Both the position numbers and the translations under genes were made by a program. From a virus: 58,538 nucleotides of DNA. Shown here piece after piece: positions 1-58,538 of the stretch; the stretch's first letter is position 1, and the number at the start of each line of letters is the position of its first letter. The stretch lies in the IMG/VR virus record IMGVR_UViG_3300038463_000101, positions 1 to 58,538 of that record; one strand, 5' to 3'. The notes below the pieces were generated by a model. It searched no databases, was not told where the DNA came from, and saw nothing but the letters and a program-made list of their open reading frames with translations.

Positions 1-1
1 C

Positions 2-442
2 CGAGCGCTACATCACCCATATGGCTTCTTTGAAGACGAGGTGCCCTGGCAACTCGAAGGAGAACCCATCCGCCAGCGCGGGCCGGGGGAGATAGCGGAC
101 TCGGTAACGACGTGTAAAGTGGCCGGCATCGTGAACGGCATGCGGCAGTTGCCCTGTTACGCCACGTTCAAGCCTGGGCCGAAGGTTTGCCCGTATTGTG
201 GTCTGCCGATATTTACCCAACCCCGCAAGGTGTCTGTCGTGGAGGGCGAGCTGCAACAGGTGCAAGGGCCGATGGTGGCGGCGAACAATGGGCGTATCAT
301 GCGGGCGCTGTACGAGTCGCTCTACCAAGATCACAAAAGACGCTGGAAGCCTGGGTATAAACCAAACTATGCGCGGACGGCAGCGGCGCATGTGTTTAAG
401 AAGAAGTATGGGATTTTTCCGCCGAGGGAGTGGACAGCGTAA
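2..442 (+). CDS. C-terminal end of phage DEAD/DEAH-box DNA helicase (partial)
   Basis: The reading frame is open to the left edge, so this is the 3' end of a longer gene. The visible 146 residues match the tail of phage SF2 helicases: a PHGFFEDEVPWQLEG-like stretch, then a four-residue zinc cluster remnant around CPYCGLPIF, then a basic helical end rich in Lys and Arg. The helicase would unwind DNA during phage replication or recombination. The motor motifs lie outside the window. A GTG at 41 could be mistaken for a start, but the frame continues upstream with protein-like sequence. It sits at the head of the replication operon and ends directly against the next gene (TAAATG). Confidence 0.75.
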   Translation, partial: RALHHPYGFFEDEVPWQLEGEPIRQRGPGEIADSVTTCKVAGIVNGMRQLPCYATFKPGPKVCPYCGLPIFTQPRKVSVVEGELQQVQGPMVAANNGRIMRALYESLYQDHKRRWKPGYKPNYARTAAAHVFKKKYGIFPPREWTA

Positions 443-676
443 ATGGCGCTCACCATCGAAATGCACGACCCTGCAGGCACAATACTGCAGGAAATCGCTG
501 ACGGCTATCCACAGCGCTCCGTGGCTTTGACCTACGCTTTCTGTATCGCGCAGGGCCATAAGGATTTCGCGGGAATCAACGCCGCTATTCGCAAGCGATG
601 GAAGGGCAAATCGGCGTTGGAGCGAGTCAAGAAAATGGCGTGGAAGCAGATTGACGTATGGTGGGGTAAGGCGTGA
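443..676 (+). CDS. Hypothetical protein, 77 aa
   Basis: Starts with ATG immediately after the helicase stop codon and overlaps the next gene by GTGA, so it is translationally coupled on both sides. The protein is small with a mixed alpha/beta look and a basic C-terminal half ending in RVKKMAWKQIDVWWGKA. No family is recognised. The position between a helicase and a VRR-NUC nuclease suggests an accessory replication role; that is inference from context only. Confidence 0.7.
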   Translation: MALTIEMHDPAGTILQEIADGYPQRSVALTYAFCIAQGHKDFAGINAAIRKRWKGKSALERVKKMAWKQIDVWWGKA

Positions 677-843
677 GCTTGCTACTAGTGATGTGCCTCA
701 AGTGTTACTTGACTTTTTGGGAAGGACCGGACTGTTGCCCGTTTTGCCACATCAAGTTGAATAAGCGCACCTGCCGCAAAAGCAAGCCGGAGCCAACAGA
801 ACCGGATTCTCGGCGTACCGTAGGGGGGCCGCGAAGTGTCTGA
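673..843 (+). CDS. Small zinc-ribbon-like protein, 56 aa
   Basis: GTG start overlapping the upstream stop as GTGA. The N-terminal half carries two Cys pairs (CLKC and, about ten residues later, CCPFC), the pattern of a one-domain treble-clef or zinc-ribbon fold; the tail is Lys/Arg/Pro-rich and likely flexible. It may bind DNA or a replication protein, but no named family is recognised. Several other genes in this window (9542, 10521, 10784, 15532) have the same minimal two-pair Cys arrangement. Confidence 0.6.
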   Translation: MSLLLVMCLKCYLTFWEGPDCCPFCHIKLNKRTCRKSKPEPTEPDSRRTVGGPRSV

Positions 844-949
844 CTGGATTTGGTGCCGATTAGGGAATATCGCCTATCCTGGGCTGGGACGGCAGGGTAC
901 GTGGCGCTATCGGCTGGCGATCTGGCTATGGAGCCGTTGCCATGTCTGA
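836..949 (+). CDS. Possible tiny overlapping ORF, 37 aa
   Basis: GTG start 8 nt before the previous stop, ending 8 nt inside the VRR-NUC gene, so it exactly fills the gap between the two. The predicted peptide is rich in Trp, Arg and Leu, with no recognisable domain. The evidence is the tight gene packing only; it could be non-coding spacer carrying the ribosome binding site for the next gene. Confidence 0.35.
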   Translation: MSDWIWCRLGNIAYPGLGRQGTWRYRLAIWLWSRCHV

Positions 950-1310
950 CGCCAACGCCCTCACCGCCAAACTTCTGATCGAGATTCCCGCTCGGTTCCC
1001 GAACATCCGCGTGTGGCGTAACAACAGAGTTGACGCCATGCTCCCCGGATTTAACGGAAGGATGCGCCGCGTCCAGGCGGGTATCGACGGGCAAGCGGAC
1101 ATCTCCGGCATCGTCGGGCCGTCAGGAAAAAGATTGGAATTGGAAGTAAAATGCGGCAAGGATCGCCAAAGTTTAGAGCAGATAGCGTTTGAGCGCATGA
1201 TACGCGAGCGTGGCGGTGTGTACGTTCTCGTGGCCTATCAGCGCGATAACGGCGGCATGACGATGGACGGCGTGGTGAAGTGGACGCTGGAGATGCTGGC
1301 GGATTTATGA
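942..1310 (+). CDS. VRR-NUC domain nuclease
   Basis: 122 aa, the usual size of a stand-alone phage VRR-NUC protein. This is a PD-(D/E)XK nuclease fold seen in phage replication operons and in eukaryotic FAN1. Visible motifs are the catalytic Asp in GQADISGIV, the E-x-K pair in LELEVKCG, and the following SLEQIAFERMIRERGGVYVLVA segment typical of the family. It probably cleaves branched or recombination DNA. Its stop overlaps the primase start as ATGA, and it follows the helicase remnant, consistent with one replication operon. Confidence 0.88.
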   Translation: MSDANALTAKLLIEIPARFPNIRVWRNNRVDAMLPGFNGRMRRVQAGIDGQADISGIVGPSGKRLELEVKCGKDRQSLEQIAFERMIRERGGVYVLVAYQRDNGGMTMDGVVKWTLEMLADL

Positions 1311-1936
1311 TTTCGGCGCACACCCTTTCTGCCATCAAAGCCGCCACCGACCTGCAAGCGCTGGCGGCCGAGTACGTTGTGGTGAAGAAGTCAGGTGCTC
1401 AGTACTTGTGCCTTTGCCCCTTCCATAACGACCGCGAGCCGTCCTGCCGGATCTACCGCGAGCACTACTACTGCTTTTCCTGTCAATCGACGGGCTCGGC
1501 GGTGGACTGGGTGATGCACCACGAGAAGATACGCTTCTCCGAGGCCATACGCTTCCTGGCCGACCGCGCCGGAATCTCGCTCGATGAGAAGCCGCTGACC
1601 CGGAAGGCGCTCGCTTACGCGGTCGATGAAGCGCAGTTTTGCGCTTGGTGGTGGCGACGGCAGACTGATATAGTAGCGACTAGCGTTCAGGATGCCTTGA
1701 GCGAGGATGACGAGGAATGGCTGGGGTGCTTAGAGCGCATAACGGGCTGGATGCGAGCGCTACCTGCGGCTGAGAAGTTCTCGGTCTTCCGCGAGCGCAG
1801 GACGGAAGCCGAACGCAAACAGTGGAGGGAGGAACTTGCTTGTGAAGAAACGCTTAAAGATTGGCTGTTTGGTTTGTTTGATTCTCATTGGCGGGCCGGT
1901 CTGGGCCATGCCTGCGGTCGTCAAGAAGCCTGCTAA
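1307..1936 (+). CDS. DNA primase zinc-finger (CHC2) protein
   Basis: ATG at 1307 overlaps the upstream stop (ATGA). Residues 30-65 form the CHC2 zinc finger of DnaG-type primases: CPFH, then a Cys-rich loop and YYCFSC, followed by the helical SAVDWVMHHEKIRFSEAIRFLAD segment. No Toprim catalytic domain follows; the rest (to 209 aa) is helical and charged. In many phages the CHC2 zinc finger and the catalytic part are separate genes. Here the VapE-like protein at 2100 is the probable partner. The start at 1280 was rejected because it lies inside the nuclease gene. Confidence 0.88.
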   Translation: MISAHTLSAIKAATDLQALAAEYVVVKKSGAQYLCLCPFHNDREPSCRIYREHYYCFSCQSTGSAVDWVMHHEKIRFSEAIRFLADRAGISLDEKPLTRKALAYAVDEAQFCAWWWRRQTDIVATSVQDALSEDDEEWLGCLERITGWMRALPAAEKFSVFRERRTEAERKQWREELACEETLKDWLFGLFDSHWRAGLGHACGRQEAC

Positions 1937-2036
1937 GGCTGTCGTTCATCACGTCAACCGGCACCGGAGCATGTATATCTCCGGCGCGTCCTCGTTCTTT
2001 ATGGGGTACAGAATTGGGCGGAAGGTGACGAAGTGA
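1842..2036 (+). CDS. Small exported or membrane-anchored protein, 64 aa
   Basis: GTG at 1842 (alternative TTG at 1836) is preceded by a good GGAGGGAGG ribosome site although it lies inside the primase 3' end, overlapping it by about 95 nt. The N-terminus is a classical signal sequence: a basic KKRLK start, then GCLVCLILIGGPVWA, with a plausible cleavage site before MPAVV. The mature part is basic (VVKKPAKAVVHHVNRHR) and ends in a short hydrophobic stretch. Function unknown; a host envelope or superinfection role is only a guess. Confidence 0.6.
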   Translation: MKKRLKIGCLVCLILIGGPVWAMPAVVKKPAKAVVHHVNRHRSMYISGASSFFMGYRIGRKVTK

Positions 2037-2099
2037 CGGACGCCTACGGCCATACGCACTGCTTGAGCAACACCCTGTTCTAGTCCTCACCAAGCGGCT

Positions 2100-3536
2100 A
2101 TGGACCCCAACCCATTCCTTGACGCCGCCGTCCATGCCGCCACTGGAGCCGGAACCAATGGCAACGTCACCGGCACTCTCACCTTCCTCCTCACCCGCCT
2201 TCTGACCACCAAAGACGCCACGCAACTCTACGCGCCGGAACTGATGCGGGCCGTGGCTGCGGCGCCGGGGGCTGAACAGCGCGGCGTGCAGCGCAAGCTC
2301 AAGGCGGCTTTTGGCCGGGATATGAACTCGCAGCAGTGGTGGGCAGACGTGAAAGAAGCTGGGGCCACCCTCGCCACAGCGCTGCCAAGCCATCTGCAAA
2401 CCTCACAAAACGGGACAGTTAAGCCGAACCTTGCCAACGCTATCACCATCGTCAGGCAGGAACTCAAGCTGGGCTACGACCAATTCGCCAACAGGGTCAT
2501 GCTCCTGGGGCCTACGCAATGGGGGCCACCACGCGCCTGGTGCGACCACGACGACATCGGGCTAGTCAACTACCTCCAACAGCAGGGAGTGAATCTGAGC
2601 GCTACGCAGACGGCAAATGACGCGGCTTTATACGTGGCTCGCGAGTCTTCCTTCCATCCAGTCAGAGACTGGCTAACCGGCCTCAAATGGGACGGCACGC
2701 ATCGCCTGGACTCCTGGATGGCACGGCATTTGGGTGTAACTGACTCTCAAATCAACTACTTGCGTAAGATAAGCTCGGCTTGGTGCATATCCGCCGTGGC
2801 CCGTATCCTGAATCCGGGGTGCCAGTCTAAGAACCTCATCGTCTTGGAAGGACCGCAAGACGTGGGCAAGTCCAAGGCGCTGCGGGCGCTGACGAACGGC
2901 CATCTCAGCGCGGATTCCGGGATTCAGTGGTTTCGCGACCAGCTTCCCGACATTGACCACGCGGAAATAGGCTCCTACATGCAAGGCGTCTGGATTTACG
3001 AGATAGGCGAGCTGGCCGCCATCCGTGGCAAGCGATGGGAGCGCGTGAAAGACTTCATCTCCTCCCAGGCTGACATTTTCCGGCGCAAATATGGCCGCAA
3101 TCTCGAAACGTATCCGCGCCAATGCCTCTTCGCTGGCTCAACGAACGAGACACGCTGGGGCGGCGATCCGACCGGCCTGGTGCGCTTCTGGCCGGCCTAC
3201 GTTAATCGCGTTGACGTGGACGGCATTCTCCGCGAGCGCGACCAGATTTGGGCTGAAGCTGTCTTCCGCTATCAGGACGGCGAGGACTGGTGGGGGGATG
3301 AGAACTTCAAGGAACTCGCGCGAGTCGAGCAGGAAAAGCGCCAACCTGACGATGCCTGGACCGATAAAGTCCAACGTGCTTGCTCGTTAAAGACCGATGT
3401 TTCCGTATTAGAAATTATGGAAGCTCTGAACATCCCGCTGGAGAGGCAGGACCAAGTGGCGCATCGCATCACGCGAGCGCTGGGGGTGTTGGGGTGGAAG
3501 AGGGAAGGACGGCGTTACACGAGGGAGGGTTTGTAG
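2100..3536 (+). CDS. VapE-like superfamily 3 helicase/primase-associated ATPase
   Basis: 478 aa, typical for virulence-associated E proteins of phages. Residues ~180-215 carry the family signature HPVRDWLTGLKWDGTHRLD. The Walker A loop GPQDVGKSK sits near residue 250, and the sensor-like segment FAGSTNETRW and the arginine-rich YVNRVDV region follow. It should be a ring ATPase that unwinds DNA at the phage origin, working with the CHC2 primase upstream. ATG at 2100 follows a 63-nt gap after the preceding small gene. It is the last gene of the left rightward replication cluster; the next genes run leftward and converge on it. Confidence 0.9.
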   Translation: MDPNPFLDAAVHAATGAGTNGNVTGTLTFLLTRLLTTKDATQLYAPELMRAVAAAPGAEQRGVQRKLKAAFGRDMNSQQWWADVKEAGATLATALPSHLQTSQNGTVKPNLANAITIVRQELKLGYDQFANRVMLLGPTQWGPPRAWCDHDDIGLVNYLQQQGVNLSATQTANDAALYVARESSFHPVRDWLTGLKWDGTHRLDSWMARHLGVTDSQINYLRKISSAWCISAVARILNPGCQSKNLIVLEGPQDVGKSKALRALTNGHLSADSGIQWFRDQLPDIDHAEIGSYMQGVWIYEIGELAAIRGKRWERVKDFISSQADIFRRKYGRNLETYPRQCLFAGSTNETRWGGDPTGLVRFWPAYVNRVDVDGILRERDQIWAEAVFRYQDGEDWWGDENFKELARVEQEKRQPDDAWTDKVQRACSLKTDVSVLEIMEALNIPLERQDQVAHRITRALGVLGWKREGRRYTREGL

Positions 3537-3548
3537 ACGCGGGCGGCT

Positions 3549-3713
3549 TTACCCGCCACCATCCCGAATCTCCTTCAGCGCCTCGATAAACTCCCGCACT
3601 GCCGCCTTCTTCTCTTCCTCGCTCCACTCAGCGGGCGCGATATCCTCCGCGGCGCCCCATTCATCCGGCGCAAAGCACTCCTCGCCGTAGAGGTTGTAGA
3701 CGATATCAGGCAT
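3549..3713 (-). CDS. Hypothetical acidic protein, 54 aa
   Basis: ATG at 3713, overlapping the 3' end of the preceding minus gene by 8 nt. The protein is strongly acidic, with an AEDIAPAEWSEEEKKAAVRE stretch predicted helical. It has no recognisable domain. It is the last gene of the leftward operon 6040 to 3549 and converges on the VapE-like gene. Its coding-like composition and tight overlap argue that it is real, rather than the longer ORF in another frame (3575-3790). Confidence 0.6.
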   Translation of the reverse strand: MPDIVYNLYGEECFAPDEWGAAEDIAPAEWSEEEKKAAVREFIEALKEIRDGGG

Positions 3714-3873
3714 GGTCTGACCGCCATCCCACCATCACCGGCTTCGGTTGGCGCTTCCAACCCTTGAATGGGCGAAACCGCACTTCCCAAGAGCCGATGG
3801 ACTTATCGAAGCCCGGAACCAACCGCAGACTGCGTAACTCCCGGCTCATCTTGCGTGCTGCACTCAGAGTCAT
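3706..3873 (-). CDS. Hypothetical protein, 55 aa
   Basis: ATG at 3873, immediately behind promoter-like box A (GATAAC then six bases, then ATG). The upstream AGAGGATAACGAGAAA could also serve as a weak ribosome site. Small basic protein with a beta-rich GSWEVRFRPFKGWKRQPKP segment that resembles small phage DNA- or RNA-binding proteins, but no family is identified. It overlaps the next gene by 8 nt. Confidence 0.6.
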   Translation of the reverse strand: MTLSAARKMSRELRSLRLVPGFDKSIGSWEVRFRPFKGWKRQPKPVMVGWRSDHA

Positions 3874-3910
3874 TTTCTCGTTATCCTCTCAAAGTTCCAG
3901 ATTCTAAAAA
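3871..3910 (-). promoter_or_regulatory. Repeated promoter-like box A
   Basis: On the minus strand this reads TTTTTAGAATCTGGAACTT followed by TGAGAGGATAACGAGAAAATG. It shares GGAACTT-CGAGAG and the downstream AACGAG with boxes B (4535), C (5730) and D (5778). TTTAGA and GATAAC can be read as -35 and -10 with 17 nt between, putting the -10 six bases before the ATG at 3873. Confidence 0.55.
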
Positions 3911-4165
3911 CTTACTGTCATACTTCCTACGCGCCCGCGCCCGCACACTCGGCACGTAGCGCTGCCGGTTATACTCCCGCATTGCCTTCTTGCACGCGGC
4001 GCATCGGCACCCCAGCCCCGCGTACCGGCTGATTGTGCCGTGCTGCGCCTTCGTCTCGGCCTTGAGTTTCGGAGCGCGTTTAGGAGCCGCGCCCCGTCTC
4101 ATACGCTGGCGTTCCGCCCAGTCGTAAGCCGCCTCAATCATCGCGTCGAGCGTCACTGGTAGCAT
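3881..4165 (-). CDS. Cys-rich hypothetical phage protein, 94 aa
   Basis: The C-terminal half holds HGTISRYAGLGCRCAACKKA followed by MREYNRQRY. This is a recurrent phage small-protein motif (HGT...GCRC..C...Y.R.R) that probably binds zinc or nucleic acid. The N-terminal half is helical and basic. ATG at 4165 lies within the end of the upstream gene (32-nt overlap); ATG at 4141 is an alternative. No enzymatic function is suggested by the sequence. Confidence 0.65.
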   Translation of the reverse strand: MLPVTLDAMIEAAYDWAERQRMRRGAAPKRAPKLKAETKAQHGTISRYAGLGCRCAACKKAMREYNRQRYVPSVRARARRKYDSKFLESGTLRG

Positions 4166-4274
4166 CCAGCATAGCCATTAACCGGCGCACCCGGCAACGC
4201 GCGTCCAGAATGCCCATGACCGCGATACCAACCATTGCGACGAATGGCGGGATGAGCACGATCAAATACTTCAT
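4134..4274 (-). CDS. Small single-pass membrane protein, 46 aa
   Basis: ATG at 4274 overlaps the upstream stop as ATGA. A hydrophobic segment (residues 2-24, KYLIVLIPPFVAMVGIAVMG) is followed by an Arg-rich cytoplasmic tail, giving a type II or signal-anchor topology. Function unknown. The longer frame starting at 4439 was rejected because it runs through another gene. Confidence 0.6.
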   Translation of the reverse strand: MKYLIVLIPPFVAMVGIAVMGILDARCRVRRLMAMLDATSDARRDD

Positions 4275-4537
4275 ATCGGCGTCACGTCCGGTTCGTAGTC
4301 GGTCGGCGCGTCCTGGGTGATGGCGTCGGATGCTCGCGCCAGTTCTACGAAATTCAGGTAGTTCCGCAGCGTCTTCTCCAATGCCGCAATATGCTCGTTG
4401 GTCATGTGAAATGAGATTTGCGAATCGCCAAGCGGACAAAAGACAATTAAATTTTCGGAATGCTTGGTTACTGTCGGCTCAATCACCTTATCGGCGTCAA
4501 GCAAGATCGAAGTGGTGCTGTACTGCTGATGTGTCAT
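4271..4537 (-). CDS. Hypothetical protein, 88 aa
   Basis: ATG at 4537 lies directly behind promoter-like box B with the same six-base gap as at box A. The protein looks alpha/beta, with ENLIVFCPLGDSQISFHM and a helical EHIAALEKTLRNYLNFVELA. No family recognised. Its stop overlaps the following membrane-protein start (ATGA). Confidence 0.65.
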   Translation of the reverse strand: MTHQQYSTTSILLDADKVIEPTVTKHSENLIVFCPLGDSQISFHMTNEHIAALEKTLRNYLNFVELARASDAITQDAPTDYEPDVTPI

Positions 4538-4574
4538 TTTCTCGTTATCCTTCCGAAGTTTGAAATTTAAAAAA
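4535..4574 (-). promoter_or_regulatory. Repeated promoter-like box B
   Basis: Minus-strand sequence ends GGATAACGAGAAAATG, identical over 16 bases to box A. The upstream part (TTTAAATTTCAAACTTCGGA) is a diverged version of the GGAACTTCGAGAG box. GATAAC lies six bases before the ATG at 4537. Confidence 0.5.
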
Positions 4575-4591
4575 CCCTGACTACACTGCGG

Positions 4592-4723
4592 TCAATCTCC
4601 CCCATCGCGCGGCCCAAACGAATCCGTCCAGTACCGCGAAGCCACACGCGCCCACGCTAAACCCGCCGGCAACCACGCCCACACCGGCAGGCAGACAACC
4701 ACCAGCACCCTACGCCATCGCAC
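4592..4723 (-). CDS. Possible small membrane protein, 43 aa
   Basis: GTG at 4723, overlapping the end of the recombinase gene by 14 nt, with a good ribosome site (GGAGG seven bases upstream). One hydrophobic helix (VLVVVCLPVWAWLPAGLAWA) is followed by an Asp/Gly-rich C-terminus. The ribosome site and membrane helix support a real gene, but there is no homology-based evidence. Confidence 0.5.
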   Translation of the reverse strand: MRWRRVLVVVCLPVWAWLPAGLAWARVASRYWTDSFGPRDGGD

Positions 4724-5396
4724 GGTTAGCCTCCAGCCGCCGCGCCAGCCGCTCCTCACCATCGACCACATTCTTGACGCTGCTGGCGTACCACTGCTTG
4801 CCGCGCCTCGGCTTAACTTTGTTAGCGTTGAGCGCTTGCGCGATAGCCAGGAGTGTATAGCCGTCATCACGTAACGCGCGTATCTGGCTCGCCACTTCCG
4901 CCTCGCCTTCCAACTCGCCATAGTACTTCTGCCCCTCGTTCCTGCCATCCCTTCGGCGTGCTCGGTCCCGGCTGGCCTTGAGTTTGCGAACGGTCATCAC
5001 GCGATCATATTCCGCGAGACTGCCAAGGATCTGGCGAAACAATACCCGCGTGGGGTCTTCATTGCTCGTGTCCTCGCCCGCGGCCGTCATTAACTCAACC
5101 TCTCTGCGCCGCAAGTCGCGAAGAATGTACTCCTGCACAAACAGCTCACGCGCAAGCCTATCTAATTTCTCAACGATGATCGTTCGCACGCCGTTCAGCG
5201 CCTCGATCATTTCCGACCATGCCGGCCTATCTTCCCACTCGGTCGCGCCGCACACGCCTTTTTCCTCGTACCAGGCTACGATTTCATAGCCGTGCGATTT
5301 GGCGTAGCCTTCGATGGCCGCGCGCTGCCTGACCGGGCCATCACCCGCGACCTGGCCTAAGCCAGAGACGCGGATGTAGCCAAAGGCGGGTTTCAC
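4710..5396 (-). CDS. Serine recombinase / resolvase family protein
   Basis: GTG at 5396 overlaps the upstream stop as GTGA, with GGAAGG upstream. The N-terminal catalytic domain is clear: FGYIRVSG holds the nucleophilic Ser11, and EKLDRLAR carries the conserved Arg pair. These are followed by a long helix with LAEYDRVMTVRKLKASRDRAR. A short Recombinase-type DNA-binding segment (IAQALNANKVKPRRGKQWY) ends the 228-aa protein. Large phage serine integrases are usually 450-600 aa, so this is a short form: a DNA invertase, resolvase or minimal integrase. It is the only recombinase seen in the window. Confidence 0.85.
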   Translation of the reverse strand: MKPAFGYIRVSGLGQVAGDGPVRQRAAIEGYAKSHGYEIVAWYEEKGVCGATEWEDRPAWSEMIEALNGVRTIIVEKLDRLARELFVQEYILRDLRRREVELMTAAGEDTSNEDPTRVLFRQILGSLAEYDRVMTVRKLKASRDRARRRDGRNEGQKYYGELEGEAEVASQIRALRDDGYTLLAIAQALNANKVKPRRGKQWYASSVKNVVDGEERLARRLEANRAMA

Positions 5397-5704
5397 TGCC
5401 CGCTGCCTTCCGCCATTTGTGAGGCGAAACGGTCTTTTGCAACCAAGACGGCCCAGACGCACGCTGGCCGATGCGAACTAACAAAGCTCGCCAAGTCCAG
5501 CCAATTCAATTTAACGGCGTACTCATCTCCATCTTTGAGCCAACTCCTAACGCGGTCAGTGGCAAGCTCTACCGATTTGGCGTAGCGGATTAGCTTACCA
5601 TTTTCACGAATGTCAGCGGCCTCAAGGTCAATCGCCTTGCGTGCGTCTTCTTCGCGTACTCCGAACTCTTTTGCTAATGCAAAACCTGCTTCGATACTGT
5701 CCAT
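5393..5704 (-). CDS. Hypothetical protein, 103 aa
   Basis: ATG at 5704 with a GGGAGG ribosome site eleven bases upstream, about 25 nt behind promoter-like box C. The protein is helical and charged (REEDARKAIDLEAADIREN), with no recognised domain. It overlaps the serine recombinase start by four bases, so the two are co-translated; it might be a partner or directionality factor, but nothing in the sequence shows that. Confidence 0.65.
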   Translation of the reverse strand: MDSIEAGFALAKEFGVREEDARKAIDLEAADIRENGKLIRYAKSVELATDRVRSWLKDGDEYAVKLNWLDLASFVSSHRPACVWAVLVAKDRFASQMAEGSGQ

Positions 5705-5729
5705 TTCCTCTGCGCCTCCCAGCGCTCAA

Positions 5730-5814
5730 AACTCGTTTAACTCTCGAAGTTCCAAAATTCAAAAAATTTACGACAAAAACTCGTTTAAAGTCTCGAAGTT
5801 CCAAAACCTAAAAA
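5730..5814 (-). promoter_or_regulatory. Tandem promoter-like boxes C and D
   Basis: Two copies, about 48 nt apart, of TTTTGGAACTTCGAGA followed by (G/CT)TTAAACGAG on the minus strand. Box C (5730-5766) can be read as TTGAAT-N16/17-TTAAAC; box D (5778-5814) as TTTAGG-N17-TTTAAA. The spacer half AACTTCGAGAGTT is an imperfect palindrome. They lie between the 5828-6040 and 5393-5704 genes and would drive the leftward operon. Confidence 0.55.
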
Positions 5815-5827
5815 GATTGTATGCCCA

Positions 5828-6040
5828 CTACCGCTGTATGTCAACACCTTTTTTCTTGCAGCAGTCGAAAGACCGGGAGCGGGCGCGTTTCAAGCTGTTC
5901 TGTCCACAAGGGCATCGCTCGGCAGCTCTGGGTGGCCCGCCGCGCGTAACTCTCATAGCGTTTATTTGCCGCATCCACCGCGAGACGGCCGCCGGCGGGC
6001 GGGCGGGCTTGATTACCTTCTTATCGTTTACCTTTGCCAT
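5828..6040 (-). CDS. Small Cys-containing basic protein, 70 aa
   Basis: ATG at 6040 with AGGGATGT upstream. The C-terminal half reads RCPCGQNSLKRARSRSFDC then CKKKG, a recurrent phage zinc-finger-like motif (CPCG..T/SLKRA.....C). The N-terminus is Lys-rich. Likely nucleic-acid binding. It is the first gene of the leftward operon and is divergent from the DUF932 gene. Confidence 0.65.
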   Translation of the reverse strand: MAKVNDKKVIKPARPPAAVSRWMRQINAMRVTRGGPPRAAERCPCGQNSLKRARSRSFDCCKKKGVDIQR

Positions 6041-6117
6041 ACATCCCTAGTATGTCCTACCATTGCCGATACTTAGCATTTATTTTCATTTTTTCTTACA
6101 GGAAACAAGAAAAACTA

Positions 6118-6146
6118 TTGACAAACTACGGTAGATTGCATAAACT
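6118..6146 (+). promoter_or_regulatory. Sigma-70-like promoter for DUF932 gene
   Basis: TTGACA at 6118-6123, a 17-nt spacer, and TAAACT at 6141-6146. It sits in the AT-rich divergent region between the minus operon and the DUF932 gene. The start codon at 6175 has its own ribosome site (AGGAGCGG), so this transcript has a normal leader. Confidence 0.7.
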
Positions 6147-6174
6147 GTAATTGACCCGTTTAGGAGCGGATCAA

Positions 6175-7215
6175 ATGCACAATATCAACACTTACATCGG
6201 CCGCCAGAGCGCATGGCACAATCTGGGAACGGTCACTGGGAACTACATGAGCTGGGCCGAGATTTTACAGCACGGCGGGCTTGACTTTGAGGTGGTGAAA
6301 AACCAACTCGAATACAACGGTATGCCCGTTGCAGCTTGGGGTATCTTCCGGAATGACAATGGCGCGTTTCTCGGAGCTGTTGGAGAACAGTACACTCCGA
6401 TTCAGCATCAACGCGGATTCGAGATGATCGATGCCCTGGTACGGAGCAAAGACGGCGCCCACTATGAAACTGCCGGCGTGCTCGGCGAGGGCGAAAAGGT
6501 TTGGGGACTCGCTGATTTAAAGCTAGCGGTTACCGTGGGCGATGATGTTCAGAATGGTTATCTGCTTTTCAGCACTTCGCATGACGGCAGCATGTCGCAT
6601 CAATATAAGACATGCTTAACGCGCGTGGTTTGCCAAAACACGTTGAACGTTGCTCTGGGCGAAAAGACTAAATCGGTTTTCCGCATCAAGCATACTCGCA
6701 ACAATGGCGACAAGATCGCCGATGCTCACCAAGCTCTTGCCGGCATCTCGGCGGATGTTTCCAGCATGGAACAAAAGCTGAACTTTCTCGCCGGCCGCAA
6801 GGTTACTAAAGAAGCGATGGTATCGGTTCTGGACCGTCTCTTTCCCGCCAAAAAAGACGATGATGGCAAGCCCGTTGACAGTACGCGCCGCGATAACATC
6901 CTGACTGCGATTCTCCACAATTACGAGTCAAATGATCACAACGCGTTCCCGGAGCAACGCGGGACCGCCTATAACCTGCTAAACTCGATAACCGAGCATA
7001 CCGATCATGAGCGTTCAACGCGCGGCAATGGGCGGGCGGAATCCGCTCTTTTCGGTTCGGGAGATGCACTCAAGTCGAAAGCGTTCGAGGTGCTGTTAGA
7101 GACGGCCGCCGGGCTACCTGAACGTCCCACGGTTACCAGGATGCCCGTCTATTCCGACATCCGCCCGTTCGCCGGCGGGCTCTTAGACTCAGTGTTGGCA
7201 GGGATGACAGCATGA
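6175..7215 (+). CDS. DUF932 / phage-plasmid-like protein (TIGR03299 type)
   Basis: 346 aa, matching the usual length of this family. Recognisable segments are the N-terminal WHNLGTVTGNYMSW, LEYNGMPVAAWGIFRNDNGA, GEQYTPIQHQRGFEMIDALV, and CLTRVVCQNTLNVAL in the middle. The family is common in phages and plasmids; its biochemical role is not established, though it is often near replication or anti-restriction genes. ATG at 6175 was chosen over TTG at 6151 because AGGAG lies just upstream. It is expressed from the promoter at 6118 and followed by a tiny overlapping gene and a terminator. Confidence 0.88.
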   Translation: MHNINTYIGRQSAWHNLGTVTGNYMSWAEILQHGGLDFEVVKNQLEYNGMPVAAWGIFRNDNGAFLGAVGEQYTPIQHQRGFEMIDALVRSKDGAHYETAGVLGEGEKVWGLADLKLAVTVGDDVQNGYLLFSTSHDGSMSHQYKTCLTRVVCQNTLNVALGEKTKSVFRIKHTRNNGDKIADAHQALAGISADVSSMEQKLNFLAGRKVTKEAMVSVLDRLFPAKKDDDGKPVDSTRRDNILTAILHNYESNDHNAFPEQRGTAYNLLNSITEHTDHERSTRGNGRAESALFGSGDALKSKAFEVLLETAAGLPERPTVTRMPVYSDIRPFAGGLLDSVLAGMTA

Positions 7216-7343
7216 ACGCCCGCAAGCTTTATCCTCAAGTCATCCTAGCCCGCGTTGCTCAAGAGCATGATTGCAGAGATGGCGAAGTATCCGCCATCTC
7301 CGCTCATGTCTGCTTCCGGGCTATCCTCGCCATGGCAGTCTAG
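7212..7343 (+). CDS. Hypothetical protein, 43 aa
   Basis: ATG overlaps the DUF932 stop (ATGA) and the frame ends 19 nt before a strong terminator hairpin, so it is the last gene of that transcript. The peptide is helical, with two Cys (HDC and HVC). No family recognised; the coupled start and the terminator position are the evidence. Confidence 0.6.
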   Translation: MNARKLYPQVILARVAQEHDCRDGEVSAISAHVCFRAILAMAV

Positions 7344-7361
7344 CCCGCCCTAAGCCCTTAA

Positions 7362-7392
7362 AGCCCACGGTTAACCGCCGTGGGCTCTTTTT
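7362..7392 (+). terminator. Intrinsic terminator
   Basis: Stem AGCCCACGG (7362-7370) pairs with CCGTGGGCT (7378-7386), a seven-base loop, then CTTTTT. It ends the DUF932 transcript; the next gene is on the other strand. Confidence 0.9.
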
Positions 7393-7404
7393 ATTGCCGC
7401 GCGG

Positions 7405-7641
7405 TCAAACCTTCCCCTCCTTCATTAGCCTGCTATACAAAGCATGGGCGTCTTTATCGGTAGCAGTTCCCGCCGCGATCATCCGCAAGCACTCCAAAGC
7501 TTCGTAACCAGCCAAGAGCCCGCCGTACAAACGATCAACCCTCGCAAACTCTTTCGGCACATCGGCGCGTAGGATAGCCGCATCGAACAGAAGTTTATAG
7601 AGAGCACGTTCAGCCCGCAGCTGCATTGGCGTCGATGACAC
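7405..7641 (-). CDS. Hypothetical helical protein, 78 aa
   Basis: GTG at 7641 is chosen because GGAGGT lies five bases upstream; an internal ATG at 7626 is the alternative. The protein is almost wholly helical (RAERALYKLLFDAAILRADV, GLLAGYEALECLRMIAAG). It overlaps the 3' end of the RHH gene by about 30 nt, so both are read from one mRNA, and it converges on the DUF932 terminator. Confidence 0.65.
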   Translation of the reverse strand: MSSTPMQLRAERALYKLLFDAAILRADVPKEFARVDRLYGGLLAGYEALECLRMIAAGTATDKDAHALYSRLMKEGKV

Positions 7642-8029
7642 CAAACACCTCCGGCGGCCGTACACAGAGTTCCTCGCCAGTGCTGAGAACCTTCCCGTAT
7701 TGATCGGTCACGACCGGGCCTGGTAACGGAATGCCCAACTTTTCGCGGCAATGCTTGCAAATGCAAATGTAGCGAATACGTCTCTCCTTGCCAGCTCCCC
7801 TTCGGCTATTCGCAAGGTCTGCCCCGATCAGGATATTCCTGCCCTCGCAGTGCTTTCCACCCGCCTTACACTCCGGGCAGATGAAAAACTCATCCTCGAT
7901 CGGGAATCCCAGCAGCGCGAACCGACGGATAGCGTAACGCAGCACGGCCGCCACGCTCATTCCCATCTCAGTCGCCTTACCGTCCAATATGTCTAAGATA
8001 TCGTCTCCAACGTCAACAGTCTTGTGCAT
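7610..8029 (-). CDS. Putative ribbon-helix-helix regulator with zinc ribbon
   Basis: 139 aa. Residues 1-43 look like a ribbon-helix-helix DNA-binding domain: a beta strand (HKTVDVGDDI), a helix, a GMS turn, and VAAVLRYAIRRFALLGF. Residues ~50-95 carry CPEC and CKHC pairs that would bind zinc. Strong ribosome site AGAGGAGAA before ATG 8029. Upstream is an AT-rich region with inverted repeats (8030-8401), so this is a candidate phage regulator and possible repressor; direct evidence for operator binding is absent. Confidence 0.65.
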   Translation of the reverse strand: MHKTVDVGDDILDILDGKATEMGMSVAAVLRYAIRRFALLGFPIEDEFFICPECKAGGKHCEGRNILIGADLANSRRGAGKERRIRYICICKHCREKLGIPLPGPVVTDQYGKVLSTGEELCVRPPEVFGVIDANAAAG

Positions 8030-8401
8030 CGTGTATCGTTCTCCTCTTTATACGACCTTGCGTATGACCAGATGATACCTTATCTTCCAATGTTTTCTCA
8101 AGCCCGCAAATCCGGCCCTGCCATCCTTGCTAAAACCTCAATCGTCCCAAAATTGGAAATACCAATGCAATCAACATCTTACCAGATAACATACTGTAAT
8201 AATATCTCATATGATAATTCAGTAAGGGCATTTGAAACATATGAAAGAATGGGTGGACTGATGGAGGAGGTAAGGATGTTAGAGGAGGAGTGTAGGAGGA
8301 GTGTTAACTCTAACATCAGTCCAGTGGTTTTGTCGAATGTTGGGAAGTGGCACTCCTAGAGAGCACTAGTATGGACTAATGGAAGATACCGAATAATAGA
8401 G
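8030..8401. promoter_or_regulatory. AT-rich intergenic region with inverted repeats
   Basis: No convincing gene. The first half is AT-rich and purine/pyrimidine skewed, with two CATATG sites. It also holds TGGACTGATGG (8254-8264), GATGTTAGAG (8275-8284), CTCTAACATCAGTCCA (8308-8323) and TGGACTAATGG (8372-8382). The third is the reverse complement of the first two joined, giving a long inverted repeat around a GGAGGAGTG-rich purine core. It probably holds promoters and operator sites for the flanking minus genes, or a replication or regulatory RNA element. Confidence 0.5.
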
Positions 8402-8767
8402 CTATTCCAGCTTCAGCCCGTCCAGCTGCTTCCCCGCAGCTCTGATATGCGCCCTCAGATATTGCGCGGCCGCCCGATGCTTACACGCGAACGAAAGCGT
8501 ATCAAGAGCCCGCCCGTTATCGTCTAGCAATAGCAACTTAATCCGCTGATTCGATTGATACACGCGAGCATTAGGACGCGGACCCTTACGAGGTGCCGGC
8601 AGCGCGATGATATCCGAACTCAATGCTCCGCTACTCTGAAAAACATTCCCAAACCCATCTCTTTCGATTGTTCCACGTGAAACACCCCGCTCCATATCGG
8701 GCTCGATTGGCGCAATAGCGTTTGTCTGGACGCGATTGTCAGGTTGTTTGGCAGGCTTGCCTGGCAT
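8402..8767 (-). CDS. Hypothetical protein, 121 aa
   Basis: ATG at 8767. The N-terminal half is low-complexity and polar. The C-terminal half (NQRIKLLLLDDNGRALDTLS, then HRAAAQYLRAHIRAAGKQL) looks like a small alpha/beta domain. No family recognised. It is read leftward from the region holding the CTGGTAGCGTGT repeats. Confidence 0.55.
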   Translation of the reverse strand: MPGKPAKQPDNRVQTNAIAPIEPDMERGVSRGTIERDGFGNVFQSSGALSSDIIALPAPRKGPRPNARVYQSNQRIKLLLLDDNGRALDTLSFACKHRAAAQYLRAHIRAAGKQLDGLKLE

Positions 8768-9145
8768 CTGACCGCGATTCTAGCGCAAACGCGCCATAAA
8801 CGCATATCGGCCGCCCGCCAGCACCCGCGCATACATTCTTCTTCAGAACTTTGTATAGATAGGTCGATAGTCTGGTAATTTTGCTAGTCCATAGTCTGCC
8901 GCCGAGTTGTCGGTTATGGGGAGGCGCAGGAAAATTCGCGGCATGTTCGAGATGCAGAAAAGGGTTGGTGCAGATCCCGGCTGGTAGCGTGTGGGGGGTT
9001 GACAGGGCGGCTGGTAGCGTGTAGACTGGTAGCGTGTAGGCGCATAGCCACAGCTCAGGTACGTTCGGCTTTGCACCCGAAACGTGGAGAGAAGCCTGAT
9101 CGGCCTACGCTTTGCTTTTGATTCGACCAGGGGAAGGAAGGGTAG
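8768..9145. promoter_or_regulatory. Intergenic control region with three CTGGTAGCGTGT repeats
   Basis: No real gene is seen. CTGGTAGCGTGT occurs at 8981, 9011 and 9026. The middle copy lies inside the spacer of a promoter, TTGACA (8999-9004)-N17-TAGACT (9022-9027), which would transcribe rightward into the gene at 9146 after a leader of about 110 nt. Its CTGGTAGCG core is the same as that of the phage-wide operator box CTGGTAGCGACTAG. Confidence 0.7.
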
Positions 9146-9496
9146 ATGTTAAGTGAGCAGATAGCGCAGGTATGCCATGAGGCGAACCGGGCGTATTGTA
9201 GAACGATAGGCGATTATTCGCAGGCTTCATGGGATGAGGCTGCGGAATGGCAGCGGGAGTCGGCGATAGCTGGCGTTAAGTTTGCGCGGGAGAACCCCAA
9301 CGCTCCGATCAGTGCGTTGCATGAGGCGTGGGTGGCGGATAAGGAGGCGGCGGGCTGGGTTTATGGGTCGGTGAAGGACGCAGAGAAAAAGACGCATCCG
9401 TGCATCGTGGTGTATGCGGAGTTGCCGGATGAGCAAAAAGTGAAGGATGCGTTGTTTCGCGGGATAGTGTTGGCGTTGACGAGTGACGACCGATGA
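9146..9496 (+). CDS. RyR-domain phage protein
   Basis: 116 aa. The pattern IAQVCHEANRAYCRTIGDYS, then SAIAGVKFARENPN, ALHEAWVADKEAAGWVYG and the ending ELPDEQKVKDALFRGIV matches the RyR domain, a small helical domain found singly in many phages. Its phage role is unknown. ATG at 9146 has a strong GGGGAAGGAAGGG ribosome site. It is the first gene of the rightward late cluster. Confidence 0.9.
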   Translation: MLSEQIAQVCHEANRAYCRTIGDYSQASWDEAAEWQRESAIAGVKFARENPNAPISALHEAWVADKEAAGWVYGSVKDAEKKTHPCIVVYAELPDEQKVKDALFRGIVLALTSDDR

Positions 9497-9502
9497 GAGG
9501 CA

Positions 9503-9532
9503 TTGACACGTTCATCTGGTAGCGACTACACT
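9503..9532 (+). promoter_or_regulatory. Operator-containing promoter ahead of gene 9542
   Basis: TTGACA (9503-9508), then TCTGGTAGCGAC, then TACACT (9527-9532) at 18-nt spacing. The operator-like CTGGTAGCGACTA spans the spacer and -10. The ATG at 9542 follows the -10 by nine bases, with no ribosome site, so the mRNA would be leaderless. Confidence 0.6.
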
Positions 9533-9541
9533 TGAGCGTAG

Positions 9542-9754
9542 ATGGGAAAGGCACAGGAGAGGACGGCAGAGACGTACCCCGTAGGGACGGAGTTTCACTG
9601 CTTGCGATGTGGATTCAAGTGGCAGAGCCGGAAGGAGTGGCCGAAGCCGAAAGGACCGGATGCCTGCGGTAATTGCAAGAGTGGGCAGTGGTATCGGCCG
9701 CCGCAACGGGTGCCACATGCGAGTAGGGGCGTGGGGGCGGAGCCGGCGGGGTAA
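9542..9754 (+). CDS. Zinc-ribbon protein, 70 aa
   Basis: Two Cys pairs (CLRCGF and CGNC, about 22 residues apart) with aromatic residues between them (FKWQSRKEWPKPKGPDA) form a probable zinc ribbon; the C-terminus is basic and unstructured. The start lies nine bases behind a TACACT box. Function unknown; likely nucleic-acid binding. Confidence 0.65.
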   Translation: MGKAQERTAETYPVGTEFHCLRCGFKWQSRKEWPKPKGPDACGNCKSGQWYRPPQRVPHASRGVGAEPAG

Positions 9755-9758
9755 GGCT

Positions 9759-10133
9759 GTGGCACCCTCATGGGCAGTTAGGCTGCGCACGTTGTTAGAC
9801 GCGACCGGCTGGACGCAGGAGCAGGCATCGGCGCGGTTTAAGCGGTCGTGGTCATCATTGGCGCGGGTCTTGAAGGGTAATAAGACCGTAAAGATGGTGG
9901 AGTTAGTGGTGCGGTTGAAGGAGTTGGAGGAGGCACATGCGGGAGAGATTGAAGCGCTCAGGGCAGGGGTCATCAGTTACCGGAGGCACCGCGGCCGTGA
10001 TGGGAAGCTTAAGAGGAGAGTCCGGTATGACTTCCGGGCGAGAGTCAGAGCGCAAGGGGAGCGCGTTAGTCGGCCTGCTGACCTCGCGGCGATGGGAGCG
10101 GTGGGCGGGGGTAATGAGGGTGAGGGGGTTTGA
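9759..10133 (+). CDS. Helix-turn-helix protein, 124 aa
   Basis: Near the N-terminus, WAVRLRTLLDATGWTQEQAS then ARFKRSWSSLARVLKGNKT has the layout of an XRE-type helix-turn-helix. A predicted coiled helix (VVRLKELEEAHAGEIEALRA) and a very basic tail follow. GTG at 9759, just after the previous stop, is preferred; ATG at 9717 is possible. A candidate transcription regulator or small terminase-like DNA binder. The second half overlaps the next gene in another frame. Confidence 0.6.
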   Translation: MAPSWAVRLRTLLDATGWTQEQASARFKRSWSSLARVLKGNKTVKMVELVVRLKELEEAHAGEIEALRAGVISYRRHRGRDGKLKRRVRYDFRARVRAQGERVSRPADLAAMGAVGGGNEGEGV

Positions 10134-10278
10134 CGTGGAGGAGACGCAGAGGCGGCATGACGCGGCGGTATTATGGCTGCTTCGGCGCGGCATAGACATG
10201 CACACCATAAGACGGCGGGACTTGGATGATCCCAGGTTGAGTAATGAGGAAAGGGAGATGCTGCTTGCCGGTAATTAA
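10027..10278 (+). CDS. Hypothetical protein, 83 aa
   Basis: ATG at 10027 with an AAGAGGAGAG ribosome site, overlapping the end of the HTH gene by about 105 nt in another frame. Basic N-terminus, then a helical segment (DVEETQRRHDAAVLWLLRRG) and DDPRLSNEEREMLLAGN, which looks like a small helical bundle. No family recognised. Confidence 0.55.
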   Translation: MTSGRESERKGSALVGLLTSRRWERWAGVMRVRGFDVEETQRRHDAAVLWLLRRGIDMHTIRRRDLDDPRLSNEEREMLLAGN

Positions 10279-10534
10279 GCCCCGGACACAGGAGGACTAC
10301 GACCGCGAGGTGCGCGAGAGCGCGGTGGCGGCGTTGGCCGAGAAGCTGTTTGTGGCTAAGTTCGACAGCATCTACCTTGGCGATCCTTTAGACCCTAAGT
10401 TACTGGCGCACTGCTTCAATTACGCCGAAGCGTTCCTAAAGGAAGCGGCGCGGAGGCGGGAAGCGGTTCTTTCGTGGCCAGCACCCGACCCGAGGGCCGG
10501 GTATATAGCAGGAATAGCCTATGCCTCGGAGTAA
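10265..10534 (+). CDS. Conserved-looking phage hypothetical, 89 aa
   Basis: TTG at 10265 gives MPVIKPRTQEDYDREV and has GGGAG seven bases upstream; ATG at 10244 would add seven Cys-rich residues and is less likely. The protein is helical throughout, with a central ALAEKLFVAKFDSIY segment and a basic FLKEAARRREAV helix. Function unknown. It overlaps both neighbours, as in a tightly coupled operon. Confidence 0.6.
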   Translation: MPVIKPRTQEDYDREVRESAVAALAEKLFVAKFDSIYLGDPLDPKLLAHCFNYAEAFLKEAARRREAVLSWPAPDPRAGYIAGIAYASE

Positions 10535-10787
10535 CGGACGCCCGCCGGACAGACAGCCGCTTGTGCTGGAGGACGTGCCGCAGCCCTCTCTGCCGGTGTG
10601 CGGTTTTTGCGGCATGTCGCCGGCGATGATCCAGACCGCGTTTCTGAACACGCCGTGGGGAGCGCGACTGGCGACATTCTTTTGCGAGAGTTGCAAGGCA
10701 GTGTTTGGGGTGCAAGTGGTGGCGATGGAGCAGCCGAGGCAGGCAGAGCCACTGATCATGACGCCGGGGGAGGCGTTCAGGCCGTGA
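10521..10787 (+). CDS. Zinc-ribbon protein, 88 aa
   Basis: Cys pairs CGFC and CESC separated by about 24 residues, with WGARLATFFCESCKAVFGVQ forming the second knuckle, typical of small zinc ribbons. The N-terminus is Arg/Pro-rich. It overlaps the previous gene by 14 nt and the next by GTGA. Unknown role. Confidence 0.65.
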   Translation: MPRSNGRPPDRQPLVLEDVPQPSLPVCGFCGMSPAMIQTAFLNTPWGARLATFFCESCKAVFGVQVVAMEQPRQAEPLIMTPGEAFRP

Positions 10788-10960
10788 GTGTTGACAAGTG
10801 TAGGTATCGAGACGATGAGTTACCGCCGAAGTACGCCTTCCCCGCCGGCTTTGCGGACTGTCGGTTTTGCCGAGGCAAGGGCTGTTTTAGTTGCGACGAA
10901 AGAGCGGTAAGGATAAAGAAAGAGCAGGATGCCGTTAAAAAGCCAGACATTACCAAATAA
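10784..10960 (+). CDS. Small Cys-rich protein, 58 aa
   Basis: GTG start overlapping the previous stop. The central GFADCRFCRGKGCFSC has paired Cys with Gly spacing like a half DnaJ zinc finger; the tail is Lys-rich. A longer frame from 10598 was rejected because it runs through the preceding gene. Confidence 0.6.
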   Translation: MSVDKCRYRDDELPPKYAFPAGFADCRFCRGKGCFSCDERAVRIKKEQDAVKKPDITK

Positions 10961-11513
10961 GCGTCTCACCGGCCTCGAACTGATGGCAATTTTGAAAAAG
11001 CATTTCCACGAGATGCTGTCTCGTGATTATGCGTTCACGCCAAACGTGGCTTACGGCCGCGTGGCGGTGAATCTCACAGTGACGCTGCACATTGCCGGGG
11101 TGACCTCCGAGCATGTGGTGCGGTCGTATACCAAGGCGGATGGCGTTATTGAAGGTGAGCCTCCGCTGGCCGACCCGGTGGAAGAGGATGCCGCGCTGAT
11201 TGCGTTGAGCCGGGATTTGAAGATTGATAATCCGAACTTGGAGCGTGTTGCGGCAGATTTGCCCATCGTGTTTCAGCAGCGAGCACAGCAACAGGCCCCG
11301 CAGGAATGGACCCCGCCATTGCCGGGGGAGCCGCCGCCGGATGCGATTATCAAGCCGTATGACGTGGAGACGGTGGAGGTGCGGTATGACAAGGCGCAGT
11401 ATCCAGCGGCGCCGGAGCCGGTAGACCGGGACGTGTCGGCGGAGAAGGGTAAGGAGTTGGGTGTGCCGCATCATGTACGGAAGGGAGCGATGATGAAGGA
11501 GCGGAAAGGATAG
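10929..11513 (+). CDS. Hypothetical protein, 194 aa
   Basis: ATG at 10929 with GAGCAGG upstream; ATG at 10983 (ELMAILKKHFHEMLS) is an alternative. Residues 20-90 look like a beta-rich domain (AYGRVAVNLTVTLHIAGVTS), followed by a long Pro-rich linker and a basic end. No family recognised. It lies among genes preceding the terminase, so a minor packaging or head role is possible but unproven. Confidence 0.6.
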   Translation: MPLKSQTLPNKRLTGLELMAILKKHFHEMLSRDYAFTPNVAYGRVAVNLTVTLHIAGVTSEHVVRSYTKADGVIEGEPPLADPVEEDAALIALSRDLKIDNPNLERVAADLPIVFQQRAQQQAPQEWTPPLPGEPPPDAIIKPYDVETVEVRYDKAQYPAAPEPVDRDVSAEKGKELGVPHHVRKGAMMKERKG

Positions 11514-11517
11514 AGCG

Positions 11518-11808
11518 ATGAGCCAGCCAGACGAGTTTTTATTAAAACAGATGTTGGAGAAAGAAGCCGCCGCGGAGCTAAACCGGGATTGTTTCGGGTC
11601 AAAAGCGGAGGGTGGTCTTGGGTATTGTGACCAAGCAGCTACCTCCAATTTATGCGCGTCTCCCAGCCTTGACGAACAGATCAAGAATCTTGAGTACCGG
11701 ACGCAGTATGATCGCGAGGAGTTGAACCGGCTGCGGGAACTTAAGTTTCTGCTAGAGAAAAACCCGGAGACTGGCCGTATTCTGAAGCTACTGCGTCTAC
11801 AGCCATGA
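11518..11808 (+). CDS. Hypothetical protein, 96 aa
   Basis: ATG at 11518 follows the previous stop by four bases with GGAAAGGATAG upstream. The C-terminal half is a predicted coiled coil (LDEQIKNLEYRTQYDREELN then RLRELKFLLEKN). The middle part is polar with two Cys. Overlaps the next gene by ATGA. Confidence 0.6.
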   Translation: MSQPDEFLLKQMLEKEAAAELNRDCFGSKAEGGLGYCDQAATSNLCASPSLDEQIKNLEYRTQYDREELNRLRELKFLLEKNPETGRILKLLRLQP

Positions 11809-12032
11809 GGCGCTGGCGTCTACTTCTCGGCTTCCGCACGCTTCGCCGTATTGCCGTGGCTCTGGAAAAGCTTGTGGCCATCGAGGAGCAACGCTTGGAG
11901 ATAGAGCGGCAACGTGTGAGCCCTGTGCGACCGAAGCGGCCCAAGATAGCCGAGGTATTTGTGCCTTCGATTGAGGACGCGAACGAGATTTACCGGGAGG
12001 AGCATGGGTATGGGCCGTGGGAGGAAGGATAA
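11805..12032 (+). CDS. Hypothetical helical protein, 75 aa
   Basis: ATGA overlap with the preceding gene. A basic N-terminus and long amphipathic helix (VALEKLVAIEEQRLEIERQR) are followed by a Pro linker and an acidic C-terminus (SIEDANEIYREEHGYGPWEE). No family recognised. Confidence 0.6.
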   Translation: MRRWRLLLGFRTLRRIAVALEKLVAIEEQRLEIERQRVSPVRPKRPKIAEVFVPSIEDANEIYREEHGYGPWEEG

Positions 12033-12729
12033 GCCTAACGGTCCCGGCCCCATTGCCGTGCCTTCCTTGGCCGAGCAAGCCGACCTAGCGGCGAAAGCCA
12101 TCGTTTCCCTGACCAATTACCGCGAGCAGGCATTGATATTGCTCGACGTGACGGAGGATCAAGTGGACGCCTGCCCAAAGATCGGCCATCTCTTCAAAGG
12201 TATCGGCGGCAAGGATCGGGTATTGGAGTTCCTGGAAGGGAGCGAGGAGCCGGATGCGCGGCTGTTGCTGGCGCAGGCAAAGAAGCTCACCACACATCAG
12301 TTGGACGCGGCGCCGTTTGAAGCGCTGTGCTTGGCGGCTGGCTTGACGACGAAACGGGCGTTCGGCCTCGTGGCGGAAGAAGCTACAACGCAGTCGGCGG
12401 CAGCGTCGATGCTGGTGGCTAAGGCCGCAAGAGCGGACGTAGTGAAGGCGACCGTAGACTCGGCATTGACGCCGTTCGGCGTGAAGGACCGCGAGATGCT
12501 GCACAAGGCGGAAGGGTTTGTGCCGGTGCCGAAGACGCAGACAACGTTTGTGCGCGGCGATCAGGTGGTGGATGCGCGGGTGCAAACACAGGTTACGGTA
12601 TTGCCGGCGCTTGAGGCGACGATGCGGAAGCTGGGCGACCGCTTCATGGAGATGACGGAAGCGCAGGTGAAGGCACTGCCGCCGGTCGAGGTTGAGGAAG
12701 TGGAGAGCGAGGAAGAAGATGAAGAGTGA
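12010..12729 (+). CDS. Possible terminase small subunit or packaging accessory, 239 aa
   Basis: ATG at 12010 is preferred for its distance from GGGAGGAG; ATG 12004 is also possible. The protein is mostly helical, with a central LTTHQLDAAPFEALCLAAG segment, and ends in a strongly acidic tail (EVEEVESEEEDEE). The position just upstream of the large terminase is where a small subunit is expected, but no HTH or small-terminase signature is obvious. Treat the function as inference from order. Confidence 0.45.
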   Translation: MGRGRKDKPNGPGPIAVPSLAEQADLAAKAIVSLTNYREQALILLDVTEDQVDACPKIGHLFKGIGGKDRVLEFLEGSEEPDARLLLAQAKKLTTHQLDAAPFEALCLAAGLTTKRAFGLVAEEATTQSAAASMLVAKAARADVVKATVDSALTPFGVKDREMLHKAEGFVPVPKTQTTFVRGDQVVDARVQTQVTVLPALEATMRKLGDRFMEMTEAQVKALPPVEVEEVESEEEDEE

Positions 12730-12910
12730 GCACTGGCACGGCCTCAAGCCCTACGTCATCATCGACCTGCCCGACCGCTGGCCGTGGGAAACTGAGGCGT
12801 GTATGCCAACGCCATCACCGAAGAACGTCTCGGCATCGCCGAAAACGACCTGCGATTCCGGCTTGAGTACCACTCTCCCGGCGAAATTGACGCCTTCAAC
12901 CAACAGTTAG
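12719..12910 (+). CDS. Possible small overlapping ORF, 63 aa
   Basis: ATG with GAGGAAGAAG immediately upstream. The first ~27 residues (KSEHWHGLKPYVIIDLPDRW) look like real protein, while the rest, which overlaps the terminase 5' end, is low-complexity Ser/Thr/Pro. Either a short gene overlapping the terminase start, or evidence that the terminase begins further downstream. Confidence 0.35.
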   Translation: MKSEHWHGLKPYVIIDLPDRWPWETEACMPTPSPKNVSASPKTTCDSGLSTTLPAKLTPSTNS

Positions 12911-15045
12911 AGGCAAAGTACTCAGCCGAATACGCCGCCGCGCAAGTAGCGGCAGCAGGCACCGAAGACCCCGCGAAGTCCTTCCAGGTGTCTCTCCAGC
13001 GAGCTTTGTGCGGGACGACGCCCCGGCTGTCCAGCGAGGAAGTGCGGTTCATCCAGAATGAACGGGCGCTGGTGATGATCGACTGCGCGTACTTCCTGAC
13101 GCGCTACTACTTCATCAAGACGCCGCAGGCCATTCAGCGGTTTACCTTCCTTCCCGGTCAGCGGGCTTACTTCAACGTCATCGCAGAGCTAGAGTCGCGC
13201 TATTCGCCTATCGAGATGATTATTTGCAAGGCGCGGCAGCACGGCATCAGCACGGCTACCGAAGGGATCATTTTGCACCGGGCGGTCACCCATTACGGCG
13301 TGAACGCGGTCGTCGCCAGCGCACAGCGGCAGTCAACCGGCAAGATGGCGCAAATGACCTTTCTTGGTTATGACCGCTTGCCGTGGTGGGTCAGGCCGCT
13401 CAGCACGCGCCGGGTGGAGTCGGATCAAGGCATGTTGGTGTTTGGGTCTTCCGAGTCGGGAATCAGCTTCCAGCACGGTAACCAGCGGTACGGCATCGCG
13501 CGTGGCGACACGGTTAAAATCTACCATCTCTCTGAGGTGGCGTCTTATTCAAATGCCGTCGATTTGATCGAGGCTTCGCTATTTCGTTGCGTCCATCCGC
13601 ACCCGGACGTGTTCGGCGCTCTGGAATCCACGGCGGAAGGCGACACCGGCTGGTGGTACGACAAGTACGGGCAGGCGAAGAAGGACTGGAAGAATAACCG
13701 CTCGCGGCTGTGTCCGCTGTTTTTGCCCTGGTTTATCGGCACCGACAAGTATCCGACGCCAACATGGGCTAGAAATCACCCCGTCCCGACGAACTGGCGG
13801 CCATCGCAAGAAACCCGGCAGATGATGGCGAAGGCTGAATTGTATGTGCGGTCGGCTCCGGTACTCGGAAAGGTGTTGGGAGCCAACTGGACACTGCCGC
13901 GCATTCAAGCCTATTACTGGGAGATCCACTTCCAGGAAGCGCGGGCCACCGGCACGGAAAAAAAGTTTTTCCAGGAAATGCCGACCGACGATGTGGACGC
14001 TTTCCAGGGGTCTTACGATAACGTGTTTGGCCGGGAAGTGATCGCCGATGTCTGGACCAAGCGCAAGACTTCTTACGCCGTCTACGGCTTGGTGGGCCAG
14101 TCTATCGAGGCACGCCACGAGCCGGATAACGACGACGTGGATTTAAGCGAGCGCATTGTGCCGGTGACGTATGTGAACCGGAAAGGGCCAACGTATCGCT
14201 GGGAATTGTGGCCGTTGCAGTGGGCCGAGCCGTTTGGTGAGTTGACCGATATTCGCGATGATGAATCCCACATGGGCAAGCTGTTCGTGTGGGAAGCGCC
14301 AGTGCCGGGGTACGACTACGCGATTGGGGTGGATACCGGCGGTGGGACCGGCGGCGACTCGACGTGCATCTCTGTGGCGCGGCGTGGCCGAAGCCCGCAG
14401 GAGCAGGACGTGCAGGTGGCCGAGTGGCGGTCGAACCTGGTGGGCCACGTCGAAGCGTTCGCCTTTGTGATGCCGATTGCCGCTTACTACGCCCGCTATA
14501 TGGAGGAAACGACGAACTACCGCGAGCCTTACGTAGCGGTCGAGCAAGTGGCCAGCGTGGGCGACACGGTAAACGTGCAGATGAGCAACATGGGCTATGC
14601 GCGGTTCCATAAAATGATCCGGTATGACAGCGTGCCAAAGCAGATGCGGAGAGCGAAGGCGCATAAGCGCGGCTGGTTCACGCACGGCTGGTCGCGGCCC
14701 ATCCTCACTGACGGCTTTGTGATCCTTGTGAAAAATGGCTGGTATGTGGTCAACTCGCCCTACACCATCCGCGAGATGAGCCAGTGGGAAGTGCATTTCA
14801 CGGCTGGCGACAAAGAGAAATTCGAGCACTCCGAAGATTTCACCGACGATGGAATCTTTGCTAACGCGATGGCCGGCTTCTGCCCGAACGATACGAAGAC
14901 GCAGGCGGAACGCACAACCAAGCAATTTACGGCGCAAGACAAGCTTCCAGCGCTGGACATTGCCCCGTTTTGCGGCATAACGTTGTGTCCAGATGGGCAT
15001 GGGGTCGAGGACGCTACCGGGTTAAGGGGTATGATGAGGAGATAA
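12799..15045 (+). CDS. terL: Terminase large subunit
   Basis: 748 aa. It has the ATPase Walker A-like loop CKARQHGIST (near residue 145). The IYHLSEVAS segment, in the place of the DEAD/Walker B plus coupling motif, lies near residue 245. The RNaseH-like nuclease strand YAIGVDTGGGTGGDS (near residue 510) holds the first metal-binding Asp. It cuts concatemeric DNA and drives it through the portal. The GTG start at 12799 gives a plausible helical N-terminus, but the start is uncertain because of the overlapping ORF at 12719. It is followed by two small genes and the portal, the standard packaging order. Confidence 0.9.
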   Translation: MYANAITEERLGIAENDLRFRLEYHSPGEIDAFNQQLEAKYSAEYAAAQVAAAGTEDPAKSFQVSLQRALCGTTPRLSSEEVRFIQNERALVMIDCAYFLTRYYFIKTPQAIQRFTFLPGQRAYFNVIAELESRYSPIEMIICKARQHGISTATEGIILHRAVTHYGVNAVVASAQRQSTGKMAQMTFLGYDRLPWWVRPLSTRRVESDQGMLVFGSSESGISFQHGNQRYGIARGDTVKIYHLSEVASYSNAVDLIEASLFRCVHPHPDVFGALESTAEGDTGWWYDKYGQAKKDWKNNRSRLCPLFLPWFIGTDKYPTPTWARNHPVPTNWRPSQETRQMMAKAELYVRSAPVLGKVLGANWTLPRIQAYYWEIHFQEARATGTEKKFFQEMPTDDVDAFQGSYDNVFGREVIADVWTKRKTSYAVYGLVGQSIEARHEPDNDDVDLSERIVPVTYVNRKGPTYRWELWPLQWAEPFGELTDIRDDESHMGKLFVWEAPVPGYDYAIGVDTGGGTGGDSTCISVARRGRSPQEQDVQVAEWRSNLVGHVEAFAFVMPIAAYYARYMEETTNYREPYVAVEQVASVGDTVNVQMSNMGYARFHKMIRYDSVPKQMRRAKAHKRGWFTHGWSRPILTDGFVILVKNGWYVVNSPYTIREMSQWEVHFTAGDKEKFEHSEDFTDDGIFANAMAGFCPNDTKTQAERTTKQFTAQDKLPALDIAPFCGITLCPDGHGVEDATGLRGMMRR

Positions 15046-15049
15046 ACGC

Positions 15050-15535
15050 ATGTCCTCAGACCGTACCGGCCACGCCCTCGGCACCCTTGAGCCAGTGATT
15101 TACTTCATCAACGCCGCTGGCCACATCCTTCTCCCTCCCCAGGAAATCGGCCAAGGCACCGTCACCCCGCGCGAGATGTACGAACGGCGCTATCGAGCGC
15201 AGGGCTACGAGTGGCGCGAAGCTGGCACCATTTACGAAGTAGACAAGCTGCAGAATCGCCTTGTGGCGCAAGAGGCTAAAGTGGCCGGCGCTCAGTCCGC
15301 ACGGATGGATGAGATTCGGGAGCGGGCAAGGCGGGAAACGGCATCCAACCTTCGCCAGCGCATGTGCTCAAGTTCCTGTTCGGCCTACGAGCGCGAGTTT
15401 ATCTCGCTGTGGCTGGGCATGGAAGAGGAGAAGCGGAAGAAGTACACGCAGCGGTGGAGCGAGCGCGTGGGTTACATCTGGAGCCGCGAGATGGATGCGA
15501 AGACAAAGGTTGAGGACCGGATGGGTGACGGATGA
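15050..15535 (+). CDS. Hypothetical protein between terminase and portal, 161 aa
   Basis: Starts five bases after the terminase stop. N-terminal half: GTLEPVIYFINAAGHILLPP then REMYERRYRAQGYEWREAG, a pattern seen in proteins next to phage terminases. The C-terminal half is a charged helical domain with paired Cys (MCSSSC) and RKKYTQRWSERV. Function unknown; likely packaging-associated by position. Confidence 0.65.
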   Translation: MSSDRTGHALGTLEPVIYFINAAGHILLPPQEIGQGTVTPREMYERRYRAQGYEWREAGTIYEVDKLQNRLVAQEAKVAGAQSARMDEIRERARRETASNLRQRMCSSSCSAYEREFISLWLGMEEEKRKKYTQRWSERVGYIWSREMDAKTKVEDRMGDG

Positions 15536-15744
15536 TGCCTGCACTCAAGTCCATCCTCGATATCAAGATGCGGTGCAACCTTTGCGGCAAAGAAAGCAGG
15601 GTCGGCGACATGGAGCCATCGCCTAGCGGCGGTAGCACTTTAGTATGCCCGACTCCCGATTGTGGCGGTACGCCGTACTTGACTAACGCCGAGATGGACT
15701 CGTGGCCTTCTACGCATTGGGTCGAAGGAGATGCTCTTGTCTAG
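15532..15744 (+). CDS. Zinc-ribbon protein, 70 aa
   Basis: Start ATGATG at 15532/15535 overlaps the previous stop. CNLC and CPTPDC, about 25 residues apart, make a probable zinc ribbon; the end is acidic with Trp. Overlaps the portal start by 14 nt. No defined function. Confidence 0.6.
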   Translation: MMPALKSILDIKMRCNLCGKESRVGDMEPSPSGGSTLVCPTPDCGGTPYLTNAEMDSWPSTHWVEGDALV

Positions 15745-17824
15745 CGCCCTCATGGGCTCGATGCCCGACGCATGGCGCGAATGGCAAGCGCCGGTTTACA
15801 ACGCCACCGAAGATCGCAAAATCGGTTGGCTGAACGAGGCGTGCCAAGAGGGCAACTCGTGGCAGCAAGGGCAGCGCGGCTTCGATGATTGGAGCAAGGC
15901 GCTCGACATCTTCGCCGGAACCTACTCCGACAAGAACGCCTTGCAGTACCGCAGCCAGTTCACAGGAAACCGGCTGAAGACGAATATCCGCGTGACCGTG
16001 GCGGGCCTCTCCGCCATCCGGCCTTGGTCGGGGTACACCGCGAGCGATGCTTTCAAAAAAGAAGCGCTCATGATGAACCTCACCACGCGGTCGCTGTATC
16101 TGGCGAACCACTGGGATCTGAGCATCAAAGAAGCGCTGTGGTGGGCGAGTGTAACCGGCGGCGGCTTTGTGCGGCCTGTGTTCCGGCGCGACATGGCAGG
16201 GCAAGGCCACGGCAGCATCCAGTTCGATACTTGCGGCTGGCCCAACGTATTGCCCGTTCAACTGCCTTCAAACGGGGACTTAAACCGCGCGTATGCGGTC
16301 ACTTACCTTGACGAGAAGCCGATATGGGAGGCGCACGGCATCTTTCGGGACTTTCAAGACCGCCTGAAGCCCACGAGCAGCAAGTATTGGTACTCGAATC
16401 AAATCCGTAAGGCCAGTCAAGCGAACGCCGAGCGGCGGTTTTGGACGAATCCTTTTAAGAAACGCGAGCAGTCGGACTCGGCCAAGCTCCTCATTCCGAT
16501 TCGATACACGCGCATCAACGACCTAGCCATCAATACGACGGGCAAAACGATTTACATGGGAGAGGAAGGCGCAAGCTGGGCCTATGAAGTGCCGAGCTTT
16601 GGCGCGGAGATTCCGACCGGGACCGATAGGGACGGCCACCCGACCTACCGCAAGGCAGAGATTCCCGACTGCCGGCTGTATCCCTACGGTCGCATGATGA
16701 TCAGTTCGGAAAACTGCGTGATGTACGACGGTCCCGACTTCAACTGGCACGGCGAGCTTGACCTGATTCTGTTCTCGCTGGAACGCTACCCTTGGGAGCC
16801 GATGGGCTTCTCGATGGTGCATGACGGTTGGGGCTTCCAAAAGGCCATCGACGGGCTGGACCGCGGCAATCTCGACAAAGCGAACGCCGACATGGATAGA
16901 CCGTTGGCGTACAACATGAACGCGGTCGGCAAGCGTGAGGCTAATCAGGTTGACTTGATGCAGCCCCGGCAGCGCATCGCCTTCGACGGGGACGCGGTAG
17001 ACAGGCCGTTCACGCAAATCGCCCCTGACGACGTTTATAAGATCAGCCCAGAGTCCTTGGCGCTGAAAGACAAGTTCGAGCAGGGCATGGACTACACGCT
17101 GCAAACCCGCGACGTGGTGGAACTGGCGAAGGCCCGCGCACTTGGAAAGGGCATCGACCAACTCGAAGCGCTCATCAGCGCATCCGGCCCACTGGTGAAA
17201 GAGATGTCGCACGGCATGGAAAAGCCGATTTGCCAGCTTGCGAACCAAGTCAAATACTTGGTCCTGCAATATATGGACACGTCGCAACTCATCCCGTTTA
17301 TCACGGAATCTGGCGCGGCGCATGTGTTTGACTACAATCCTTCTGAGCTAACACCGTCGCACCTCCCCGGCGAGTTGACGACCGACGCCAACGGCCAGCC
17401 GGTCGGCTCACCCACCACACGCATCAACCGGGCTCGTTGGTTTGCCCGCAACCTTCCTTTCGTCTGCACGCCGCACAGTATTCATGAGATTCACCAGATT
17501 CAGCACATTCTCATGAAGATGCAGATGAAGCAGCGTGGCGCCCCAATACCGTGGGCGGATATTATGGAAGCAGCCAGCTTCGAGGACGTGAAGCGGCCAA
17601 CAGGGTCCACGATCCAAGAGCGCTTTTTCAGCGAGACTGAGGAGCAAATCGAGTTCCAAATGCGGCTGGCGAAGGCCGCGCAGGGCTTGGGCATTGATAT
17701 TGGGCAGTTGATGGGTGCGGGTGGTGCGGGGAAGAAGCCGGAAGGCCGGCCGCCCAGCGGACAAACTAGCCCAAAAATGGAACAAAAAGGCGATGGCCGT
17801 CCTGTTATTTCCGAGAGTGGTTGA
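15731..17824 (+). CDS. Portal (head-tail connector) protein
   Basis: 697 aa, the size of podovirus-type portals. It lies directly after the terminase and before scaffold and capsid. The long helical central part with DRGNLDKANADMDRPLAYNM and DYTLQTRDVVELAKARAL is consistent with the portal wing and stem, and the C-terminal Gln/Gly-rich tail is typical. It forms the dodecameric channel through which DNA is pumped. ATG 15731 has GAAGGAG close upstream; ATG 15752 is an alternative. A GIY-YIG gene begins one base into its stop codon. Confidence 0.82.
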   Translation: MLLSSALMGSMPDAWREWQAPVYNATEDRKIGWLNEACQEGNSWQQGQRGFDDWSKALDIFAGTYSDKNALQYRSQFTGNRLKTNIRVTVAGLSAIRPWSGYTASDAFKKEALMMNLTTRSLYLANHWDLSIKEALWWASVTGGGFVRPVFRRDMAGQGHGSIQFDTCGWPNVLPVQLPSNGDLNRAYAVTYLDEKPIWEAHGIFRDFQDRLKPTSSKYWYSNQIRKASQANAERRFWTNPFKKREQSDSAKLLIPIRYTRINDLAINTTGKTIYMGEEGASWAYEVPSFGAEIPTGTDRDGHPTYRKAEIPDCRLYPYGRMMISSENCVMYDGPDFNWHGELDLILFSLERYPWEPMGFSMVHDGWGFQKAIDGLDRGNLDKANADMDRPLAYNMNAVGKREANQVDLMQPRQRIAFDGDAVDRPFTQIAPDDVYKISPESLALKDKFEQGMDYTLQTRDVVELAKARALGKGIDQLEALISASGPLVKEMSHGMEKPICQLANQVKYLVLQYMDTSQLIPFITESGAAHVFDYNPSELTPSHLPGELTTDANGQPVGSPTTRINRARWFARNLPFVCTPHSIHEIHQIQHILMKMQMKQRGAPIPWADIMEAASFEDVKRPTGSTIQERFFSETEEQIEFQMRLAKAAQGLGIDIGQLMGAGGAGKKPEGRPPSGQTSPKMEQKGDGRPVISESG

Positions 17825-18636
17825 TGAGTAGAAGCGTAAACATCTATACATTACTCGATCCCGTTTCCGGAGAGCCGCGCTATGTCGGCCTAACTCGCGA
17901 CATGAAAAAGCGGATGCAGAACTACGCTTACAAAGCACACAATAAACACCTCGATAGATGGCTGAAGAAGTTGAAGGCTGAAGGTAGCGGGCCGCGCGTT
18001 GTCATTCTCTGCGTCATACCGGAAGAAGTGGCGGATAAGTTCGAACGTCGCTGGATTCGCCGGATGCGACAACGCGGCTTCAACCTCATGAACTACACAG
18101 ATGGTGGCGAAGGTGCGTTTGAGTTCTCTTTAGAATCCAGAAAAAAACTGTCGGATTTGATGAAAAATAGGTGGGCAGATAATCGCGAAAAGATGATGGC
18201 TGAGTGCCAAAGCCCAGAAGTAGCGGCGAAGCGAGCATCGACTCGCGGCCCACGATCCGGCAGACATAACGCGATCTGCGGTGAGCGGATTACCAAGCTA
18301 AACAAGTCTCGGCGTGGCGTGCCGCTTTCGGTTGAGCATGTGGAAAAAGTTAGACAATCAATTCTTAGCAAGAAGATCGTTAAAACGCCGGAAGAGAGGG
18401 CCGCTATATCAGAAAGAATGAAAAAGCGTTGGCGCGAAAACGAAGCCTATCGAGCGGCCGCCATCGCAAGGCTCAGTACGACCCAATTCAAGGCCGGTAA
18501 TGCGGAAATAGCACGGCGTGGCGGATTAGCTTCTCACGCAAAAAATCCAGACAACGCGAGAAAAGCAGCATTAGCGGCGATGGCCGTGATGGAGCGAGAT
18601 CCTAAGACGGGCAGGCTGGTAGGCAGGAAGCGATGA
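17824..18636 (+). CDS. GIY-YIG homing endonuclease with NUMOD-like repeats
   Basis: 270 aa. The N-terminus carries the GIY-YIG core: IYTLLDPVSGEPRYVGLTRD, then RWIRRMRQRGFNLMNYTDGG, which holds the conserved Arg and Asn-Gly region. The C-terminal half is a chain of basic DNA-binding modules (AISERMKKRWRENE). It would cut at a specific site, probably in a phage lacking the insertion. It is free-standing, placed exactly between the portal and a small gene, sharing the stop/start of each. Its base composition is more AT-rich and Lys-rich than its neighbours, consistent with recent transfer. Confidence 0.85.
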   Translation: MSRSVNIYTLLDPVSGEPRYVGLTRDMKKRMQNYAYKAHNKHLDRWLKKLKAEGSGPRVVILCVIPEEVADKFERRWIRRMRQRGFNLMNYTDGGEGAFEFSLESRKKLSDLMKNRWADNREKMMAECQSPEVAAKRASTRGPRSGRHNAICGERITKLNKSRRGVPLSVEHVEKVRQSILSKKIVKTPEERAAISERMKKRWRENEAYRAAAIARLSTTQFKAGNAEIARRGGLASHAKNPDNARKAALAAMAVMERDPKTGRLVGRKR

Positions 18637-18821
18637 AAGAACTTCTCACCACCCGCACTGTAACCCGAAAGCGCACCTTCGAGGCCAAAACATCGGATGA
18701 CGTGAAGCATGTTGTCGATAAGCTCTGCCATGAGAATCACACTGGCCCAGTGCGTATCGAGATGTCGCAAGGCGGCCTCAGAGCGGTCATAGCGGAGGAC
18801 CATGCTACGCTATCTACTTGA
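18633..18821 (+). CDS. Hypothetical protein, 62 aa
   Basis: ATGA overlap with the GIY-YIG gene. N-terminal TRTVTRKRTFEAKTSDDVKH then VVDKLCHEN, a small beta-alpha-beta fold. Before the endonuclease insertion it would have followed the portal. Its stop codon overlaps the -35 of the next promoter. Confidence 0.6.
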   Translation: MKELLTTRTVTRKRTFEAKTSDDVKHVVDKLCHENHTGPVRIEMSQGGLRAVIAEDHATLST

Positions 18822-18848
18822 CAGGCGCGTAACGCAAGCCGTATGATT
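18819..18848 (+). promoter_or_regulatory. Promoter ahead of structured leader RNA copy 1
   Basis: TTGACA (18819-18824), an 18-nt spacer, TATGAT (18843-18848). A second TTGTCAAGCGCGTAA follows 35 nt later as a near copy of TTGACAGGCGCGTAA. No start codon lies nearby; the transcript would begin with the structured leader at 18909. Confidence 0.65.
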
Positions 18849-18908
18849 TTGTCAAGCGCGTAAGTTATAGGCAGCGGGCGGTAGAGTAGGCCGCACGCAG
18901 CCACTAAA

Positions 18909-18976
18909 AAGGGATTCTTATTGAACCCGAAAGGGTCAACATAAGCCCCGGAGCCGAAAGGTTTCCGGGGCTTTTT
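18909..18976 (+). ncRNA. Structured leader RNA copy 1 with terminator-like hairpin
   Basis: Conserved 5' motif AAGGGATTCTTA. Then a hairpin TTGAACCC-GAAA-GGGTCAA (GNRA-type loop). Then AAGCCCC and a second hairpin AGCCCCGGA (18944-18952)/TCCGGGGCT (18964-18972) followed by TTTTT. A second copy at 30547 keeps the motif bases while both stems differ and remain paired. The second hairpin is a good intrinsic terminator, so this could be an attenuator before the 19003 gene. No known RNA family was recognised. Confidence 0.55.
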
Positions 18977-19002
18977 GTATTTGCAGGGAAGGGAGGTAGC
19001 CA

Positions 19003-19068
19003 ATGAACGATTTTGGTAAAGTTGCCAATCGCCACAAAAAGGGCGGCAAGAAAAAGCACAAAAAGTAA
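19003..19068 (+). CDS. Tiny Lys-rich basic peptide, 21 aa
   Basis: ATG with an excellent GGGAAGGGAGG ribosome site. The last 11 residues (KKGGKKKHKK region) are almost all Lys, Gly and His. It sits between a terminator-like hairpin and the scaffold genes. It may bind DNA or RNA, or be packaged. The strong ribosome site is the main evidence that it is real. Confidence 0.55.
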   Translation: MNDFGKVANRHKKGGKKKHKK

Positions 19069-19189
19069 TCCCACCCTTGCCCACCGGACAACGATAGGCT
19101 CTGGCCTATCCCCGATGCACAAGGGTCAACCGTAGGTCAGGGGCGGGCGTAGGACGACGTACCGCCTCATAAAAACAAGGAGCCATGTC
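19069..19189. other. Short spacer without gene
   Basis: The 120 nt hold no convincing gene, but do contain CCCACCCTTGCCCACCGG and a possible hairpin around GATAGGCTCTGGCCTATC (GATAGGC/GCCTATC with loop TCTG), which is a small perfect stem. It may be a processing or pausing element. Confidence 0.4.
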
Positions 19190-19267
19190 ATGAAGAAGAT
19201 GGGCAGGAAAAAGAGCAAGATGAAGGGCGACCTTCACAGTAAGGGCGGCATCGGTAAGGGCAAATAA
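19190..19267 (+). CDS. Tiny Lys-rich basic peptide, 25 aa
   Basis: ATG with AACAAGGAG eight bases upstream; the stop overlaps the next start as TAATG, so it is translationally coupled. Sequence is Lys/Met/Gly-rich (KKMGRKKSKMKGDLHSKGG). Similar in style to the 19003 peptide and to the basic C-terminal tail of the 46307 protein. Role unknown; possibly a minor virion peptide. Confidence 0.6.
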   Translation: MKKMGRKKSKMKGDLHSKGGIGKGK

Positions 19268-19551
19268 TGGCATCGCAGCCCATCCCGGCCCCCAGCGGCG
19301 GCAGTCCCAGCCCGGAGTCAAACCCCGGACCTGGCGGTGGCTTTCCGTCACCGGCTCCCGCGCAGACGGACCCGAATGCGGCAGCAGCCACAGAAGCGGT
19401 CATCAAAACCGTGCAGTCAATGCGCATGGTCGGCGAGAAATACCCGCAGACCGTGAGCAAGGTGAAACAGATTAACGATTTGATCGCGCAAATCATTCAG
19501 GACATTAAGGGTGGACAGGGGCCAACGGAACCGAAGGCACCGCCAGTGTAA
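19267..19551 (+). CDS. Hypothetical virion-module protein, 94 aa
   Basis: The first ~45 residues are a Pro/Gly/Ser-rich disordered arm; the rest is one amphipathic helix (AVIKTVQSMRMVGEKYPQTV then SKVKQINDLIAQIIQDIKGG). It sits next to the scaffold, and similar short Pro-rich plus helix proteins accompany capsid genes in podovirus-like phages. Possibly a head-assembly accessory. Confidence 0.6.
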   Translation: MASQPIPAPSGGSPSPESNPGPGGGFPSPAPAQTDPNAAAATEAVIKTVQSMRMVGEKYPQTVSKVKQINDLIAQIIQDIKGGQGPTEPKAPPV

Positions 19552-19554
19552 TTT

Positions 19555-20409
19555 ATGCCGAAACTAGAAGAACTTTATAAAGCCAAAGGGTTTACGGATG
19601 CGGACCTTGAACTACTCAAGCCGCTCCTGACCGACCAGCGCTACCGCAGCGTGGTCGAGGAAACCCTGCAAAATCTTGAGACTGAAGCCACTCTATTCAA
19701 GACCGAGAACGAGCGTTGGGACGCATGGCACAAAGGCGACGGCCAAAAGCTCATGAACGACCTGGAGCGCGAGAAGCTGGAAGCCATCGAACGCGCGGCC
19801 TCCCTCGAAGCTCGACTGAAGGAAGCGGAGAAATCCGGCTTTTCTCCTCGCCGTGAAGACCCCGCGCCGAACCCAAACCCCGCCACTCCCGCAACGCCGG
19901 CCTTCGACGCTAAAAAGCTCGGACTGGTCACGATGGATGACGCCAAGCGTTTTCTTGAAGCGGAAGGGCAGGCCATCGCGCAAGCCGCCGACATCATCGA
20001 AGAGTACCGCATCCTATCCGGCGGCAAGTCGCTATTCGACTACGAATACCGGACGCAGGATGGCCGCACGCTGCGCGGCATGGAAGCGATACGCGCCGAG
20101 AAGACGGACCCGAACATCAGCCTCAAGCAGTTCGCAGCCAAGAAATTCGACTTTGAAGGCAAGCGCAACGCCATCGCGGAGAAACAAAGACTGGCGGCCG
20201 AAGAAGCCATCCGCGCCGACGAACGCGCCAAATTCGTTCAGCAATACGGCCAGCCGGGGCAAGGCCCGATGATGCCGTCGAAAGAGCCGTTCATCCCCCG
20301 CCCGCGCGAAGGCACAACCGGCCATCCGTGGGAACGCGGCAGCGCCTCGGAACAACGAGCGCAGCGCATTGAACGCGCGATGAAAACGCAGATACAGGCA
20401 GTGAATTAA
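19555..20409 (+). CDS. Capsid scaffolding protein
   Basis: 284 aa immediately before the major capsid gene. Long charged helices and coiled coil (residues ~35-100, TLQNLETEATLFKTENERWD and EREKLEAIERAASLEARLKE), a Pro-rich hinge, further helices, and a basic C-terminus (ERAMKTQIQAVN) as in T7-like scaffolds. Scaffold sequences are poorly conserved, so the call rests on position, composition and length. It would guide capsid assembly and then leave the head. Confidence 0.75.
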   Translation: MPKLEELYKAKGFTDADLELLKPLLTDQRYRSVVEETLQNLETEATLFKTENERWDAWHKGDGQKLMNDLEREKLEAIERAASLEARLKEAEKSGFSPRREDPAPNPNPATPATPAFDAKKLGLVTMDDAKRFLEAEGQAIAQAADIIEEYRILSGGKSLFDYEYRTQDGRTLRGMEAIRAEKTDPNISLKQFAAKKFDFEGKRNAIAEKQRLAAEEAIRADERAKFVQQYGQPGQGPMMPSKEPFIPRPREGTTGHPWERGSASEQRAQRIERAMKTQIQAVN

Positions 20410-20420
20410 GGTAACCAACT

Positions 20421-21590
20421 ATGGCAAGCCCGGACCCTTTGTTTGACCAAATTTCCGCTACCACTCTCAGCGATCTCCGACGCGATGCTGTGCAAGATAA
20501 CTTCTTTGTCGAGGGCGCATGGCAGCGCATCACGCGCTACTACCACGCGGAAGATCCATTCTTCGGCGGGACATGGATGCAAGAGCCGTTCATGTTCAAC
20601 CGCGTGAATGGCGGCGCGTACAACCCCGGACAGGACGTCGAGGTAGCGCAGGTGCAAATCCTCGCGGCAATGGCCTTCCAGCCACGCGCCTACAAGGAAG
20701 ACGTTCCGATCAATATGTGGCAGACGGAGGTGATTAACGCGGGACCGGCAGCGGCAGTGAGCACCTACGACACGTATATGACGAACGCGGTCCAAGCGCT
20801 GTCAACCGATTTGAATATCGACGCCTACCAGCATGGCCAGCCAGCCAGTGCCACCGTCACCAATAACCGCGTCATCTTCATGAACGGTATTGACGAGGCA
20901 CTGAACGATGGCGTCAACCCGACCGTCTACGGCAACATCTACACCACCTATGGCGGGCAGACGCGCAATGGGCAAGTCGGCAACGTGCTGAATGCGATTC
21001 CGATTTGGGCGGGCGACTCCAACGGCAATACCGGCCCCGTCTCCTACGGTCTTCTGTTCGGCGGGTCTTACCTGAATTGCGTGCAAGAACCGGACACCGG
21101 TCTTTGCAATAAAGCGGCTTTTGGCTACATTGCCAACCGCAACGAGCCGAAACAGCGGTTCGCGCAGGAAGAGAAGGATGTTCGTATCGGCTTGACCGGC
21201 TTCCGAATCATGGACGCCATGATTCACGTTGACAAGCTGGCGCCCTCGACCAAGTTCGGAAACATTCTGCCTTCCGGCCTCTCGCAGACGACTCCTGGCC
21301 CGCTGTCCAACTTCACCAGCCCGTCGTATTCCCCGGTTGTTGGGTCTAGCAACACGGTATCCAACTTTCCGGCCTCGAAGACCTGCCAGCCCGGTGAGCC
21401 GTTCTACTGGCTCCGGTTGCAGGACTTCAAGTTGCGGCCCGCGCGTAGCCCGGAGTACAACCACAATTTCACGCCGCCGATTCGGACGCAGAACAACCCG
21501 GATTTGATCGTAATGTTTTACAAAGCCGCCACAAATTATTACACGACAAGTCCAAGAGATAACAGCATGGTAGTTGGAATCGGCTCATAA
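20421..21590 (+). CDS. Major capsid protein
   Basis: 389 aa, a usual size for an HK97-fold capsid protein, directly after the scaffold with AAGGTAACC upstream. Recognisable parts are the N-terminal arm (LFDQISATTLSDLRRDAVQD), the MFNRVNGGAYNPG loop, and a long central domain with NDGVNPTVYGNIYTTYGG. Fold assignment is by gene order and general pattern, not by a diagnostic motif. The C-terminal sequence also contains a TTGGAA that serves as the -35 of the next gene's promoter. Confidence 0.82.
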   Translation: MASPDPLFDQISATTLSDLRRDAVQDNFFVEGAWQRITRYYHAEDPFFGGTWMQEPFMFNRVNGGAYNPGQDVEVAQVQILAAMAFQPRAYKEDVPINMWQTEVINAGPAAAVSTYDTYMTNAVQALSTDLNIDAYQHGQPASATVTNNRVIFMNGIDEALNDGVNPTVYGNIYTTYGGQTRNGQVGNVLNAIPIWAGDSNGNTGPVSYGLLFGGSYLNCVQEPDTGLCNKAAFGYIANRNEPKQRFAQEEKDVRIGLTGFRIMDAMIHVDKLAPSTKFGNILPSGLSQTTPGPLSNFTSPSYSPVVGSSNTVSNFPASKTCQPGEPFYWLRLQDFKLRPARSPEYNHNFTPPIRTQNNPDLIVMFYKAATNYYTTSPRDNSMVVGIGS

Positions 21591-21601
21591 AGTGTTATAC
21601 T
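21574..21601 (+). promoter_or_regulatory. Promoter of the inserted nuclease gene
   Basis: TTGGAA (21574-21579), 16-nt spacer, extended -10 TGTTATACT (TATACT 21596-21601). The -35 lies inside the capsid coding sequence. ATG 21609 is seven bases after the -10, giving a leaderless mRNA. Confidence 0.65.
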
Positions 21602-21608
21602 AAGACAC

Positions 21609-22268
21609 ATGAGACAGACACAACGTATGGCTAGTTTGATTGGCAAGGCTGGTGAGCACGCGGTGGCCGCGCAACTCATGATAAGGGGCATGGGAATATA
21701 TTTTCCCGCGTCCGATTATGGCGTTGACTTGATTGCCGAAAATGGTTGCCGCATTCAGGTGAAGTCTTCGCACTTAGCGACTACCGAAAAAATGATTGCG
21801 AAGCGTGGCGAGACGAGTTATACGTTCCCGCTGCGTAGGCAGAAACGAATCGCAGTGGCTGACTCTAAGTGCCGCATGATCGATCGGCCTAAATTGGCTG
21901 AAGTTTGCGATGTCCTCGCGTGCTGGGGTATTGACCAGAATCGATTTTGGCTTATTCCATCAGCGGTGGCGGATAAATCGAGTTGCCTGATTCTGGGTCG
22001 TCCGCAGCCGCGCAAGTTCGTTGGCTCGATGGAAGACGTTCGGCAGATGGTGAAGCTTGGCTATACCCATCAGCAAATCGCCAATCACTATGGCGTAGCC
22101 AGAACGTCAATCACGATTTTCCTTAACCGGGAAAACTTTGAGAGCCAAGAGGCTGACGGCACGATGATAGCGCGGCAGTGCGAGAACGCCTGGGAAAACA
22201 TCATCGACTTCAAACGAGAGGATTCCGTAGTTGCCGTGCAAGAACGCGCGGCGCAAGAGGAGACTTAA
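21609..22268 (+). CDS. PD-(D/E)XK homing-endonuclease-like protein with HTH
   Basis: 219 aa. The N-terminal fold has GKAGEHAVAAQLMIRGMGIY, the catalytic Asp in SDYGVDLIAE, and the Q-x-K of RIQVKSS, the pattern of PD-(D/E)XK enzymes related to group I intron endonucleases. A helix-turn-helix (YTHQQIANHYGVARTSITIF) follows near residue 155. It stands alone, with its own leaderless promoter, between the capsid gene and the next structural gene. It is a selfish homing gene or moron, and its single-gene promoter is typical of morons. No intron borders were seen. Confidence 0.75.
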   Translation: MRQTQRMASLIGKAGEHAVAAQLMIRGMGIYFPASDYGVDLIAENGCRIQVKSSHLATTEKMIAKRGETSYTFPLRRQKRIAVADSKCRMIDRPKLAEVCDVLACWGIDQNRFWLIPSAVADKSSCLILGRPQPRKFVGSMEDVRQMVKLGYTHQQIANHYGVARTSITIFLNRENFESQEADGTMIARQCENAWENIIDFKREDSVVAVQERAAQEET

Positions 22269-23042
22269 ATGGCATCAGGACGTTTCTCAAAACAGGCGGT
22301 TTGGACCGGCCCCCGGCAAATCAACAGCAATAACGCCTTCGACAACCAGATTGGCGGGACGCTGAACACGTTCCCCGGCGGCGTAACGGCGACCGGCGCG
22401 AACCAAGGATTCCAAACCCTCCCTGGCGACCGCGTGATTTTATCGCCTTCGGACGCCCTCGTTTGGTCGAACAACAACGTCGGCAACCTGTATACCGGCA
22501 CATTCCGGTATGTGTCGATGCGGAACAACTCGACGGCCACGCCGGAGCGAGCACGCGCGGCATTCTGGGATCTGAACGCGGCTGGCGGAAACAACAACGT
22601 TTCGAGCGAGGCGTCCGATGCGCTCTATCAGGTGACCCCGGACGAAGGGGCGAATAGCTCTGTGGCGTTCATGGCGGGCGTTTATATCAACAACGTTTCG
22701 GTGAACAACAACAATTCCTGGTACTGGTGGATTCAGGAATCTGGCAAGACGAGTGTGCGCTTCGTTGGGAACAACGGAACTGTGGTTTACGGGTCGGGAG
22801 CGAATAACAACCTGGCGGCCGGAGCGGCGATTGCCAGTGGCGTTTACCTCGCGGCGGCCAGCAACGCGAACAACCAGCTCACCGTGGGCCTGTTCAACAC
22901 GTCAGGAAACGCGAACGCGACAACGAACAACCTGATCGACAATATGCTGGTGCGCTACGTTGGGCCGGCGGAAACGGCTCCGACGAACGGGAATATCTCG
23001 CTGGTGGACATCACGTTGGCCAGAGCATCGTTCCGGTGGTAG
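22269..23042 (+). CDS. Head or tail structural protein, 257 aa
   Basis: GAGGAG ribosome site before ATG 22269. Asn/Gly/Ser/Thr-rich and beta-rich, with NSNNAFDNQIGGTLNTFPGG and ALVWSNNNVGNLYTGTFRYV. The composition matches minor capsid or decoration proteins and tail fibre knobs. It follows the capsid gene (the nuclease is an insertion) and is followed by a terminator, so it closes the head module. No specific family recognised. Confidence 0.65.
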   Translation: MASGRFSKQAVWTGPRQINSNNAFDNQIGGTLNTFPGGVTATGANQGFQTLPGDRVILSPSDALVWSNNNVGNLYTGTFRYVSMRNNSTATPERARAAFWDLNAAGGNNNVSSEASDALYQVTPDEGANSSVAFMAGVYINNVSVNNNNSWYWWIQESGKTSVRFVGNNGTVVYGSGANNNLAAGAAIASGVYLAAASNANNQLTVGLFNTSGNANATTNNLIDNMLVRYVGPAETAPTNGNISLVDITLARASFRW

Positions 23043-23078
23043 AATAGCCGTAATCGTAAACATTCCTCCGAAGCGAGA

Positions 23079-23115
23079 ACCGCCAGTAGCCGAGCCCCTC
23101 GGACTGGCGGTTTTT
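23079..23115 (+). terminator. Intrinsic terminator after the head module
   Basis: ACCGCCAGT (23079-23087) pairs with ACTGGCGGT (23103-23111); the loop itself contains CCGAG/CTCGG. It is followed by TTTTT. Seven bases later TGTTATGAT starts the next, leaderless, gene. Confidence 0.9.
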
Positions 23116-23131
23116 GTTATGATTGAGCCGT

Positions 23132-23311
23132 ATGCCAGCCCCGCCGTTCTACGACAAAACCTACATGGATGCGATAGAAACGCGCTTGGCAGCGCTCGAA
23201 GCCGCCAATAGCCAACCAGCCATCGAACCCCGCGTGGCCGCAATAGAGAACACGCTGGAGAAGGTAGACGCGGCTTTACAACCCACGCCAGCACCGAAGG
23301 CCGCCAAGTGA
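23132..23311 (+). CDS. Coiled-coil hypothetical protein, 59 aa
   Basis: ATG 23132 lies eight bases after an extended -10 (TGTTATGAT) directly behind a terminator, with no ribosome site; probably leaderless. Residues 12-50 form a coiled coil (YMDAIETRLAALEAANSQPA then IEPRVAAIENTLEKVDAALQ) and the tail is Pro/Lys-rich. Structural or scaffold-like role possible. The next gene overlaps as GTGA. Confidence 0.6.
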   Translation: MPAPPFYDKTYMDAIETRLAALEAANSQPAIEPRVAAIENTLEKVDAALQPTPAPKAAK

Positions 23312-23529
23312 GGAACCCGGAAGACCGGACTCCCGCCGAAGCCCGCGAGATTGGGCGGCTCATGACGGCGCATAAAGTGGCGACGGACCCAGAAGCGAAG
23401 GCAAGGGTGGAGTCTGTTTACGGGGTAGCTTACTGCCAACAGAGGTATCCAGAGGCGTATGTAAGCACCAATAACCGGGCGGGATTCTCGAAGATGTTAG
23501 ATAGGGTGAGGGCGGCGATTCCGTGGTGA
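23308..23529 (+). CDS. Hypothetical protein, 73 aa
   Basis: GTG start overlapping the preceding stop (GTGA). Helical and charged (PAEAREIGRLMTAHKVATDP), ending NRAGFSKMLDRVRAAIPW. It ends ahead of an inverted repeat (CAACAGC...GCTGTTG, 23550s-23596) that may stop transcription before the next promoter. Confidence 0.6.
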   Translation: MRNPEDRTPAEAREIGRLMTAHKVATDPEAKARVESVYGVAYCQQRYPEAYVSTNNRAGFSKMLDRVRAAIPW

Positions 23530-23593
23530 GGTTTTGGTGGTGGTTGCGGCATAGCTCCAACAGCGCGTGTGAATCTTAACCTTAACACGGCTG

Positions 23594-23622
23594 TTGCGTC
23601 TTGGTAGCGACTAGGGTAGAAT
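23594..23622 (+). promoter_or_regulatory. Operator-containing promoter
   Basis: TTGCGT (23594-23599), 17-nt spacer containing TTGGTAGCGACTAGGG, and TAGAAT (23617-23622). One of at least six promoters with the CTGGTAGCGACTAG palindrome in the spacer. ATG 23633 follows the -10 by ten bases. Confidence 0.75.
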
Positions 23623-23632
23623 TATTTTCAGA

Positions 23633-23881
23633 ATGGATTTTACCCGTAGTTCAGTCCTTACCCCTGAAGTATCTACCGCCATTGATGATGCTTTTGAGTA
23701 TCACAAATGGACAGATGAGCAAGTCGAGGCAGGCAAAGCGATTCGCCAAGCCTTAGCCGATGCAGTCAAAGCCATTATAAAAGGCGCTCCTCCCTGTCCA
23801 GACCGGACGACCGCGATTCGCAAGTTGAGGGAAGCACGGATGGATGCAAACTCCGCGATTACGCACGGAGGCAAATACTAA
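23633..23881 (+). CDS. Hypothetical protein, 82 aa
   Basis: Leaderless or nearly so, ten bases behind TAGAAT. Helical protein: VSTAIDDAFEYHKWTDEQVE, then DRTTAIRKLREARMDANSAI. The pattern of two paired helices ending in ANSAITHGG recurs in small phage proteins (compare 23891), often in the place of Acb1-family or similar accessory genes; no function can be claimed. Confidence 0.65.
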   Translation: MDFTRSSVLTPEVSTAIDDAFEYHKWTDEQVEAGKAIRQALADAVKAIIKGAPPCPDRTTAIRKLREARMDANSAITHGGKY

Positions 23882-23890
23882 GCCTTGCCG

Positions 23891-24082
23891 ATGGATAGTC
23901 CAGACGTTTACACCCCTCCCAGCCGCGAGCAGGCCATCAAATACCTAGTGGAAGCGGCAGATGAAGTCATCGCAATTAACGCCGAATCCCACTTCACCGG
24001 ATCTCGCCTGAACCATGCCATAGGCAAGCTTGATGGCGCGTTTCAGACCTTCAAGATGGTCGATGAGGAGGCGGGGAAGTGA
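23891..24082 (+). CDS. Hypothetical helical protein, 63 aa
   Basis: ATG 23891 (TTG 23885 possible). Helix-turn-helix-like layout with REQAIKYLVEAADEVIAINA and a second helix SRLNHAIGKLDGAFQTFKMV. It resembles the 23633 product in length and helical pairing, perhaps distant paralogs. The glycosyltransferase start overlaps its stop. Confidence 0.55.
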   Translation: MDSPDVYTPPSREQAIKYLVEAADEVIAINAESHFTGSRLNHAIGKLDGAFQTFKMVDEEAGK

Positions 24083-24912
24083 GAAAAACTTTATACACCC
24101 TCAACATCGACAATTACGAGCCCGCCATCTGCGATCTGACCTACCCGCTGATGAAGCACTATGCCAATAAAATCGGCGCTCAGTTCCACATCATCTCCGA
24201 ACGGAAGTTCCCGGACTGGCCGGTGACGTATGAGAAGTTGCAAGTGGCCGAGTTCGCGAGCGCCTTCGATGACGAGTGGAGCATCTTTATAGACTCCGAC
24301 ACACTGATCAATCCAGAAATGTTCGACGTGACCGAGCAGATGGGCAAGGATACCGTCTGCCACAACGGTAAGGACTTCGCCAACGTCCGATGGTCCTACG
24401 ACAAGTATTTCCGCCGCGACGGGCGTGGCTGGGGCTCCTGCAACTGGTTTACGGTCGGATCTGAATGGACCCGCGACGACCTCTGGCGGCCGCTCGATGA
24501 CCTCACCCTTGAGCAAGCGCTGGCCAATATCCACATCACGGTCGGAGAGCACAACAGCGGGCATTGCAAGACAGAGCATCTGATTGACGACTACACCCTC
24601 AGCCGCAATATCGCCCGCTTCGGCCTCAAAGCCACTACCGTAGGCGACATCTGCGGTAACCTTGGATGGAAAGGCCCGGATGGTAAAGGCTTCAGCCCGT
24701 TCCTGTTCCATCTCTACACTTTGTCTTCCGCCGACAAATTGAAACGCATGATCGCCGTACTCACAACGCCGAACGGAAAACCCTACTGGGAAGATGGCCG
24801 CGGCGGGTTTCAGCAGCAGCCCACCGTGGCAGGGCAACCGCCGGCTGGCGCGGGGTGGGGGTTGATGACGCCAGAGGATTTGGGGAAGTTTAAGGAGAAG
24901 TGGGGAGTATGA
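24079..24912 (+). CDS. Glycosyltransferase-like protein (GT-A, DxD)
   Basis: 277 aa, GTG start overlapping the previous stop. It looks like a GT-A fold. The order is an N-terminal NIDNYEPAICDLTYPLMKHY, then YEKLQVAEFASAFDDEWSIF, then the metal-binding DSD in FIDSDTLINPEMF near residue 72. A His-rich acceptor region follows. It probably transfers a sugar from a nucleotide donor to phage DNA, a virion protein or a host surface group. It heads a cassette with the radical SAM gene, but the link is inferred from proximity. Confidence 0.75.
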   Translation: MRKTLYTLNIDNYEPAICDLTYPLMKHYANKIGAQFHIISERKFPDWPVTYEKLQVAEFASAFDDEWSIFIDSDTLINPEMFDVTEQMGKDTVCHNGKDFANVRWSYDKYFRRDGRGWGSCNWFTVGSEWTRDDLWRPLDDLTLEQALANIHITVGEHNSGHCKTEHLIDDYTLSRNIARFGLKATTVGDICGNLGWKGPDGKGFSPFLFHLYTLSSADKLKRMIAVLTTPNGKPYWEDGRGGFQQQPTVAGQPPAGAGWGLMTPEDLGKFKEKWGV

Positions 24913-25046
24913 AGCGTTTCGCTGTTCGTCGCTGTGGCGATATCTGGTATGCGGTTGACACGCTAATGCACCGCGTTTGGACCCGCAAGACGTGGAAGCA
25001 AGCGTTTAATTGCTTACTGTTTGAGTATGGAGCAGAGTACAAATGA
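24909..25046 (+). CDS. Small basic protein, 45 aa
   Basis: ATGA overlap with the glycosyltransferase and ATGA overlap with the next gene. Beta-hairpin-like RFAVRRCGDIWYAVDTLMHR then VWTRKTWKQAFN. Small basic protein of unknown function; the double overlap shows that it is translated. Confidence 0.6.
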   Translation: MKRFAVRRCGDIWYAVDTLMHRVWTRKTWKQAFNCLLFEYGAEYK

Positions 25047-25390
25047 AGGAAGGGCAGTTCGTCGCACTGGTGGCGGTAATCGCTTGGGCGTCCTGGGTCG
25101 TTTGGATAGGAGTCAGGTCATTGAAACGCCAGCCCCGACTTAAGCCCTCCGACATCCCCGTAGCTCGGCTAAACAAAGGCCCTTTGCTGATTCTATTTGA
25201 CCAGAATTTAGTCAGCAAGTCGAACATCAACGAAGCACAACTTTGGATGAAGCGCAAAGGCATCGACTGCTTGGCGCTTGGCACGTTCGATACATTCCAA
25301 ATCAACATCGTGGATCTTGGGCAAGTGCCCGACGCCGACATCAACGAAATACGCCGCTTGATTGCGGAGAAAGTGACGGTGAGCGCGTGA
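25043..25390 (+). CDS. Membrane-anchored hypothetical, 115 aa
   Basis: N-terminal transmembrane helix (FVALVAVIAWASWVVWIGV) followed by a basic stretch and a soluble alpha/beta domain with GPLLILFDQNLVSKSNINEA and FDTFQINIVDLGQV. It may be a host-membrane protein; no family recognised. A GIY-YIG gene starts inside its stop codon. Confidence 0.6.
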   Translation: MKEGQFVALVAVIAWASWVVWIGVRSLKRQPRLKPSDIPVARLNKGPLLILFDQNLVSKSNINEAQLWMKRKGIDCLALGTFDTFQINIVDLGQVPDADINEIRRLIAEKVTVSA

Positions 25391-25974
25391 GCGAGCGCCC
25401 CGGCATCATCTACCTTGCGGTGAACCGCGTAAATGGTAAAAAGTACGTTGGGCAAACCACGCGCTCTATGTGGGCCAGAATCAGGGAGCATAAATACAAG
25501 TCCCAAAGTGGCCGTTTCCGGCAATTATTTTCCAAGGCAGTTGCTGAGTTCGGACTATCCACCTTTGAGTTTTCCGAGCTTGAAGTGTGTAGGCAATCAG
25601 AACTTACTGACCGCGAGACTTTCTGGATAGCCCATCACGATTGCGTCTCACCGAATGGATATAACGTTTCGGCTGGCGGTTCCGGCTTGGGTTGCAAGCG
25701 CTCACCAGAACACGTCAACAGTATCAGAATGGCTTTTCTTGGCAAACCCAAGTCCGAAGAGCACAAAGCTAAACTATGTGGCCCTAAGACGGCGGAGCAC
25801 ATCGCCAATTCCTCAAAGGCTAGGCAGTCAGAAGAATATAAGCGTCGAGCCTCCGACAGCCAACTGGCGGCGTGGGGAAAACGTGACCGCGAAGCTCAAC
25901 GCCAACGCACATTAGCGCAGTGGGCGAAGAGAAAAGCCGAAGGCTACACTCGGTTGAAGAGGGAAACAGCATGA
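25387..25974 (+). CDS. GIY-YIG homing endonuclease with NUMOD3
   Basis: 195 aa from GTG 25387. GIY-YIG core: IIYLAVNRVNGKKYVGQTTR, then RIREHKYKS; the catalytic-Glu region is DRETFWIAHHD and PNGYNVSAGG follows. Two NUMOD3 DNA-binding repeats (SPEHVNSIRMAFLGKPKSEE) make up the C-terminus. It overlaps genes on both sides by four bases. This is the second GIY-YIG gene in the window; the two differ and are not recent duplicates. Confidence 0.88.
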   Translation: MSERPGIIYLAVNRVNGKKYVGQTTRSMWARIREHKYKSQSGRFRQLFSKAVAEFGLSTFEFSELEVCRQSELTDRETFWIAHHDCVSPNGYNVSAGGSGLGCKRSPEHVNSIRMAFLGKPKSEEHKAKLCGPKTAEHIANSSKARQSEEYKRRASDSQLAAWGKRDREAQRQRTLAQWAKRKAEGYTRLKRETA

Positions 25975-27050
25975 AGTCACCAGCCGAGCACGTAACGATC
26001 CAAATCGAATTAACTTCGGCGTGCGTTAAGCGCTGCTCAAATTGCACCAGATTTTCAGGAACAAAACAGCGCGAATCGTTTATCACCGAAGAAAACTTCA
26101 AAAAGGCGATTGACTCTCTTGTAGAGTACTCTAAGCAACCGCATGCGCTAGTTGGGTTTATGGGCGGCGAAAGTTTGCTGCACCCTGCATTTCCTGAATT
26201 TTGCGAATATGCTTTAGCAAAGATTGGCCGCGAAAAACTGGGGCTTTGGTCAACATTTCCCGACGCGCCAAAATACATCGGGTATCGTGAGATCATTTGC
26301 AAGACATTTTCTTGCGTTTTGTTGAACGATCATAGCCGTGACGACATTCTCCACGCGCCAGTGCTGATGGCGAGCGAAGAATACTTTCAGGTGACTTGCA
26401 ATACATGCGGAGGGTTGCCCGCACATTCGCCCGACGAAGTCTGTCCGACGTGCCAAGGCAAAGGCACCGTGACCGATGATCGCGCCTTATTCCTCGCTAC
26501 CGAGCATTGCTGGATTCAAGAGCGCTGGTCTTCATCCATCAACAATAAGGGCGCATGGTTCTGTGAAGTAGCGGCAGCTCTCGCTGATTTGTTTGACGGT
26601 CCCGATGGGTGGGACGTGGAGGCTGGCTGGTGGAGACGCACGCCGATGGACTTCAAGGAACAGCGCGAGTGGGCGTGTAAAAAGTGCGGCGCTGCGTTGC
26701 CGTTAGAGCGAGTCCGCAACAGCCAAGACAATCGGGATGACGTGTCTCCCGGCAATCTGGAAAGACTGAAGGCCATCAAGTCGCGCAAAGTGGCGAAGGG
26801 CGAGTATGAGGTGCGCGATAAATTCGTGTTTGATCGAGCACTGATCGAGAACGGCACGTATCCGAGACAGACTTATCAAGATGAAATGTACCGCAGGGGC
26901 ATAGCCGCCCGCTACGGTATTGAACTTGTAATGAACAAGCGCGGATACTGGGAACCCGTTCTTATGAAAGGTGACTGGCGTAACCAGCAAGCGCCGATGC
27001 CCGCCCCGCCGCCGCCGAGCCTGTACCAGATTATGAGCAGTCAAGGGTAA
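25971..27050 (+). CDS. Radical SAM enzyme with inserted zinc and auxiliary Cys motifs
   Basis: 359 aa, ATGA overlap with the GIY-YIG gene. Residues 18-25 are the radical SAM cluster C-x3-C-x2-C (CVKRCSNC), with the GGE motif in GFMGGESLLHPAFPEF near residue 65. A Cys-rich insert CNTCGG...CPTCQGKG (about 142-165) resembles a DnaJ-type zinc knuckle. The C-terminal part has WFCEVAAALADLFDG and CKKCGAALPL, which could hold an auxiliary iron-sulfur cluster. It makes a 5'-deoxyadenosyl radical; the target is unknown. Neighbours are a glycosyltransferase and three paralogous small proteins. Confidence 0.85.
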   Translation: MKSPAEHVTIQIELTSACVKRCSNCTRFSGTKQRESFITEENFKKAIDSLVEYSKQPHALVGFMGGESLLHPAFPEFCEYALAKIGREKLGLWSTFPDAPKYIGYREIICKTFSCVLLNDHSRDDILHAPVLMASEEYFQVTCNTCGGLPAHSPDEVCPTCQGKGTVTDDRALFLATEHCWIQERWSSSINNKGAWFCEVAAALADLFDGPDGWDVEAGWWRRTPMDFKEQREWACKKCGAALPLERVRNSQDNRDDVSPGNLERLKAIKSRKVAKGEYEVRDKFVFDRALIENGTYPRQTYQDEMYRRGIAARYGIELVMNKRGYWEPVLMKGDWRNQQAPMPAPPPPSLYQIMSSQG

Positions 27051-27052
27051 CG

Positions 27053-27229
27053 ATGGCACGCCATCCCATCACTTGCACGTGCAAGCAGTGTGAAGACAAC
27101 TTCAAGCAACTTGAGCGCTTGATGGAGTGGATAAAAAAGCACGGCGCAACGGCTGCATCCATCAACGACTTTGCCGAATCAGAGGGCGAAACGCCCGATA
27201 AGTTTACCGTCAGCGTGTGCAAAAGGTAA
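27053..27229 (+). CDS. Small Cys-containing protein, 58 aa
   Basis: ATG three bases after the radical SAM stop, AAGGG upstream. N-terminal CTCKQC motif followed by a helix (FKQLERLMEWIKKHG). The last codon region contributes the TAAACT box of the next gene. Function unknown; it might cooperate with the radical SAM enzyme. Confidence 0.6.
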   Translation: MARHPITCTCKQCEDNFKQLERLMEWIKKHGATAASINDFAESEGETPDKFTVSVCKR

Positions 27230-27238
27230 ACTTATCTC

Positions 27239-27604
27239 ATGCCCCAGCTTCCCAAAATGAACATCCCCTGCGACGGCTACCCGGCCTCCGCAGCGCTGTG
27301 CGTAAAGAAGCATTACGTGGGCGATCATTTCGGAAGCAACAACTACCAGCAGGGCGGCTACAACATCAACGCCAGCGACTTAGCGATGTCTGGATTCGAG
27401 TGGGTGAACTTTACAGCAGGCAGTAATTCCGGCAATTACACGGCCTCGGCCACGCTCGCGGGCGCTTCCGGAAACATGGAACAGCGGGCGCGGGTGTTTC
27501 CTTCCATTGCGATGCAGTGGTATTACGCGAACAACAGCAACGAAGTGGCGAACAATACCGACCTGAGCGCGGAGTGTATCCGGCTGTTTGGGATAGGGTT
27601 ATGA
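27239..27604 (+). CDS. Paralog 1 of a tandem virion-like family, 121 aa
   Basis: ATG six bases after TAAACT, no ribosome site. Family features are shared with 28018 and 28418. They are PcDgYPas near residue 12, KKHYVGDHFGSNNYQQGGY, SDLAMSGFEWVNFTAGSNSG, and VANNTDLSAECIRLFGIGL at the end. Beta-rich and Asn/Gly/Ser-rich, as in fibre or decoration proteins. The first copy differs from the others by an N-terminal MPQLPKM and a Cys pair. Confidence 0.75.
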   Translation: MPQLPKMNIPCDGYPASAALCVKKHYVGDHFGSNNYQQGGYNINASDLAMSGFEWVNFTAGSNSGNYTASATLAGASGNMEQRARVFPSIAMQWYYANNSNEVANNTDLSAECIRLFGIGL

Positions 27605-27825
27605 AGGAGCAAGATCAGCACCCGCACGATTACGGTTGTCGCTGCCAACAGTGTTGCGCCATGAGCGCGGCCATTACCGCCGAGAATCCAGACGGCACGC
27701 CGTTCTTCAGCGATGAAGAATTATATGCACTGTCTGTAGCCAGCAATAACCCGATGCCCATGAGCGACCCGGAGCGCGATGCCTTCATGATGCGTGAGTG
27801 GATGGAGGCTAATCGACTACCATGA
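27601..27825 (+). CDS. Hypothetical protein with Cys motif, 74 aa
   Basis: ATGA overlap. HDYGCRCQQCCAM near the N-terminus suggests a metal site; FFSDEELYALSVAS then DAFMMREWMEANRLP are helical. It lies between family paralogs 1 and 2. No function assigned. Confidence 0.6.
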   Translation: MKEQDQHPHDYGCRCQQCCAMSAAITAENPDGTPFFSDEELYALSVASNNPMPMSDPERDAFMMREWMEANRLP

Positions 27826-28025
27826 AGGAACGCTCGAAGAAAGGAATCCGCGCGGCACGTAAGGCACCTAAGCCGGTCATCGTTGTGAACCTTCCGATTC
27901 CCAACACGCCGCGGACCCTCTGGCCGAACTGGAGACGGATGACAGCGCGGGTGCGGTTAGGCGGTTCGCCAGTGCAGCGCATACAGCAGATTTTAGGGAC
28001 AGGGGTGACTGAGCAGGATGCCTAA
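27822..28025 (+). CDS. Basic hypothetical protein, 67 aa
   Basis: ATGA overlap; N-terminus very basic (KERSKKGIRAARKAPKPV), then VIVVNLPIPNTPRTLWPNWR. Overlaps the second paralog start by eight bases. Unknown. Confidence 0.55.
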   Translation: MKERSKKGIRAARKAPKPVIVVNLPIPNTPRTLWPNWRRMTARVRLGGSPVQRIQQILGTGVTEQDA

Positions 28026-28374
28026 ACAGAACGTCGCTTGCGATGCGTACCCCAGCCCCGGCGCGATGGCCGTCAAGATTCCGTGGATTGGCGACCATTT
28101 CGGCCCCCAGAATTATCAGGCGAACGGATACAGTTTGACCGCATTCGCCCTGGGCATGTCCGGTTTCGAGTGGGTGGAGTTTACGGCCAGTTCAAACTCC
28201 GGCAATTACTTGGTGTCGGGGATACTCCCAGGCGGTGCAGGAAACACGGAATTTCGCGCGGTGACCTACCCCTACGTCACAGTTCAGTGGTTTTACGCGG
28301 CGAATGGAAATCAGGTGGCGAACAATACGAACTTGAGCGCGGAGCAGATTCGTTTGTTCGCGATAGGAATTTAG
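28018..28374 (+). CDS. Paralog 2 of the tandem virion-like family, 118 aa
   Basis: Start GAGCAGGATG inside the preceding gene. Shares ACDAYPSPGAMAVKIPWIGD, HFGPQNYQANGYSLTA, MSGFEWVEFTASSNSGNYLV and VANNTNLSAEQIRLFAIGI with its neighbours. Most similar to paralog 1 in the centre. The 13-base stretch TTCGAGTGGGTGG is shared at DNA level with paralog 1, consistent with duplication. Confidence 0.75.
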   Translation: MPKQNVACDAYPSPGAMAVKIPWIGDHFGPQNYQANGYSLTAFALGMSGFEWVEFTASSNSGNYLVSGILPGGAGNTEFRAVTYPYVTVQWFYAANGNQVANNTNLSAEQIRLFAIGI

Positions 28375-28417
28375 GGGGGGGCGCACCGCACCGCCTCAAT
28401 GGGCTACACTGAAACTT

Positions 28418-28795
28418 ATGGGCCGTCAATCAATTCCTTACGATCCGTACCCCGGACCTGGTGTAGTCGCCGTGAAGCTCGAATGGGCCGGCGACCACTT
28501 CGGCCCCGGCACCGCTGGCAATACCGGAGCCAACTACAACCAGAACGGCTACACACTCACCGCCGCGTCTCTTGGCATGTCGGGCTTCGAGCGGGTCGAT
28601 TTGGGGTATTCGTTATCGCAAAATTACTACGCACGCGCCTACTACCCGGCGAACAGCAGCAACGCCAGCGAGACACGCGCCTCGACTGCGGCCAATGTGA
28701 CGGTGACTTGGTATTACGCCGCGAACTCGGTCCAGGTGGCGAACAACACGGACTTGAGCGGCGAGTGCGTGAAGATGTATGCGCTAGGAATCTGA
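28418..28795 (+). CDS. Paralog 3 of the tandem virion-like family, 125 aa
   Basis: ATG seven bases behind TACACT, no ribosome site. Carries DPYPGPGVVAVKLEWAGDHF, an extra Gly/Asn-rich loop, GYTLTAASLGMSGFERVDLG and VANNTDLSGECVKMYALGI. The extra loop and fewer Ser-Gly-Asn-Tyr residues show divergence from copies 1 and 2. It is followed by a terminator, ending the cassette. Confidence 0.75.
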   Translation: MGRQSIPYDPYPGPGVVAVKLEWAGDHFGPGTAGNTGANYNQNGYTLTAASLGMSGFERVDLGYSLSQNYYARAYYPANSSNASETRASTAANVTVTWYYAANSVQVANNTDLSGECVKMYALGI

Positions 28796-28881
28796 TTCTG
28801 CCGCCTGCGGAAGCGGTTAGTTAAGCGGCGTCGGGCCGTCGCGAGTCAGAAAAGCCCGGTTGAGAGTGCTCCAACCCTAAC

Positions 28882-28917
28882 GGGCCGTCTTTCCTACCAG
28901 AGACGGCCCTTGTTTTT
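28882..28917 (+). terminator. Intrinsic terminator
   Basis: GGGCCGTCT (28882-28890)/AGACGGCCC (28901-28909), then TTGTTTTT. A weaker hairpin GGTTG...CAACC precedes it (28859-28876). Confidence 0.88.
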
Positions 28918-28930
28918 GCGATACTGAAGC

Positions 28931-29929
28931 ATGGCGTTTTTGGACATGTATCAAGAAATAACCGGCTTGATACCGAAAATGTCAGTGGATTACGCCATGA
29001 CGCTCGTGAATAGGGCATGGCGCGACATCCGGCGTCAAAATCTTTGGTCATTCCAACTCTTCGACGCCAATTGGGTGAGCCCGAATCTCATTTCAGGCGT
29101 AGGCACCTGCACCACCGTTCAAGGATCGAATCAGGTAGTTTTCAATTCGACGGCCGCCGCCGCGCTGAACGCCATTTACCCCGGAGGGCCACTACCGAAC
29201 GGCTTGCTTTCCAGGCAATTCCGCGTTGGCATCTCCACCATCTACAACATTTGGGCTTGGAACAGCGGCACATTAACCATGACGCTCGACCGGCCTTTCA
29301 CCGATGTCGGCGGGAGCGGGCAGGGATTCACCATTTTCCAGTGCTATTACGCGGCCCCGTATCAAGACTTCCGGTGTTGGATCAACATTCGGGATATCGT
29401 CAATTTCAACAATCTGAACATCAACGGCACGCGCGAGCAAGTGGACAAGATGGACCCGCAGCGCACGCTTTTCTATCTGCCGACATGGTGCGTCCCGTAT
29501 CAGCAAGACATGAATCCGGCCTCGGCGACGTACACTTGGCCGATGTTCGAGTTGTGGGGGCAACCGCAATACTCGCTGGTCTACCAACTTTACGGCATCC
29601 GGCGCGGAGTGCCGCTCGTAAACGATACGGACACGCTGCCGCCACCCATCGGAGAGGACGTGGTGATTGCGCTCGCCGGTTCTTACGCCTACCGGTGGGC
29701 GGAAGGAACGAAAGGCGACATGCCGCGCAACGTGGGTGCCGACTTCAAATTCCTCATCGGCTCAACGATGGCGGAATACAAGAGGCTTTATAGGGACTAT
29801 CGGCTGCAGGACCGAGAGCTTGTCGATAACTGGTACAACGTTTATAATCGACCGCAGGTGTTCACAAATTTATGGGGTTACTACAACTCGATCGGAATGA
29901 CTGCTAATCCAGGCGCGGCCTGGGATTGA
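28931..29929 (+). CDS. Tail adaptor or tail-tube-like structural protein, 332 aa
   Basis: ATG seven bases after GATACT, behind the terminator. N-terminus MYQEITGLIPKMSVDYAMTL then VNRAWRDIRRQNLWSF is the typical start of podovirus head-tail adaptor proteins. The rest is beta-rich and ends with YRWAEGTKGDMPRNVGADFK. It likely docks onto the portal. Family recognised by pattern, not by an absolute signature. Confidence 0.65.
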   Translation: MAFLDMYQEITGLIPKMSVDYAMTLVNRAWRDIRRQNLWSFQLFDANWVSPNLISGVGTCTTVQGSNQVVFNSTAAAALNAIYPGGPLPNGLLSRQFRVGISTIYNIWAWNSGTLTMTLDRPFTDVGGSGQGFTIFQCYYAAPYQDFRCWINIRDIVNFNNLNINGTREQVDKMDPQRTLFYLPTWCVPYQQDMNPASATYTWPMFELWGQPQYSLVYQLYGIRRGVPLVNDTDTLPPPIGEDVVIALAGSYAYRWAEGTKGDMPRNVGADFKFLIGSTMAEYKRLYRDYRLQDRELVDNWYNVYNRPQVFTNLWGYYNSIGMTANPGAAWD

Positions 29930-30261
29930 CCGAGTATAAAACAGTGGAACTCATACCACCACCTCCCGACGACGGGCGCGGCGCCATCGCGCATTGGATC
30001 GACTATCTCTTCGGCAACCACTGGCGGCAACGCCTGCGGAGCGCGTTTGGATACGGCCAAGCGGCCTGTGGCCTACTCTCCGGCAGTTCTATTCTCTCCT
30101 CGCAAATCCACGCTCTGGGCATTCCGTGGCTCGACCATAACTGGCCGAAAATAACCGGAATCAGTTTGGTCCTGACGGGTCTAATGAGCGGGGTTTACAT
30201 GCGCATGTCGCTACCGCATCAAGGAAATGGTACTACGGAAGGAACTAGTACTAAGGTTTGA
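29926..30261 (+). CDS. Membrane protein, possible holin, 111 aa
   Basis: TTG start overlapping the previous stop (TTGA). Pro-rich N-terminus, basic SRQRLRSAFGYG-like part, then one or two hydrophobic segments (WPKITGISLVLTGLMSGVYM). Positioned before a second membrane protein; holin, spanin-like or virion membrane roles cannot be separated. Confidence 0.55.
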   Translation: MTEYKTVELIPPPPDDGRGAIAHWIDYLFGNHWRQRLRSAFGYGQAACGLLSGSSILSSQIHALGIPWLDHNWPKITGISLVLTGLMSGVYMRMSLPHQGNGTTEGTSTKV

Positions 30262-30286
30262 CGTATGGTGATAAAGTTAACTCAGT

Positions 30287-30526
30287 ATGCCTCAACCACA
30301 AGAAAGGCTGGCCGCTTTGGAAGCATGGTGTAAGGCATTCGATCAAAAGCTAGACGACCGGCACGAGGAAAACGCCAAAAAGCTCGACGGCATTTTGGAA
30401 GAAGCCAAGAAAACAAACGGTCGCGTGCTGAAGCTCGAAACATGGAAAAGTCGTATCGAGGGCGGCTGGTGGGTCATTGCCCTTATCGCCGGCGTTGTCG
30501 GCTGGCTGCTCCACGGCAAAGCTTAA
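30287..30526 (+). CDS. Small coiled-coil membrane protein (XhlA/holin-like)
   Basis: 79 aa. N-terminal coiled coil (PQERLAALEAWCKAFDQKLD then ENAKKLDGILEEAKKTNGRV) and a C-terminal transmembrane helix (GGWWVIALIAGVVGWLLHG) with a Lys-Ala tail. This is the layout of haemolysin XhlA-like and holin-associated proteins. It could work with the membrane proteins at 29926, 50250 or 57869. Confidence 0.65.
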   Translation: MPQPQERLAALEAWCKAFDQKLDDRHEENAKKLDGILEEAKKTNGRVLKLETWKSRIEGGWWVIALIAGVVGWLLHGKA

Positions 30527-30531
30527 TTCGC

Positions 30532-30621
30532 TACAATCAACCATGTAAGGGATTCTTAGCGAACCCGGCTTGCTTGCGCGGGTGAACACAAGCCCCTGTC
30601 TCGATTTATGAAAGACAGGGC
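30532..30621 (+). ncRNA. Structured leader RNA copy 2
   Basis: TACAAT (30532-30537) then ATG-TAA (30543-30548), a start codon directly followed by a stop. AAGGGATTCTTA (30547-30558) follows, then hairpin ACCCG...CGGGT, then AACACAAGCCCC. A second hairpin AGCCCCTGTCT (30591-30601)/AGACAGGGC (30613-30621) has the start codon of the 30608 gene in its loop and stem. It lacks a U-run, unlike copy 1 at 18909. Conserved bases, changed stems, same order. Confidence 0.55.
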
Positions 30622-30781
30622 AAAAGACCGCAGAATCCTCGAAAGCGTGGGGAAAGAGCTTCGCGATAATCCACCGCGCCAGCTCGCCAAAACCGCTAAG
30701 AAATCCGGCAAGAAACGCGCCAATAAACAGCGTGTCGCCATTCTGCTTTCCAAAGCTCGGTCCAAAGGGGCCAGCGTGTGA
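30608..30781 (+). CDS. Small Lys-rich phage protein (DUF6496-like), 57 aa
   Basis: ATG inside the leader RNA hairpin, with no ribosome site upstream. Helical N-terminus (KDRAKDRRILESVGKELRDN), then KKSGKKRANKQRVAILLSKA and RSKGASV, similar to the small Lys-rich motif K.KK..K..A.AIAL..AR of DUF6496-like phage proteins. The stop overlaps the next gene (GTGA). GTG at 30647 is an alternative start. Confidence 0.6.
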   Translation: MKDRAKDRRILESVGKELRDNPPRQLAKTAKKSGKKRANKQRVAILLSKARSKGASV

Positions 30782-31530
30782 GGTACATTCTTGCGACGGC
30801 GCTTTTGCTTATCCTCGGCGGAGTGTGGGTTGCAGGGCAGCGGGTGGCTCCCCCTAACCGTGGCGGGGCCAGCTTCAGCCTGACCACATCCGGCACGTCC
30901 GGGGCATCAACGTATGTGGGCGGAGTGCTCAACATCCCGGTTTATGCAGGCACCACGTACACCGGCACGCCGCCCATTGTCATCTCCGGTAGCGCCATCA
31001 GCGTGAGCAACGCCACCAGTTCCACCGTTGGCGTCATCAAACCAGACAACTCGACGTGCTCCGTCTCCGCTGGCGTCCTGACGTGCGTGGGAAGTTCCGG
31101 GTTGTCGGTCGGACCTTCCGGCGCCTTGAGCATCGTGGCTGGCGTAATCGACGGCGTAAGCTCCGTTATCGCGTATCTGGCGAACGCAAATCCGTGGACG
31201 GGCAAGAATACGTTCCAGCAGGGGATTTTCACGTATGGGGCGCCAACTGGGCTGACTGGTTTCGGCACTTCACCATCAATCAGTTCGGCAAGCGGCCCCG
31301 GCGGTGGAAGGATCACGGTGGGAACCGGCAATACTGCGACGACGGGCTCCGTTACGTGGGCCATCTCGCCATCGGTCGCTCCTGCTTGCACAGCCAATGA
31401 TGAAACCACGATCTTGCTAGTCCAGGCGGCTGCGACAACGAGCGGGTTAACCCTCACATCGGCCTCGCACTGGACGGCTGGCGACACCCTAACCTACACA
31501 TGCACCGGACTGTCCACAACACTGCCATGA
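30778..31530 (+). CDS. Signal-peptide-bearing fibre-like protein, 250 aa
   Basis: GTG start overlapping the preceding stop. N-terminus RYILATALLLILGGVWVAGQ is a signal peptide ending before RVAPP. The rest is Ser/Thr/Gly-rich beta repeats (SFSLTTSGTSGASTYVGGVL, ISGSAISVSNATSSTVG) as in tail-fibre shafts. It overlaps the next spike by ATGA. Possible tail fibre segment or cell-surface adhesin-like protein. Confidence 0.65.
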   Translation: MRYILATALLLILGGVWVAGQRVAPPNRGGASFSLTTSGTSGASTYVGGVLNIPVYAGTTYTGTPPIVISGSAISVSNATSSTVGVIKPDNSTCSVSAGVLTCVGSSGLSVGPSGALSIVAGVIDGVSSVIAYLANANPWTGKNTFQQGIFTYGAPTGLTGFGTSPSISSASGPGGGRITVGTGNTATTGSVTWAISPSVAPACTANDETTILLVQAAATTSGLTLTSASHWTAGDTLTYTCTGLSTTLP

Positions 31531-34100
31531 GATTCCTGATTATCCTCGCCTTTCTTTCCTTGCCCGCATTCGGCCAGATAATAAACCCCATCGGCAAAGG
31601 CGGCTGCTTGACCGGCAGCGTCACCGCCGGTAACATCCTCACTGCCTCCGGCTCCGGCGGGTGCGCGGATGGAGGGGTGAATGTTGCGGCGATTGTGCTC
31701 GCGGCGGGAAACAACACCCTCTCCGGCGCGAACAGCGTCACCGGATCGATTGGGCCGAGCGGGAGCGGTACGGTACAAGCTAACCAAATCAACGCTAATG
31801 GCTCTACGTCACGCAATTTCACCACGATTAACGGAAAAGCGACTTTGACAGACTTCCCAAGCGTCAAAGATTACGGCGCAGTGGCGGATCGAGTGGACTT
31901 GGCTGATGCGGGAATGACGGCTAGCAGCGCATTGCTGAGTACGGCCCACACGTTTACACAAGCCGATGTTGGCAAGGTCATCATAGTTGGCGGGGCCGGG
32001 GCGGTTGGATACCCAAACAATCTCATAACCACCATCGCGTCCGTCAACGGTGGGAGTGGAACAGGAGCGGCTACACTGGCGTCAGTTGCGGCCAATACGG
32101 TGAGCGGCGCGGTCGCTAACTTCGGCACAGAAAACGTCACTGCTTTCGCGAGCGCCGTAGCTGCTGCTAATGGGTCAGGCTTATATATCCCCGGGGGGAA
32201 TTACCTGTTAAGCAACGTCGCATCCTCGGCAATATTCCTGGGGTTTCCGTCCAGTTGGTCGGGCACGGTCCAATTTGGGACCGGAGCAAATCTAATGTGT
32301 GAAAGTATCTCCGCTTTCCCATGCTTCAATATTCAGTCCTCTTCTAATATCACGGTAGTAAATCCAACCATCTCTTTTGCCGGGACTGTCGGTGGCCCCA
32401 AAACCTCTGGTTACAACTCAGTCGGATTCCAGGTCGGCTCAGCAACCAATGTGGTTGTGAATAACCCGACGATCAGCAATGGCGGAAGCGCGTGTTTCTC
32501 GGAAGTGAACAATATTAATTTACAGGTGTCCAACCTAACGATAAATCGCTGCAATTCGAACGGCTTCTACTCGTCCAATTCGCAGGACACCATACTCGTC
32601 GGAGAGAACGCGCAGGGCTGCGGCGACTACTGCTTGGAAATTGACAACAAGTCTGGGGCGGGGACGACCAATACCGGTTTTACCGCGACTGGAATCCACG
32701 CCAATAAATCCTTTGGCGGATTACTTATAGACTCAAAGCAAAAGGCTTCCATCTCTGACATCGAGATAACCAACACATGCGACGGAGGTATTAAGGTTTT
32801 ATCCTCATTTGAAAACCCACTCGGCATAAACATTGGTAAATTCCATGTGGACGGGGCGGGGCAGTATTGGATTTCGGATTGGAATGTAGCGGGCGGCTGC
32901 GCGTCAACCGGACATGGGGCGGGAATAGGAATGACTGGCGCGACCTCGGCCCATCCGACAAGCGGCGATTTGGTGCTGGCTGGTGGCTACGTTAATAACA
33001 CAAACGGCAGTGTGTTTGGTGTTAATAACTGGTACTCCGCTACAGTGGCCGATGTTTCGTTTGACACCGGGATTGGCCCGATCATCTTGACCGGAAACAC
33101 TAATTTATTTCTGAATACGTTGAGTATGCGAACGATGAACTACGGCATCGTTTCGGACAACAACACCAACATTCAAGGCTCCCTCTTAACTCTTAAAAAT
33201 ATGTGCACATCTACCACGAATTGCGCCAGCGGCGGGTATGCTCTCGATCTTGGAAAGGTGACTGGAAACAATAAATTCAACCTATACGGGATTACGGTGG
33301 ATGACAGCCAGGGAACTCCGACAGGTTACAAGGTTCGCACCCAAAACACAGTCAGCACTTCGACGATAAATAATATACAAGGACTGATTACAAGTGGCAC
33401 ACTCAGTACCACATTGGACGCTAACACTGTGCTTGACGCTCTCTCTCTTGGGCAAGCCGCCCCGTCTAGTTCGACCCCCACCCTCGACCAGATCCTTAGT
33501 CCAGTTGCTAGCCATTCGGTGAGTCTTACCAGTTTTCCTTGGACACTCGGAGCTACTTTGTTTAACACGAGTGGCCAACTTGTCAACACCACGACAAGTG
33601 GAGGATGCACGACCCCGGCGTACTCTTGGAGTGGCGCGACGAATAGCGGCATAGGCTTCTCTAGTGGATTGACTCGTTTTTGCTCAAGTGGTAATAACGG
33701 GTTCTCTGTGGCGGCGACAGGTGCGCTGTTCGCGAATACCAATGGACTAGTAGATCAAAATGGGAATATGGCCTTGGCGATCTTTGCAGTATCCTCTGCG
33801 GTCAACCACTTTGAGGTTTTAGATCAAGCGACAGGAGCCGCTCCCGAATTGGCGGCGGTGGGAAGTGATACCAATATCAACATAAATCTAACACCCAAAG
33901 GCAACGGCAACGCTTATATCACAACAGGTATGATTCTCAACTACAGCAACGCCTCCCAGCCAACGTGCTCGGCTACGGCTGGGCCAGGAAGTACCTCTAC
34001 CGAGGGTTTGCAGTGGTACACCAAAGGGTCTGGAGTGGCAAACGGCGTTTACCAAATTTGTCAAAACCAGAGCGGCACTTATACATGGGTGACTCACTAG
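31527..34100 (+). CDS. Tail spike with pectate-lyase-like beta-helix, 857 aa
   Basis: ATG 31527 overlaps the previous stop (the earlier start at 31500 was rejected). Signal peptide RFLIILAFLSLPAFGQIINP at the N-terminus, Gly-rich stalk, then FPSVKDYGAVADRVDLADAG, the usual entry to pectate-lyase-like right-handed beta-helix spikes. Long repeats follow (NPTISNGGSACFSEVNNINL). Likely binds and cuts a host polysaccharide. The C-terminus resembles a trimerisation end (NGNAYITTGMILNYSNASQP). Confidence 0.75.
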   Translation: MRFLIILAFLSLPAFGQIINPIGKGGCLTGSVTAGNILTASGSGGCADGGVNVAAIVLAAGNNTLSGANSVTGSIGPSGSGTVQANQINANGSTSRNFTTINGKATLTDFPSVKDYGAVADRVDLADAGMTASSALLSTAHTFTQADVGKVIIVGGAGAVGYPNNLITTIASVNGGSGTGAATLASVAANTVSGAVANFGTENVTAFASAVAAANGSGLYIPGGNYLLSNVASSAIFLGFPSSWSGTVQFGTGANLMCESISAFPCFNIQSSSNITVVNPTISFAGTVGGPKTSGYNSVGFQVGSATNVVVNNPTISNGGSACFSEVNNINLQVSNLTINRCNSNGFYSSNSQDTILVGENAQGCGDYCLEIDNKSGAGTTNTGFTATGIHANKSFGGLLIDSKQKASISDIEITNTCDGGIKVLSSFENPLGINIGKFHVDGAGQYWISDWNVAGGCASTGHGAGIGMTGATSAHPTSGDLVLAGGYVNNTNGSVFGVNNWYSATVADVSFDTGIGPIILTGNTNLFLNTLSMRTMNYGIVSDNNTNIQGSLLTLKNMCTSTTNCASGGYALDLGKVTGNNKFNLYGITVDDSQGTPTGYKVRTQNTVSTSTINNIQGLITSGTLSTTLDANTVLDALSLGQAAPSSSTPTLDQILSPVASHSVSLTSFPWTLGATLFNTSGQLVNTTTSGGCTTPAYSWSGATNSGIGFSSGLTRFCSSGNNGFSVAATGALFANTNGLVDQNGNMALAIFAVSSAVNHFEVLDQATGAAPELAAVGSDTNININLTPKGNGNAYITTGMILNYSNASQPTCSATAGPGSTSTEGLQWYTKGSGVANGVYQICQNQSGTYTWVTH

Positions 34101-34102
34101 CT

Positions 34103-37100
34103 ATGCGCTTCTTCATCCTCGCCCTCGCCGCGTCCTGCTACGGGCAGACGTGCACGCCGATCAACGTATCGGCCCAGATCCACCAAGGATCAACTTTTCA
34201 ACCGGCCATTGTAAACGGAATTGACAACGTTGGTTATTCCTCTGTGCGCTTTCAGTGGACCTCGGACGCATTAACGAATCCGGTTTACTATCAGCGGATC
34301 GTCTATACTACCGCCGCTCAGTACGCCATCAATGGCAACGTGATCGTAACCGGAACGCCAGGAACAAATTACTGGATCTGGCAGTTCGGCGGCTCGACAG
34401 TCACCGCAAACAACACCATCCAGGGCGCGAACGTCTCTAACCTAGCGGCCAGCACTCACTACTACATCGCTGGCCAATCGAGCGCAAATAACTCGACATG
34501 GTGTCCCGAAGTTGACGAGAACTTCACAACCACGGCGTTTACCGGAGCAGTGCATCCGACCGCGCCAGCAACTTTTACCATCACGCGGCCAACTGTCACG
34601 CATACCGATTACACGCTTGGAACGGCCCCATGCACTGACTTGCAGACGTGCTTGAATTTGGTAGTCCCAGGCGACGGCATCGGCATCCCTCCCGGTTCAC
34701 CGGCAGTACTCACTACCGCCGCAATTCCAGCTAGAACGGCTGGCTATGCGGTGAGCCTCGCGAGTAGCATCTTCACTTCGGCGCACACGTTCACTAACAA
34801 CCAACAAATCACGATGGCGGCAAATATCAACAACTCCAACTATCCGCCTGCGCCACTGTTAACAGCCACGGTTTATAGCGTGCTGTGCAATCCAGTCGCA
34901 TCGACTTGCACCACATTCAATGTGAGCTTGGACGGCACTAATCCCGTCACAGTCACCGGCAGCGACAGCGGGGACGTTTATGCGATTCCCTATCCGATTT
35001 CTCAGGATTATGTGGTGATTCACTCTACGGCTTCAGCGTCTAACCTTCCGCCTCCCGGAGTTCGACTCGACCCAGTGGCATACGGCCCATACCTCGGAAA
35101 GATTCAACTGAGCGCGCCCTATAGTCCGGGCGGCAATTTGATGAACTTATCACGGATTTCGGCTTACTATTATTTTGAAAACATTGTGTTCCAGACTTTG
35201 CCGAATGCGCCGAGTGGCGAGAGTGACCCATTTCCGTACAACCAACTCGTGACGACCGGCTCGCAGACAGATCATATCGTCTTCGATCAGTGCTGGTTTC
35301 ATCCTGCCCCTCCACCGGATCGCATGGTAGCGATGATGTATCTGGAGGGGACAAATCTCGCAGTCATCAACTCCTATGCCGACAATGCCGTTCTGTGGGC
35401 AGCAGTGCGAACACCAAGCACTGCGACTACTTCCACGAGTTCGACGCTTACGATACCGGCGCACACCTACAGCTTCCCGGTATCGGGCAACACCTATTCG
35501 GCCTGCACCTTGGCATCTCCTGCGACTCTGACGTTTACGGGAAGTTCGACGCCCGTTTATGTGTATTGGACCTTTCCGGCCTGCGTACTCACGGCGAATA
35601 TCCAGACCGGATCTAGCGCTACGGGCAGCGCCTTTAGTATTGTAACTACCGCTTCCCCAGCCTTCCCACTCTCGGCTTCCGCCGCGCCCGATGGAATCCA
35701 CGATAAGATATCTCTCGAAATCGCTTATGGGACGGGCGGCGGCGGGTCAGTAAGTGTTGCCGATGCTAGCCAACTTGGACTCGGTACTGGTTGTTGCGTA
35801 AACCCGAATCGATTCTCTACCGAGTGGAACGCTGGATACCAGCTTGGTCTAAACTCTCCCGGCCCAACGATCATCACAAACAATCGATTAGGTGGGCAGG
35901 AAATTGTGGTGTTCAAGGACGAGTGGCTGAATAATACAATCCTAAGCAACACCAACAATCTTACGTTGCAGCGGAACACGATTGTGCAGGAGCCATACCT
36001 GCAACCGTATCAAGCGAACTATAGCGGATCTGCATGGGTAGGCCGCAACATGGTCGAGTTTAAGTTTGGCCGATACACCCTAGTAGATGGAAACATCGTA
36101 GGTCCGGGGAACGGTGGCGTTGCACCTGGAGATTGCATACTGTTTGAGAATTTCTTTGCGAATCAGAATGCCGGTGCGCCATCTACCGTCAACATACAGG
36201 ACGGCAGCGACACCGAAGTTTCCAACAATACTTGCATCAATACGCCTGGAGATTTTGAAGTTTCCGGTGATAGTTCGCTGGTAGCCATCAACCCAACCAA
36301 TACGAGAAGGCGAACTTGGGTGCATAACAACCTATTCAATCAAACTAACGGATACTCTTTCGCTCCCGATCCAACGGCGCGGAATCCCGATGGACGTGGA
36401 GCCTTCATATCTCTGGTCGAATCCACTATCTTCGATCACAACACGTATTACGAGACGGGTGGGGCCAGCGCTACGGGCGGTCCATCGTGGCAGTTTCACT
36501 TGAGCGGTGGCAATCTGATTGCCAACAATATCTTTAACTACAATGCCGACCAAGCCTATACGCCATTTTTAATCTATGGCAATTCGGAGAGCAGTACGAT
36601 GGACCCAGCGAACAACACGCTCGGCTCCGCTCTCTTGGCGTACCTGAACGAAACCACCTGGGCTAACAACGTATCGCTTTGCCAGTGGAGCAACAGCAAC
36701 CCTGCAAGCTATGCCGAAATCTCAAGCGCAACTTGCGTCACGGATGCCAGTGCGTATCCTGGTACGGTGTTTTGGCCGACAGGATCGACGCTGGCGAACC
36801 GAGTAGCCGCGATTCATTGGTACGTTCCTGGAACCGACTTCCATCTTAACTACCAGTCTCCATACATCAGCGGAGGGTCTAATCGGGGAAGTGATGGCAA
36901 AGATATCGGCGTAGACTATAACGCCCTCAATGCCGCACAAGGAGCAGTTCAAAATGTTCACATGGCCGGATCAACCCTAGTGTGGTTTGCGGCCCCTAAC
37001 GACTCGGCTGGGTGTAGCGTCGATTACGCAACCACCAACGGGTTCATCACCGGCTCGGCGGCAAGGTCTACCGCAACGACGGTCAGCGCGACTGTGGGGG

Positions 37101-37198
37101 CGCTCGGCGCTTACGGCTCGGTCCAGACGGCGACGCTATCAGGGCATGGGTATTATCGCATTAACTGCCAAGTGATGCAGCCTACGGGGACGTTTTGA
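34103..37198 (+). CDS. Large tail spike or adhesin-like protein, 1031 aa
   Basis: ATG 34103 gives a signal peptide RFFILALAASCYGQTCTP (a start at 33965 would overlap the previous gene). Residues ~20-170 look like fibronectin type III repeats (GYSSVRFQWTSDALTNPVYY). The remainder is a beta-helix with many Asn and Gly turns and NNLFNQTNGYSFAPDPTARN. Probably a second receptor-binding protein. The C-terminal part (TVSATVGALGAYGSVQTATL) is again fibre-like. Confidence 0.7.
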   Translation: MRFFILALAASCYGQTCTPINVSAQIHQGSTFQPAIVNGIDNVGYSSVRFQWTSDALTNPVYYQRIVYTTAAQYAINGNVIVTGTPGTNYWIWQFGGSTVTANNTIQGANVSNLAASTHYYIAGQSSANNSTWCPEVDENFTTTAFTGAVHPTAPATFTITRPTVTHTDYTLGTAPCTDLQTCLNLVVPGDGIGIPPGSPAVLTTAAIPARTAGYAVSLASSIFTSAHTFTNNQQITMAANINNSNYPPAPLLTATVYSVLCNPVASTCTTFNVSLDGTNPVTVTGSDSGDVYAIPYPISQDYVVIHSTASASNLPPPGVRLDPVAYGPYLGKIQLSAPYSPGGNLMNLSRISAYYYFENIVFQTLPNAPSGESDPFPYNQLVTTGSQTDHIVFDQCWFHPAPPPDRMVAMMYLEGTNLAVINSYADNAVLWAAVRTPSTATTSTSSTLTIPAHTYSFPVSGNTYSACTLASPATLTFTGSSTPVYVYWTFPACVLTANIQTGSSATGSAFSIVTTASPAFPLSASAAPDGIHDKISLEIAYGTGGGGSVSVADASQLGLGTGCCVNPNRFSTEWNAGYQLGLNSPGPTIITNNRLGGQEIVVFKDEWLNNTILSNTNNLTLQRNTIVQEPYLQPYQANYSGSAWVGRNMVEFKFGRYTLVDGNIVGPGNGGVAPGDCILFENFFANQNAGAPSTVNIQDGSDTEVSNNTCINTPGDFEVSGDSSLVAINPTNTRRRTWVHNNLFNQTNGYSFAPDPTARNPDGRGAFISLVESTIFDHNTYYETGGASATGGPSWQFHLSGGNLIANNIFNYNADQAYTPFLIYGNSESSTMDPANNTLGSALLAYLNETTWANNVSLCQWSNSNPASYAEISSATCVTDASAYPGTVFWPTGSTLANRVAAIHWYVPGTDFHLNYQSPYISGGSNRGSDGKDIGVDYNALNAAQGAVQNVHMAGSTLVWFAAPNDSAGCSVDYATTNGFITGSAARSTATTVSATVGALGAYGSVQTATLSGHGYYRINCQVMQPTGTF

Positions 37199-37362
37199 TG
37201 GCCTGGTCAAATGGTGAGCGGCTGATAGTACGCCAGTCAAAACTCCGCGAGAAGTGCAAGAGCGGCGACGTTTCCACGAGAAACAATCGAAGCCGATCAC
37301 TTCAGCGATGGAATGCCGCCGTTCCGAAAGCGGCGAAGCAAGTGCATACCGCATTAAACTAG
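37198..37362 (+). CDS. Small basic protein, 54 aa
   Basis: TGATG overlap with the previous stop. Very basic: RLIVRQSKLREKCKSGDVST then RNNRSRSLQRWNAAVPKAAK. Likely a nucleic-acid-binding or minor virion protein; no family. Confidence 0.55.
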   Translation: MAWSNGERLIVRQSKLREKCKSGDVSTRNNRSRSLQRWNAAVPKAAKQVHTALN

Positions 37363-37365
37363 AAA

Positions 37366-38745
37366 GTGTCCTACAACTACGCCAACCTTTCCGACACGCT
37401 TTCGACGCTTTCCGCGCGGCTGTACGATGACGGGGTGGCGGGCCAGCCGGCCTTCCAGCAGTGGAATCGAACGGAGCTCACCGGCTACGTGCAAGAAAGC
37501 CTGCGGACATGGAATGCGCTTTCCGGTTTCTGGCGCACCGCTTTCAATTTCAACCTCACGCAATTCCAGACTTTCTACGACCTTCACTCGCAAAACGGGA
37601 GCCCTTGGCCGTACACGGTCACGCAAGAGCAACTGATAGCGCAAATCGAGAACCACCTGCTCGAACCGCCTACCACGTCGTACCCGTTGACATGGGCCGG
37701 AAGTAACCAGTTTGCGCTCCAGGACATCCTTTCAGCCCTGCAACGGCGGCAGGATGAAACTCTGGGGACGACGGCTTTCAGCTTGAACACGAGCAATACG
37801 ACCGCGCCGCTCAACACCGGGCCTGTTGCGCTCAACAGCAACGTGATCGACATTCGCCGCGTGGCGTGGCTTCCCGGAAACAACAACTACGCCGTCAAGA
37901 TTCTCCGGCAGGCCGACCTGTTCGCCCAACGCGCTTTCAATCCCGGCTACGTGAGCGCGAACAGCCAGCCGCCGCGCACCTGGTTTCAGAGCACGGACCC
38001 GCCGATAAGCTTTTCGGTGGATTTCACCCCGCCGGTGGCAGGGAATTACAACCTGTTGACCGTAAATGCTGGCAATAACTGGACAGCCAACAATGCCTCG
38101 AATCTGCAAATTCCCGACGATTGGGCATGGGTGCTGAAGTGGGGGGCGCTGTACGACCTCCTGAGTCGGGAAAGTAGCGCCAAAGACGCCCTACGCGCGG
38201 AGTATTGCCTTCGCCGCTACAAAGAGGGGTTAGCCATGCTAACCGTGGCCCCGACCGTCCTGGCGCTGTTTCTGAATGGTTCCCCGATGGCCGTAGACCC
38301 GCTGGCGGCCGGTGACGCCTTCAACCCGTCATGGCAGCAAGCGGGTAACCTGGCTCCCACCGCGGCGTACCTCGCGGCTAACGTGCTGGCGTTTGGCGTG
38401 CGCCGGGGCCAAAATGCGGCATGGTCCGGGAACTATACGGCCACAGTGAACATGGTGCAGAACGCGCCGGTTCCCGCAAACAACAACGATTACATCCAAG
38501 TGGCCAAGGACGATTACGACACGGTGATAGACTACGCGCAACATTTGGCGATGTTCAAACTCGGCGGCGCAGAGTTCGGAGCCACGGTGAGCTTGTACCA
38601 AAAGTTCCAGCGCAAGGCCGCGCAGTATAACGGCAAGCTGGCCGAGATGGGCTTCTTCGAGTGGGACATGCAGGATTTAGGGACGAACGAGGAGGCGGTA
38701 AATGCGAGGTATGCGCCGGGAAGCGGTCCCGCAGCGAAGGATTAG
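37366..38745 (+). CDS. Structural protein near tail module, 459 aa
   Basis: GTG 37366, five bases after TAAACT. Beta- and Asn-rich (TTAFSLNTSNTTAPLNTGPV), with helical parts (AVKILRQADLFAQRAFNPGY and KDALRAEYCLRRYKEGLAML). The C-terminal YQKFQRKAAQYNGKLAEMG suggests assembly contacts. Probably a tail or collar component; ends convergently with DUF1643, overlapping by four bases. Confidence 0.6.
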   Translation: MSYNYANLSDTLSTLSARLYDDGVAGQPAFQQWNRTELTGYVQESLRTWNALSGFWRTAFNFNLTQFQTFYDLHSQNGSPWPYTVTQEQLIAQIENHLLEPPTTSYPLTWAGSNQFALQDILSALQRRQDETLGTTAFSLNTSNTTAPLNTGPVALNSNVIDIRRVAWLPGNNNYAVKILRQADLFAQRAFNPGYVSANSQPPRTWFQSTDPPISFSVDFTPPVAGNYNLLTVNAGNNWTANNASNLQIPDDWAWVLKWGALYDLLSRESSAKDALRAEYCLRRYKEGLAMLTVAPTVLALFLNGSPMAVDPLAAGDAFNPSWQQAGNLAPTAAYLAANVLAFGVRRGQNAAWSGNYTATVNMVQNAPVPANNNDYIQVAKDDYDTVIDYAQHLAMFKLGGAEFGATVSLYQKFQRKAAQYNGKLAEMGFFEWDMQDLGTNEEAVNARYAPGSGPAAKD

Positions 38746-39209
38746 GACGCAGCGTCCATCCGGCAATAAGGAACTGGGGCGTTCGTATAGCCTACCCGCC
38801 CAGGGTGAACCGGCATACCAAGCTTGGTGACACCTATACAAGCGACATGGTTAACATTTCGGAGCACTTCGAGCACTTCCTGGCCGCGTCGATAAATTCC
38901 TCCATGATTTCCCCATGCCGCGCAAATCATACTAGCTCTTCGTGCGGTAGTTAAGATGGAAGCGTCATTGTCTGGGCCTATCGCCGATGCTGGCGAAACC
39001 CGGAGTAATTCGGTTGGATCGGTCGCACGCATTGCGAACAAGTTGGTGACTTCCATCGAGGAGAAGCTCCACCGCTTAGAAAAGCCGATGCACTTGCGAA
39101 TTGTTGGGTCATCGAAGAAATCGTCTGCCGTACTTGGATTCAGCATGATCCAGTTAACCATGCCGCCAGCGCCTAGCCACTCACGCTTTAATGTGTAGCG
39201 ATAAACCAT
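38742..39209 (-). CDS. DUF1643 domain protein
   Basis: 155 aa. RYTLKREWLGAGGMVNWIML, then NPSTADDFFDDPTIRKCIGF, VTNLFAMRATDPTELL and AAWGNHGG are the family signature; the end has CIGVTKLGMPVHPGRVGYTN. The family is common in phages and mobile elements, with no established activity. It is a lone minus-strand gene among plus genes, sharing a 12-nt divergent start region with 39222. Confidence 0.88.
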   Translation of the reverse strand: MVYRYTLKREWLGAGGMVNWIMLNPSTADDFFDDPTIRKCIGFSKRWSFSSMEVTNLFAMRATDPTELLRVSPASAIGPDNDASILTTARRASMICAAWGNHGGIYRRGQEVLEVLRNVNHVACIGVTKLGMPVHPGRVGYTNAPVPYCRMDAAS

Positions 39210-39221
39210 AAAATAAACTCA

Positions 39222-39494
39222 ATGCACCGCCTCGAAGACCTGCCCGACTGGGCGCTCACCCCCGCGCAACTCAACCAGCGCTACAAACGGATGCCGGTGC
39301 ATGACCCGTTTGGCACGCATCCCGGCGAGGCGGAAATCCTTACCGAGATACTAACCCTTCACCGCCAGCAAGTCCCCGCATGGATGATCGCGCATCGGCT
39401 GAACGAGCGCAAGGTGCGGGCGCGGGGTAAGCGGTGGTATGAGACGAGCGTGAGACGCATCATTGAACGCGTCGATACTCCCCCCTGCCAGTAA
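39222..39494 (+). CDS. Free-standing recombinase-type DNA-binding domain, 90 aa
   Basis: ATG seven bases after TAAAAT, no ribosome site. The region GEAEILTEILTLHRQQVPAW, MIAHRLNERKVRARGKRWYE and TSVRRIIERV matches the C-terminal domain of the serine recombinase at 4710. The shared pattern is (Y/F)G.(x)GEAE...I..L, then IA..LN..KV..R.GK.WY..SV. It lacks the catalytic domain. It could regulate or compete with the recombinase; inference. Confidence 0.7.
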   Translation: MHRLEDLPDWALTPAQLNQRYKRMPVHDPFGTHPGEAEILTEILTLHRQQVPAWMIAHRLNERKVRARGKRWYETSVRRIIERVDTPPCQ

Positions 39495-39692
39495 ACTCGA
39501 TAAATCCCATATCGCGCAAGTGCTGCAATGTGCGGCGCAGGCCGGCGGCGATCTGGCCAGCCCGTTCTCCGTGCCACCCAACGGGCAGGGGTCCAGCGTG
39601 AAGCTAAACTCAGCGTTAAGTTGGTCGTAGAGTGCCGTGGGCGTCGGCCACTCGACGGACTGGCGGGAAAAGACTACGCGATCAATGGGCAT
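39460..39692 (-). pseudogene. Broken Dam-like methyltransferase / winged-helix remnant
   Basis: In one frame the 5' part reads VFSRQSVEWPTPTALYDQLN then AEFSFTLDPCPLGGTENG, as at the start of phage N6-adenine methyltransferases. The same strand in another frame gives GQIAAGLRRTLQHLRDMGF, then IEFTGRGEYRRVQ and a stop at 39460, resembling the winged-helix end of Dam or MboI-type enzymes. The two halves meet at GGCACGGAGAACGGGCTGG. A small deletion or frameshift best explains it; catalytic motifs are missing. Confidence 0.55.
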
Positions 39693-39966
39693 TCGACCGC
39701 TTCTCCATCTCGGCCCATACTTGTCTGCCCTTGTCGCTCAGTACTGAACTGCCGATGTTGGAGCCGTGATCAATTAGCTGAAGCGAATCAAACCAATGCG
39801 CCATCAGTTCGTGATAGCTATCCGCGAATATCTCCGCATGAGCACAACGCTTGGCAATGGCCGAAAACAATGTTGCTGTTTCGACGCCGATAACGTCGGC
39901 ATTGCCGCAACCACAACCGCCAAGAACGTCAAACCAAAGATAGTAGGCCGCGCTGCACTCTTCCAT
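39682..39966 (-). CDS. Conserved-looking phage hypothetical, 94 aa
   Basis: ATG 39966 overlaps the stop of the next upstream gene (TAATG). EECSAAYYLWFDVLGGCGCG is followed by a helical rest (EIFADSYHELMAHWFDSLQL). The CGCGN motif is often seen in small phage proteins of unknown role. Possibly metal-binding. Confidence 0.6.
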   Translation of the reverse strand: MEECSAAYYLWFDVLGGCGCGNADVIGVETATLFSAIAKRCAHAEIFADSYHELMAHWFDSLQLIDHGSNIGSSVLSDKGRQVWAEMEKRSNAH

Positions 39967-40928
39967 TACGTCCACCCCAACTGCCGAAACTGCTCATCCT
40001 GCAACTCCACAATCTCCTGCGCATCGCGCCACGGCCACTCGCCATAAGTGAGCTTGCATTCGGCGTAAAGCTCGATCAGGCGGCGCACTTCGAGTTCGGT
40101 TTGCTTGTAGTAGAGCGAGTCGCCAAACTGGAAGCGGCGCAGGCGAACCTCGTGCGGTGGCTCGGATTCAACGAAGGCGAAGAGGAAGGGCTTTTTAACG
40201 GCAGTCCCGCCGCCTTGCAATGTTAGCCTGTTCAGCAGTTCGCCCTCGGTGTAAAAAAAGCCTTGCCGCAAGTAGCCTTCCCACCAGATCGCATCGGCCA
40301 CGGATTCATCAATGGACTTCCGGGCCTTTTGCTGGAATGTCTTTAGGTCGAGGATGAAGTCTGGGGCAAGCCAGTCCAATCGACACTTACAGGGTTGGCC
40401 GGTATCGCAGTCATCCCAAAACAACTCAACCTCCGGCTGTCCAGTCTCAAGCACGGACTGAAGCCGTGGCTCACTCTTCAGCGCTTCCGTACACCCAGCG
40501 ATGCGGTCGAAGTCCGCGCAGGAAATCATCGTTTTGCCGACGTTGCGGGAGTAGTGCTGCGTCTCTAGCACTTCCCAGATGGGCCAGTTGGGGTCGCAAG
40601 CCTGCACTTGCGCGATAACCTCCTCTTTCTTGGTCCCTTTCGGCTTGTAGCCCTTGTCGGTCAGCCACTCGCGCATGTCGCCGATGGTCACCAGCAAATC
40701 GGGGATCTTGTCTTTATCCAACTCGCAAGCATACTGGTCATCCCACACATCGGGCGGTTGCAGCACCGCGCAGTGCAGCGCTTGCCCAAATGCCTGCTCT
40801 TTCGTTGGCTCGATCTTGGGCCGGTTAGGGTTCACATGCAGATACCAGAAGCGGTATGGCGAGACAGCCAGATCCTTCATGGAAGAGAAGGATAAGGCGG
40901 GGATGGCGCGGTATTCGGATTCGGTCAT
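39966..40928 (-). CDS. RecE/exonuclease VIII-like PD-(D/E)XK nuclease
   Basis: 320 aa. SFSSMKDLAVSPYRFWYLHV, the QALHCAVLQPP segment, and later QPEVELFWDDCDTGQPCKCR LDW, then ILDLKT give the PD-(D/E)XK core, as in phage exodeoxyribonuclease VIII. It probably degrades one DNA strand from ends during phage recombination. It pairs with the second nuclease at 41188; the single-strand annealing protein is not obvious. Confidence 0.8.
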   Translation of the reverse strand: MTESEYRAIPALSFSSMKDLAVSPYRFWYLHVNPNRPKIEPTKEQAFGQALHCAVLQPPDVWDDQYACELDKDKIPDLLVTIGDMREWLTDKGYKPKGTKKEEVIAQVQACDPNWPIWEVLETQHYSRNVGKTMISCADFDRIAGCTEALKSEPRLQSVLETGQPEVELFWDDCDTGQPCKCRLDWLAPDFILDLKTFQQKARKSIDESVADAIWWEGYLRQGFFYTEGELLNRLTLQGGGTAVKKPFLFAFVESEPPHEVRLRRFQFGDSLYYKQTELEVRRLIELYAECKLTYGEWPWRDAQEIVELQDEQFRQLGWT

Positions 40929-41191
40929 TGCTTCACCGCCGTCCGCTCCACATACGTTCCCAAGTTCCGCGCGATGAACTCCTGCATGGCCGCCAGCATG
41001 TCGGGCCGTTCTGCGTTTGAAATGTAGTTCATTCGGCTTTTGATAGCCGGGTCGAACGGAAAGACCAAGAGCGCAAAACCCCAGTCTTTTTGACTGACCG
41101 CCTTCTCGTTGATCACTTCGTCAATTACTCGCGCCAGCGCTTGCATCTGCGCCACAACTTCGGGCTGAATGCCCTCTTGAATCTCCATCAC
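40925..41191 (-). CDS. Hypothetical protein between two nucleases, 88 aa
   Basis: Overlaps both neighbours by four bases. Helical with a central WGFALLVFPFDPAIKSRMNY; Met-rich. Likely a partner protein of the nuclease pair; no family. Confidence 0.6.
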   Translation of the reverse strand: MMEIQEGIQPEVVAQMQALARVIDEVINEKAVSQKDWGFALLVFPFDPAIKSRMNYISNAERPDMLAAMQEFIARNLGTYVERTAVKQ

Positions 41192-42159
41192 GCCATCCTC
41201 CTCGAATACAACCCACTCAATTCAATGTTCGTCACGCCCGATGGACAATAGCAAAGATCCTGCCACGGACACGGCGGAATGTCGCACTGGGGCCGCTCCA
41301 TAATCTCGTCTTCCCAGTCGCCCTCTAGTCTTCCTGTGATCGGAGACACTACTTCTGACATCCGCTGCATCCTGGCGGCCAACCGCGTTGCGTCGTAATG
41401 AAAGCGCTCAACATGCTCTTTCCCTAACTCCTTCACGTCCACCGTCCTCACCCCCACCACGTTATCCGCCTCCATCATGTCTACCCAATCCGAAGCGTTG
41501 TTCTTATCGCTGTCCTGATACCACTTCGGCTTCCATGCGCCTTCCAGCTTCGTGCCGTCCGTCTGTTGGAAGCGGTGATGCCCATGTATCGCCGGATGCG
41601 CGTAAATCCTGGCCCACGGCGTATGCTGATGGCCGCCGGCCATGCGGCCTATCTCAATCACATGCAGTGTCATGCCAACCTGATTCGCCGCGCAGTCGCC
41701 GAAGACTTCCCACGAATGAAGCTTCTGCGCCATCGTGTCGCGGTCCCACCGCTCGACGGCGAACCATGCGTGCAGGAGGCCGGATTCATCAACGAAGGCT
41801 GAGGTTTGCCAACCGTGGTCGCCAATCGTGACGGGTAGCGGCAGTTCGTAACTCAATAGTCCCGCTCGGCTGATAGCCTCTAAGCTTGTGCAAAAGATCG
41901 AACAGTAGTCCCTTGCGATGGTGTATGGGTCCGTTAAAATGTCGAGGCCCGGTCGCGCGGCCTGCTCCAAGAACAGCGTGCAGGCTTCCTGCGCGGCTTG
42001 GTTGGGAGCCTCGCCGTTGCTCATGCGGTATACAGCCTCCCGCCAAAGCTTCTCGAACAACTGCCGTGGCCGCCATCTATCCACCTTCCAGTCGCGCTCA
42101 AGGGCATAACGCCGCTTGCAGCGCTGGAAGGTGGTCAGGAGTTGGTGGTTGAGGAGCAA
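41188..42159 (-). CDS. Cas4/PDDEXK_1-like nuclease with iron-sulfur Cys
   Basis: 323 aa. FQRCKRRYALERDWK at the N-terminus and CDIPPCPWQDLCYC at the C-terminus supply four Cys for a 4Fe-4S cluster, as in AddB/Cas4-like PD-(D/E)XK proteins. The middle holds RDYCSIFCTSLEAISRAG and DESGLLHAWFAVERWD. A likely recombination nuclease cooperating with the exonuclease VIII-like protein. The catalytic Lys and Asp are not fully certain by eye. Confidence 0.65.
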   Translation of the reverse strand: MLLNHQLLTTFQRCKRRYALERDWKVDRWRPRQLFEKLWREAVYRMSNGEAPNQAAQEACTLFLEQAARPGLDILTDPYTIARDYCSIFCTSLEAISRAGLLSYELPLPVTIGDHGWQTSAFVDESGLLHAWFAVERWDRDTMAQKLHSWEVFGDCAANQVGMTLHVIEIGRMAGGHQHTPWARIYAHPAIHGHHRFQQTDGTKLEGAWKPKWYQDSDKNNASDWVDMMEADNVVGVRTVDVKELGKEHVERFHYDATRLAARMQRMSEVVSPITGRLEGDWEDEIMERPQCDIPPCPWQDLCYCPSGVTNIELSGLYSRRMA

Positions 42160-42161
42160 GG

Positions 42162-42308
42162 TTAGCTCTGCGCTGGCGGCTCGGTCGGCAACGTCTGCGT
42201 TGAAAGATACGCCACTTCAATGCCCAACTTCTTCAGCGCATTCGCAATCTTAATCAACAGGTCAGTGGAAAACTCCGGCACGCGGAGCTTGATTGTGATC
42301 TCGGTCAT
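42162..42308 (-). CDS. Leaderless small protein, 48 aa
   Basis: ATG 42308 lies six bases after TATCAT of a spacer-operator promoter, so the mRNA should start at or next to the start codon. MTEITIKLRVPEFSTDLL then IKIANALKKLGIEVAYLS is a beta-alpha-beta mini-domain. First gene of the nuclease operon. Unknown role. Confidence 0.65.
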   Translation of the reverse strand: MTEITIKLRVPEFSTDLLIKIANALKKLGIEVAYLSTQTLPTEPPAQS

Positions 42309-42314
42309 GCAGCC

Positions 42315-42343
42315 ATGATATCCTAGTCGCTACCAGGATGCAA
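42315..42343 (-). promoter_or_regulatory. Operator-containing leaderless promoter
   Basis: On the minus strand: TTGCAT (42338-42343), a 17-nt spacer with CCTGGTAGCGACTAGGA, TATCAT (42315-42320), then six bases and ATG. Confidence 0.75.
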
Positions 42344-42349
42344 CTGTTT

Positions 42350-43990
42350 TTATCGGGTATTCAGCGCCATGATGCCGTCGATGGCGTTCGGGTCGTTCGT
42401 CACATCGGAAGTGTGGCCGCGCACTTTCCGTGCTTGCTGAAGTTCCTGAATGGCCTGCTTGAGTTGCGCGTCGGTTAAGTTTGGTAACTCTTCCCGCAAC
42501 CGTTTGACGGTGATCGGGTAGTCGGGCATCTCTTTTTCGAGACGGGTTACCGTGTCGAGAACGCGCTGGGCGGGCTTACTGGTGGGCGGGCTCGCGGGCT
42601 TGGCTTGCTGGGGCTGGGAAGGCTGCGGGGCCATCTCCGGTTCTGGCTTCACCTTGCCGGTTTCAAGGCCGCGCAGTTCAAACAAGATGCGGTTGAAAGT
42701 CTCTTCGCTATTCTTCCCCAGCGCTTTCGTGCGCTCCTCTGGGCTGAGAGACTTCAGTTGCTCAACAGTCACGCCTTGCTTGTGAAGGTCGTTTGCTGAA
42801 CGGATAGCTTTCTTTACTTGCGCGTGGACCTTGTAGTATTCGTCGGTCGGACGCGGAGCACGGCCACCAGCGGCTGGTGCTTCGGTTGGTGCTTCGGTCT
42901 TAGCGCTGGCAGCTTCCTCCGTTACCGGACCTTGCCGGAACTTCACCGCCGGGGCCGGGTAGACCTTCCGTGGCGCTTCTGGCTCCGGTTCCTTGAACTT
43001 CACCGGGGGCGCGGGCTTGGGCTCCGTCTTCGGTTCGGACCTGAACTTCACCGGGGGCGCGGGCTTGGGTGCGGGCGGCTCATGGCTCTTGAACGTTACG
43101 GGCGGCGGCGGTACCGGCTTACCCGGCTTCGGATCGCCCTCCCCCGCCGTGTGCCAGTTCTTTATCGGTGGCGGCTTGACGGGCTTGCGGGGCGGTGCAT
43201 CCTCCACGCCGTTCGCTTTCTTCAGCGCTTTGATGAGTCCTTCCTTGGCCGACTTGTAGATTTCCGGCGCGGCTCCAACGATGCCGCCGATGGTAGCGCC
43301 GGTTTCCGAGTGGCCGGCGATGGCACCGATATGCTTACCAACTTCAACGCCGACTAAGCCGCCGCCGTAAGTGCGGAGCTTGCCCATCGCCTTGGCGGCG
43401 CCGGATACTGCGCCACCAGTAGCTTTAGCCGCCGTCCGTACCGCCGGGGCTTTCGCAATCTTAACCGCCCTCGCCGCATCCGTACCGACCAACTCCAACA
43501 GGTGAGCGCTGGCTTGGCCGTACTGCTCGTTCTGAATTTCCCGCGAGATTTGATTTGCCATCGGGCCAAAGACAGGGATTAGGCTTTCGACAGCCTTGAT
43601 GGTTCCCTGCCCAACGTTGCCTTCCTTTAGATCGGAATATGCTTGCTTGGCGGTGTCGATGTGGGACTGAAGGATTCCACCAGCGGTATTCTTAGCAAAC
43701 GTGCCGACCGGACCAAGCGCGTAATCGGCAATACCCTTTGGTGCGGCGGCTTCGCCCATTCCCTTGATGTCGCTGCCGAGTGTCGAGAAAAAGCCCTTAT
43801 CTGGCGGGTTCTGGTTTGCGCCGGTTCCCTGGCCGAGAAACTTTAGGTGAGCCTTGGCGACAACAAGCCCCTGCTCCTTGGGCGGTAACCCGGCAAAGTT
43901 AGGGTCGAGAGTTCGCATTACCTTCAACTGCTCACCGGAAGGGAGAGCGTGAAAGTTAGGATCGACCAAAACTTCTTGCGGCGTGGGCAT
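42350..43990 (-). CDS. Putative internal virion protein with Pro/Lys repeats, 546 aa
   Basis: Middle region is Ala/Gly-rich with a glycine-zipper-like stretch (GKHIGAIAGHSETGATIGGI), then a Pro-rich linker repeating (P)PPVKF/VTF/AVKF five times. The C-terminus is helical (LEKEMPDYPITVKRLREELP). Such layout fits ejected internal proteins or tape-measure-like proteins of podoviruses that cross the envelope. Function inferred from composition and neighbour. Confidence 0.6.
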   Translation of the reverse strand: MPTPQEVLVDPNFHALPSGEQLKVMRTLDPNFAGLPPKEQGLVVAKAHLKFLGQGTGANQNPPDKGFFSTLGSDIKGMGEAAAPKGIADYALGPVGTFAKNTAGGILQSHIDTAKQAYSDLKEGNVGQGTIKAVESLIPVFGPMANQISREIQNEQYGQASAHLLELVGTDAARAVKIAKAPAVRTAAKATGGAVSGAAKAMGKLRTYGGGLVGVEVGKHIGAIAGHSETGATIGGIVGAAPEIYKSAKEGLIKALKKANGVEDAPPRKPVKPPPIKNWHTAGEGDPKPGKPVPPPPVTFKSHEPPAPKPAPPVKFRSEPKTEPKPAPPVKFKEPEPEAPRKVYPAPAVKFRQGPVTEEAASAKTEAPTEAPAAGGRAPRPTDEYYKVHAQVKKAIRSANDLHKQGVTVEQLKSLSPEERTKALGKNSEETFNRILFELRGLETGKVKPEPEMAPQPSQPQQAKPASPPTSKPAQRVLDTVTRLEKEMPDYPITVKRLREELPNLTDAQLKQAIQELQQARKVRGHTSDVTNDPNAIDGIMALNTR

Positions 43991-45783
43991 TATTGTGAAA
44001 TCGACTTCAGGTAATCTTCGGCGGTCTTCGGAACACTCCCCGGCGCTTTCTTCGGTGTGCTCGTGGCACCACCCCTACTTGCCTCCCCAATCGACCCGGA
44101 GCCCAACTTGCTCCGCAACCCCGCAATTTGGTTCTGGAACGCCTTCTGCTCCGTATCGGCCTCAATCTTCAACTGATCGACGGCGGCTATCACGTCCTTG
44201 ATCGTGGCGTCTTTGCGTAGAACTTGCTCACCCTTCTCTGTGGCGGATACAGGAAGCATCGCGCGTGATTGCACGCCACCGGCCACCAAGCGGCCATATT
44301 CGCGCTGTACGGCGTTCAGTGCGATGATGTAGCGTTGCAGTTCCGGGTGTGAACTGGCATTCTGTTGTAGCCATTGCACGGTGCGGTTGGCTAGCGGAAT
44401 CCCGCCGGGTCCGTAATCCTGCGCGGCTTTTAACAGCACATCGCTATGCGCCTTCAACGTTTCCTGCACACGCCCGAACGCGCCGGAGACTTCCACGGCT
44501 TGCGCGAGAGCTTTCCCTGTGGCTTTGTCTTCGACCAGCGCGGCGTTGAGTGCCATCGGGTCGAGGCCAGTGATGCGGGCGAGGGCACGCATACCCGCGA
44601 TCTTTCGGGCGCTGCCCTTAGTCGGAACCTTCATGGTGCCTAAAAGATCGCCAAGATACGTGTCGATATTGTCCTGGTCGGTCGGAGTCAGACCAGACGG
44701 CGTATTCTTTGTGTCGAGCTTTGACGTTGGGGCGGGCTTTGGGCCACCACCGCCACCCGTAGACGCAGAGGGAGCGGAGCCGCCACCACCGATACCAGAA
44801 ATAGCTTGGTCGATGGCGATGTTCTGCTCTTGACGTTCAAGCCTCACGTTGAACTCGCGGTCCACCTTGCTTGCCGCTTCAGCGCGTGCCTGCTCTGCCG
44901 TCATGCCCTTGCCAAGAGCCGCACGATAGTAGTTCCCGAACGAACCATAGGAGTCCTGCCGCATCTGCGCGGTGACTTCGGACGGGTTGTATTGCTCCGT
45001 TCCTTCCGGCACTGGTTGGCCAGTATTGGCGTTGAAAACCTTGCCTGGGTCTTGCGGGTCGATGCGAACGGCGATGGTTTTACCGTCTGGGGTCTTGGCC
45101 CATCCAGCTTGCAGGTTATGCTTCTTGACGCCCTCCTGCTTGTCCACTTCCGTTTTGGCCAGCCGCTTCTCTGCTTCCTCATGGCTCACGTTGTACGTTT
45201 CCATATAGGACTGGATTAGGCTCTCTCGCCTCTGCGCCACGCTGGCGACCTTCGCCCGCTCCTGCCCAATCTTCAGGTCGGACTCGTACTTGAGCATCGA
45301 ACGCTTGCGTGCGTCTTCTCGCGCCTCCGCATCGCTGCCATACCCCTGCATCATCCCGGCAAAATCCGGCCCTTGCTTGAAGCGCTGGCTCGCGGCCTGT
45401 GGCTGCGGCTGTTGCTGCGGCGCTGGCACCTGCGTACCGGGGGGAACCTGGCCGGAAGTGGCGGCTTGCGTCTGTGGGGCCGGGGCCGGCTGCTGGCCCT
45501 GCGGCTGCTGCTTGCCTTGCTGTCCGCGTATCTTCTGGAAAATTTGGCTCAGTTGCGGAGCAATCTTCGCCAACCCCTTTTTGCTTTCAGGGTTGTAAAG
45601 CTTTTGCAACTGCTCCATCGCCATCTGGTGACCGGCATCGGACACCTGGGGGTTCAGCAAAATAGAGTACAGCGCGTCTCGCTGTTCTTTCTTGCGGCCC
45701 TCTTCCTCTTGGTGCTTCTCTTCGAGCTTCTTACCAAGCGTGTTTTGGATGCCTTGCGCGAATGCGCCGATTGCGCTGCCCAT
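43990..45783 (-). CDS. Putative internal virion protein, 597 aa
   Basis: N-terminal coiled coil (TLGKKLEEKHQEEEGRKKEQ), a Gln/Pro-rich linker (~residues 95-135), and long helical segments (RRESLIQSYMETYNVSHEEA). C-terminal helices include AVQREYGRLVAGGVQSRAML. Overlaps the next gene end. The large size and helical composition fit an ejection protein. It begins three bases after a small leaderless gene. Confidence 0.6.
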   Translation of the reverse strand: MGSAIGAFAQGIQNTLGKKLEEKHQEEEGRKKEQRDALYSILLNPQVSDAGHQMAMEQLQKLYNPESKKGLAKIAPQLSQIFQKIRGQQGKQQPQGQQPAPAPQTQAATSGQVPPGTQVPAPQQQPQPQAASQRFKQGPDFAGMMQGYGSDAEAREDARKRSMLKYESDLKIGQERAKVASVAQRRESLIQSYMETYNVSHEEAEKRLAKTEVDKQEGVKKHNLQAGWAKTPDGKTIAVRIDPQDPGKVFNANTGQPVPEGTEQYNPSEVTAQMRQDSYGSFGNYYRAALGKGMTAEQARAEAASKVDREFNVRLERQEQNIAIDQAISGIGGGGSAPSASTGGGGGPKPAPTSKLDTKNTPSGLTPTDQDNIDTYLGDLLGTMKVPTKGSARKIAGMRALARITGLDPMALNAALVEDKATGKALAQAVEVSGAFGRVQETLKAHSDVLLKAAQDYGPGGIPLANRTVQWLQQNASSHPELQRYIIALNAVQREYGRLVAGGVQSRAMLPVSATEKGEQVLRKDATIKDVIAAVDQLKIEADTEQKAFQNQIAGLRSKLGSGSIGEASRGGATSTPKKAPGSVPKTAEDYLKSISQ

Positions 45784-45927
45784 TTAGCGCCACCTCATTC
45801 TACGCAAAATGCGCTTCCCGCGTCCGCAACTAATCATGTAGTGGCCCCATCGCCCTTGGTTACAACCCGGCACCATATACTTGCCGTCCAGGTAATTCCA
45901 GTCTATCCAGCCGATTGCGCTGCCCAT
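45784..45927 (-). CDS. Leaderless small basic protein, 47 aa
   Basis: ATG 45927 six bases after TAAACT. GSAIGWIDWNYLDGKYMVPG, then CNQGRWGHYMISCGRGKRIL and RRMRWR; small, Cys-containing and basic. It starts the internal-protein operon. The divergent 45980 gene shares the operator. Confidence 0.6.
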   Translation of the reverse strand: MGSAIGWIDWNYLDGKYMVPGCNQGRWGHYMISCGRGKRILRRMRWR

Positions 45928-45933
45928 GCGTTT

Positions 45934-45972
45934 AGTTTACCCTTGCGTTCTGGTAGCGACTAGGGTTATAGT
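45934..45972. promoter_or_regulatory. Bidirectional operator-containing promoter
   Basis: Plus: TTGCGT (45943-45948)-N17-TTATAG (45966-45971). Minus: TAGTCG-N17-TAAACT (45934-45939). The palindrome CTGGTAGCGACTAG is in both spacers. Both downstream start codons lie within about ten bases of the -10. Confidence 0.7.
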
Positions 45973-45979
45973 GAATGTT

Positions 45980-46087
45980 ATGGAAAATGAATACTCAGTT
46001 TTGGTTGGAAAAACGATTGTGGGGGCTGAAACGGTAGGAGAAGAACCCGCTACAGAAACCAGTAGCGCAACGGAAGGGCAATCTTAA
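45980..46087 (+). CDS. Leaderless small acidic peptide, 35 aa
   Basis: ATG 45980 eight bases after TTATAG. MENEYSVLVGKTIVGAETVG then EEPATETSSATEGQS; acidic and Ser/Thr-rich. Small and unassigned; the divergent promoter is the main support. ATG 45975 starts a 20-aa alternative. Confidence 0.45.
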   Translation: MENEYSVLVGKTIVGAETVGEEPATETSSATEGQS

Positions 46088-46173
46088 ATTATCTTTTTCG
46101 GACGGAACATTTGTCTTAATGTACGCATCTTGCCACGGCACGGTCGAGGTGGGATTACTGAATGACCAAACGA

Positions 46174-46306
46174 TATAATGTAAATGGTCAGGCGGCAACT
46201 TCGGTTGCTGGTGCGCGAGTCACGGAAAACCGATTGTAGGATCTTTTGCGTTTCGCTAGAGCCGTCAATCGGCTACCGCCGCATTTATTAGCTAACGCCT
46301 GACCAG
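46174..46306 (+). ncRNA. Candidate structured RNA, about 120 nt
   Basis: Perfect TATAAT (46174-46179), then TGGTCAGGCG (46185-46194), which pairs with CGCCTGACCA (46296-46305). Inside: GCAAC-TTCG-GTTGC (46195-46208) and CCGATTG (46230-46236)/CAATCGG (46266-46272) enclosing a GCG-TTT-CGC hairpin. The nested, closed architecture fits a folded RNA. No good -35 was seen. The outer stem is also consistent with an inverted-repeat DNA element. It fills a gap between a plus and a minus gene. Confidence 0.5.
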
Positions 46307-46597
46307 TTACTTCCCGCGCATCTTGCTGTAGCGCTTGTTCTGCTTCTTTGTCAGTACCCGCTCGCCCTTATGCACCTTGGCCATGCCGGTCTTCTTCACC
46401 ATGCCGCCTTTTTTGAAGGAGCCGGCATCGCCAGCATCGCCTACATCGGAAGCGGGGGAGCCGCCAGAGGTGGTGTCGCTACCGCCGCTGCTGGAAGGCT
46501 TCCAATTCTTCAGCTTTTTGGCGGCTTTCTTGGCAGCATCACCACCACCACCACCACCACCCGTCAAGCCCGACATAAACCCGCCCAATGCGCCCAT
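46307..46597 (-). CDS. Gly-rich virion-like protein with basic tail, 96 aa
   Basis: N-terminus GALGGFMSGLTGGGGGGGD; the end KKGGMVKKTGMAKVHKGERV then LTKKQNKRYSKMRGK matches a recurrent phage basic tail. AGAGGTCTC upstream of ATG 46597. Could be an internal DNA-binding or tail protein. Confidence 0.6.
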   Translation of the reverse strand: MGALGGFMSGLTGGGGGGGDAAKKAAKKLKNWKPSSSGGSDTTSGGSPASDVGDAGDAGSFKKGGMVKKTGMAKVHKGERVLTKKQNKRYSKMRGK

Positions 46598-46615
46598 TTT
46601 TAAGAGGTCTCCTTT

Positions 46616-47229
46616 TTACAACAGCGCCAACATCAACAACTCCCCAGCCGCCTGCCCATACCCTTGTGCTGTCTGCTGGTTCTCCTTGAACGACTCCGCG
46701 CGGCTATCGGTTGCGTTCTGCAAAACATCGGTGTTTGCCGACGAACCTAACCCTAACAAATTCAAAGCATTAACTTCCTGAGCCTGCCCCACTTTCGCCA
46801 ACCCTTCCGCCCCGGCAATCTGCTTTTGCGTCTGCAAATTCTGCTGGATGCCGAGCTGCTGGCTGATGATGCTGTCGATATTCGCGTTGGTCGTCGCGCC
46901 GGCCTCGCGGTTTAGTTCCGCCGTGCCGCCCGTCCTGCCGGTCCCGCTTGCGGCTTCTGCGCGTCTGGTGGCATCCGCTTGACTCTGTGCGGCATTGATG
47001 GCGGGCGCGGCGTTCTGCTGGATTTGCGTGCGCCCTGGCACCGTCGCCGATAGCAAGCTGGAGAAGGCGTTACCGGCCTGGCCAAGTGTGCTCTGTCCGG
47101 TCGTTTGCTGGTTCTGTCCGAGGCCGAAGCCGTAGGAAAACACGTTTCCCGCGTTCTGCGTTGCTTGCAGTTGGTCGGCACGGTCTGTCTTGGCTGAAGA
47201 TCCGCCAATGCCTAGAGGAATCCGCCCAT
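46616..47229 (-). CDS. Virion protein with apparent start frameshift
   Basis: The expected N-terminus MGGFL begins at ATG 47229 (AAGGAGAGC upstream) but reaches TAG at 47214. One base back, the frame continues GIGGSSAKTDRADQLQATQN, typical for this phage protein family. A -1 shift, or a small insertion, joins them. An alternative is ATG 47269 in the downstream frame (MANSHGGIERRAYHGRIPLG), which overlaps the HNH gene. The rest (to 46616) is Gln/Ala-rich, with coiled helices (ADATRRAEAASGTGRTGG). Confidence 0.6.
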
Positions 47230-47244
47230 GGTACGCTCTCCTTT

Positions 47245-47943
47245 CTATGCCACCATGGCTGTTTGCCACGACTCGCCACGCACAATTCGGCTGATTTGGG
47301 ACTGCCCAAGTCCAACCGATTTAGCAACGGCGCGTTGGGTTTCTCCGGCACGTACCCGCTTACGGATTTCGTCCGCTTGCTCCGAAGAAATTTTAAGGTT
47401 ACGATCCCGGCGACATTCCACCTTGATGCCAAGGCGCGACCGTCGAAGGCCGTTTAAGATTCGGCTTACCTGTACTTGTCCGACGCCAAGCATCTCGCCG
47501 ATAATTCTCTGAGACTTACCTTCTGAGTACAAAACTGGAATGCTCTGCGCCTGCTCTGTCGTGAGCGCTCCAAGTTCCCCGCGTCGGATGTTCTCGGATT
47601 GCGTGACCAATTCGGCGTGTTCAGGGTTGACGCATCGGCGCACTCGGCAAAGATGATCGAGTTCCGCGCGTTCCCCGTCGAGTGTTGCGGGAATCGGACC
47701 AACAAACTGCTCGTAGTAGTAGCGGTGCGCGGCGCACGTCTTCCCTTCGTGCTTGACCTTGCCGTACCCCCACTTGTTTATGCCAAGATTCCAAACCCAA
47801 CACGGCGTTTTGTACCCACGGTCTTCAATGCGGTAGTCTTGGGGCTGCTTACGTGTGGTTTTGCCGTAATGGTGATTGACCAGTAGTTGATCGCCACAGG
47901 GACGAAGACAGCCACACGCGCAGATGTTTGGCGAACCACCCAT
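47245..47943 (-). CDS. HNH homing endonuclease with two helix-turn-helices
   Basis: 232 aa. The HNH core is AELDHLCRVRRCVNPEHAEL, and TPCWVWNLGINKWGYGKVKH precedes it. Two HTH motifs follow (IPVLYSEGKSQRIIGEMLGV and RAGETQRAVAKSVGLGQSQI). ATG 47943 is six bases after TAAACT, so probably leaderless. It is inserted between the GNAT-like and MGGFL-type genes and ends 16 nt from the latter's start. Confidence 0.88.
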   Translation of the reverse strand: MGGSPNICACGCLRPCGDQLLVNHHYGKTTRKQPQDYRIEDRGYKTPCWVWNLGINKWGYGKVKHEGKTCAAHRYYYEQFVGPIPATLDGERAELDHLCRVRRCVNPEHAELVTQSENIRRGELGALTTEQAQSIPVLYSEGKSQRIIGEMLGVGQVQVSRILNGLRRSRLGIKVECRRDRNLKISSEQADEIRKRVRAGETQRAVAKSVGLGQSQISRIVRGESWQTAMVA

Positions 47944-47970
47944 ACGGGTAGTTTAGCTTACGCGCGGGTG

Positions 47971-48363
47971 CTACTGCACATCGTACCCGCTCTGCGCCGG
48001 AATCGTCACAAACACCGGACTCTCCACCTTCTGCATCCCGTACCGCGCACAAAGGCGCTCAGTGAAGGGGCTGTCGGCAATGCAAAGAAGGCCGCGAGTT
48101 TCGTGTTGCTTGAGATAGGTTTGCATCTCTTCGACCAGCCTCCGCGTCGTCTCACCAGCATCTCGCTGTTCATTGTCATGCCGCGTCAATGGTCCGAGCA
48201 CCGGGAAAAGCTGTATCGCCAACGACTCCACCAATGCCCCTTTATCGTCAAATGCGCCGAGAACACTGGCGCACAGCACGGAAAGCATGGCCTGACCGCG
48301 CATGGCCAGTGCGGGGTTGAGCACGTTCTGTACCTCGTCGTCGGTGAGGAAGCGGTAGGTCAT
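47971..48363 (-). CDS. GNAT-like phage hypothetical, 130 aa
   Basis: RFLTDDEVQNVLNPALAMRG, then GALVESLAIQLFPVLGPLTR, and HETRGLLCIADSPFTERLCA are typical for a small phage family related to acetyltransferases (GNAT fold). A catalytic or cofactor-binding site is not evident; the family may be structural. ATG 48363 lies six bases after TAAAAA and beside a hairpin (ACCCGGA/TCCGGGT). Confidence 0.6.
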   Translation of the reverse strand: MTYRFLTDDEVQNVLNPALAMRGQAMLSVLCASVLGAFDDKGALVESLAIQLFPVLGPLTRHDNEQRDAGETTRRLVEEMQTYLKQHETRGLLCIADSPFTERLCARYGMQKVESPVFVTIPAQSGYDVQ

Positions 48364-48619
48364 GAAAGTTTTTTACCCGGAATCTTGGCACCGCTCCGGG
48401 TGGGCGGTTAGGAGGTACGTGTGTGTTTCATGAGCCAATCTCGCACGGCGCTCACGCTACGCCGCCTACAAAGCCTTGCCGGGATCTCCCCGGACAACAT
48501 GCACACGCCCGCCAAAACTTAGAACGGGACGGGTTGCCAAGCCGCCCCAGTGCCGCGCCACCATCTATGGCAGTGAGTTTATTGCGTAGGCACTCAATAC
48601 GGACGAGACGCCCGTAATC
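48364..48619. other. Intergenic region with protein-like overlapping frames
   Basis: No conventional gene. Contains ACCCGGA/TCCGGGT hairpin, a strong ribosome site TTAGGAGGT (48409-48416, plus strand), and protein-like short frames on both strands. Minus-strand frame: MLSGEIPARLCRRRSVSAVR. Listed because the frames look coding but lack a complete start-to-stop gene of useful size. Confidence 0.35.
48421..48522 (+). CDS. Possible tiny antisense ORF, 33 aa
   Basis: GTG 48421 or ATG 48430 after GGAGGT (48411-48416). Sequence SQSRTALTLRRLQSLAGISP then DNMHTPAKT. It is antisense to the surrounding minus operon. A good ribosome site is the main support; could be a decayed gene. Confidence 0.3.
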   Translation: MCFMSQSRTALTLRRLQSLAGISPDNMHTPAKT

Positions 48620-49093
48620 TCACCCTCTACTACAATTCACCAGCACCACGTTCGCTCCATCGCCGTTCGTATCGGCGTCAATCACATACCCATACGGGCT
48701 GATCGTGGGGCCGTCAAACTCCATTGACGGGAGATTCACGAACCCGCCTGGAAGCAGCATGGCGATTAAAACTCCCGAATCCGCCTTATTTCCCGCTCCA
48801 CCGCTGTTCTGGTTTCCGGGTCCAAGCGGCATCAAAACATAAACATTGCCGGTGGTGTTCTGCCAACCAATGTTGGCGTTCCCCGGCTTAACCGCCTGAA
48901 TCCAGATGCGGTGGCAAGTGGGCGAGAACTCCGCGCCTTGCCCAGAACCCGGTCCAGTTGGCGTCCACGGCGCATTATTCATGCCGGGGTCCACGACGCT
49001 CATGATGTTTACCGGAACGCCGTTGTTCGCGACCGGAACAAAACCGAGCGGCCAAAACGTTCCTTGCGGGTTCTGGAGTACGCTGTTCGACAT
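48620..49093 (-). CDS. Beta-rich structural protein, 157 aa
   Basis: ATG 49093 with TAAGGG upstream. NSVLQNPQGTFWPLGFVPVA, GWQNTTGNVYVLMPLGPGNQ, then PSMEFDGPTISPYGYVIDAD. Gly/Asn-rich, beta-rich; likely head-fibre or decoration protein. Confidence 0.6.
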   Translation of the reverse strand: MSNSVLQNPQGTFWPLGFVPVANNGVPVNIMSVVDPGMNNAPWTPTGPGSGQGAEFSPTCHRIWIQAVKPGNANIGWQNTTGNVYVLMPLGPGNQNSGGAGNKADSGVLIAMLLPGGFVNLPSMEFDGPTISPYGYVIDADTNGDGANVVLVNCSRG

Positions 49094-49109
49094 AATACCC
49101 TTAGCTTAC

Positions 49110-49574
49110 CTAAGCAGCGGGCTTCGCGGCGGCAAGGGCTGCTGCTGCGGCTTCTTCCTGGTGGGCCTTGTTCGGATGCGCCAGCTTGAACAGGAAGCGC
49201 GGGTGGGCGTTGGGTACGATCTGCGGAGCGGCCGGCGCCGTTGCCGTTGTCCCGGTGGCACTGGGAACGACCGTCTCACCGGAAGCGTTCTTGAACACGC
49301 CAACTTCGGCCGCCACGATTTGCTCGATCAGGGAAGCAAGGCTTGCGTAAGCCCCGATGTTCCCGCCGAGCTGCGAGGCAATGCCGGTCAGATTGTTGAT
49401 GGTTGAAAACGTGTTGGATAACGCACTCGTTCCGGCGAGGGGATGGACCGCTTGCGCGATAGTCGCGACTATCTGCGATTCCGGCGTCAAATAATCCATA
49501 ATGTCGGTTGATACGGCGGCTACCGTCTTTTGCGCGGCTGTCTCTGCGGGTTGCGCGATGCCTGCTGTGCTCAT
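49110..49574 (-). CDS. Virion-associated hypothetical, 154 aa
   Basis: ATG 49574, AAAGGAA upstream. Helical N-terminus (AETAAQKTVAAVSTDIMDYL) then SGETVVPSATGTTATAPAAP and a basic tail (RFLFKLAHPNKAHQEEAAAA). An operator promoter lies upstream (49609-49637), about 35 nt from the ATG. Structural role likely from the context. Confidence 0.6.
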   Translation of the reverse strand: MSTAGIAQPAETAAQKTVAAVSTDIMDYLTPESQIVATIAQAVHPLAGTSALSNTFSTINNLTGIASQLGGNIGAYASLASLIEQIVAAEVGVFKNASGETVVPSATGTTATAPAAPQIVPNAHPRFLFKLAHPNKAHQEEAAAAALAAAKPAA

Positions 49575-49608
49575 TTGATTTCCTTTCGTGTCAAGATTAT
49601 CATGGTCA

Positions 49609-49637
49609 AGATTATCATGGTCGCTACCAGAAAGCAA
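49609..49637 (-). promoter_or_regulatory. Operator-containing promoter variant
   Basis: Minus: TTGCTT-N17-TAATCT, with TCTGGTAGCGACCATGA in the spacer. The -10 region is doubled (TCAAGATTATCATGG twice). This is the one site of the group that feeds a gene with an ordinary ribosome-site leader. Confidence 0.65.
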
Positions 49638-49741
49638 GAGTCTTGGCTTGGCGGGTAGAGCGGCTTTATTTGCCGCCCCACCTACGCCAAACAAGTACAA
49701 TCGCAGAGAGTGGAACAAAGATCCAGAGCGCATCCATCCCC

Positions 49742-50071
49742 TTATGCGGCGACGGGCGACTGGAAGCTGATGGTTAAACTCGTGGCTCCGCTGGGGCCGG
49801 TGGTCGATGTGACGGTCAAGGTGGCGCTGTCAACCAAGATGGTCGGGTTGGCCGAGTCCACGGCGCTGATAATAGTCGAGCCCGCTTTCAATGGCGTCCA
49901 GACCGCCGAGCCATCCGTGCTGTCCACAACGAAGCTGGCAATGGTCGCATCGGCAATGGTATAGCTGATGTCGGAGCCGACGAAGGCAACGCCGCCGCCC
50001 GCATTTGCTTCGCTGATAACGGATTTAATCGTCTGATTGAGGGCAACGGTGCCCACGGTAGAAACTGGCAT
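49742..50071 (-). CDS. Beta-sandwich structural protein, 109 aa, with in-frame leaderless extension
   Basis: ATG 50071 has a strong AAAGGAGAA ribosome site and gives MPVSTVGTVALNQTIKSV, an Ig-like beta fold (SYTIADATIASFVVDSTDGS). The same frame is open upstream to ATG 50194, which is ten bases behind the TAAACT box and would give a 150-aa form with a helical N-terminal part (EEHLLQLLQRILAILAKPTT). Two forms are possible. Confidence 0.65.
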   Translation of the reverse strand: MPVSTVGTVALNQTIKSVISEANAGGGVAFVGSDISYTIADATIASFVVDSTDGSAVWTPLKAGSTIISAVDSANPTILVDSATLTVTSTTGPSGATSLTISFQSPVAA

Positions 50072-50204
50072 GTTTTCTCCTTTGAAGAAAATTTTCAGGG
50101 TAGTCGGTTTAGCTAGAATGGCGAGAATGCGCTGTAGAAGCTGAAGCAGGTGTTCTTCGCCCCTGCGTATTTCGCGCTCATCTAATCTTGACATTTCGTA
50201 ATCG

Positions 50205-50242
50205 AGTTTACCCTAGTCGCTACCAGAACGCAAGGGTAAACT
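50205..50242. promoter_or_regulatory. Bidirectional operator-containing promoter
   Basis: Minus: TTGCGT (50228-50233)-N17-TAAACT (50205-50210). Plus: TAGTCG (50214-50219)-N17-TAAACT (50237-50242). The operator lies in both spacers. Downstream ATGs are at ten (minus) and seven (plus) bases. Confidence 0.7.
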
Positions 50243-50249
50243 GAAAAGG

Positions 50250-50549
50250 ATGGGGCCGCCAGACGCTACACCGCCGAACACTACCGAAGAACAGAACTTG
50301 ACGTTTGCGGGTCAACGCAAGGTCAACTTAATTTGGGAATATACCCAAGCCGCGATTGCCATTTTGGTCGTTGGATGCACAATGGCGGCGGGGCTCAAGG
50401 CGGCATTCGCGCCAGCGCCGGGGAGGGAAATACCGACCATCCTTGGAACCGGCTTCGGCCTCGTTGTCGGTTTTTATTTTTCCCGGACTAATCACAGTGC
50501 CATCGGTGGCATTGGCGACAAGCCGAAACAGGAGTATCAAGGAAGATGA
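50250..50549 (+). CDS. Two-helix membrane protein, 99 aa
   Basis: ATG 50250 seven bases after TAAACT, with GAAAAGG that may act as a weak ribosome site. Hydrophobic helices (AAIAILVVGCTMAAGLKAAF and PTILGTGFGLVVGFYFS) separated by a short loop. Holin-like position ahead of a spike and endolysin. Confidence 0.6.
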   Translation: MGPPDATPPNTTEEQNLTFAGQRKVNLIWEYTQAAIAILVVGCTMAAGLKAAFAPAPGREIPTILGTGFGLVVGFYFSRTNHSAIGGIGDKPKQEYQGR

Positions 50550-52666
50550 AACTTGCCCTCGGCCTGCTGGCCGCATCCCTCTACGCGCAAACTCTTCCCC
50601 CCATCTGGCCCAACGCCGTTGCCACGAACAACAACCTTCTCGTGGCCGGAAACGGCGCGACCGCTACGCTCGCCGCCCCGATCACCACTACGACCGGACT
50701 GAGCTTCACCATCACTAGCCCCACCAGTTTTGCCGCGAACATGGTGGTGCAGGTCGATAACGAACAAATGCTAATCTGCACCTACAGCTATCCCACGGTG
50801 ACCATTTGCTCCGGGGGCCGCGGCTTCGGCGGAACGACGGCGGCCACGCATCTTGTGACGCATGTGGTGGCGAACTACGTTTTCTCGCAGTATCACAACG
50901 GGTTGAGCACGGAGTTGCAGGCGGTGGAGAGTTGGCTCAATGGCTACACGCCACCCAATGCAACCACGGCGTTACCGCTTGTCGATCAGTTGCTAGCCCA
51001 GATTCAAAACGATCCGCGCAACTGGGGAGCGGTTGGCGTGGTAGCGCCATCTTCACAGGGCTGCTCATCCTCGACGGTGGACGATAAAACGGCAATTCAG
51101 TTGGCGCTCACGGCCGCATCGACTTACGGGCCACCGGATGTTTATTTGCCGATTGGTTACTGCTGGCCGATTCAGACCCACATCTGGGTACCACCGGGCG
51201 TACATTTTCACAGCATTGGCCGCACGAGCGGGTACGAACAAAGTAGCGCAACGGGAGCCGTTTTACTCGCGAACGCAAACTGGGCCGCCACGAACACAAC
51301 ATTTCCATATTCTCAAATGGTCTGGAATAGCGGATCTGACTGCACAAGCGGGACATGCACCTTTAGCGGAGTGACATTCGCTAGCGAAATCGACCACTTG
51401 GAAATAAACTGCAATGACCAAGTTGGTTGCGGCAACCTGCTTGGCATCGGAAGGCAGGAGAAATCCACCTTCCACGATTTGCTTCTCACTGGCTCGGTTC
51501 CATTTGGAAGCGGCGGATACAGCCACGCATGGTTTGAGCAAGGGGTCGATTGTGGAGGGTATAGCCCCGGTGTGGATGGTTGCCTTTTGAATGAATCCGG
51601 CCAAGCGGGTACGGGGCCAGCCGGTCCAGACTACAACATCGAAGTCTACCCGTCGTATAACAACTGTCAAGCTAACGTTGTCCCGATCAGCTTGCAAGGT
51701 CTAAACGGGTACAAGGGCTTGTCGAGCATTACGGTCGGCGGCGTTTGCGGACTAATCCCCTACGCTGGCTACGTTTGGGGTAGTTCGTTCTCGCTTGGAA
51801 CAAATGGCTTGATGCACGATGAGACAACGACAAATGGCTGGTATATCGGAAGCGATCCTGCGGGGACTGGATGTAACGGCGCGAACAACGCGCTTTTTGA
51901 GAACTTCGAGCACGCTATCACCATCGCTCACTGCGGAGCGCAATACGCGCTCACCTTCATAAACGCCAGTGGTGGCGTGATAAACAACCAGGCAACCGTC
52001 CCATATACGACCTCATCCTTAGATCATTACTTTGATTCGGGGCCGCCGCAGACATATGGATGGCCTGGAATTTCTTACCCGGCGTTCTCGGAGTCAACGC
52101 TCACATACAGCGATCCTGGTGCCATAAATTTCGTTGGTCACAACGGAATCAGCCTTTACGCCACCACTCCGCACGCGGGACTAAACGAGCAATTTCTGCT
52201 CGATACTGGAAGCATCTACATGCGGGCCTCGCTCTGTTCTGACGGCTGGTGGAATACTTCAACGCAACTGTGGAACGTAGGGTCGAATGGTGCCGGAGAC
52301 GTGAGTTGTTGGGTGGCGGGTAACGGCTGGAATGGACTGGTGGCTTATCCCGGTACGGTCAATACCACCATCTCGCAGACCACGCTCAATAACAACGTGG
52401 CGATGGCGACGAATACTTCAGGGCATACGGTCGTCGGTAAGGGAATCATAGACAACGGTTCGGGCGCGTTGCTGGACGACGGCAATACCCTGCAAGTGGG
52501 CGGTGGTATTTCCATCGGCGTCATTGGTGGCACACGCCCCACATGGAAAACCGGCAGCGGCAACCCCGCCGGCGGCTGTACGAAGGGGTCGATTTACAGC
52601 GACTACAGCGGTGGAGCGCTATGGTTCTGCACGTCGAGCGGCTGGTCGGCGGTAACAATTCCTTAA
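50546..52666 (+). CDS. Tail spike with signal peptide and beta-helix, 706 aa
   Basis: ATGA overlap with the membrane gene. Signal peptide KLALGLLAASLYAQTLPPIW; WGAVGVVAPSSQGCSSSTVD and TAIQLALTAASTYGPPDVYL introduce the beta-helix. Another probable polysaccharide-binding or cleaving spike. The end (YSDYSGGALWFCTSSGWSAV) is typical of fibre tips. Confidence 0.75.
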   Translation: MKLALGLLAASLYAQTLPPIWPNAVATNNNLLVAGNGATATLAAPITTTTGLSFTITSPTSFAANMVVQVDNEQMLICTYSYPTVTICSGGRGFGGTTAATHLVTHVVANYVFSQYHNGLSTELQAVESWLNGYTPPNATTALPLVDQLLAQIQNDPRNWGAVGVVAPSSQGCSSSTVDDKTAIQLALTAASTYGPPDVYLPIGYCWPIQTHIWVPPGVHFHSIGRTSGYEQSSATGAVLLANANWAATNTTFPYSQMVWNSGSDCTSGTCTFSGVTFASEIDHLEINCNDQVGCGNLLGIGRQEKSTFHDLLLTGSVPFGSGGYSHAWFEQGVDCGGYSPGVDGCLLNESGQAGTGPAGPDYNIEVYPSYNNCQANVVPISLQGLNGYKGLSSITVGGVCGLIPYAGYVWGSSFSLGTNGLMHDETTTNGWYIGSDPAGTGCNGANNALFENFEHAITIAHCGAQYALTFINASGGVINNQATVPYTTSSLDHYFDSGPPQTYGWPGISYPAFSESTLTYSDPGAINFVGHNGISLYATTPHAGLNEQFLLDTGSIYMRASLCSDGWWNTSTQLWNVGSNGAGDVSCWVAGNGWNGLVAYPGTVNTTISQTTLNNNVAMATNTSGHTVVGKGIIDNGSGALLDDGNTLQVGGGISIGVIGGTRPTWKTGSGNPAGGCTKGSIYSDYSGGALWFCTSSGWSAVTIP

Positions 52667-52872
52667 GGTGTCAACGTCTTCACCGTCTGCAACCGCTGAT
52701 ACTCCGCAAACTGCTTGTTAAGTTTATCCATACCTGTTTGCAAGTCGCCGACTGTAGACTCCAAGCTTGACGCTCTTTGCTGCAAGGCGTCGATGTTCTG
52801 CTTCAGGCGCAAATAGGAATCCGGCGTGGGCTGATTGCCGAGAGGTGGGCCTTGAATGGGCTGGCTTGGCAT
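52663..52872 (-). CDS. Coiled-coil small protein, 69 aa
   Basis: ATG 52872. SYLRLKQNIDALQQRASSLE, then STVGDLQTGMDKLNKQFAEY are one long coiled coil. Overlaps the spike gene end convergently by four bases. The divergent endolysin gene starts eleven bases away. A start at 52944 was rejected, as it overlaps the divergent gene. Confidence 0.6.
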   Translation of the reverse strand: MPSQPIQGPPLGNQPTPDSYLRLKQNIDALQQRASSLESTVGDLQTGMDKLNKQFAEYQRLQTVKTLTP

Positions 52873-52886
52873 ACAATAAAACCATG
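52870..52886. promoter_or_regulatory. Divergent start codons 11 nt apart with shared -10 region
   Basis: CATACAATAAAACCATG: minus ATG at 52872 and plus ATG at 52884. TACAAT (52872-52877) serves the plus gene with a six-base gap. The same layout (CATAAAATAAACTCAATG) exists at 39207-39224. Confidence 0.6.
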
Positions 52887-53339
52887 ATAGACCCAGCCAA
52901 GCTATCGGAAGCGGCACAGGCTGCGCGGGATACCGAAGCAACAACGGGTTTCCCAGCGCAGGTAACGCTCTGTCAATGGGCGCTCGAATCGGGGTGGGGC
53001 GAGCATTGTCCGATGAATAATTGTTTCGGGATCAAAGAATATCCGGGCTGCTACGGGCAACAGCAACTCCTCACCACTGAGGTTTTCCACGGTGTTGCGA
53101 AGAAGGTCTATCAGTGGTTCGCGACCTTTCCCACGCTCACTGCCTGCTTTCAGAAGCACGCCGCACTCATTACCGAGTCGCCGCGCTACTCGATTCCGTG
53201 GGGCAACTGGCTGGCGAATGGCGACCTCGATCAGTTTATCGACGGGGTAGCGCAGATTTACGCCACGGACCCTGAGTATGCAAACAAGCTGCGCGAGGTG
53301 TTGGGCATGAGCGAGGTAGTGGGGGCATTGGAAGCATGA
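52884..53339 (+). CDS. GH73-type endolysin (glucosaminidase)
   Basis: 151 aa, leaderless-like start six bases behind TACAAT. FPAQVTLCQWALESGWGEHC holds the catalytic Glu of FlgJ-like/GH73 glucosaminidases. NNCFGIKEYPGCYG and WFATFPTLTACFQKHAALIT follow, then YATDPEYANKLREVLGM at the end. It would cut peptidoglycan at lysis. A signal peptide is absent, so a holin is needed. Confidence 0.88.
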   Translation: MIDPAKLSEAAQAARDTEATTGFPAQVTLCQWALESGWGEHCPMNNCFGIKEYPGCYGQQQLLTTEVFHGVAKKVYQWFATFPTLTACFQKHAALITESPRYSIPWGNWLANGDLDQFIDGVAQIYATDPEYANKLREVLGMSEVVGALEA

Positions 53340-53473
53340 AGCACGTTTTCGCGGTTTTGTTCTTGGCGGTCGCGGCGCATGGGCAGATTATAAACCCGCC
53401 GAGCGGAGGTGGCGGCGGTACCGGCAACGTCACCGGTCCCGGCTCCTCGACCTCGGGCGATCTACCTAACTAA
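53336..53473 (+). CDS. Truncated signal-peptide fibre fragment, 45 aa
   Basis: ATGA overlap with the endolysin. KHVFAVLFLAVAAHGQIINP, then PSGGGGGTGNVTGPGSSTSG. The GQIINP and Gly-rich stalk match the start of the 31527 spike (FGQIINPIG), but the beta-helix is missing. A remnant or a true micro-protein. Confidence 0.6.
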   Translation: MKHVFAVLFLAVAAHGQIINPPSGGGGGTGNVTGPGSSTSGDLPN

Positions 53474-53504
53474 TGCCCTCCCCATCCCTCATCCTCGCGC
53501 CCCC

Positions 53505-56500
53505 TCAGATCCGAGCCTTATCCCCAAACTCCGCGCCAAGGTTGTTGTATGCTCTCATCTCCCCTTGCCGTCCCCAATCGTAAACATGCACGATGAAGTC
53601 GTTGGCGAAGACCTGAAACGGAGCGGGTGAAGTTAGCTGAAACTGGTAAAGTTGCCCTTTGTTGAACGAGAGAGTCAGTAAAACCCTTTGCATCACCACG
53701 CCTGTAGCTGGCAATGTCAAAGCAACCGGCGACTGCCCATCGTATGAAGTAATCGTCAATGTGACTGATTGCGTGGACGCATACGCCGCCTCGATGCGCG
53801 GGATGGACTTGTACCCCTTGCTGCCGAGCGCGGTCCATTGCGTAATCCAAACAGCCGCGAGTTCCGGCGTTTCTTCCCAGATCCAAACTATCTCGTCATC
53901 CCAATAGCGGCAGGGCGCGAGTGGGTTTAGTTGGAACTCATGGCCGATGATCGGAGAAAACGAGAACGGCACGGCGGTCTTCTCTGCCGGGGGCGTTGAG
54001 ACTGGCGGAAGAGTGATGACCGCTCCATCTGAGCTTACGATTTGAATGGAAACCCCATTCGCTCCCACATTGTTGTTACCCCACAGGATGCCGCCAAACT
54101 CGCTGTTGTTGCCCCAATAGCCGCCGTTTCCAGCGTTATTGGCGTTACCGCCATTCGTATCCAGCGGGATGACGCACCCTTGCAGGAACTTGGCGGCCGT
54201 CGTTCCCATGTTGAACCACTTCGAGGGCAACTGAGATATCTCTGGCCACGGATCGCGTATCCACTCGATGCCGAACTTTTGCCACGGTATCAAATCCTGC
54301 GACTCATCGCGGACCATGTGAGCGACAAAGGGCGGGTTGAAGAAGTAGGCTATTTCCTGCTCGCCGTTGTGATTGATTAAACCGTTCCCAAGGATGCCGG
54401 AGAACTGCACGAGGGTATTCGAGTCCCCGTTGCGGATGGAAATGTTCTTGTTCGCGCCGTTCGTGTTCGCGTGAATGATGCACCCGCGCACGTAAGACGC
54501 TTGGCCGAAGTCCACCCAATCTCCGTAACGGTCCTTGATGATTTCCGGCTTGTCAACGAACGAGGGTTGCCAAACGTGGATGCTGGTGTAGTTGTTCTGT
54601 GTGGCGAAGTTGTCAGACCACGAGAGTTGCAGGCCGATGAAGTTGACCAGTGAGGCGCCACCGACGCTTACGGGGACGAACTGGCGGTTATTGTTAGCGG
54701 CAATGGTGGTGTTGTTCGCCACATTAGCCCCCTGGCTCACTGGCGTTACGCTCATGCCGGCGGGCGCGAACACGTCCACGTACTGATCACCCCACTGCGT
54801 CTGAGCCCGCGCATCTCCGCCATCCCATTCGGCTGTGTAGACCAAGCTCGATATCGGCGTGCCGTTGTTGTTGCCGCCATCGTTGGTCAAGTCCTGAAGC
54901 TTAACCACATTGCCGTTCATCGTTCCCATGACGACTGCCGGGTAGAGTGACGGGCTGGTGGTGAGCGTTCCCTTCGGCTGCTCCAGCGCATAAACCGCCG
55001 TCATCGTGGCCGCGTACACGTCGTTCTCCCACGCCACGGAGTCGCCTTTTATCTCTCCGATCAACATCCGGTATGTATTGCTGACATCGACGTACAGCGC
55101 GTACAGAAGCCCCTCGCGGACGGCAAGCCGGAACTGCGAAGCTCTGGAATAATCGGGGGCGTAGTAGGTGACGGGGCCGCGCGTTACGTTCTTGCCTTGA
55201 ATGCCACCATGCGGAAAGAGCGTAAATAAATCCGTATCGGTGAGGCTGATGGCTGGCCCACCGCCGGTAACCGCGATACAGTCCGTCGCCCAGAAATAGA
55301 GCTTGGAGCCGTCCGCGCATTTCCCATAGGGGCTCGCCAGCCGCTTGCCCACTGCTATCTCGACCTGTTGGTAACGTTGTGCCTGATTGCCCGCCTGGAA
55401 GTACAGCGCCCACCAGCGGTTTGAACTGGCCACGATGTCAATACCGCCAAGCGTGGCCCCACCCAGCAGCGGCTCGGACGGTGGGCATAGGTCAAGCGTA
55501 TTCTTTGTTGGCGCGGCGTCTGGGGCGTAAGGCTTGGCCCACTGCACCACGCCGGGGCGCAGGACGCCGCCGCACGAGAAGAAGTCGCCATACTCGTTTG
55601 GACCCCAAGCGTAGGGGAGTGGTTGGGCGGCGACGTTGGGTTCGAGGACGAACACAGACGAAGGTGCTATGCCGCCAATGCACTCCTCGAATTGGAATAA
55701 ATAGGTGTTGTTTCCGAGGGATGTAGGGCGATAGCGCAAAGTGAAGGCTTCACCGCCGAGGGGACCGCCCCCTGTTTGAGTGAGCCCTAGCTGAAACAGT
55801 GTCCCCGGAAGCCATTCGCCAATCAAGGAGGGCCATGCGTTGCCGCCGGTCAACTGTGTTGTGAGTTGATAGCCGTAAGCGTTTAGCGTGGCCGCGAATC
55901 CGTTACTACCTCCGATTAGCAGCGGCAAATCTAATGTGGGCCACGGTTGCGTATTGTCGATAGACACCTGCGGAACGTCGCCACTCACGGCATCATCGAA
56001 ATAGTTGTCTACGAAATCAGAGCCAATGGGGGCCGTTCCCAGGAAACGATAGGAAAACACCGAGCCGCCATAGCGGTAAATCTCCCACGTGTCAATTTGC
56101 GAATCATAAGCGGCTGACAGGGCGCTCGTCTTAACATTCACCGACTGGCGCTTGGGCGTTACCCCATAGCGCATCAGAGCCGTGGGGTTTCCTCGCACTC
56201 CAGTTAGGCTCGATAGCGGCACGGCTTGATATTTATAAGTAGATCCGTTGTTTCCCGTATCCGGTTGCCCGCCGGAGCCGATCCAGATGGAGCCGAACTG
56301 CACGCTGATGTTGTTCGATACGTTGAACTGCAACTGCATTCCGGTTACGTTGGCGAGGGTAAGCCCTTGGTTGCCGCCCAACTGTGTCAACTGCGATAGG
56401 TTGAAGAGAATTTCGCTATAAGCGTTGTTTCCGGCTACCGCATAACCGGGCGCAGCGACCCCCGTTTCGAGTCCCGCTATGATCTGGCCTTCTGCGGCCT

Positions 56501-57866
56501 GAAGGATGGAATCTAGCTGCGTTGAGTTGTTGTTTCCGCCGGTAATGTCAACCAAATCGCTCGGCTGCACTGCATAGTAAAACAGGTCGTTGTTGTAGTT
56601 GTTACCCGAATCTAGATTGAAAAGGATGAGCAACTGAATCAATTTCGTCGGGTCAGACATTGCCAATGAGATGTGAAAGTAATCGTCCTCCTGCGGATAG
56701 CTGAAGTTGGCTGGATAAGGGCTCGTGAATGGATTCCCAACCAAAGGGAAAGTAGTGCTGATAGTGCCGATGCCGGTTGCCAAATTAGCGGAGATGATGG
56801 TGGAGTTGATCGCGGTGTTGTGCGCGTAGGGGCCACCCGCTACCGCTATCGTTGGTTGCCCTAATAGGCCAGGAAGGGCGCTGGCGTAGTTTCCGACCGT
56901 AGATGTGTCGATGCAAAGCTGTCCGTTTGGGCCAGAAACGGCGTCTAGTACGAGAATGTTTTCGGTGACCACGTTGTTATTGGCCGAGGTATAAAGAGTG
57001 CAGACAGACCCTCTCCGCAAAGCTCCGACCTGATTACCCGAAAGCGGCACATTGCCGAGAGCCATCACGCAATTCCCGTTGTTGCCGGATGCGTACCGTA
57101 CCGATTGCACAGCTATGCTACTGCTGCTGAACGAGGGGAGTACGTCTTCGACGATTACGGGAGTTCCGCCACCCATCGAAACCAATTCTCCAACCGCGAA
57201 AGGATTCAGCACCGTTGGGCAGTAGGACCGATTTGCAAAGGCTGGATCTTGAAACGAGTTCGCATAGGTTTGCGTTGCGAAGTAGCGGTTGCCGTCCGCA
57301 AGTCCGCTGGCATTTCCGCCCGCCGTCCAGTTTCCGGCATTGCCGGTCATGTTGTGGATATAGATGGCTGTTTGCGGACAGGCGTCGAGGCTTTGCTGTG
57401 GCTCCGCGATGCCGACGTTATAGACGACGCAATTATTGTTCGCGTTCGGCGCTTGGATCTTAACGTAATTCCCGTTTTGACCAGCGACGTACATCCATGC
57501 CTGCGGGCTTTCGGCGGGGCGGAACGGGAGCATCGAGAAACCGTTGCCGCCAGCCGTCAGGTTGACAACATCCACGCCAGTATCCAAAAATACTTCGCCG
57601 AAAATGTCAACCGCGAGTAGTCGTGGCAGGTTATCGGTGCCGAGCGCGGTAAAGGCGCGGATATCGATCACGCCAGCTCCCCCGTTGTTCAGCGCGAACA
57701 AGTTGACATACCCCGGCCTCGTCCGCATCGCCTTCGCGCCTGTCGAGCGGATATTCTGCGCCGCGCAATACTTATTCAGTGGCAGGGCGTCGGGAACGTC
57801 GCGGATGTTGACGCCGCCGAACTCGAAACGGAAACCAGGCTTGTCGCGGTTGAACTCAGGAGCCAT
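53505..57866 (-). CDS. Very large tail protein (nozzle/gp12-like), 1453 aa
   Basis: ATG 57866 six bases after TATGCT. N-terminus RFEFGGVNIRDVPDALPLNK, then YCAAQNIRSTGAKAMRTRPG, matches the start of podovirus tail-tube B or nozzle proteins (G.N...P..LP.N......R.RPG). The rest is beta-rich, Asn/Gly-rich. The C-terminus has IVHVYDWGRQGEMRAYNNLG. Length is larger than T7 gp12 (about 790 aa), so extra domains are present. Confidence 0.7.
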   Translation of the reverse strand: MAPEFNRDKPGFRFEFGGVNIRDVPDALPLNKYCAAQNIRSTGAKAMRTRPGYVNLFALNNGGAGVIDIRAFTALGTDNLPRLLAVDIFGEVFLDTGVDVVNLTAGGNGFSMLPFRPAESPQAWMYVAGQNGNYVKIQAPNANNNCVVYNVGIAEPQQSLDACPQTAIYIHNMTGNAGNWTAGGNASGLADGNRYFATQTYANSFQDPAFANRSYCPTVLNPFAVGELVSMGGGTPVIVEDVLPSFSSSSIAVQSVRYASGNNGNCVMALGNVPLSGNQVGALRRGSVCTLYTSANNNVVTENILVLDAVSGPNGQLCIDTSTVGNYASALPGLLGQPTIAVAGGPYAHNTAINSTIISANLATGIGTISTTFPLVGNPFTSPYPANFSYPQEDDYFHISLAMSDPTKLIQLLILFNLDSGNNYNNDLFYYAVQPSDLVDITGGNNNSTQLDSILQAAEGQIIAGLETGVAAPGYAVAGNNAYSEILFNLSQLTQLGGNQGLTLANVTGMQLQFNVSNNISVQFGSIWIGSGGQPDTGNNGSTYKYQAVPLSSLTGVRGNPTALMRYGVTPKRQSVNVKTSALSAAYDSQIDTWEIYRYGGSVFSYRFLGTAPIGSDFVDNYFDDAVSGDVPQVSIDNTQPWPTLDLPLLIGGSNGFAATLNAYGYQLTTQLTGGNAWPSLIGEWLPGTLFQLGLTQTGGGPLGGEAFTLRYRPTSLGNNTYLFQFEECIGGIAPSSVFVLEPNVAAQPLPYAWGPNEYGDFFSCGGVLRPGVVQWAKPYAPDAAPTKNTLDLCPPSEPLLGGATLGGIDIVASSNRWWALYFQAGNQAQRYQQVEIAVGKRLASPYGKCADGSKLYFWATDCIAVTGGGPAISLTDTDLFTLFPHGGIQGKNVTRGPVTYYAPDYSRASQFRLAVREGLLYALYVDVSNTYRMLIGEIKGDSVAWENDVYAATMTAVYALEQPKGTLTTSPSLYPAVVMGTMNGNVVKLQDLTNDGGNNNGTPISSLVYTAEWDGGDARAQTQWGDQYVDVFAPAGMSVTPVSQGANVANNTTIAANNNRQFVPVSVGGASLVNFIGLQLSWSDNFATQNNYTSIHVWQPSFVDKPEIIKDRYGDWVDFGQASYVRGCIIHANTNGANKNISIRNGDSNTLVQFSGILGNGLINHNGEQEIAYFFNPPFVAHMVRDESQDLIPWQKFGIEWIRDPWPEISQLPSKWFNMGTTAAKFLQGCVIPLDTNGGNANNAGNGGYWGNNSEFGGILWGNNNVGANGVSIQIVSSDGAVITLPPVSTPPAEKTAVPFSFSPIIGHEFQLNPLAPCRYWDDEIVWIWEETPELAAVWITQWTALGSKGYKSIPRIEAAYASTQSVTLTITSYDGQSPVALTLPATGVVMQRVLLTLSFNKGQLYQFQLTSPAPFQVFANDFIVHVYDWGRQGEMRAYNNLGAEFGDKARI

Positions 57867-57868
57867 GC

Positions 57869-58072
57869 CTACAGCATAAATCGGTGAGACAGCGATGGTC
57901 CGGGCGAAATGAGGCCTGCCAGCAGGTAGACAACCCAGATCACAACGAATACAATCACAACGACACGGATGATTTGCTTGATTTTGGCGTCGATCGGCAG
58001 TTGCTCAAGGAGCCACAGGAGAAGGCCAACCACGATGAGCGCGATGACCACGGAAACTAAAAGTGAAAGCAT
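57869..58072 (-). CDS. Small two-helix membrane protein (holin-like), 67 aa
   Basis: ATG 58072 six bases after TAAACT. Helices LSLLVSVVIALIVVGLLLWL and IRVVVIVFVVIWVVYLLAGL around a LPIDAKIKQ turn. The LPID-KIKQII pattern is common in small phage membrane proteins. Candidate holin or pinholin. Confidence 0.65.
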   Translation of the reverse strand: MLSLLVSVVIALIVVGLLLWLLEQLPIDAKIKQIIRVVVIVFVVIWVVYLLAGLISPGPSLSHRFML

Positions 58073-58078
58073 CCCTCA

Positions 58079-58115
58079 AGTTTAGCTTGATTCCTGGTAG
58101 CGACTAGGATATGAT
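58079..58115. promoter_or_regulatory. Bidirectional operator-containing promoter
   Basis: Plus: TTGATT (58087-58092)-N17-TATGAT (58110-58115), with CCTGGTAGCGACTAGGA in the spacer. Minus: TAGTCG-N16-TAAACT (58079-58084). Feeds 58135 and 58072. Confidence 0.75.
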
Positions 58116-58134
58116 GCGGGGTATGGAATCCCTC

Positions 58135-58538
58135 AATGTGTAACTTTGCCTCATTCGTTCTCACCAAGGATCGTGTTTTCTGGCTCGAAGACTTCGATTC
58201 GCATTCCGAAATCATCAGACATTTTAAATTGCACGAGCAGGGAGCTAGGGACGTCAACGTGCTTAACGTCGAAATTACCCCAACTGACCGTGTGAAGCAA
58301 TGGCCAGATTTGCGAGCGTGGAAATACAAAGTAGACCAAGATTTACGCCCAGAGTGGCACGATCCAGTAAAGGATGAAAAACGCGCACGGTCTGCGCTTA
58401 GAGAACGATTCAAAAAAGGTTTCAAGACCGTGGACGCCAGGGGTTGCACGGCTTTGACCGAGTTGAAGGCCGACGCGGCTGAGTACGTGGACGCCAGGGG
58501 TTGCACGGCTTTGACCGAGTTGAAGGCCGACGCGGCAA
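58135..58538 (+). CDS. Repeat protein of the MCNFASFVLTK type (DUF7666-like), partial
   Basis: Open to the right edge. MCNFASFVLTKDRVFWLEDF, then EITPTDRVKQWPDLRAWKYK, VDQDLRPEWHDPVKDEKRAR is a conserved phage N-terminus seen with long repeat tails. At residue ~99 an exact 19-residue repeat (VDARGCTALTELKADAAEY) begins. A leaderless six-codon ORF (ATG 58123, MESLNV) ends over the ATG 58135, suggesting coupling. Confidence 0.75.
58430..58538 (+). repeat. 57-nt tandem coding repeat, cut by window end
   Basis: Unit GTGGACGCCAGGGGTTGCAC... runs 58430-58486 and begins again identically at 58487 to the edge. It encodes VDARGCTALTELKADAAEY. Exact copies probably stopped the assembly. Confidence 0.85.

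Follow-up and report, generated by a model that had tools for sequence, protein, structure and literature searches.

Gene content of the locus

We analysed a stretch of 58,538 nucleotides of viral DNA (IMG/VR record IMGVR_UViG_3300038463_000101), here called the window, which derives from a podovirus-like soil phage, probably with an Acidobacteria host. A sequence-only reading had singled out six open reading frames, all of which proved real and lie on the plus strand: a putative glycosyltransferase of 277 amino acids (GT, 24079–24912), a radical SAM enzyme (rSAM, 25971–27050), a 58-residue peptide with a CTCKQC motif (27053–27229) and three proteins of about 120 residues (PAR; paralog 1, 27239–27604; paralog 2, 28018–28374; paralog 3, 28418–28795). 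The description of the latter as tandem paralogs is borne out by identities of 58% and 54% (E 1e-45 and 5e-32) of paralogs 1 and 3 to paralog 2, and the terminator said to end the run was found at 28882–28909 (plus strand); it is strong and intrinsic, with an 11 bp stem followed by TTGTTTTT (RNA z -4.4). Two further features had been overlooked. A terminator-like hairpin at 23068–23118 (plus strand; RNA fold -32.1 kcal/mol, z -8.1), terminating in TTTTTGTT, is stronger than the terminator behind the paralogs and parts the upstream virion-module gene from the segment that runs from GT to the paralogs. Between GT and rSAM, a free-standing GIY-YIG homing endonuclease is encoded at 25390–25974 (plus strand; Pfam GIY-YIG 1e-8, NCBIfam grpIintron_endo 3.6e-20); its catalytic domain lies outside an intron, and a search for a group I intron around it gave no Rfam match in the window.

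The flanking genes are those of a virion module. The major capsid protein (MCP, 20421–21590, plus strand), located outside the segment flagged previously, is 32.5% identical over 98% to the protein annotated as major head protein in Tunturi_1/2 and 79% identical to its counterpart in locus L001. Directly 3' of it, and upstream of the hairpin, lies the gene for P6 (22269–23042, plus strand), an Asn-rich protein of 257 residues that follows MCP in L001, L008, L009, L014, L016, L094, L099 and L100 as well and forms the left flank of the insertion. The right backbone flank is a tail or adaptor protein (28931–29929, plus strand; 35% identity to the 'tail protein' ORF11 of Tunturi_1 and 61% to L001). 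Members of the PAR family are also present in L001, L008, L014, L016, L094, L099, L100 and Tunturi_1/2, with paralog 2 showing 34% identity over 90% to Tunturi_1 ORF10. The order MCP, P6, paralog and tail gene is kept in L099, L100 and the isolated Acidobacteria phage Tunturi_1, and because these relatives have neither GT nor rSAM in their whole records, the paralogs are backbone genes of the phage, separate from the cassette of GT and rSAM. The proposal of one cassette comprising GT, rSAM and paralogs was thus not sustained, as the paralogs occur without the two enzymes and the enzymes without the paralogs. Co-occurrence of rSAM and paralogs in relatives had been named as its test; the outcome is mixed, with both present at four loci (the window, L001, L008 and L016) and each frequently encountered without the other.

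Several small reading frames complete the segment. A conserved one encoding 73 residues (23308–23529, plus strand) is a companion of the cassette in the lineage of the window: it is always located between P6 and GT, its HMM matches are confined to cassette-bearing loci of this lineage (window, L001, L008, L009, L014/15, L016, L094), and a search through the complete records of L099, L100 and Tunturi_1 did not detect it. Another (25043–25390, plus strand) is partly conserved in L001, with 34% identity over 67 residues to positions 10780–11049. The CTCKQC peptide, previously counted as a partner in the cassette, was detected by tblastn against all fetched loci in the window only. As it is not conserved across rSAM loci it was rejected as a substrate of rSAM, to which it is probably unrelated. 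A second small Cys-motif frame (CRCQQC; 27601–27825, plus strand) between paralogs 1 and 2 has no homologue in the fetched loci.

The two enzymes

On its own, the 24079 reading frame yields no match in Pfam or PHROG, and its designation as a glycosyltransferase holds only through its family, which comprises members from 80+ viral loci. In 51 of these proteins the aspartates D72 and D74 of a DxD motif, as well as H211, are invariant; some members give weak Pfam matches to GT21, GT2 or GT34, and in the region of the DxD motif a profile comparison gives a match to GT2 proteins (P 6e-4, with controls at 0.13–0.36). With modest confidence, we consider the protein a putative GT-A glycosyltransferase. 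A search for GT34 relatives in seven genomes returned none, and neither did its controls. The gene following GT in L014 resembled a second glycosyltransferase by eye, a reading that is unproven and for which no match to the GT profile was obtained.

While a single-sequence query with rSAM found nothing in phages and viral contigs, an alignment-based query recovered its relatives. The protein has the hallmarks of the superfamily, an invariant CxxxCxxC cluster motif (C18-x3-C22-x2-C25) in a predicted partial TIM barrel, and a Pfam Radical_SAM match (E 7e-5) that falls below the curated cut-off. The extra Cys motifs reported for it are real, but represent two different things. A twitch-type quartet (C180, C198, C236, C239) is invariant in 108/108 relatives, with no further conserved cysteine, and the seven residues of both sets together are invariant in 107–108 of the 108 phage and bacterial members. 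The remaining motif is a DnaJ-like CxxC...CxxC zinc-ribbon insert (residues 143–161; 26397–26453, plus strand; Pfam DnaJ_CXXCXGXG E 0.009), whose cysteines are found in just four of the relatives (window, L001, L016 and L008).

A structural model of rSAM (pLDDT 91, pTM 0.87) retrieved SpeY (E 2.6e-8) and BtrN (E 1.3e-5) as the best folds in the PDB using Foldseek, and RiPP maturases, with SkfB and SuiB in the list, as well as DesII ranked weaker. With TM-scores as low as 0.36–0.56 and a core that is common to peptide-modifying enzymes, the modelled fold would leave the substrate of rSAM unfixed. SpeY, from spectinomycin biosynthesis, is a dehydrogenase acting on the antibiotic's precursor. The arrangement C180-x17-C198...C236xxC239 resembles that of the four-Cys auxiliary cluster in BtrN. 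SpeY and BtrN, the best matches to its predicted fold, resemble rSAM in the order of core and twitch and in both Cys sets, at an identity of only 12–17%; unlike them, the phage enzyme is encoded beside a GT and, in the window's lineage, contains the zinc-ribbon insert. BtrN, of the butirosin pathway, is a dehydrogenase of an aminocyclitol with an auxiliary cluster ligated by four cysteines (PMC9012708). At the level of the Cys pattern, rSAM likewise appears to have a single C-terminal auxiliary cluster of this type, and we predict it to be a sugar dehydrogenase or epimerase.

Distribution of the pair and of bacterial rSAM relatives

GT and rSAM occur on the same strand and in the same order in 24 viral loci, mostly from unrelated phages: 24/24 rSAM loci, including every one identified through rSAM alone, also have a GT on that strand. 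Distances within the two families are correlated (Mantel r 0.60, p 1e-4), also if the window's lineage is left out. The carriers are unrelated phages; one of them, L007, encodes its MCP as a fusion with a protease (PHROG 617). Matches to PHROGs of tail-fibre, head and adaptor proteins were obtained for genes flanking the GT blocks. Within the lineage of the window, one and the same slot is occupied by GT and rSAM, by GT with another gene, by a fusion of GT with a methyltransferase, or is empty. Some phage cassettes add a Methyltransf_24 protein (also as a GT fusion) and a nucleotide-sugar SDR or sugar epimerase. As read from these sequences, GT and rSAM move as a pair, which here has entered the backbone after P6 and before the paralogs; its conservation, portability and insertion site, as well as the backbone status of the paralogs, have the same basis as the Cys sets and the predicted fold. 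The earlier view of the two enzymes as a unit among virion genes was correct, and this location makes it reasonable to hypothesise that the virion is chemically decorated.

The bacterial relatives of rSAM sit in nucleotide-sugar and surface-glycan loci, as evidenced by the presence of GT2, NDP-sugar SDR, NeuB, RmlC, UGD or similar genes in 47 of 56 loci of at least 12 kb. A Brachyspira contig (L130) is an example in which all seven cysteines are kept and GT2, SDR and nucleotidyltransferase genes are neighbours, and by its description a published rSAM, glycosyltransferase and epimerase block of Brachyspira (PMC4267127) is alike. These loci differ from the phage cassette in that most of their rSAM proteins bear a C-terminal extension and that they yielded no member of the phage GT family. 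On plasmids, the bacterial rSAM gave one weak partial match.

Among phages, variable host-recognition regions of pelagimyophages contain glycosyltransferases and rSAM gene cassettes beside tail-fibre genes (PMC7029224), a likeness by description that concerns the kinds of genes and their neighbourhood. Phage-encoded glycosyltransferases decorate the capsid and tail tube of the mycobacteriophages Che8 (gp110), Corndog (gp38) and Myrna (PMC12363180, citing Freeman 2023); the part of that source consulted mentions no rSAM. The position of the cassette in the virion module would fit such virion glycosylation. To our knowledge, few systems of this kind have been described.

Acceptors and proposed function

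In P6, asparagine makes up 15.2% of the residues in the window and 7.8–15.2% in cassette-bearing relatives, but 3.4–5.7% in cassette-less ones. The Asn content of P6 and PAR fully separates both groups, while that of MCP does not, a contrast that may reflect a single evolutionary split. At 50 other GT loci, the genes closest to GT encode proteins with a higher content of Asn (p 0.002) and Gly (p 3e-5) than more distant ones; in the rSAM-positive subset alone (n=15) the same test was not significant, and such neighbours could simply be fibre-type proteins. P6 is a candidate decoration protein and glycan acceptor. The paralogs had been taken for surface proteins, a label that draws on gene order alone: the model of paralog 2 (pLDDT 86; alignment rows from the window and IMG/VR only) is all-beta, and a fold search against BFVD and the PDB gave no match below E 1e-3. 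We looked for virion proteomics in the Tunturi paper and found none.

Our preferred reading, to which we assign a probability of about 0.5, is that GT attaches a sugar to a virion surface protein and that the twitch-type rSAM oxidises or epimerises this sugar, with P6 and PAR as the likeliest acceptors; sugar substrate, chemistry and acceptor are what we infer. The cassette, inserted between the two virion-module genes, would supply a GT-A enzyme that moves a sugar from a nucleotide-sugar donor onto the protein. Before or after transfer, rSAM would take a hydrogen atom off a carbinol carbon of the sugar and hand an electron to its auxiliary cluster, yielding a keto-sugar; alternatively, the carbon would be epimerised. 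In other phages methyltransferase and sugar epimerase would complete the glycan, while here the Asn-rich neighbours would be modified. The more specific version, in which an oxidised or inverted sugar is installed on P6 and PAR, the zinc-ribbon insert is an adaptor to the acceptor and the GIY-YIG enzyme aids spread, is tentative and, as a whole, rather improbable. The recurrence of the GT and rSAM pair in unrelated phages suggests that these make chemically edited sugars, most likely on their own particles. Its conservation in many unrelated environmental phages would mean that glycans are edited by radical chemistry there, yielding sugars that may escape recognition by host enzymes or receptors, and the bacterial rSAM family of surface-glycan loci would gain its first compact test system, consisting of a gene pair, a single candidate pair of acceptors and naturally cassette-less relatives as controls.

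The cassette might instead alter a surface glycan of the host (LPS or capsule) late in infection, blocking superinfection or the re-adsorption of progeny to debris. We consider this possible but doubtful. It is in line with the surface-polysaccharide loci of the bacterial relatives, and the authors of PMC7029224 favour host O-chain modification by the pelagimyophage glycosyltransferases, in a variable region that gains rSAM cassettes as well. Against it, the cassette lies within the virion module of unrelated phages, beside fibre, head and adaptor genes, the contrast in asparagine falls in virion-module proteins, and a search of 297 Acidobacteriota genomes did not recover GT. Action of rSAM on side chains of a peptide or protein, either in a RiPP-like manner or directly on the paralogs, followed by glycosylation of the product, would accord with weak scores of its core with SPASM peptide maturases, with SkfB and SuiB in the fold list and with the joint presence of rSAM and paralog in four related phages. 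However, a RiPP maturase would be expected near a conserved precursor, for which the CTCKQC peptide fails, and a full SPASM domain holds two auxiliary clusters, whereas here just four extra cysteines are invariant. The core of rSAM begins at about residue 9 of the model and leaves no space for an N-terminal RRE domain; moreover, about 20 other rSAM loci lack paralogs and five paralog-bearing phages lack rSAM. That rSAM would act on the paralogs directly by radical chemistry, as envisaged in the sequence-only reading, is less likely because the closest folds are dehydrogenases of sugar-like rings and the bacterial relatives reside in glycan loci, and we regard the peptide route altogether as unlikely.

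Glycosyltransferases and rSAM enzymes of phages are also known from DNA hypermodification, and one methyltransferase of a cassette matches a PHROG named DNA methyltransferase. Production of a glycosylated or radically rearranged base that shields the phage genome is nevertheless most improbable, with the cassette among virion genes, no DNA-modification partner recognised among 20 other proteins of the window, a nucleotide-sugar epimerase and Methyltransf_24 as the other accessory genes and bacterial relatives that accompany glycan genes. It is also very unlikely that the block is mainly a selfish element, a homing endonuclease with hitchhiking cargo of little use to the phage. In the window, L001, L016, L010 and L074, which come from three unrelated backgrounds, the GIY-YIG gene does occupy the position precisely between GT and rSAM, but most GT and rSAM pairs are without the endonuclease and, at about 50% identity, still retain every catalytic residue.

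Gene order and the position of the paralogs

The open reading frames described for this segment by the sequence-only reading are present, all on the + strand; its three ~120-aa proteins (27239-27604, 28018-28374 and 28418-28795) are paralogs with identities of 58% and 54%, and a good terminator lies at the segment's end (28882-28909). Overlooked at that stage were another hairpin, at 23068-23118 and likewise strong (z -8.1), and, between the genes of a putative GT-A glycosyltransferase (GT, 24079-24912) and a twitch-type radical SAM enzyme (rSAM, 25971-27050), a gene for a GIY-YIG homing endonuclease (25390-25974). A second, weaker GIY-YIG endonuclease (17821-18636, Pfam 2.4e-5) is encoded upstream of the capsid genes.

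The window is one virus record of 58.5 kb. Its genes for capsid, portal and terminase, as well as the paralog and tail genes, share ~29-36% identity with those of two isolated podoviruses of Tunturiibacter (Acidobacteriota), Tunturi_1 and Tunturi_2, and from these relatives its host group would likewise be Acidobacteriota. As evidenced by profile scans, related loci of sufficient length keep the order of major capsid protein (MCP), P6 (an Asn-rich 257-aa protein, 22269-23042), paralog family (PAR) and tail/adaptor gene (28931-29929). PAR follows P6 after ~10 bases in L099 and L100, and ORF9, ORF10 and ORF11 of Tunturi_1 occupy the positions of P6, PAR and the tail gene, with a weak resemblance of ORF9 to P6. 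Whole-record searches of L099 (64 kb), L100 (65 kb) and Tunturi_1 (complete, 63 kb) found neither rSAM nor GT, and L094 and L014 contain GT without rSAM. The paralogs thus do not need the enzymes, and the proposal of one common unit was not upheld; on sequence comparison, the PAR genes are phage backbone. Among the loci compared, three PAR copies occur in the window only. A CTCKQC peptide (27053-27229) had wrongly been assigned to the same unit; it and a second small C-x-C-x-x-C frame (27601-27825), located before paralogs 1 and 2 respectively, have no homologues among the fetched loci.

A PDDEXK and HTH-like gene (21609-22268) separates MCP from P6. L099 has a similar gene in the same position and most relatives lack it, so that the virion module has taken up an insertion at this second point too.

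A glycosyltransferase and radical SAM pair

That GT and rSAM belong together near virion genes was confirmed, and the pair is best read as a portable cassette for sugar tailoring that has been inserted into the virion module. In the window, L001 and L016, the interval from P6 to PAR holds GT, GIY-YIG and rSAM. L008 holds the pair with no GIY-YIG match and L009 has P6, GT and rSAM, its contig stopping inside rSAM. In L014 and L015, GT is accompanied by a different gene; in L094, it is fused to a methyltransferase. A small frame (23308-23529) goes with the cassette in all of these loci, and searches of the three records without cassette did not find it. Between P6 and GT, L001 carries a tRNA-Met gene (9776-9851, anticodon cat); no tRNA genes were found in the window.

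The pair also occurs in clearly different phages beyond this lineage. In all 24 loci with rSAM, GT is on the same strand. Note that loci from L014 onward were fetched by GT, and the clean co-occurrence test is given by those fetched by rSAM alone (L007-L013), where GT is present in 7/7. GT without rSAM is commoner than the pair, with 80+ viral loci containing GT. Protein distances of the two are correlated (Mantel r 0.60, p 1e-4; 0.61 leaving out the lineage), as expected for a unit travelling together. A GIY-YIG gene lies between them in the window, L001, L016, L010 and L074, and is a possible vehicle of the pair.

Predicted functional determinants of the two enzymes

In an alignment of 23 phage and 85 bacterial rSAM sequences (n=108), C18, C22 and C25 are conserved in 107 and C180, C198, C236 and C239 in all. 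A DnaJ-like four-Cys zinc-ribbon insert (residues 143-161, window 26397-26453) is found in 4/108, limited to the window, L001, L016 and L008. SpeY, which acts in spectinomycin biosynthesis, is the best fold match (E 2.6e-8) to the AlphaFold model (pLDDT 91, pTM 0.87), followed by BtrN (1.3e-5); TM-scores are low, making this likeness a lead on the chemistry rather than proof. SkfB, SuiB and DesII match at 1e-4 or weaker. BtrN oxidises 2-deoxy-scyllo-inosamine and has an auxiliary cluster with four Cys ligands (PMC9012708). Sugar genes, identified via Pfam for representatives, accompany rSAM in 47 of 56 bacterial loci of at least 12 kb. The conserved cysteines, fold matches and bacterial neighbours together favour a sugar over a peptide as substrate, and the protein substrate suggested earlier is probably wrong; the reaction would be a dehydrogenation or epimerisation. 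Most bacterial relatives (L123, L130, L158 and others) are 100-250 aa longer C-terminally than the phage enzymes, and in L123, the one scanned, this extension had no Pfam match.

DxD and H211 are invariant in the GT family, which has no annotated PHROG and only in a few members a weak Pfam GT match. Its profile matches bacterial GT2 proteins exactly on the DxD region, with P 6e-4 as against 0.13-0.36 for unrelated controls. A search of 297 Acidobacteriota genomes, a set without positive control, did not find the GT. Fusions to and neighbours of GT include Methyltransf_24 and an NDP-sugar SDR, consistent with a glycan role.

Candidate acceptors

Mycobacteriophages use GTs of their own to glycosylate their capsid and tail tube (PMC12363180). 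In pelagimyophages, GTs and rSAM cassettes are situated close to tail fibres; these GTs were interpreted as LPS-related (PMC7029224). We found no description of a GT and twitch rSAM pair in phages among the open-access papers searched, and a portable cassette of this kind would be a novel form of virion (or host-surface) glycosylation.

Within the window's lineage, P6 contains 7.8-15.2% and PAR 8.8-12.6% Asn with the cassette, versus 3.4-5.7% and 3.7-6.5% without; MCP shows no such difference. Note that the MCP tree would allow a single gain, so that this contrast may go back to one event. In 50 GT loci beyond the lineage, the nearest genes are richer than farther ones in Asn (p 0.002) and Gly (p 3e-5) and slightly so in Thr (p 0.035), with no excess of Ser; for the 15 rSAM-positive loci taken alone, the excess fell short of significance. 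Among 93 proteins encoded beside GT blocks of other phages, 11 match PHROGs for tail-fibre assembly, and there are further matches to tail-fibre, head and adaptor families. Flanking families and composition fit, but do not prove, a glycan on neighbouring surface proteins. Directly after GT, ~13 loci encode a Gly-rich fibre-like protein (L066 1122-2510 and relatives; PHROG tail fibre assembly), another candidate acceptor.

Follow-up and report, generated by a model that had tools for sequence, protein, structure and literature searches.

Three putative divergent promoter modules share a 15-base site

The window analysed here is a complete IMG/VR virus record of 58,538 bases from a tailed phage. 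At three places in it, a divergent pair of ORFs is separated by a module (modules 1–3, Table 1) in which the 15-mer CTGGTAGCGACTAGG lies in the spacer of a primary promoter and a TAAACT hexamer stands on the opposite strand, 9–10 nt past the edge of the 15-mer and followed by an ATG another 6–7 nt further on. Promoter hexamers of both strands are found around one site in each module, the -10 boxes being clear and the secondary -35 weak. A preliminary description of this stretch had proposed three sites with a -10 box on each strand, TAAACT in the secondary direction each time and a start codon on either side, which the sequence confirms, with coordinates that are correct to within a few bases. 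Its list of sites was incomplete, however, as it contained these three places but missed further ones at 23601, 42336, 49630, 9516 and 8981/9011/9026. In a generic sigma-70 scan, only the primary promoter of module 3 passed.

The outward TAAACT promoters of modules 1 and 3 face structural genes (597-aa and 546-aa proteins at 45927-, the gp31-like 1453-aa protein at 58072-). On the primary side of module 3, the stop codon of the leaderless-looking uORF (58123-58143, +) overlaps the ATG of a longer ORF (58136-58538, +) that runs off the end of the contig. Its product (MCNFASF...) contains 19-aa tandem repeats, and the 57-bp DNA repeat reaches the contig end, where it may have caused the assembly to stop.

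Table 1. Sites, promoters and genes of the proposed regulon in the window.
Feature	Position	Strand	Description
First TTGACA promoter	8981..9040	+	TTGACA (8999)-17-TAGACT (9022); three tandem operator variants CTGGTAGCGTGTRG at 8981, 9011, 9026
Second TTGACA promoter	9503..9532	+	TTGACA-18-TACACT; operator at 9516 runs into -10; near-leaderless ATG 9542
Zn-ribbon-like 70-aa protein (CxxC...CxxC)	9542..9754	+	First gene after 9516 operator; homolog in G013
HTH-like protein, candidate regulator	9759..10133	+	Weak HTH hits
One-way site	23594..23622	+	TTGCGT, operator at 23601 (1 mismatch), TAGAAT; ATG 23633
One-way site	42315..42343	-	TTGCAT, exact operator (42336), TATCAT; leaderless-looking ATG 42308
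Module 1, outward genes	43990-45783, then 42350-43990	-	Downstream of ATG 45927; 597-aa and 546-aa proteins
Module 1, secondary -10	45939-45934	-	TAAACT; ATG 45927 six nt downstream
Module 1, primary promoter	45943..45972	+	-35 TTGCGT 45943-45948, N18, -10 TATAGT 45967-45972
Module 1, operator	45950..45964	+	Exact copy, fixed phase in promoter spacer
Module 1, primary start	ATG 45980	+	Opens 35-aa ORF
One-way site	49609..49637	-	TTGCTT, operator (49630) with 2 mismatches, TAATCT
Module 2, primary start	ATG 50194	-	150-aa ORF
Module 2, primary promoter	50205..50233	-	-35 TTGCGT 50233-50228, N17, -10 TAAACT 50210-50205
Module 2, operator	50212..50226	-	Exact copy
Module 2, secondary -10	50237-50242	+	TAAACT; ATG 50250 seven nt downstream; 99-aa ORF, then 706-aa ORF
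Module 3, outward genes	from 58072	-	67-aa membrane-like protein, then gp31-like 1453-aa virion protein
Module 3, secondary -10	58084-58079	-	TAAACT; ATG 58072 six nt downstream
Module 3, primary promoter	58087..58115	+	-35 TTGATT 58087-58092, N17, -10 TATGAT 58110-58115
Module 3, operator	58094..58108	+	Exact copy
Module 3, primary start	ATG 58123	+	6-codon uORF

The phage terminase is 36% identical to that of Tunturi_1 and Tunturi_2, two Tunturiibacter phages isolated on an Acidobacteriota host (PMC11924767), and the virus, a soil phage, likely has a host of the same phylum. For comparison we used 14 IMG/VR contigs with a gp31 relative and two with a close terminase; the best relative is G013 (terminase 55% and capsid protein 66% identical). 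A small serine recombinase of 250 aa is the sole integrase-like gene recognised on the contig, which makes it uncertain whether the phage is temperate. Around the recombinase gene lie diverged direct repeats of a second family (CTCGTT...CTCGAAGTTCCAAAATTCAAAAA; 3869-3911, 4533-4575, 5724-5766, 5785-5814). Neither tRNA nor Rfam matches were found.

The site is dispersed over the genome and reads as an operator

The 15-mer occurs in four exact copies and seven copies with up to three mismatches, giving 11 matches where 1.0 is expected and a count that none of 100 shuffled sequences reached, so that one motif recurs over the genome above chance. A match with three mismatches at 1670, inside the primase gene, is probably fortuitous. 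All sites keep one orientation relative to their primary promoter, and the strong ones all overlap or flank a promoter rather than forming short intergenic, promoter-free sites of the stoperator kind. The word TGGTAGCG is common to eight of the 69 TTG-N16..18-TAnnnT sites of the phage, and all nine occurrences of CTGGTAGCG on the contig are TTG-TAnnnT promoter/operator sites.

Six of the copies lie at fixed phase inside TTGcnT-N17/18-TAnnnT promoters, with 7 nt from TTG to operator, and read roughly TTGcnTncTGGTAGCGACtAgGnTAnnnt when aligned by promoter direction. Three of the six are the divergent modules; the other three are one-way sites, without a divergent gene and without TAAACT. Downstream of the one at 42336 lies an operon with an exonuclease VIII-like gene, and the -10 region TAATCTTGACCATGA of the 49630 promoter is repeated by a 16-bp tandem duplication (about 49592-49623). 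The 82-aa protein encoded directly after the 23601 site (23633-23881, +) shows a sub-threshold match to the Acb2/Tad1 hairpin domain (1.3e-5, 25.8 bits, cut-off 27), has a 75% identical copy in G018 and is possibly a counter-defence sponge.

The fixed spacing to -35 and -10 in six promoters could mean that the 15-mer belongs to a core promoter element peculiar to the phage, recognised by a phage sigma factor or a modified polymerase. We consider this very unlikely, because the phase is shifted at 9011 and 9516, because the copies at 8981 and 9026 lie outside the promoter spacer altogether, and because the scanned proteins, a subset of the ORFs, included no recognisable RNA polymerase or sigma factor. 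The two TTGACA promoters have their operator at a distance of 12 and 13 nt from the TTG, as against 7 nt in the six others, so the motif is not fixed to one promoter position. At the first of these promoters, three CTGGTAGCGTGTRG copies sit before, inside and after TTGACA-17-TAGACT; together with the copy over the second, again at a different phase, they support reading the 15-mer as an operator and not as a core promoter element.

The operator does not resemble the ordinary palindromic CI type, a possibility that we rejected since its dyad is weak and absent from the early variant: CTGGTAGCGACTAG is an imperfect dyad with 10 of 14 positions matching, equalled by 3.7% of shuffles, and the early variant reaches just 6 of 14. 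The motif is peculiar to this phage. In the related phages it occurs at background level only and thus leaves no phylogenetic footprint, and it is absent from both the Acb2/Tad1-like gene of G018 and the Zn-ribbon/HTH region of G013. Elsewhere in IMG/VR, the exact form with promoter context was not found, and a search of genome contigs with a 17-mer returned five single matches in unrelated bacteria, which we take as chance. Among 15 related phages, no spacer 8-mer was common to four or more such promoter sites, except for a -10-region word in G008.

The outward starts resemble leaderless genes

The preliminary description had taken TAGTCG, the other half of the operator, as the secondary -35 box. 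This is not supported, as TAGTCG merely complements the CGACTA of the operator, fits TTGACA at just three of six positions, and also occurs at two sites that lack a divergent gene, 23601 and 42336. Conversely, TAAACT-N5-7-start occurs without the operator at 27239, 37366 (the gp30 homolog) and 47943, and the ortholog of gp30 in G013 shows TAAACT-N6-ATG. Bacterial leaderless genes are marked by a TAnnnT hexamer some 12 bp ahead of the start codon (PMC3160421). Across the phage family, TAnnnT lies six nt before 2.5% of starts, compared with 0.45% of internal ATGs, and is thus enriched at true starts at the 5–7 nt spacing of leaderless genes. TAAACT makes up six of the 16 TAnnnT start signals of this phage (P about 3e-6, or 4e-5 with duplicates collapsed). 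Taken together, the operator-free TAAACT starts, the family-wide enrichment and the bacterial precedent favour reading the secondary side as a leaderless TAAACT promoter, with little or no need for a -35, that abuts the shared operator. In keeping with this, all three outward genes lack a Shine-Dalgarno sequence at normal distance.

At three of the six in-phase sites, TAAACT falls in the correct 5-nt window, for which the genomic TAAACT frequency gives P about 3e-8. Modules 1 and 2, however, have 36 nt in common at 97% identity and in inverted orientation and are thus one duplicated module, which reduces the independent instances of the pattern from three to about two; counted once, the near-identical modules leave P about 1e-5. 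That the pattern recurs too exactly to be accidental, as first proposed, is therefore right in that chance is unlikely, but the three cases are not independent. We also considered a recombinase site or invertible segment, given the 36-nt inverted repeats and the serine recombinase, and rejected it because the other copies share just the operator and are all in promoters.

These figures bear on the view that only the primary promoters are real and that the opposite TAAACT and ATG are chance or a remnant, the outward genes being read from elsewhere. The poor secondary -35 (three of six), the origin of two of the three modules as copies and the failure of the generic scan to call the secondary promoters would all be accounted for in this way. 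It is nevertheless an unlikely explanation: TAAACT is found solely at the three divergent sites, an association that remains improbable by chance after copies are collapsed, the same signal precedes other structural genes and the gp30 ortholog of G013, and module 1 has come to lie between genes that are adjacent in G013.

Module 1 lies in an insertion next to a structural gene

In G013, the homologs of the genes flanking module 1 (46307-46597 and 43990-45783) are directly adjacent. In the present phage, they are separated by about 520 bp containing module 1, a 47-aa and a 35-aa ORF and a structured stretch. This insertion would otherwise cut the structural gene off from the promoter upstream of it, so that, relative to G013, the outward gene of module 1 needs either a promoter of its own or transcription reading through the inserted DNA. 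The 597-aa gene has its start in two copies, with ATGGGCAGCGCAATCGGC at both 45783 and 45927, which is consistent with a local rearrangement. The structured stretch (46183-46310) is strongly folded with a long outer stem (z -4.5 on the minus and -3.2 on the plus strand), has no Rfam match and was found in none of five relatives searched. On a larger scale, the block from gp31 to the late genes (about 39.9-58.5 kb) looks inverted and split by inserted gene blocks when compared with G013 and Tunturi_1.

One may speculate that a two-way cassette spreads, each insertion or reordering of the structural operons gaining a copy that restores late-gene expression on one side, drives the newcomer on the other and leaves all of them to be silenced by one regulator. 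We hold this to be improbable.

A candidate regulator and a model of two-way silencing

The natural candidate for an autoregulated regulator is the HTH-like protein encoded at 9759-10133, behind the second TTGACA promoter. G013 keeps the Zn-ribbon/HTH pair in the same order, with the HTH protein 33% identical. The family hits of the 9759-10133 protein are weak and its model is poor (mean pLDDT 53.6); single-sequence structure models of this protein and of the RHH-like protein 7610-8029 were too poor to use, and no solved relative was found.

The recurrence of the operator, its phase, the TAAACT on the opposite strand and the start codons stand in the sequence itself. On this basis we lean, with modest confidence, towards a dispersed repressor regulon that includes three overlapping divergent promoters, each pair sharing one operator. 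The 15-bp site would be the operator of a phage-encoded DNA-binding regulator, whose regulon would comprise four copies at the two TTGACA promoters, three of them in tandem, and single copies in six other spacers. At the divergent pairs, the bound protein would block RNA polymerase from either promoter, and the layout is most simply explained if one protein sterically silences both directions. As primary and secondary promoters overlap, they would admit one polymerase at a time. Absence or inactivation of the regulator would open both directions, one of which would feed structural operons (45927-, 58072- and, in all probability, 50250+), the other short genes that are accessory or structural. 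Beyond the features read from the sequence, we infer the identity of the regulator, the sign of regulation, leaderless transcripts and a possible link to lysogeny.

The main rival to repression in both directions is a site that binds an activator or dual regulator, which would repress the TTGACA promoters and activate the weaker TTGcnT ones, or favour one orientation at the divergent modules. SoxR provides a precedent, as it activates one divergent RNA and represses the other at a bidirectional promoter (PMC12825309), and the weak -35 boxes and rigid operator phase of the six TTGcnT promoters, together with the different phase at the TTGACA promoters, would suit such a protein. Yet the spacers are already 17 bp (one 18), so that a realignment of the MerR type would be unnecessary, and the fixed phase can equally be explained by the copying of modules, as in the 36 nt shared by modules 1 and 2. 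We regard an activator or dual regulator as rather unlikely and prefer the shared-operator repressor regulon.

Relation to known systems

The closest parallel to the dispersed operators is found in cluster A mycobacteriophages such as L5 and TipsytheTRex (PMC9283540), which likewise carry one short site throughout the genome and in promoters; their sites are asymmetric and oriented with transcription, and those of the present phage may be so too. In their operator/stoperator system, too, the candidate binder is an HTH protein, which is a prediction in the present phage. The two differ in that there are more than 20 sites in cluster A and about 10 here, nearly all of them in or against promoters with hardly any free stoperators; moreover, the sequences are unrelated, and some of the present sites are common to divergent promoters.

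Pr/Pc of pLS20 with RcoLS20 (PMC4207663) and the CI/Cro switch regions of phages are precedents for divergent promoters that overlap beneath a common regulator site. Those are single switch regions that set a repressor against the genes it controls, whereas the arrangement described here recurs at three places among structural and accessory genes. Bidirectional promoters of E. coli (PMC12825309) similarly place RNA polymerase on one DNA stretch in two exclusive orientations, but their starts are typically 10, 18 or 23 bp apart and they share a -10, while the phage -10 boxes are on the outside and the starts about 50 bp apart. Finally, the outward genes resemble leaderless TAnnnT-led genes (PMC3160421) in having a -10-like hexamer about 12 bp before the start and no Shine-Dalgarno sequence at normal distance; they differ in that the phage hexamer is biased to TAAACT and abuts an operator at three places.

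Related phages carry repeats of their own. G008 (59,682 bases) contains 24 exact and four near copies of the palindrome GTCYAACGTTRGAC, about one every 2 kb (e.g. 2748, 5444, 8601, 10536, 11144 and 12916), which are stoperator-like, with 14 of the 24 inside long ORFs. The same genome has a conserved promoter type, TTGACA...TTTGATAAC, at eight places (e.g. 13189, 29309, 49469 and 52121), several with a start codon close behind and leaderless-looking. In Tunturi_1, about eight copies of the palindrome GTCCRATATYGGAC are dispersed (including 33039, 52830, 53731, 55458 and 62511).

Each element of the present arrangement has a precedent; what looks new is to see them combined, and repeatedly so, in a single phage of an understudied group. 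Phages of the likely host phylum have hardly been studied. If the reading is right, this one would show how a single repressor can, in a compact arrangement, shut off both strands at several loci, with operator placement tied to leaderless late promoters and to the positions of accessory genes.
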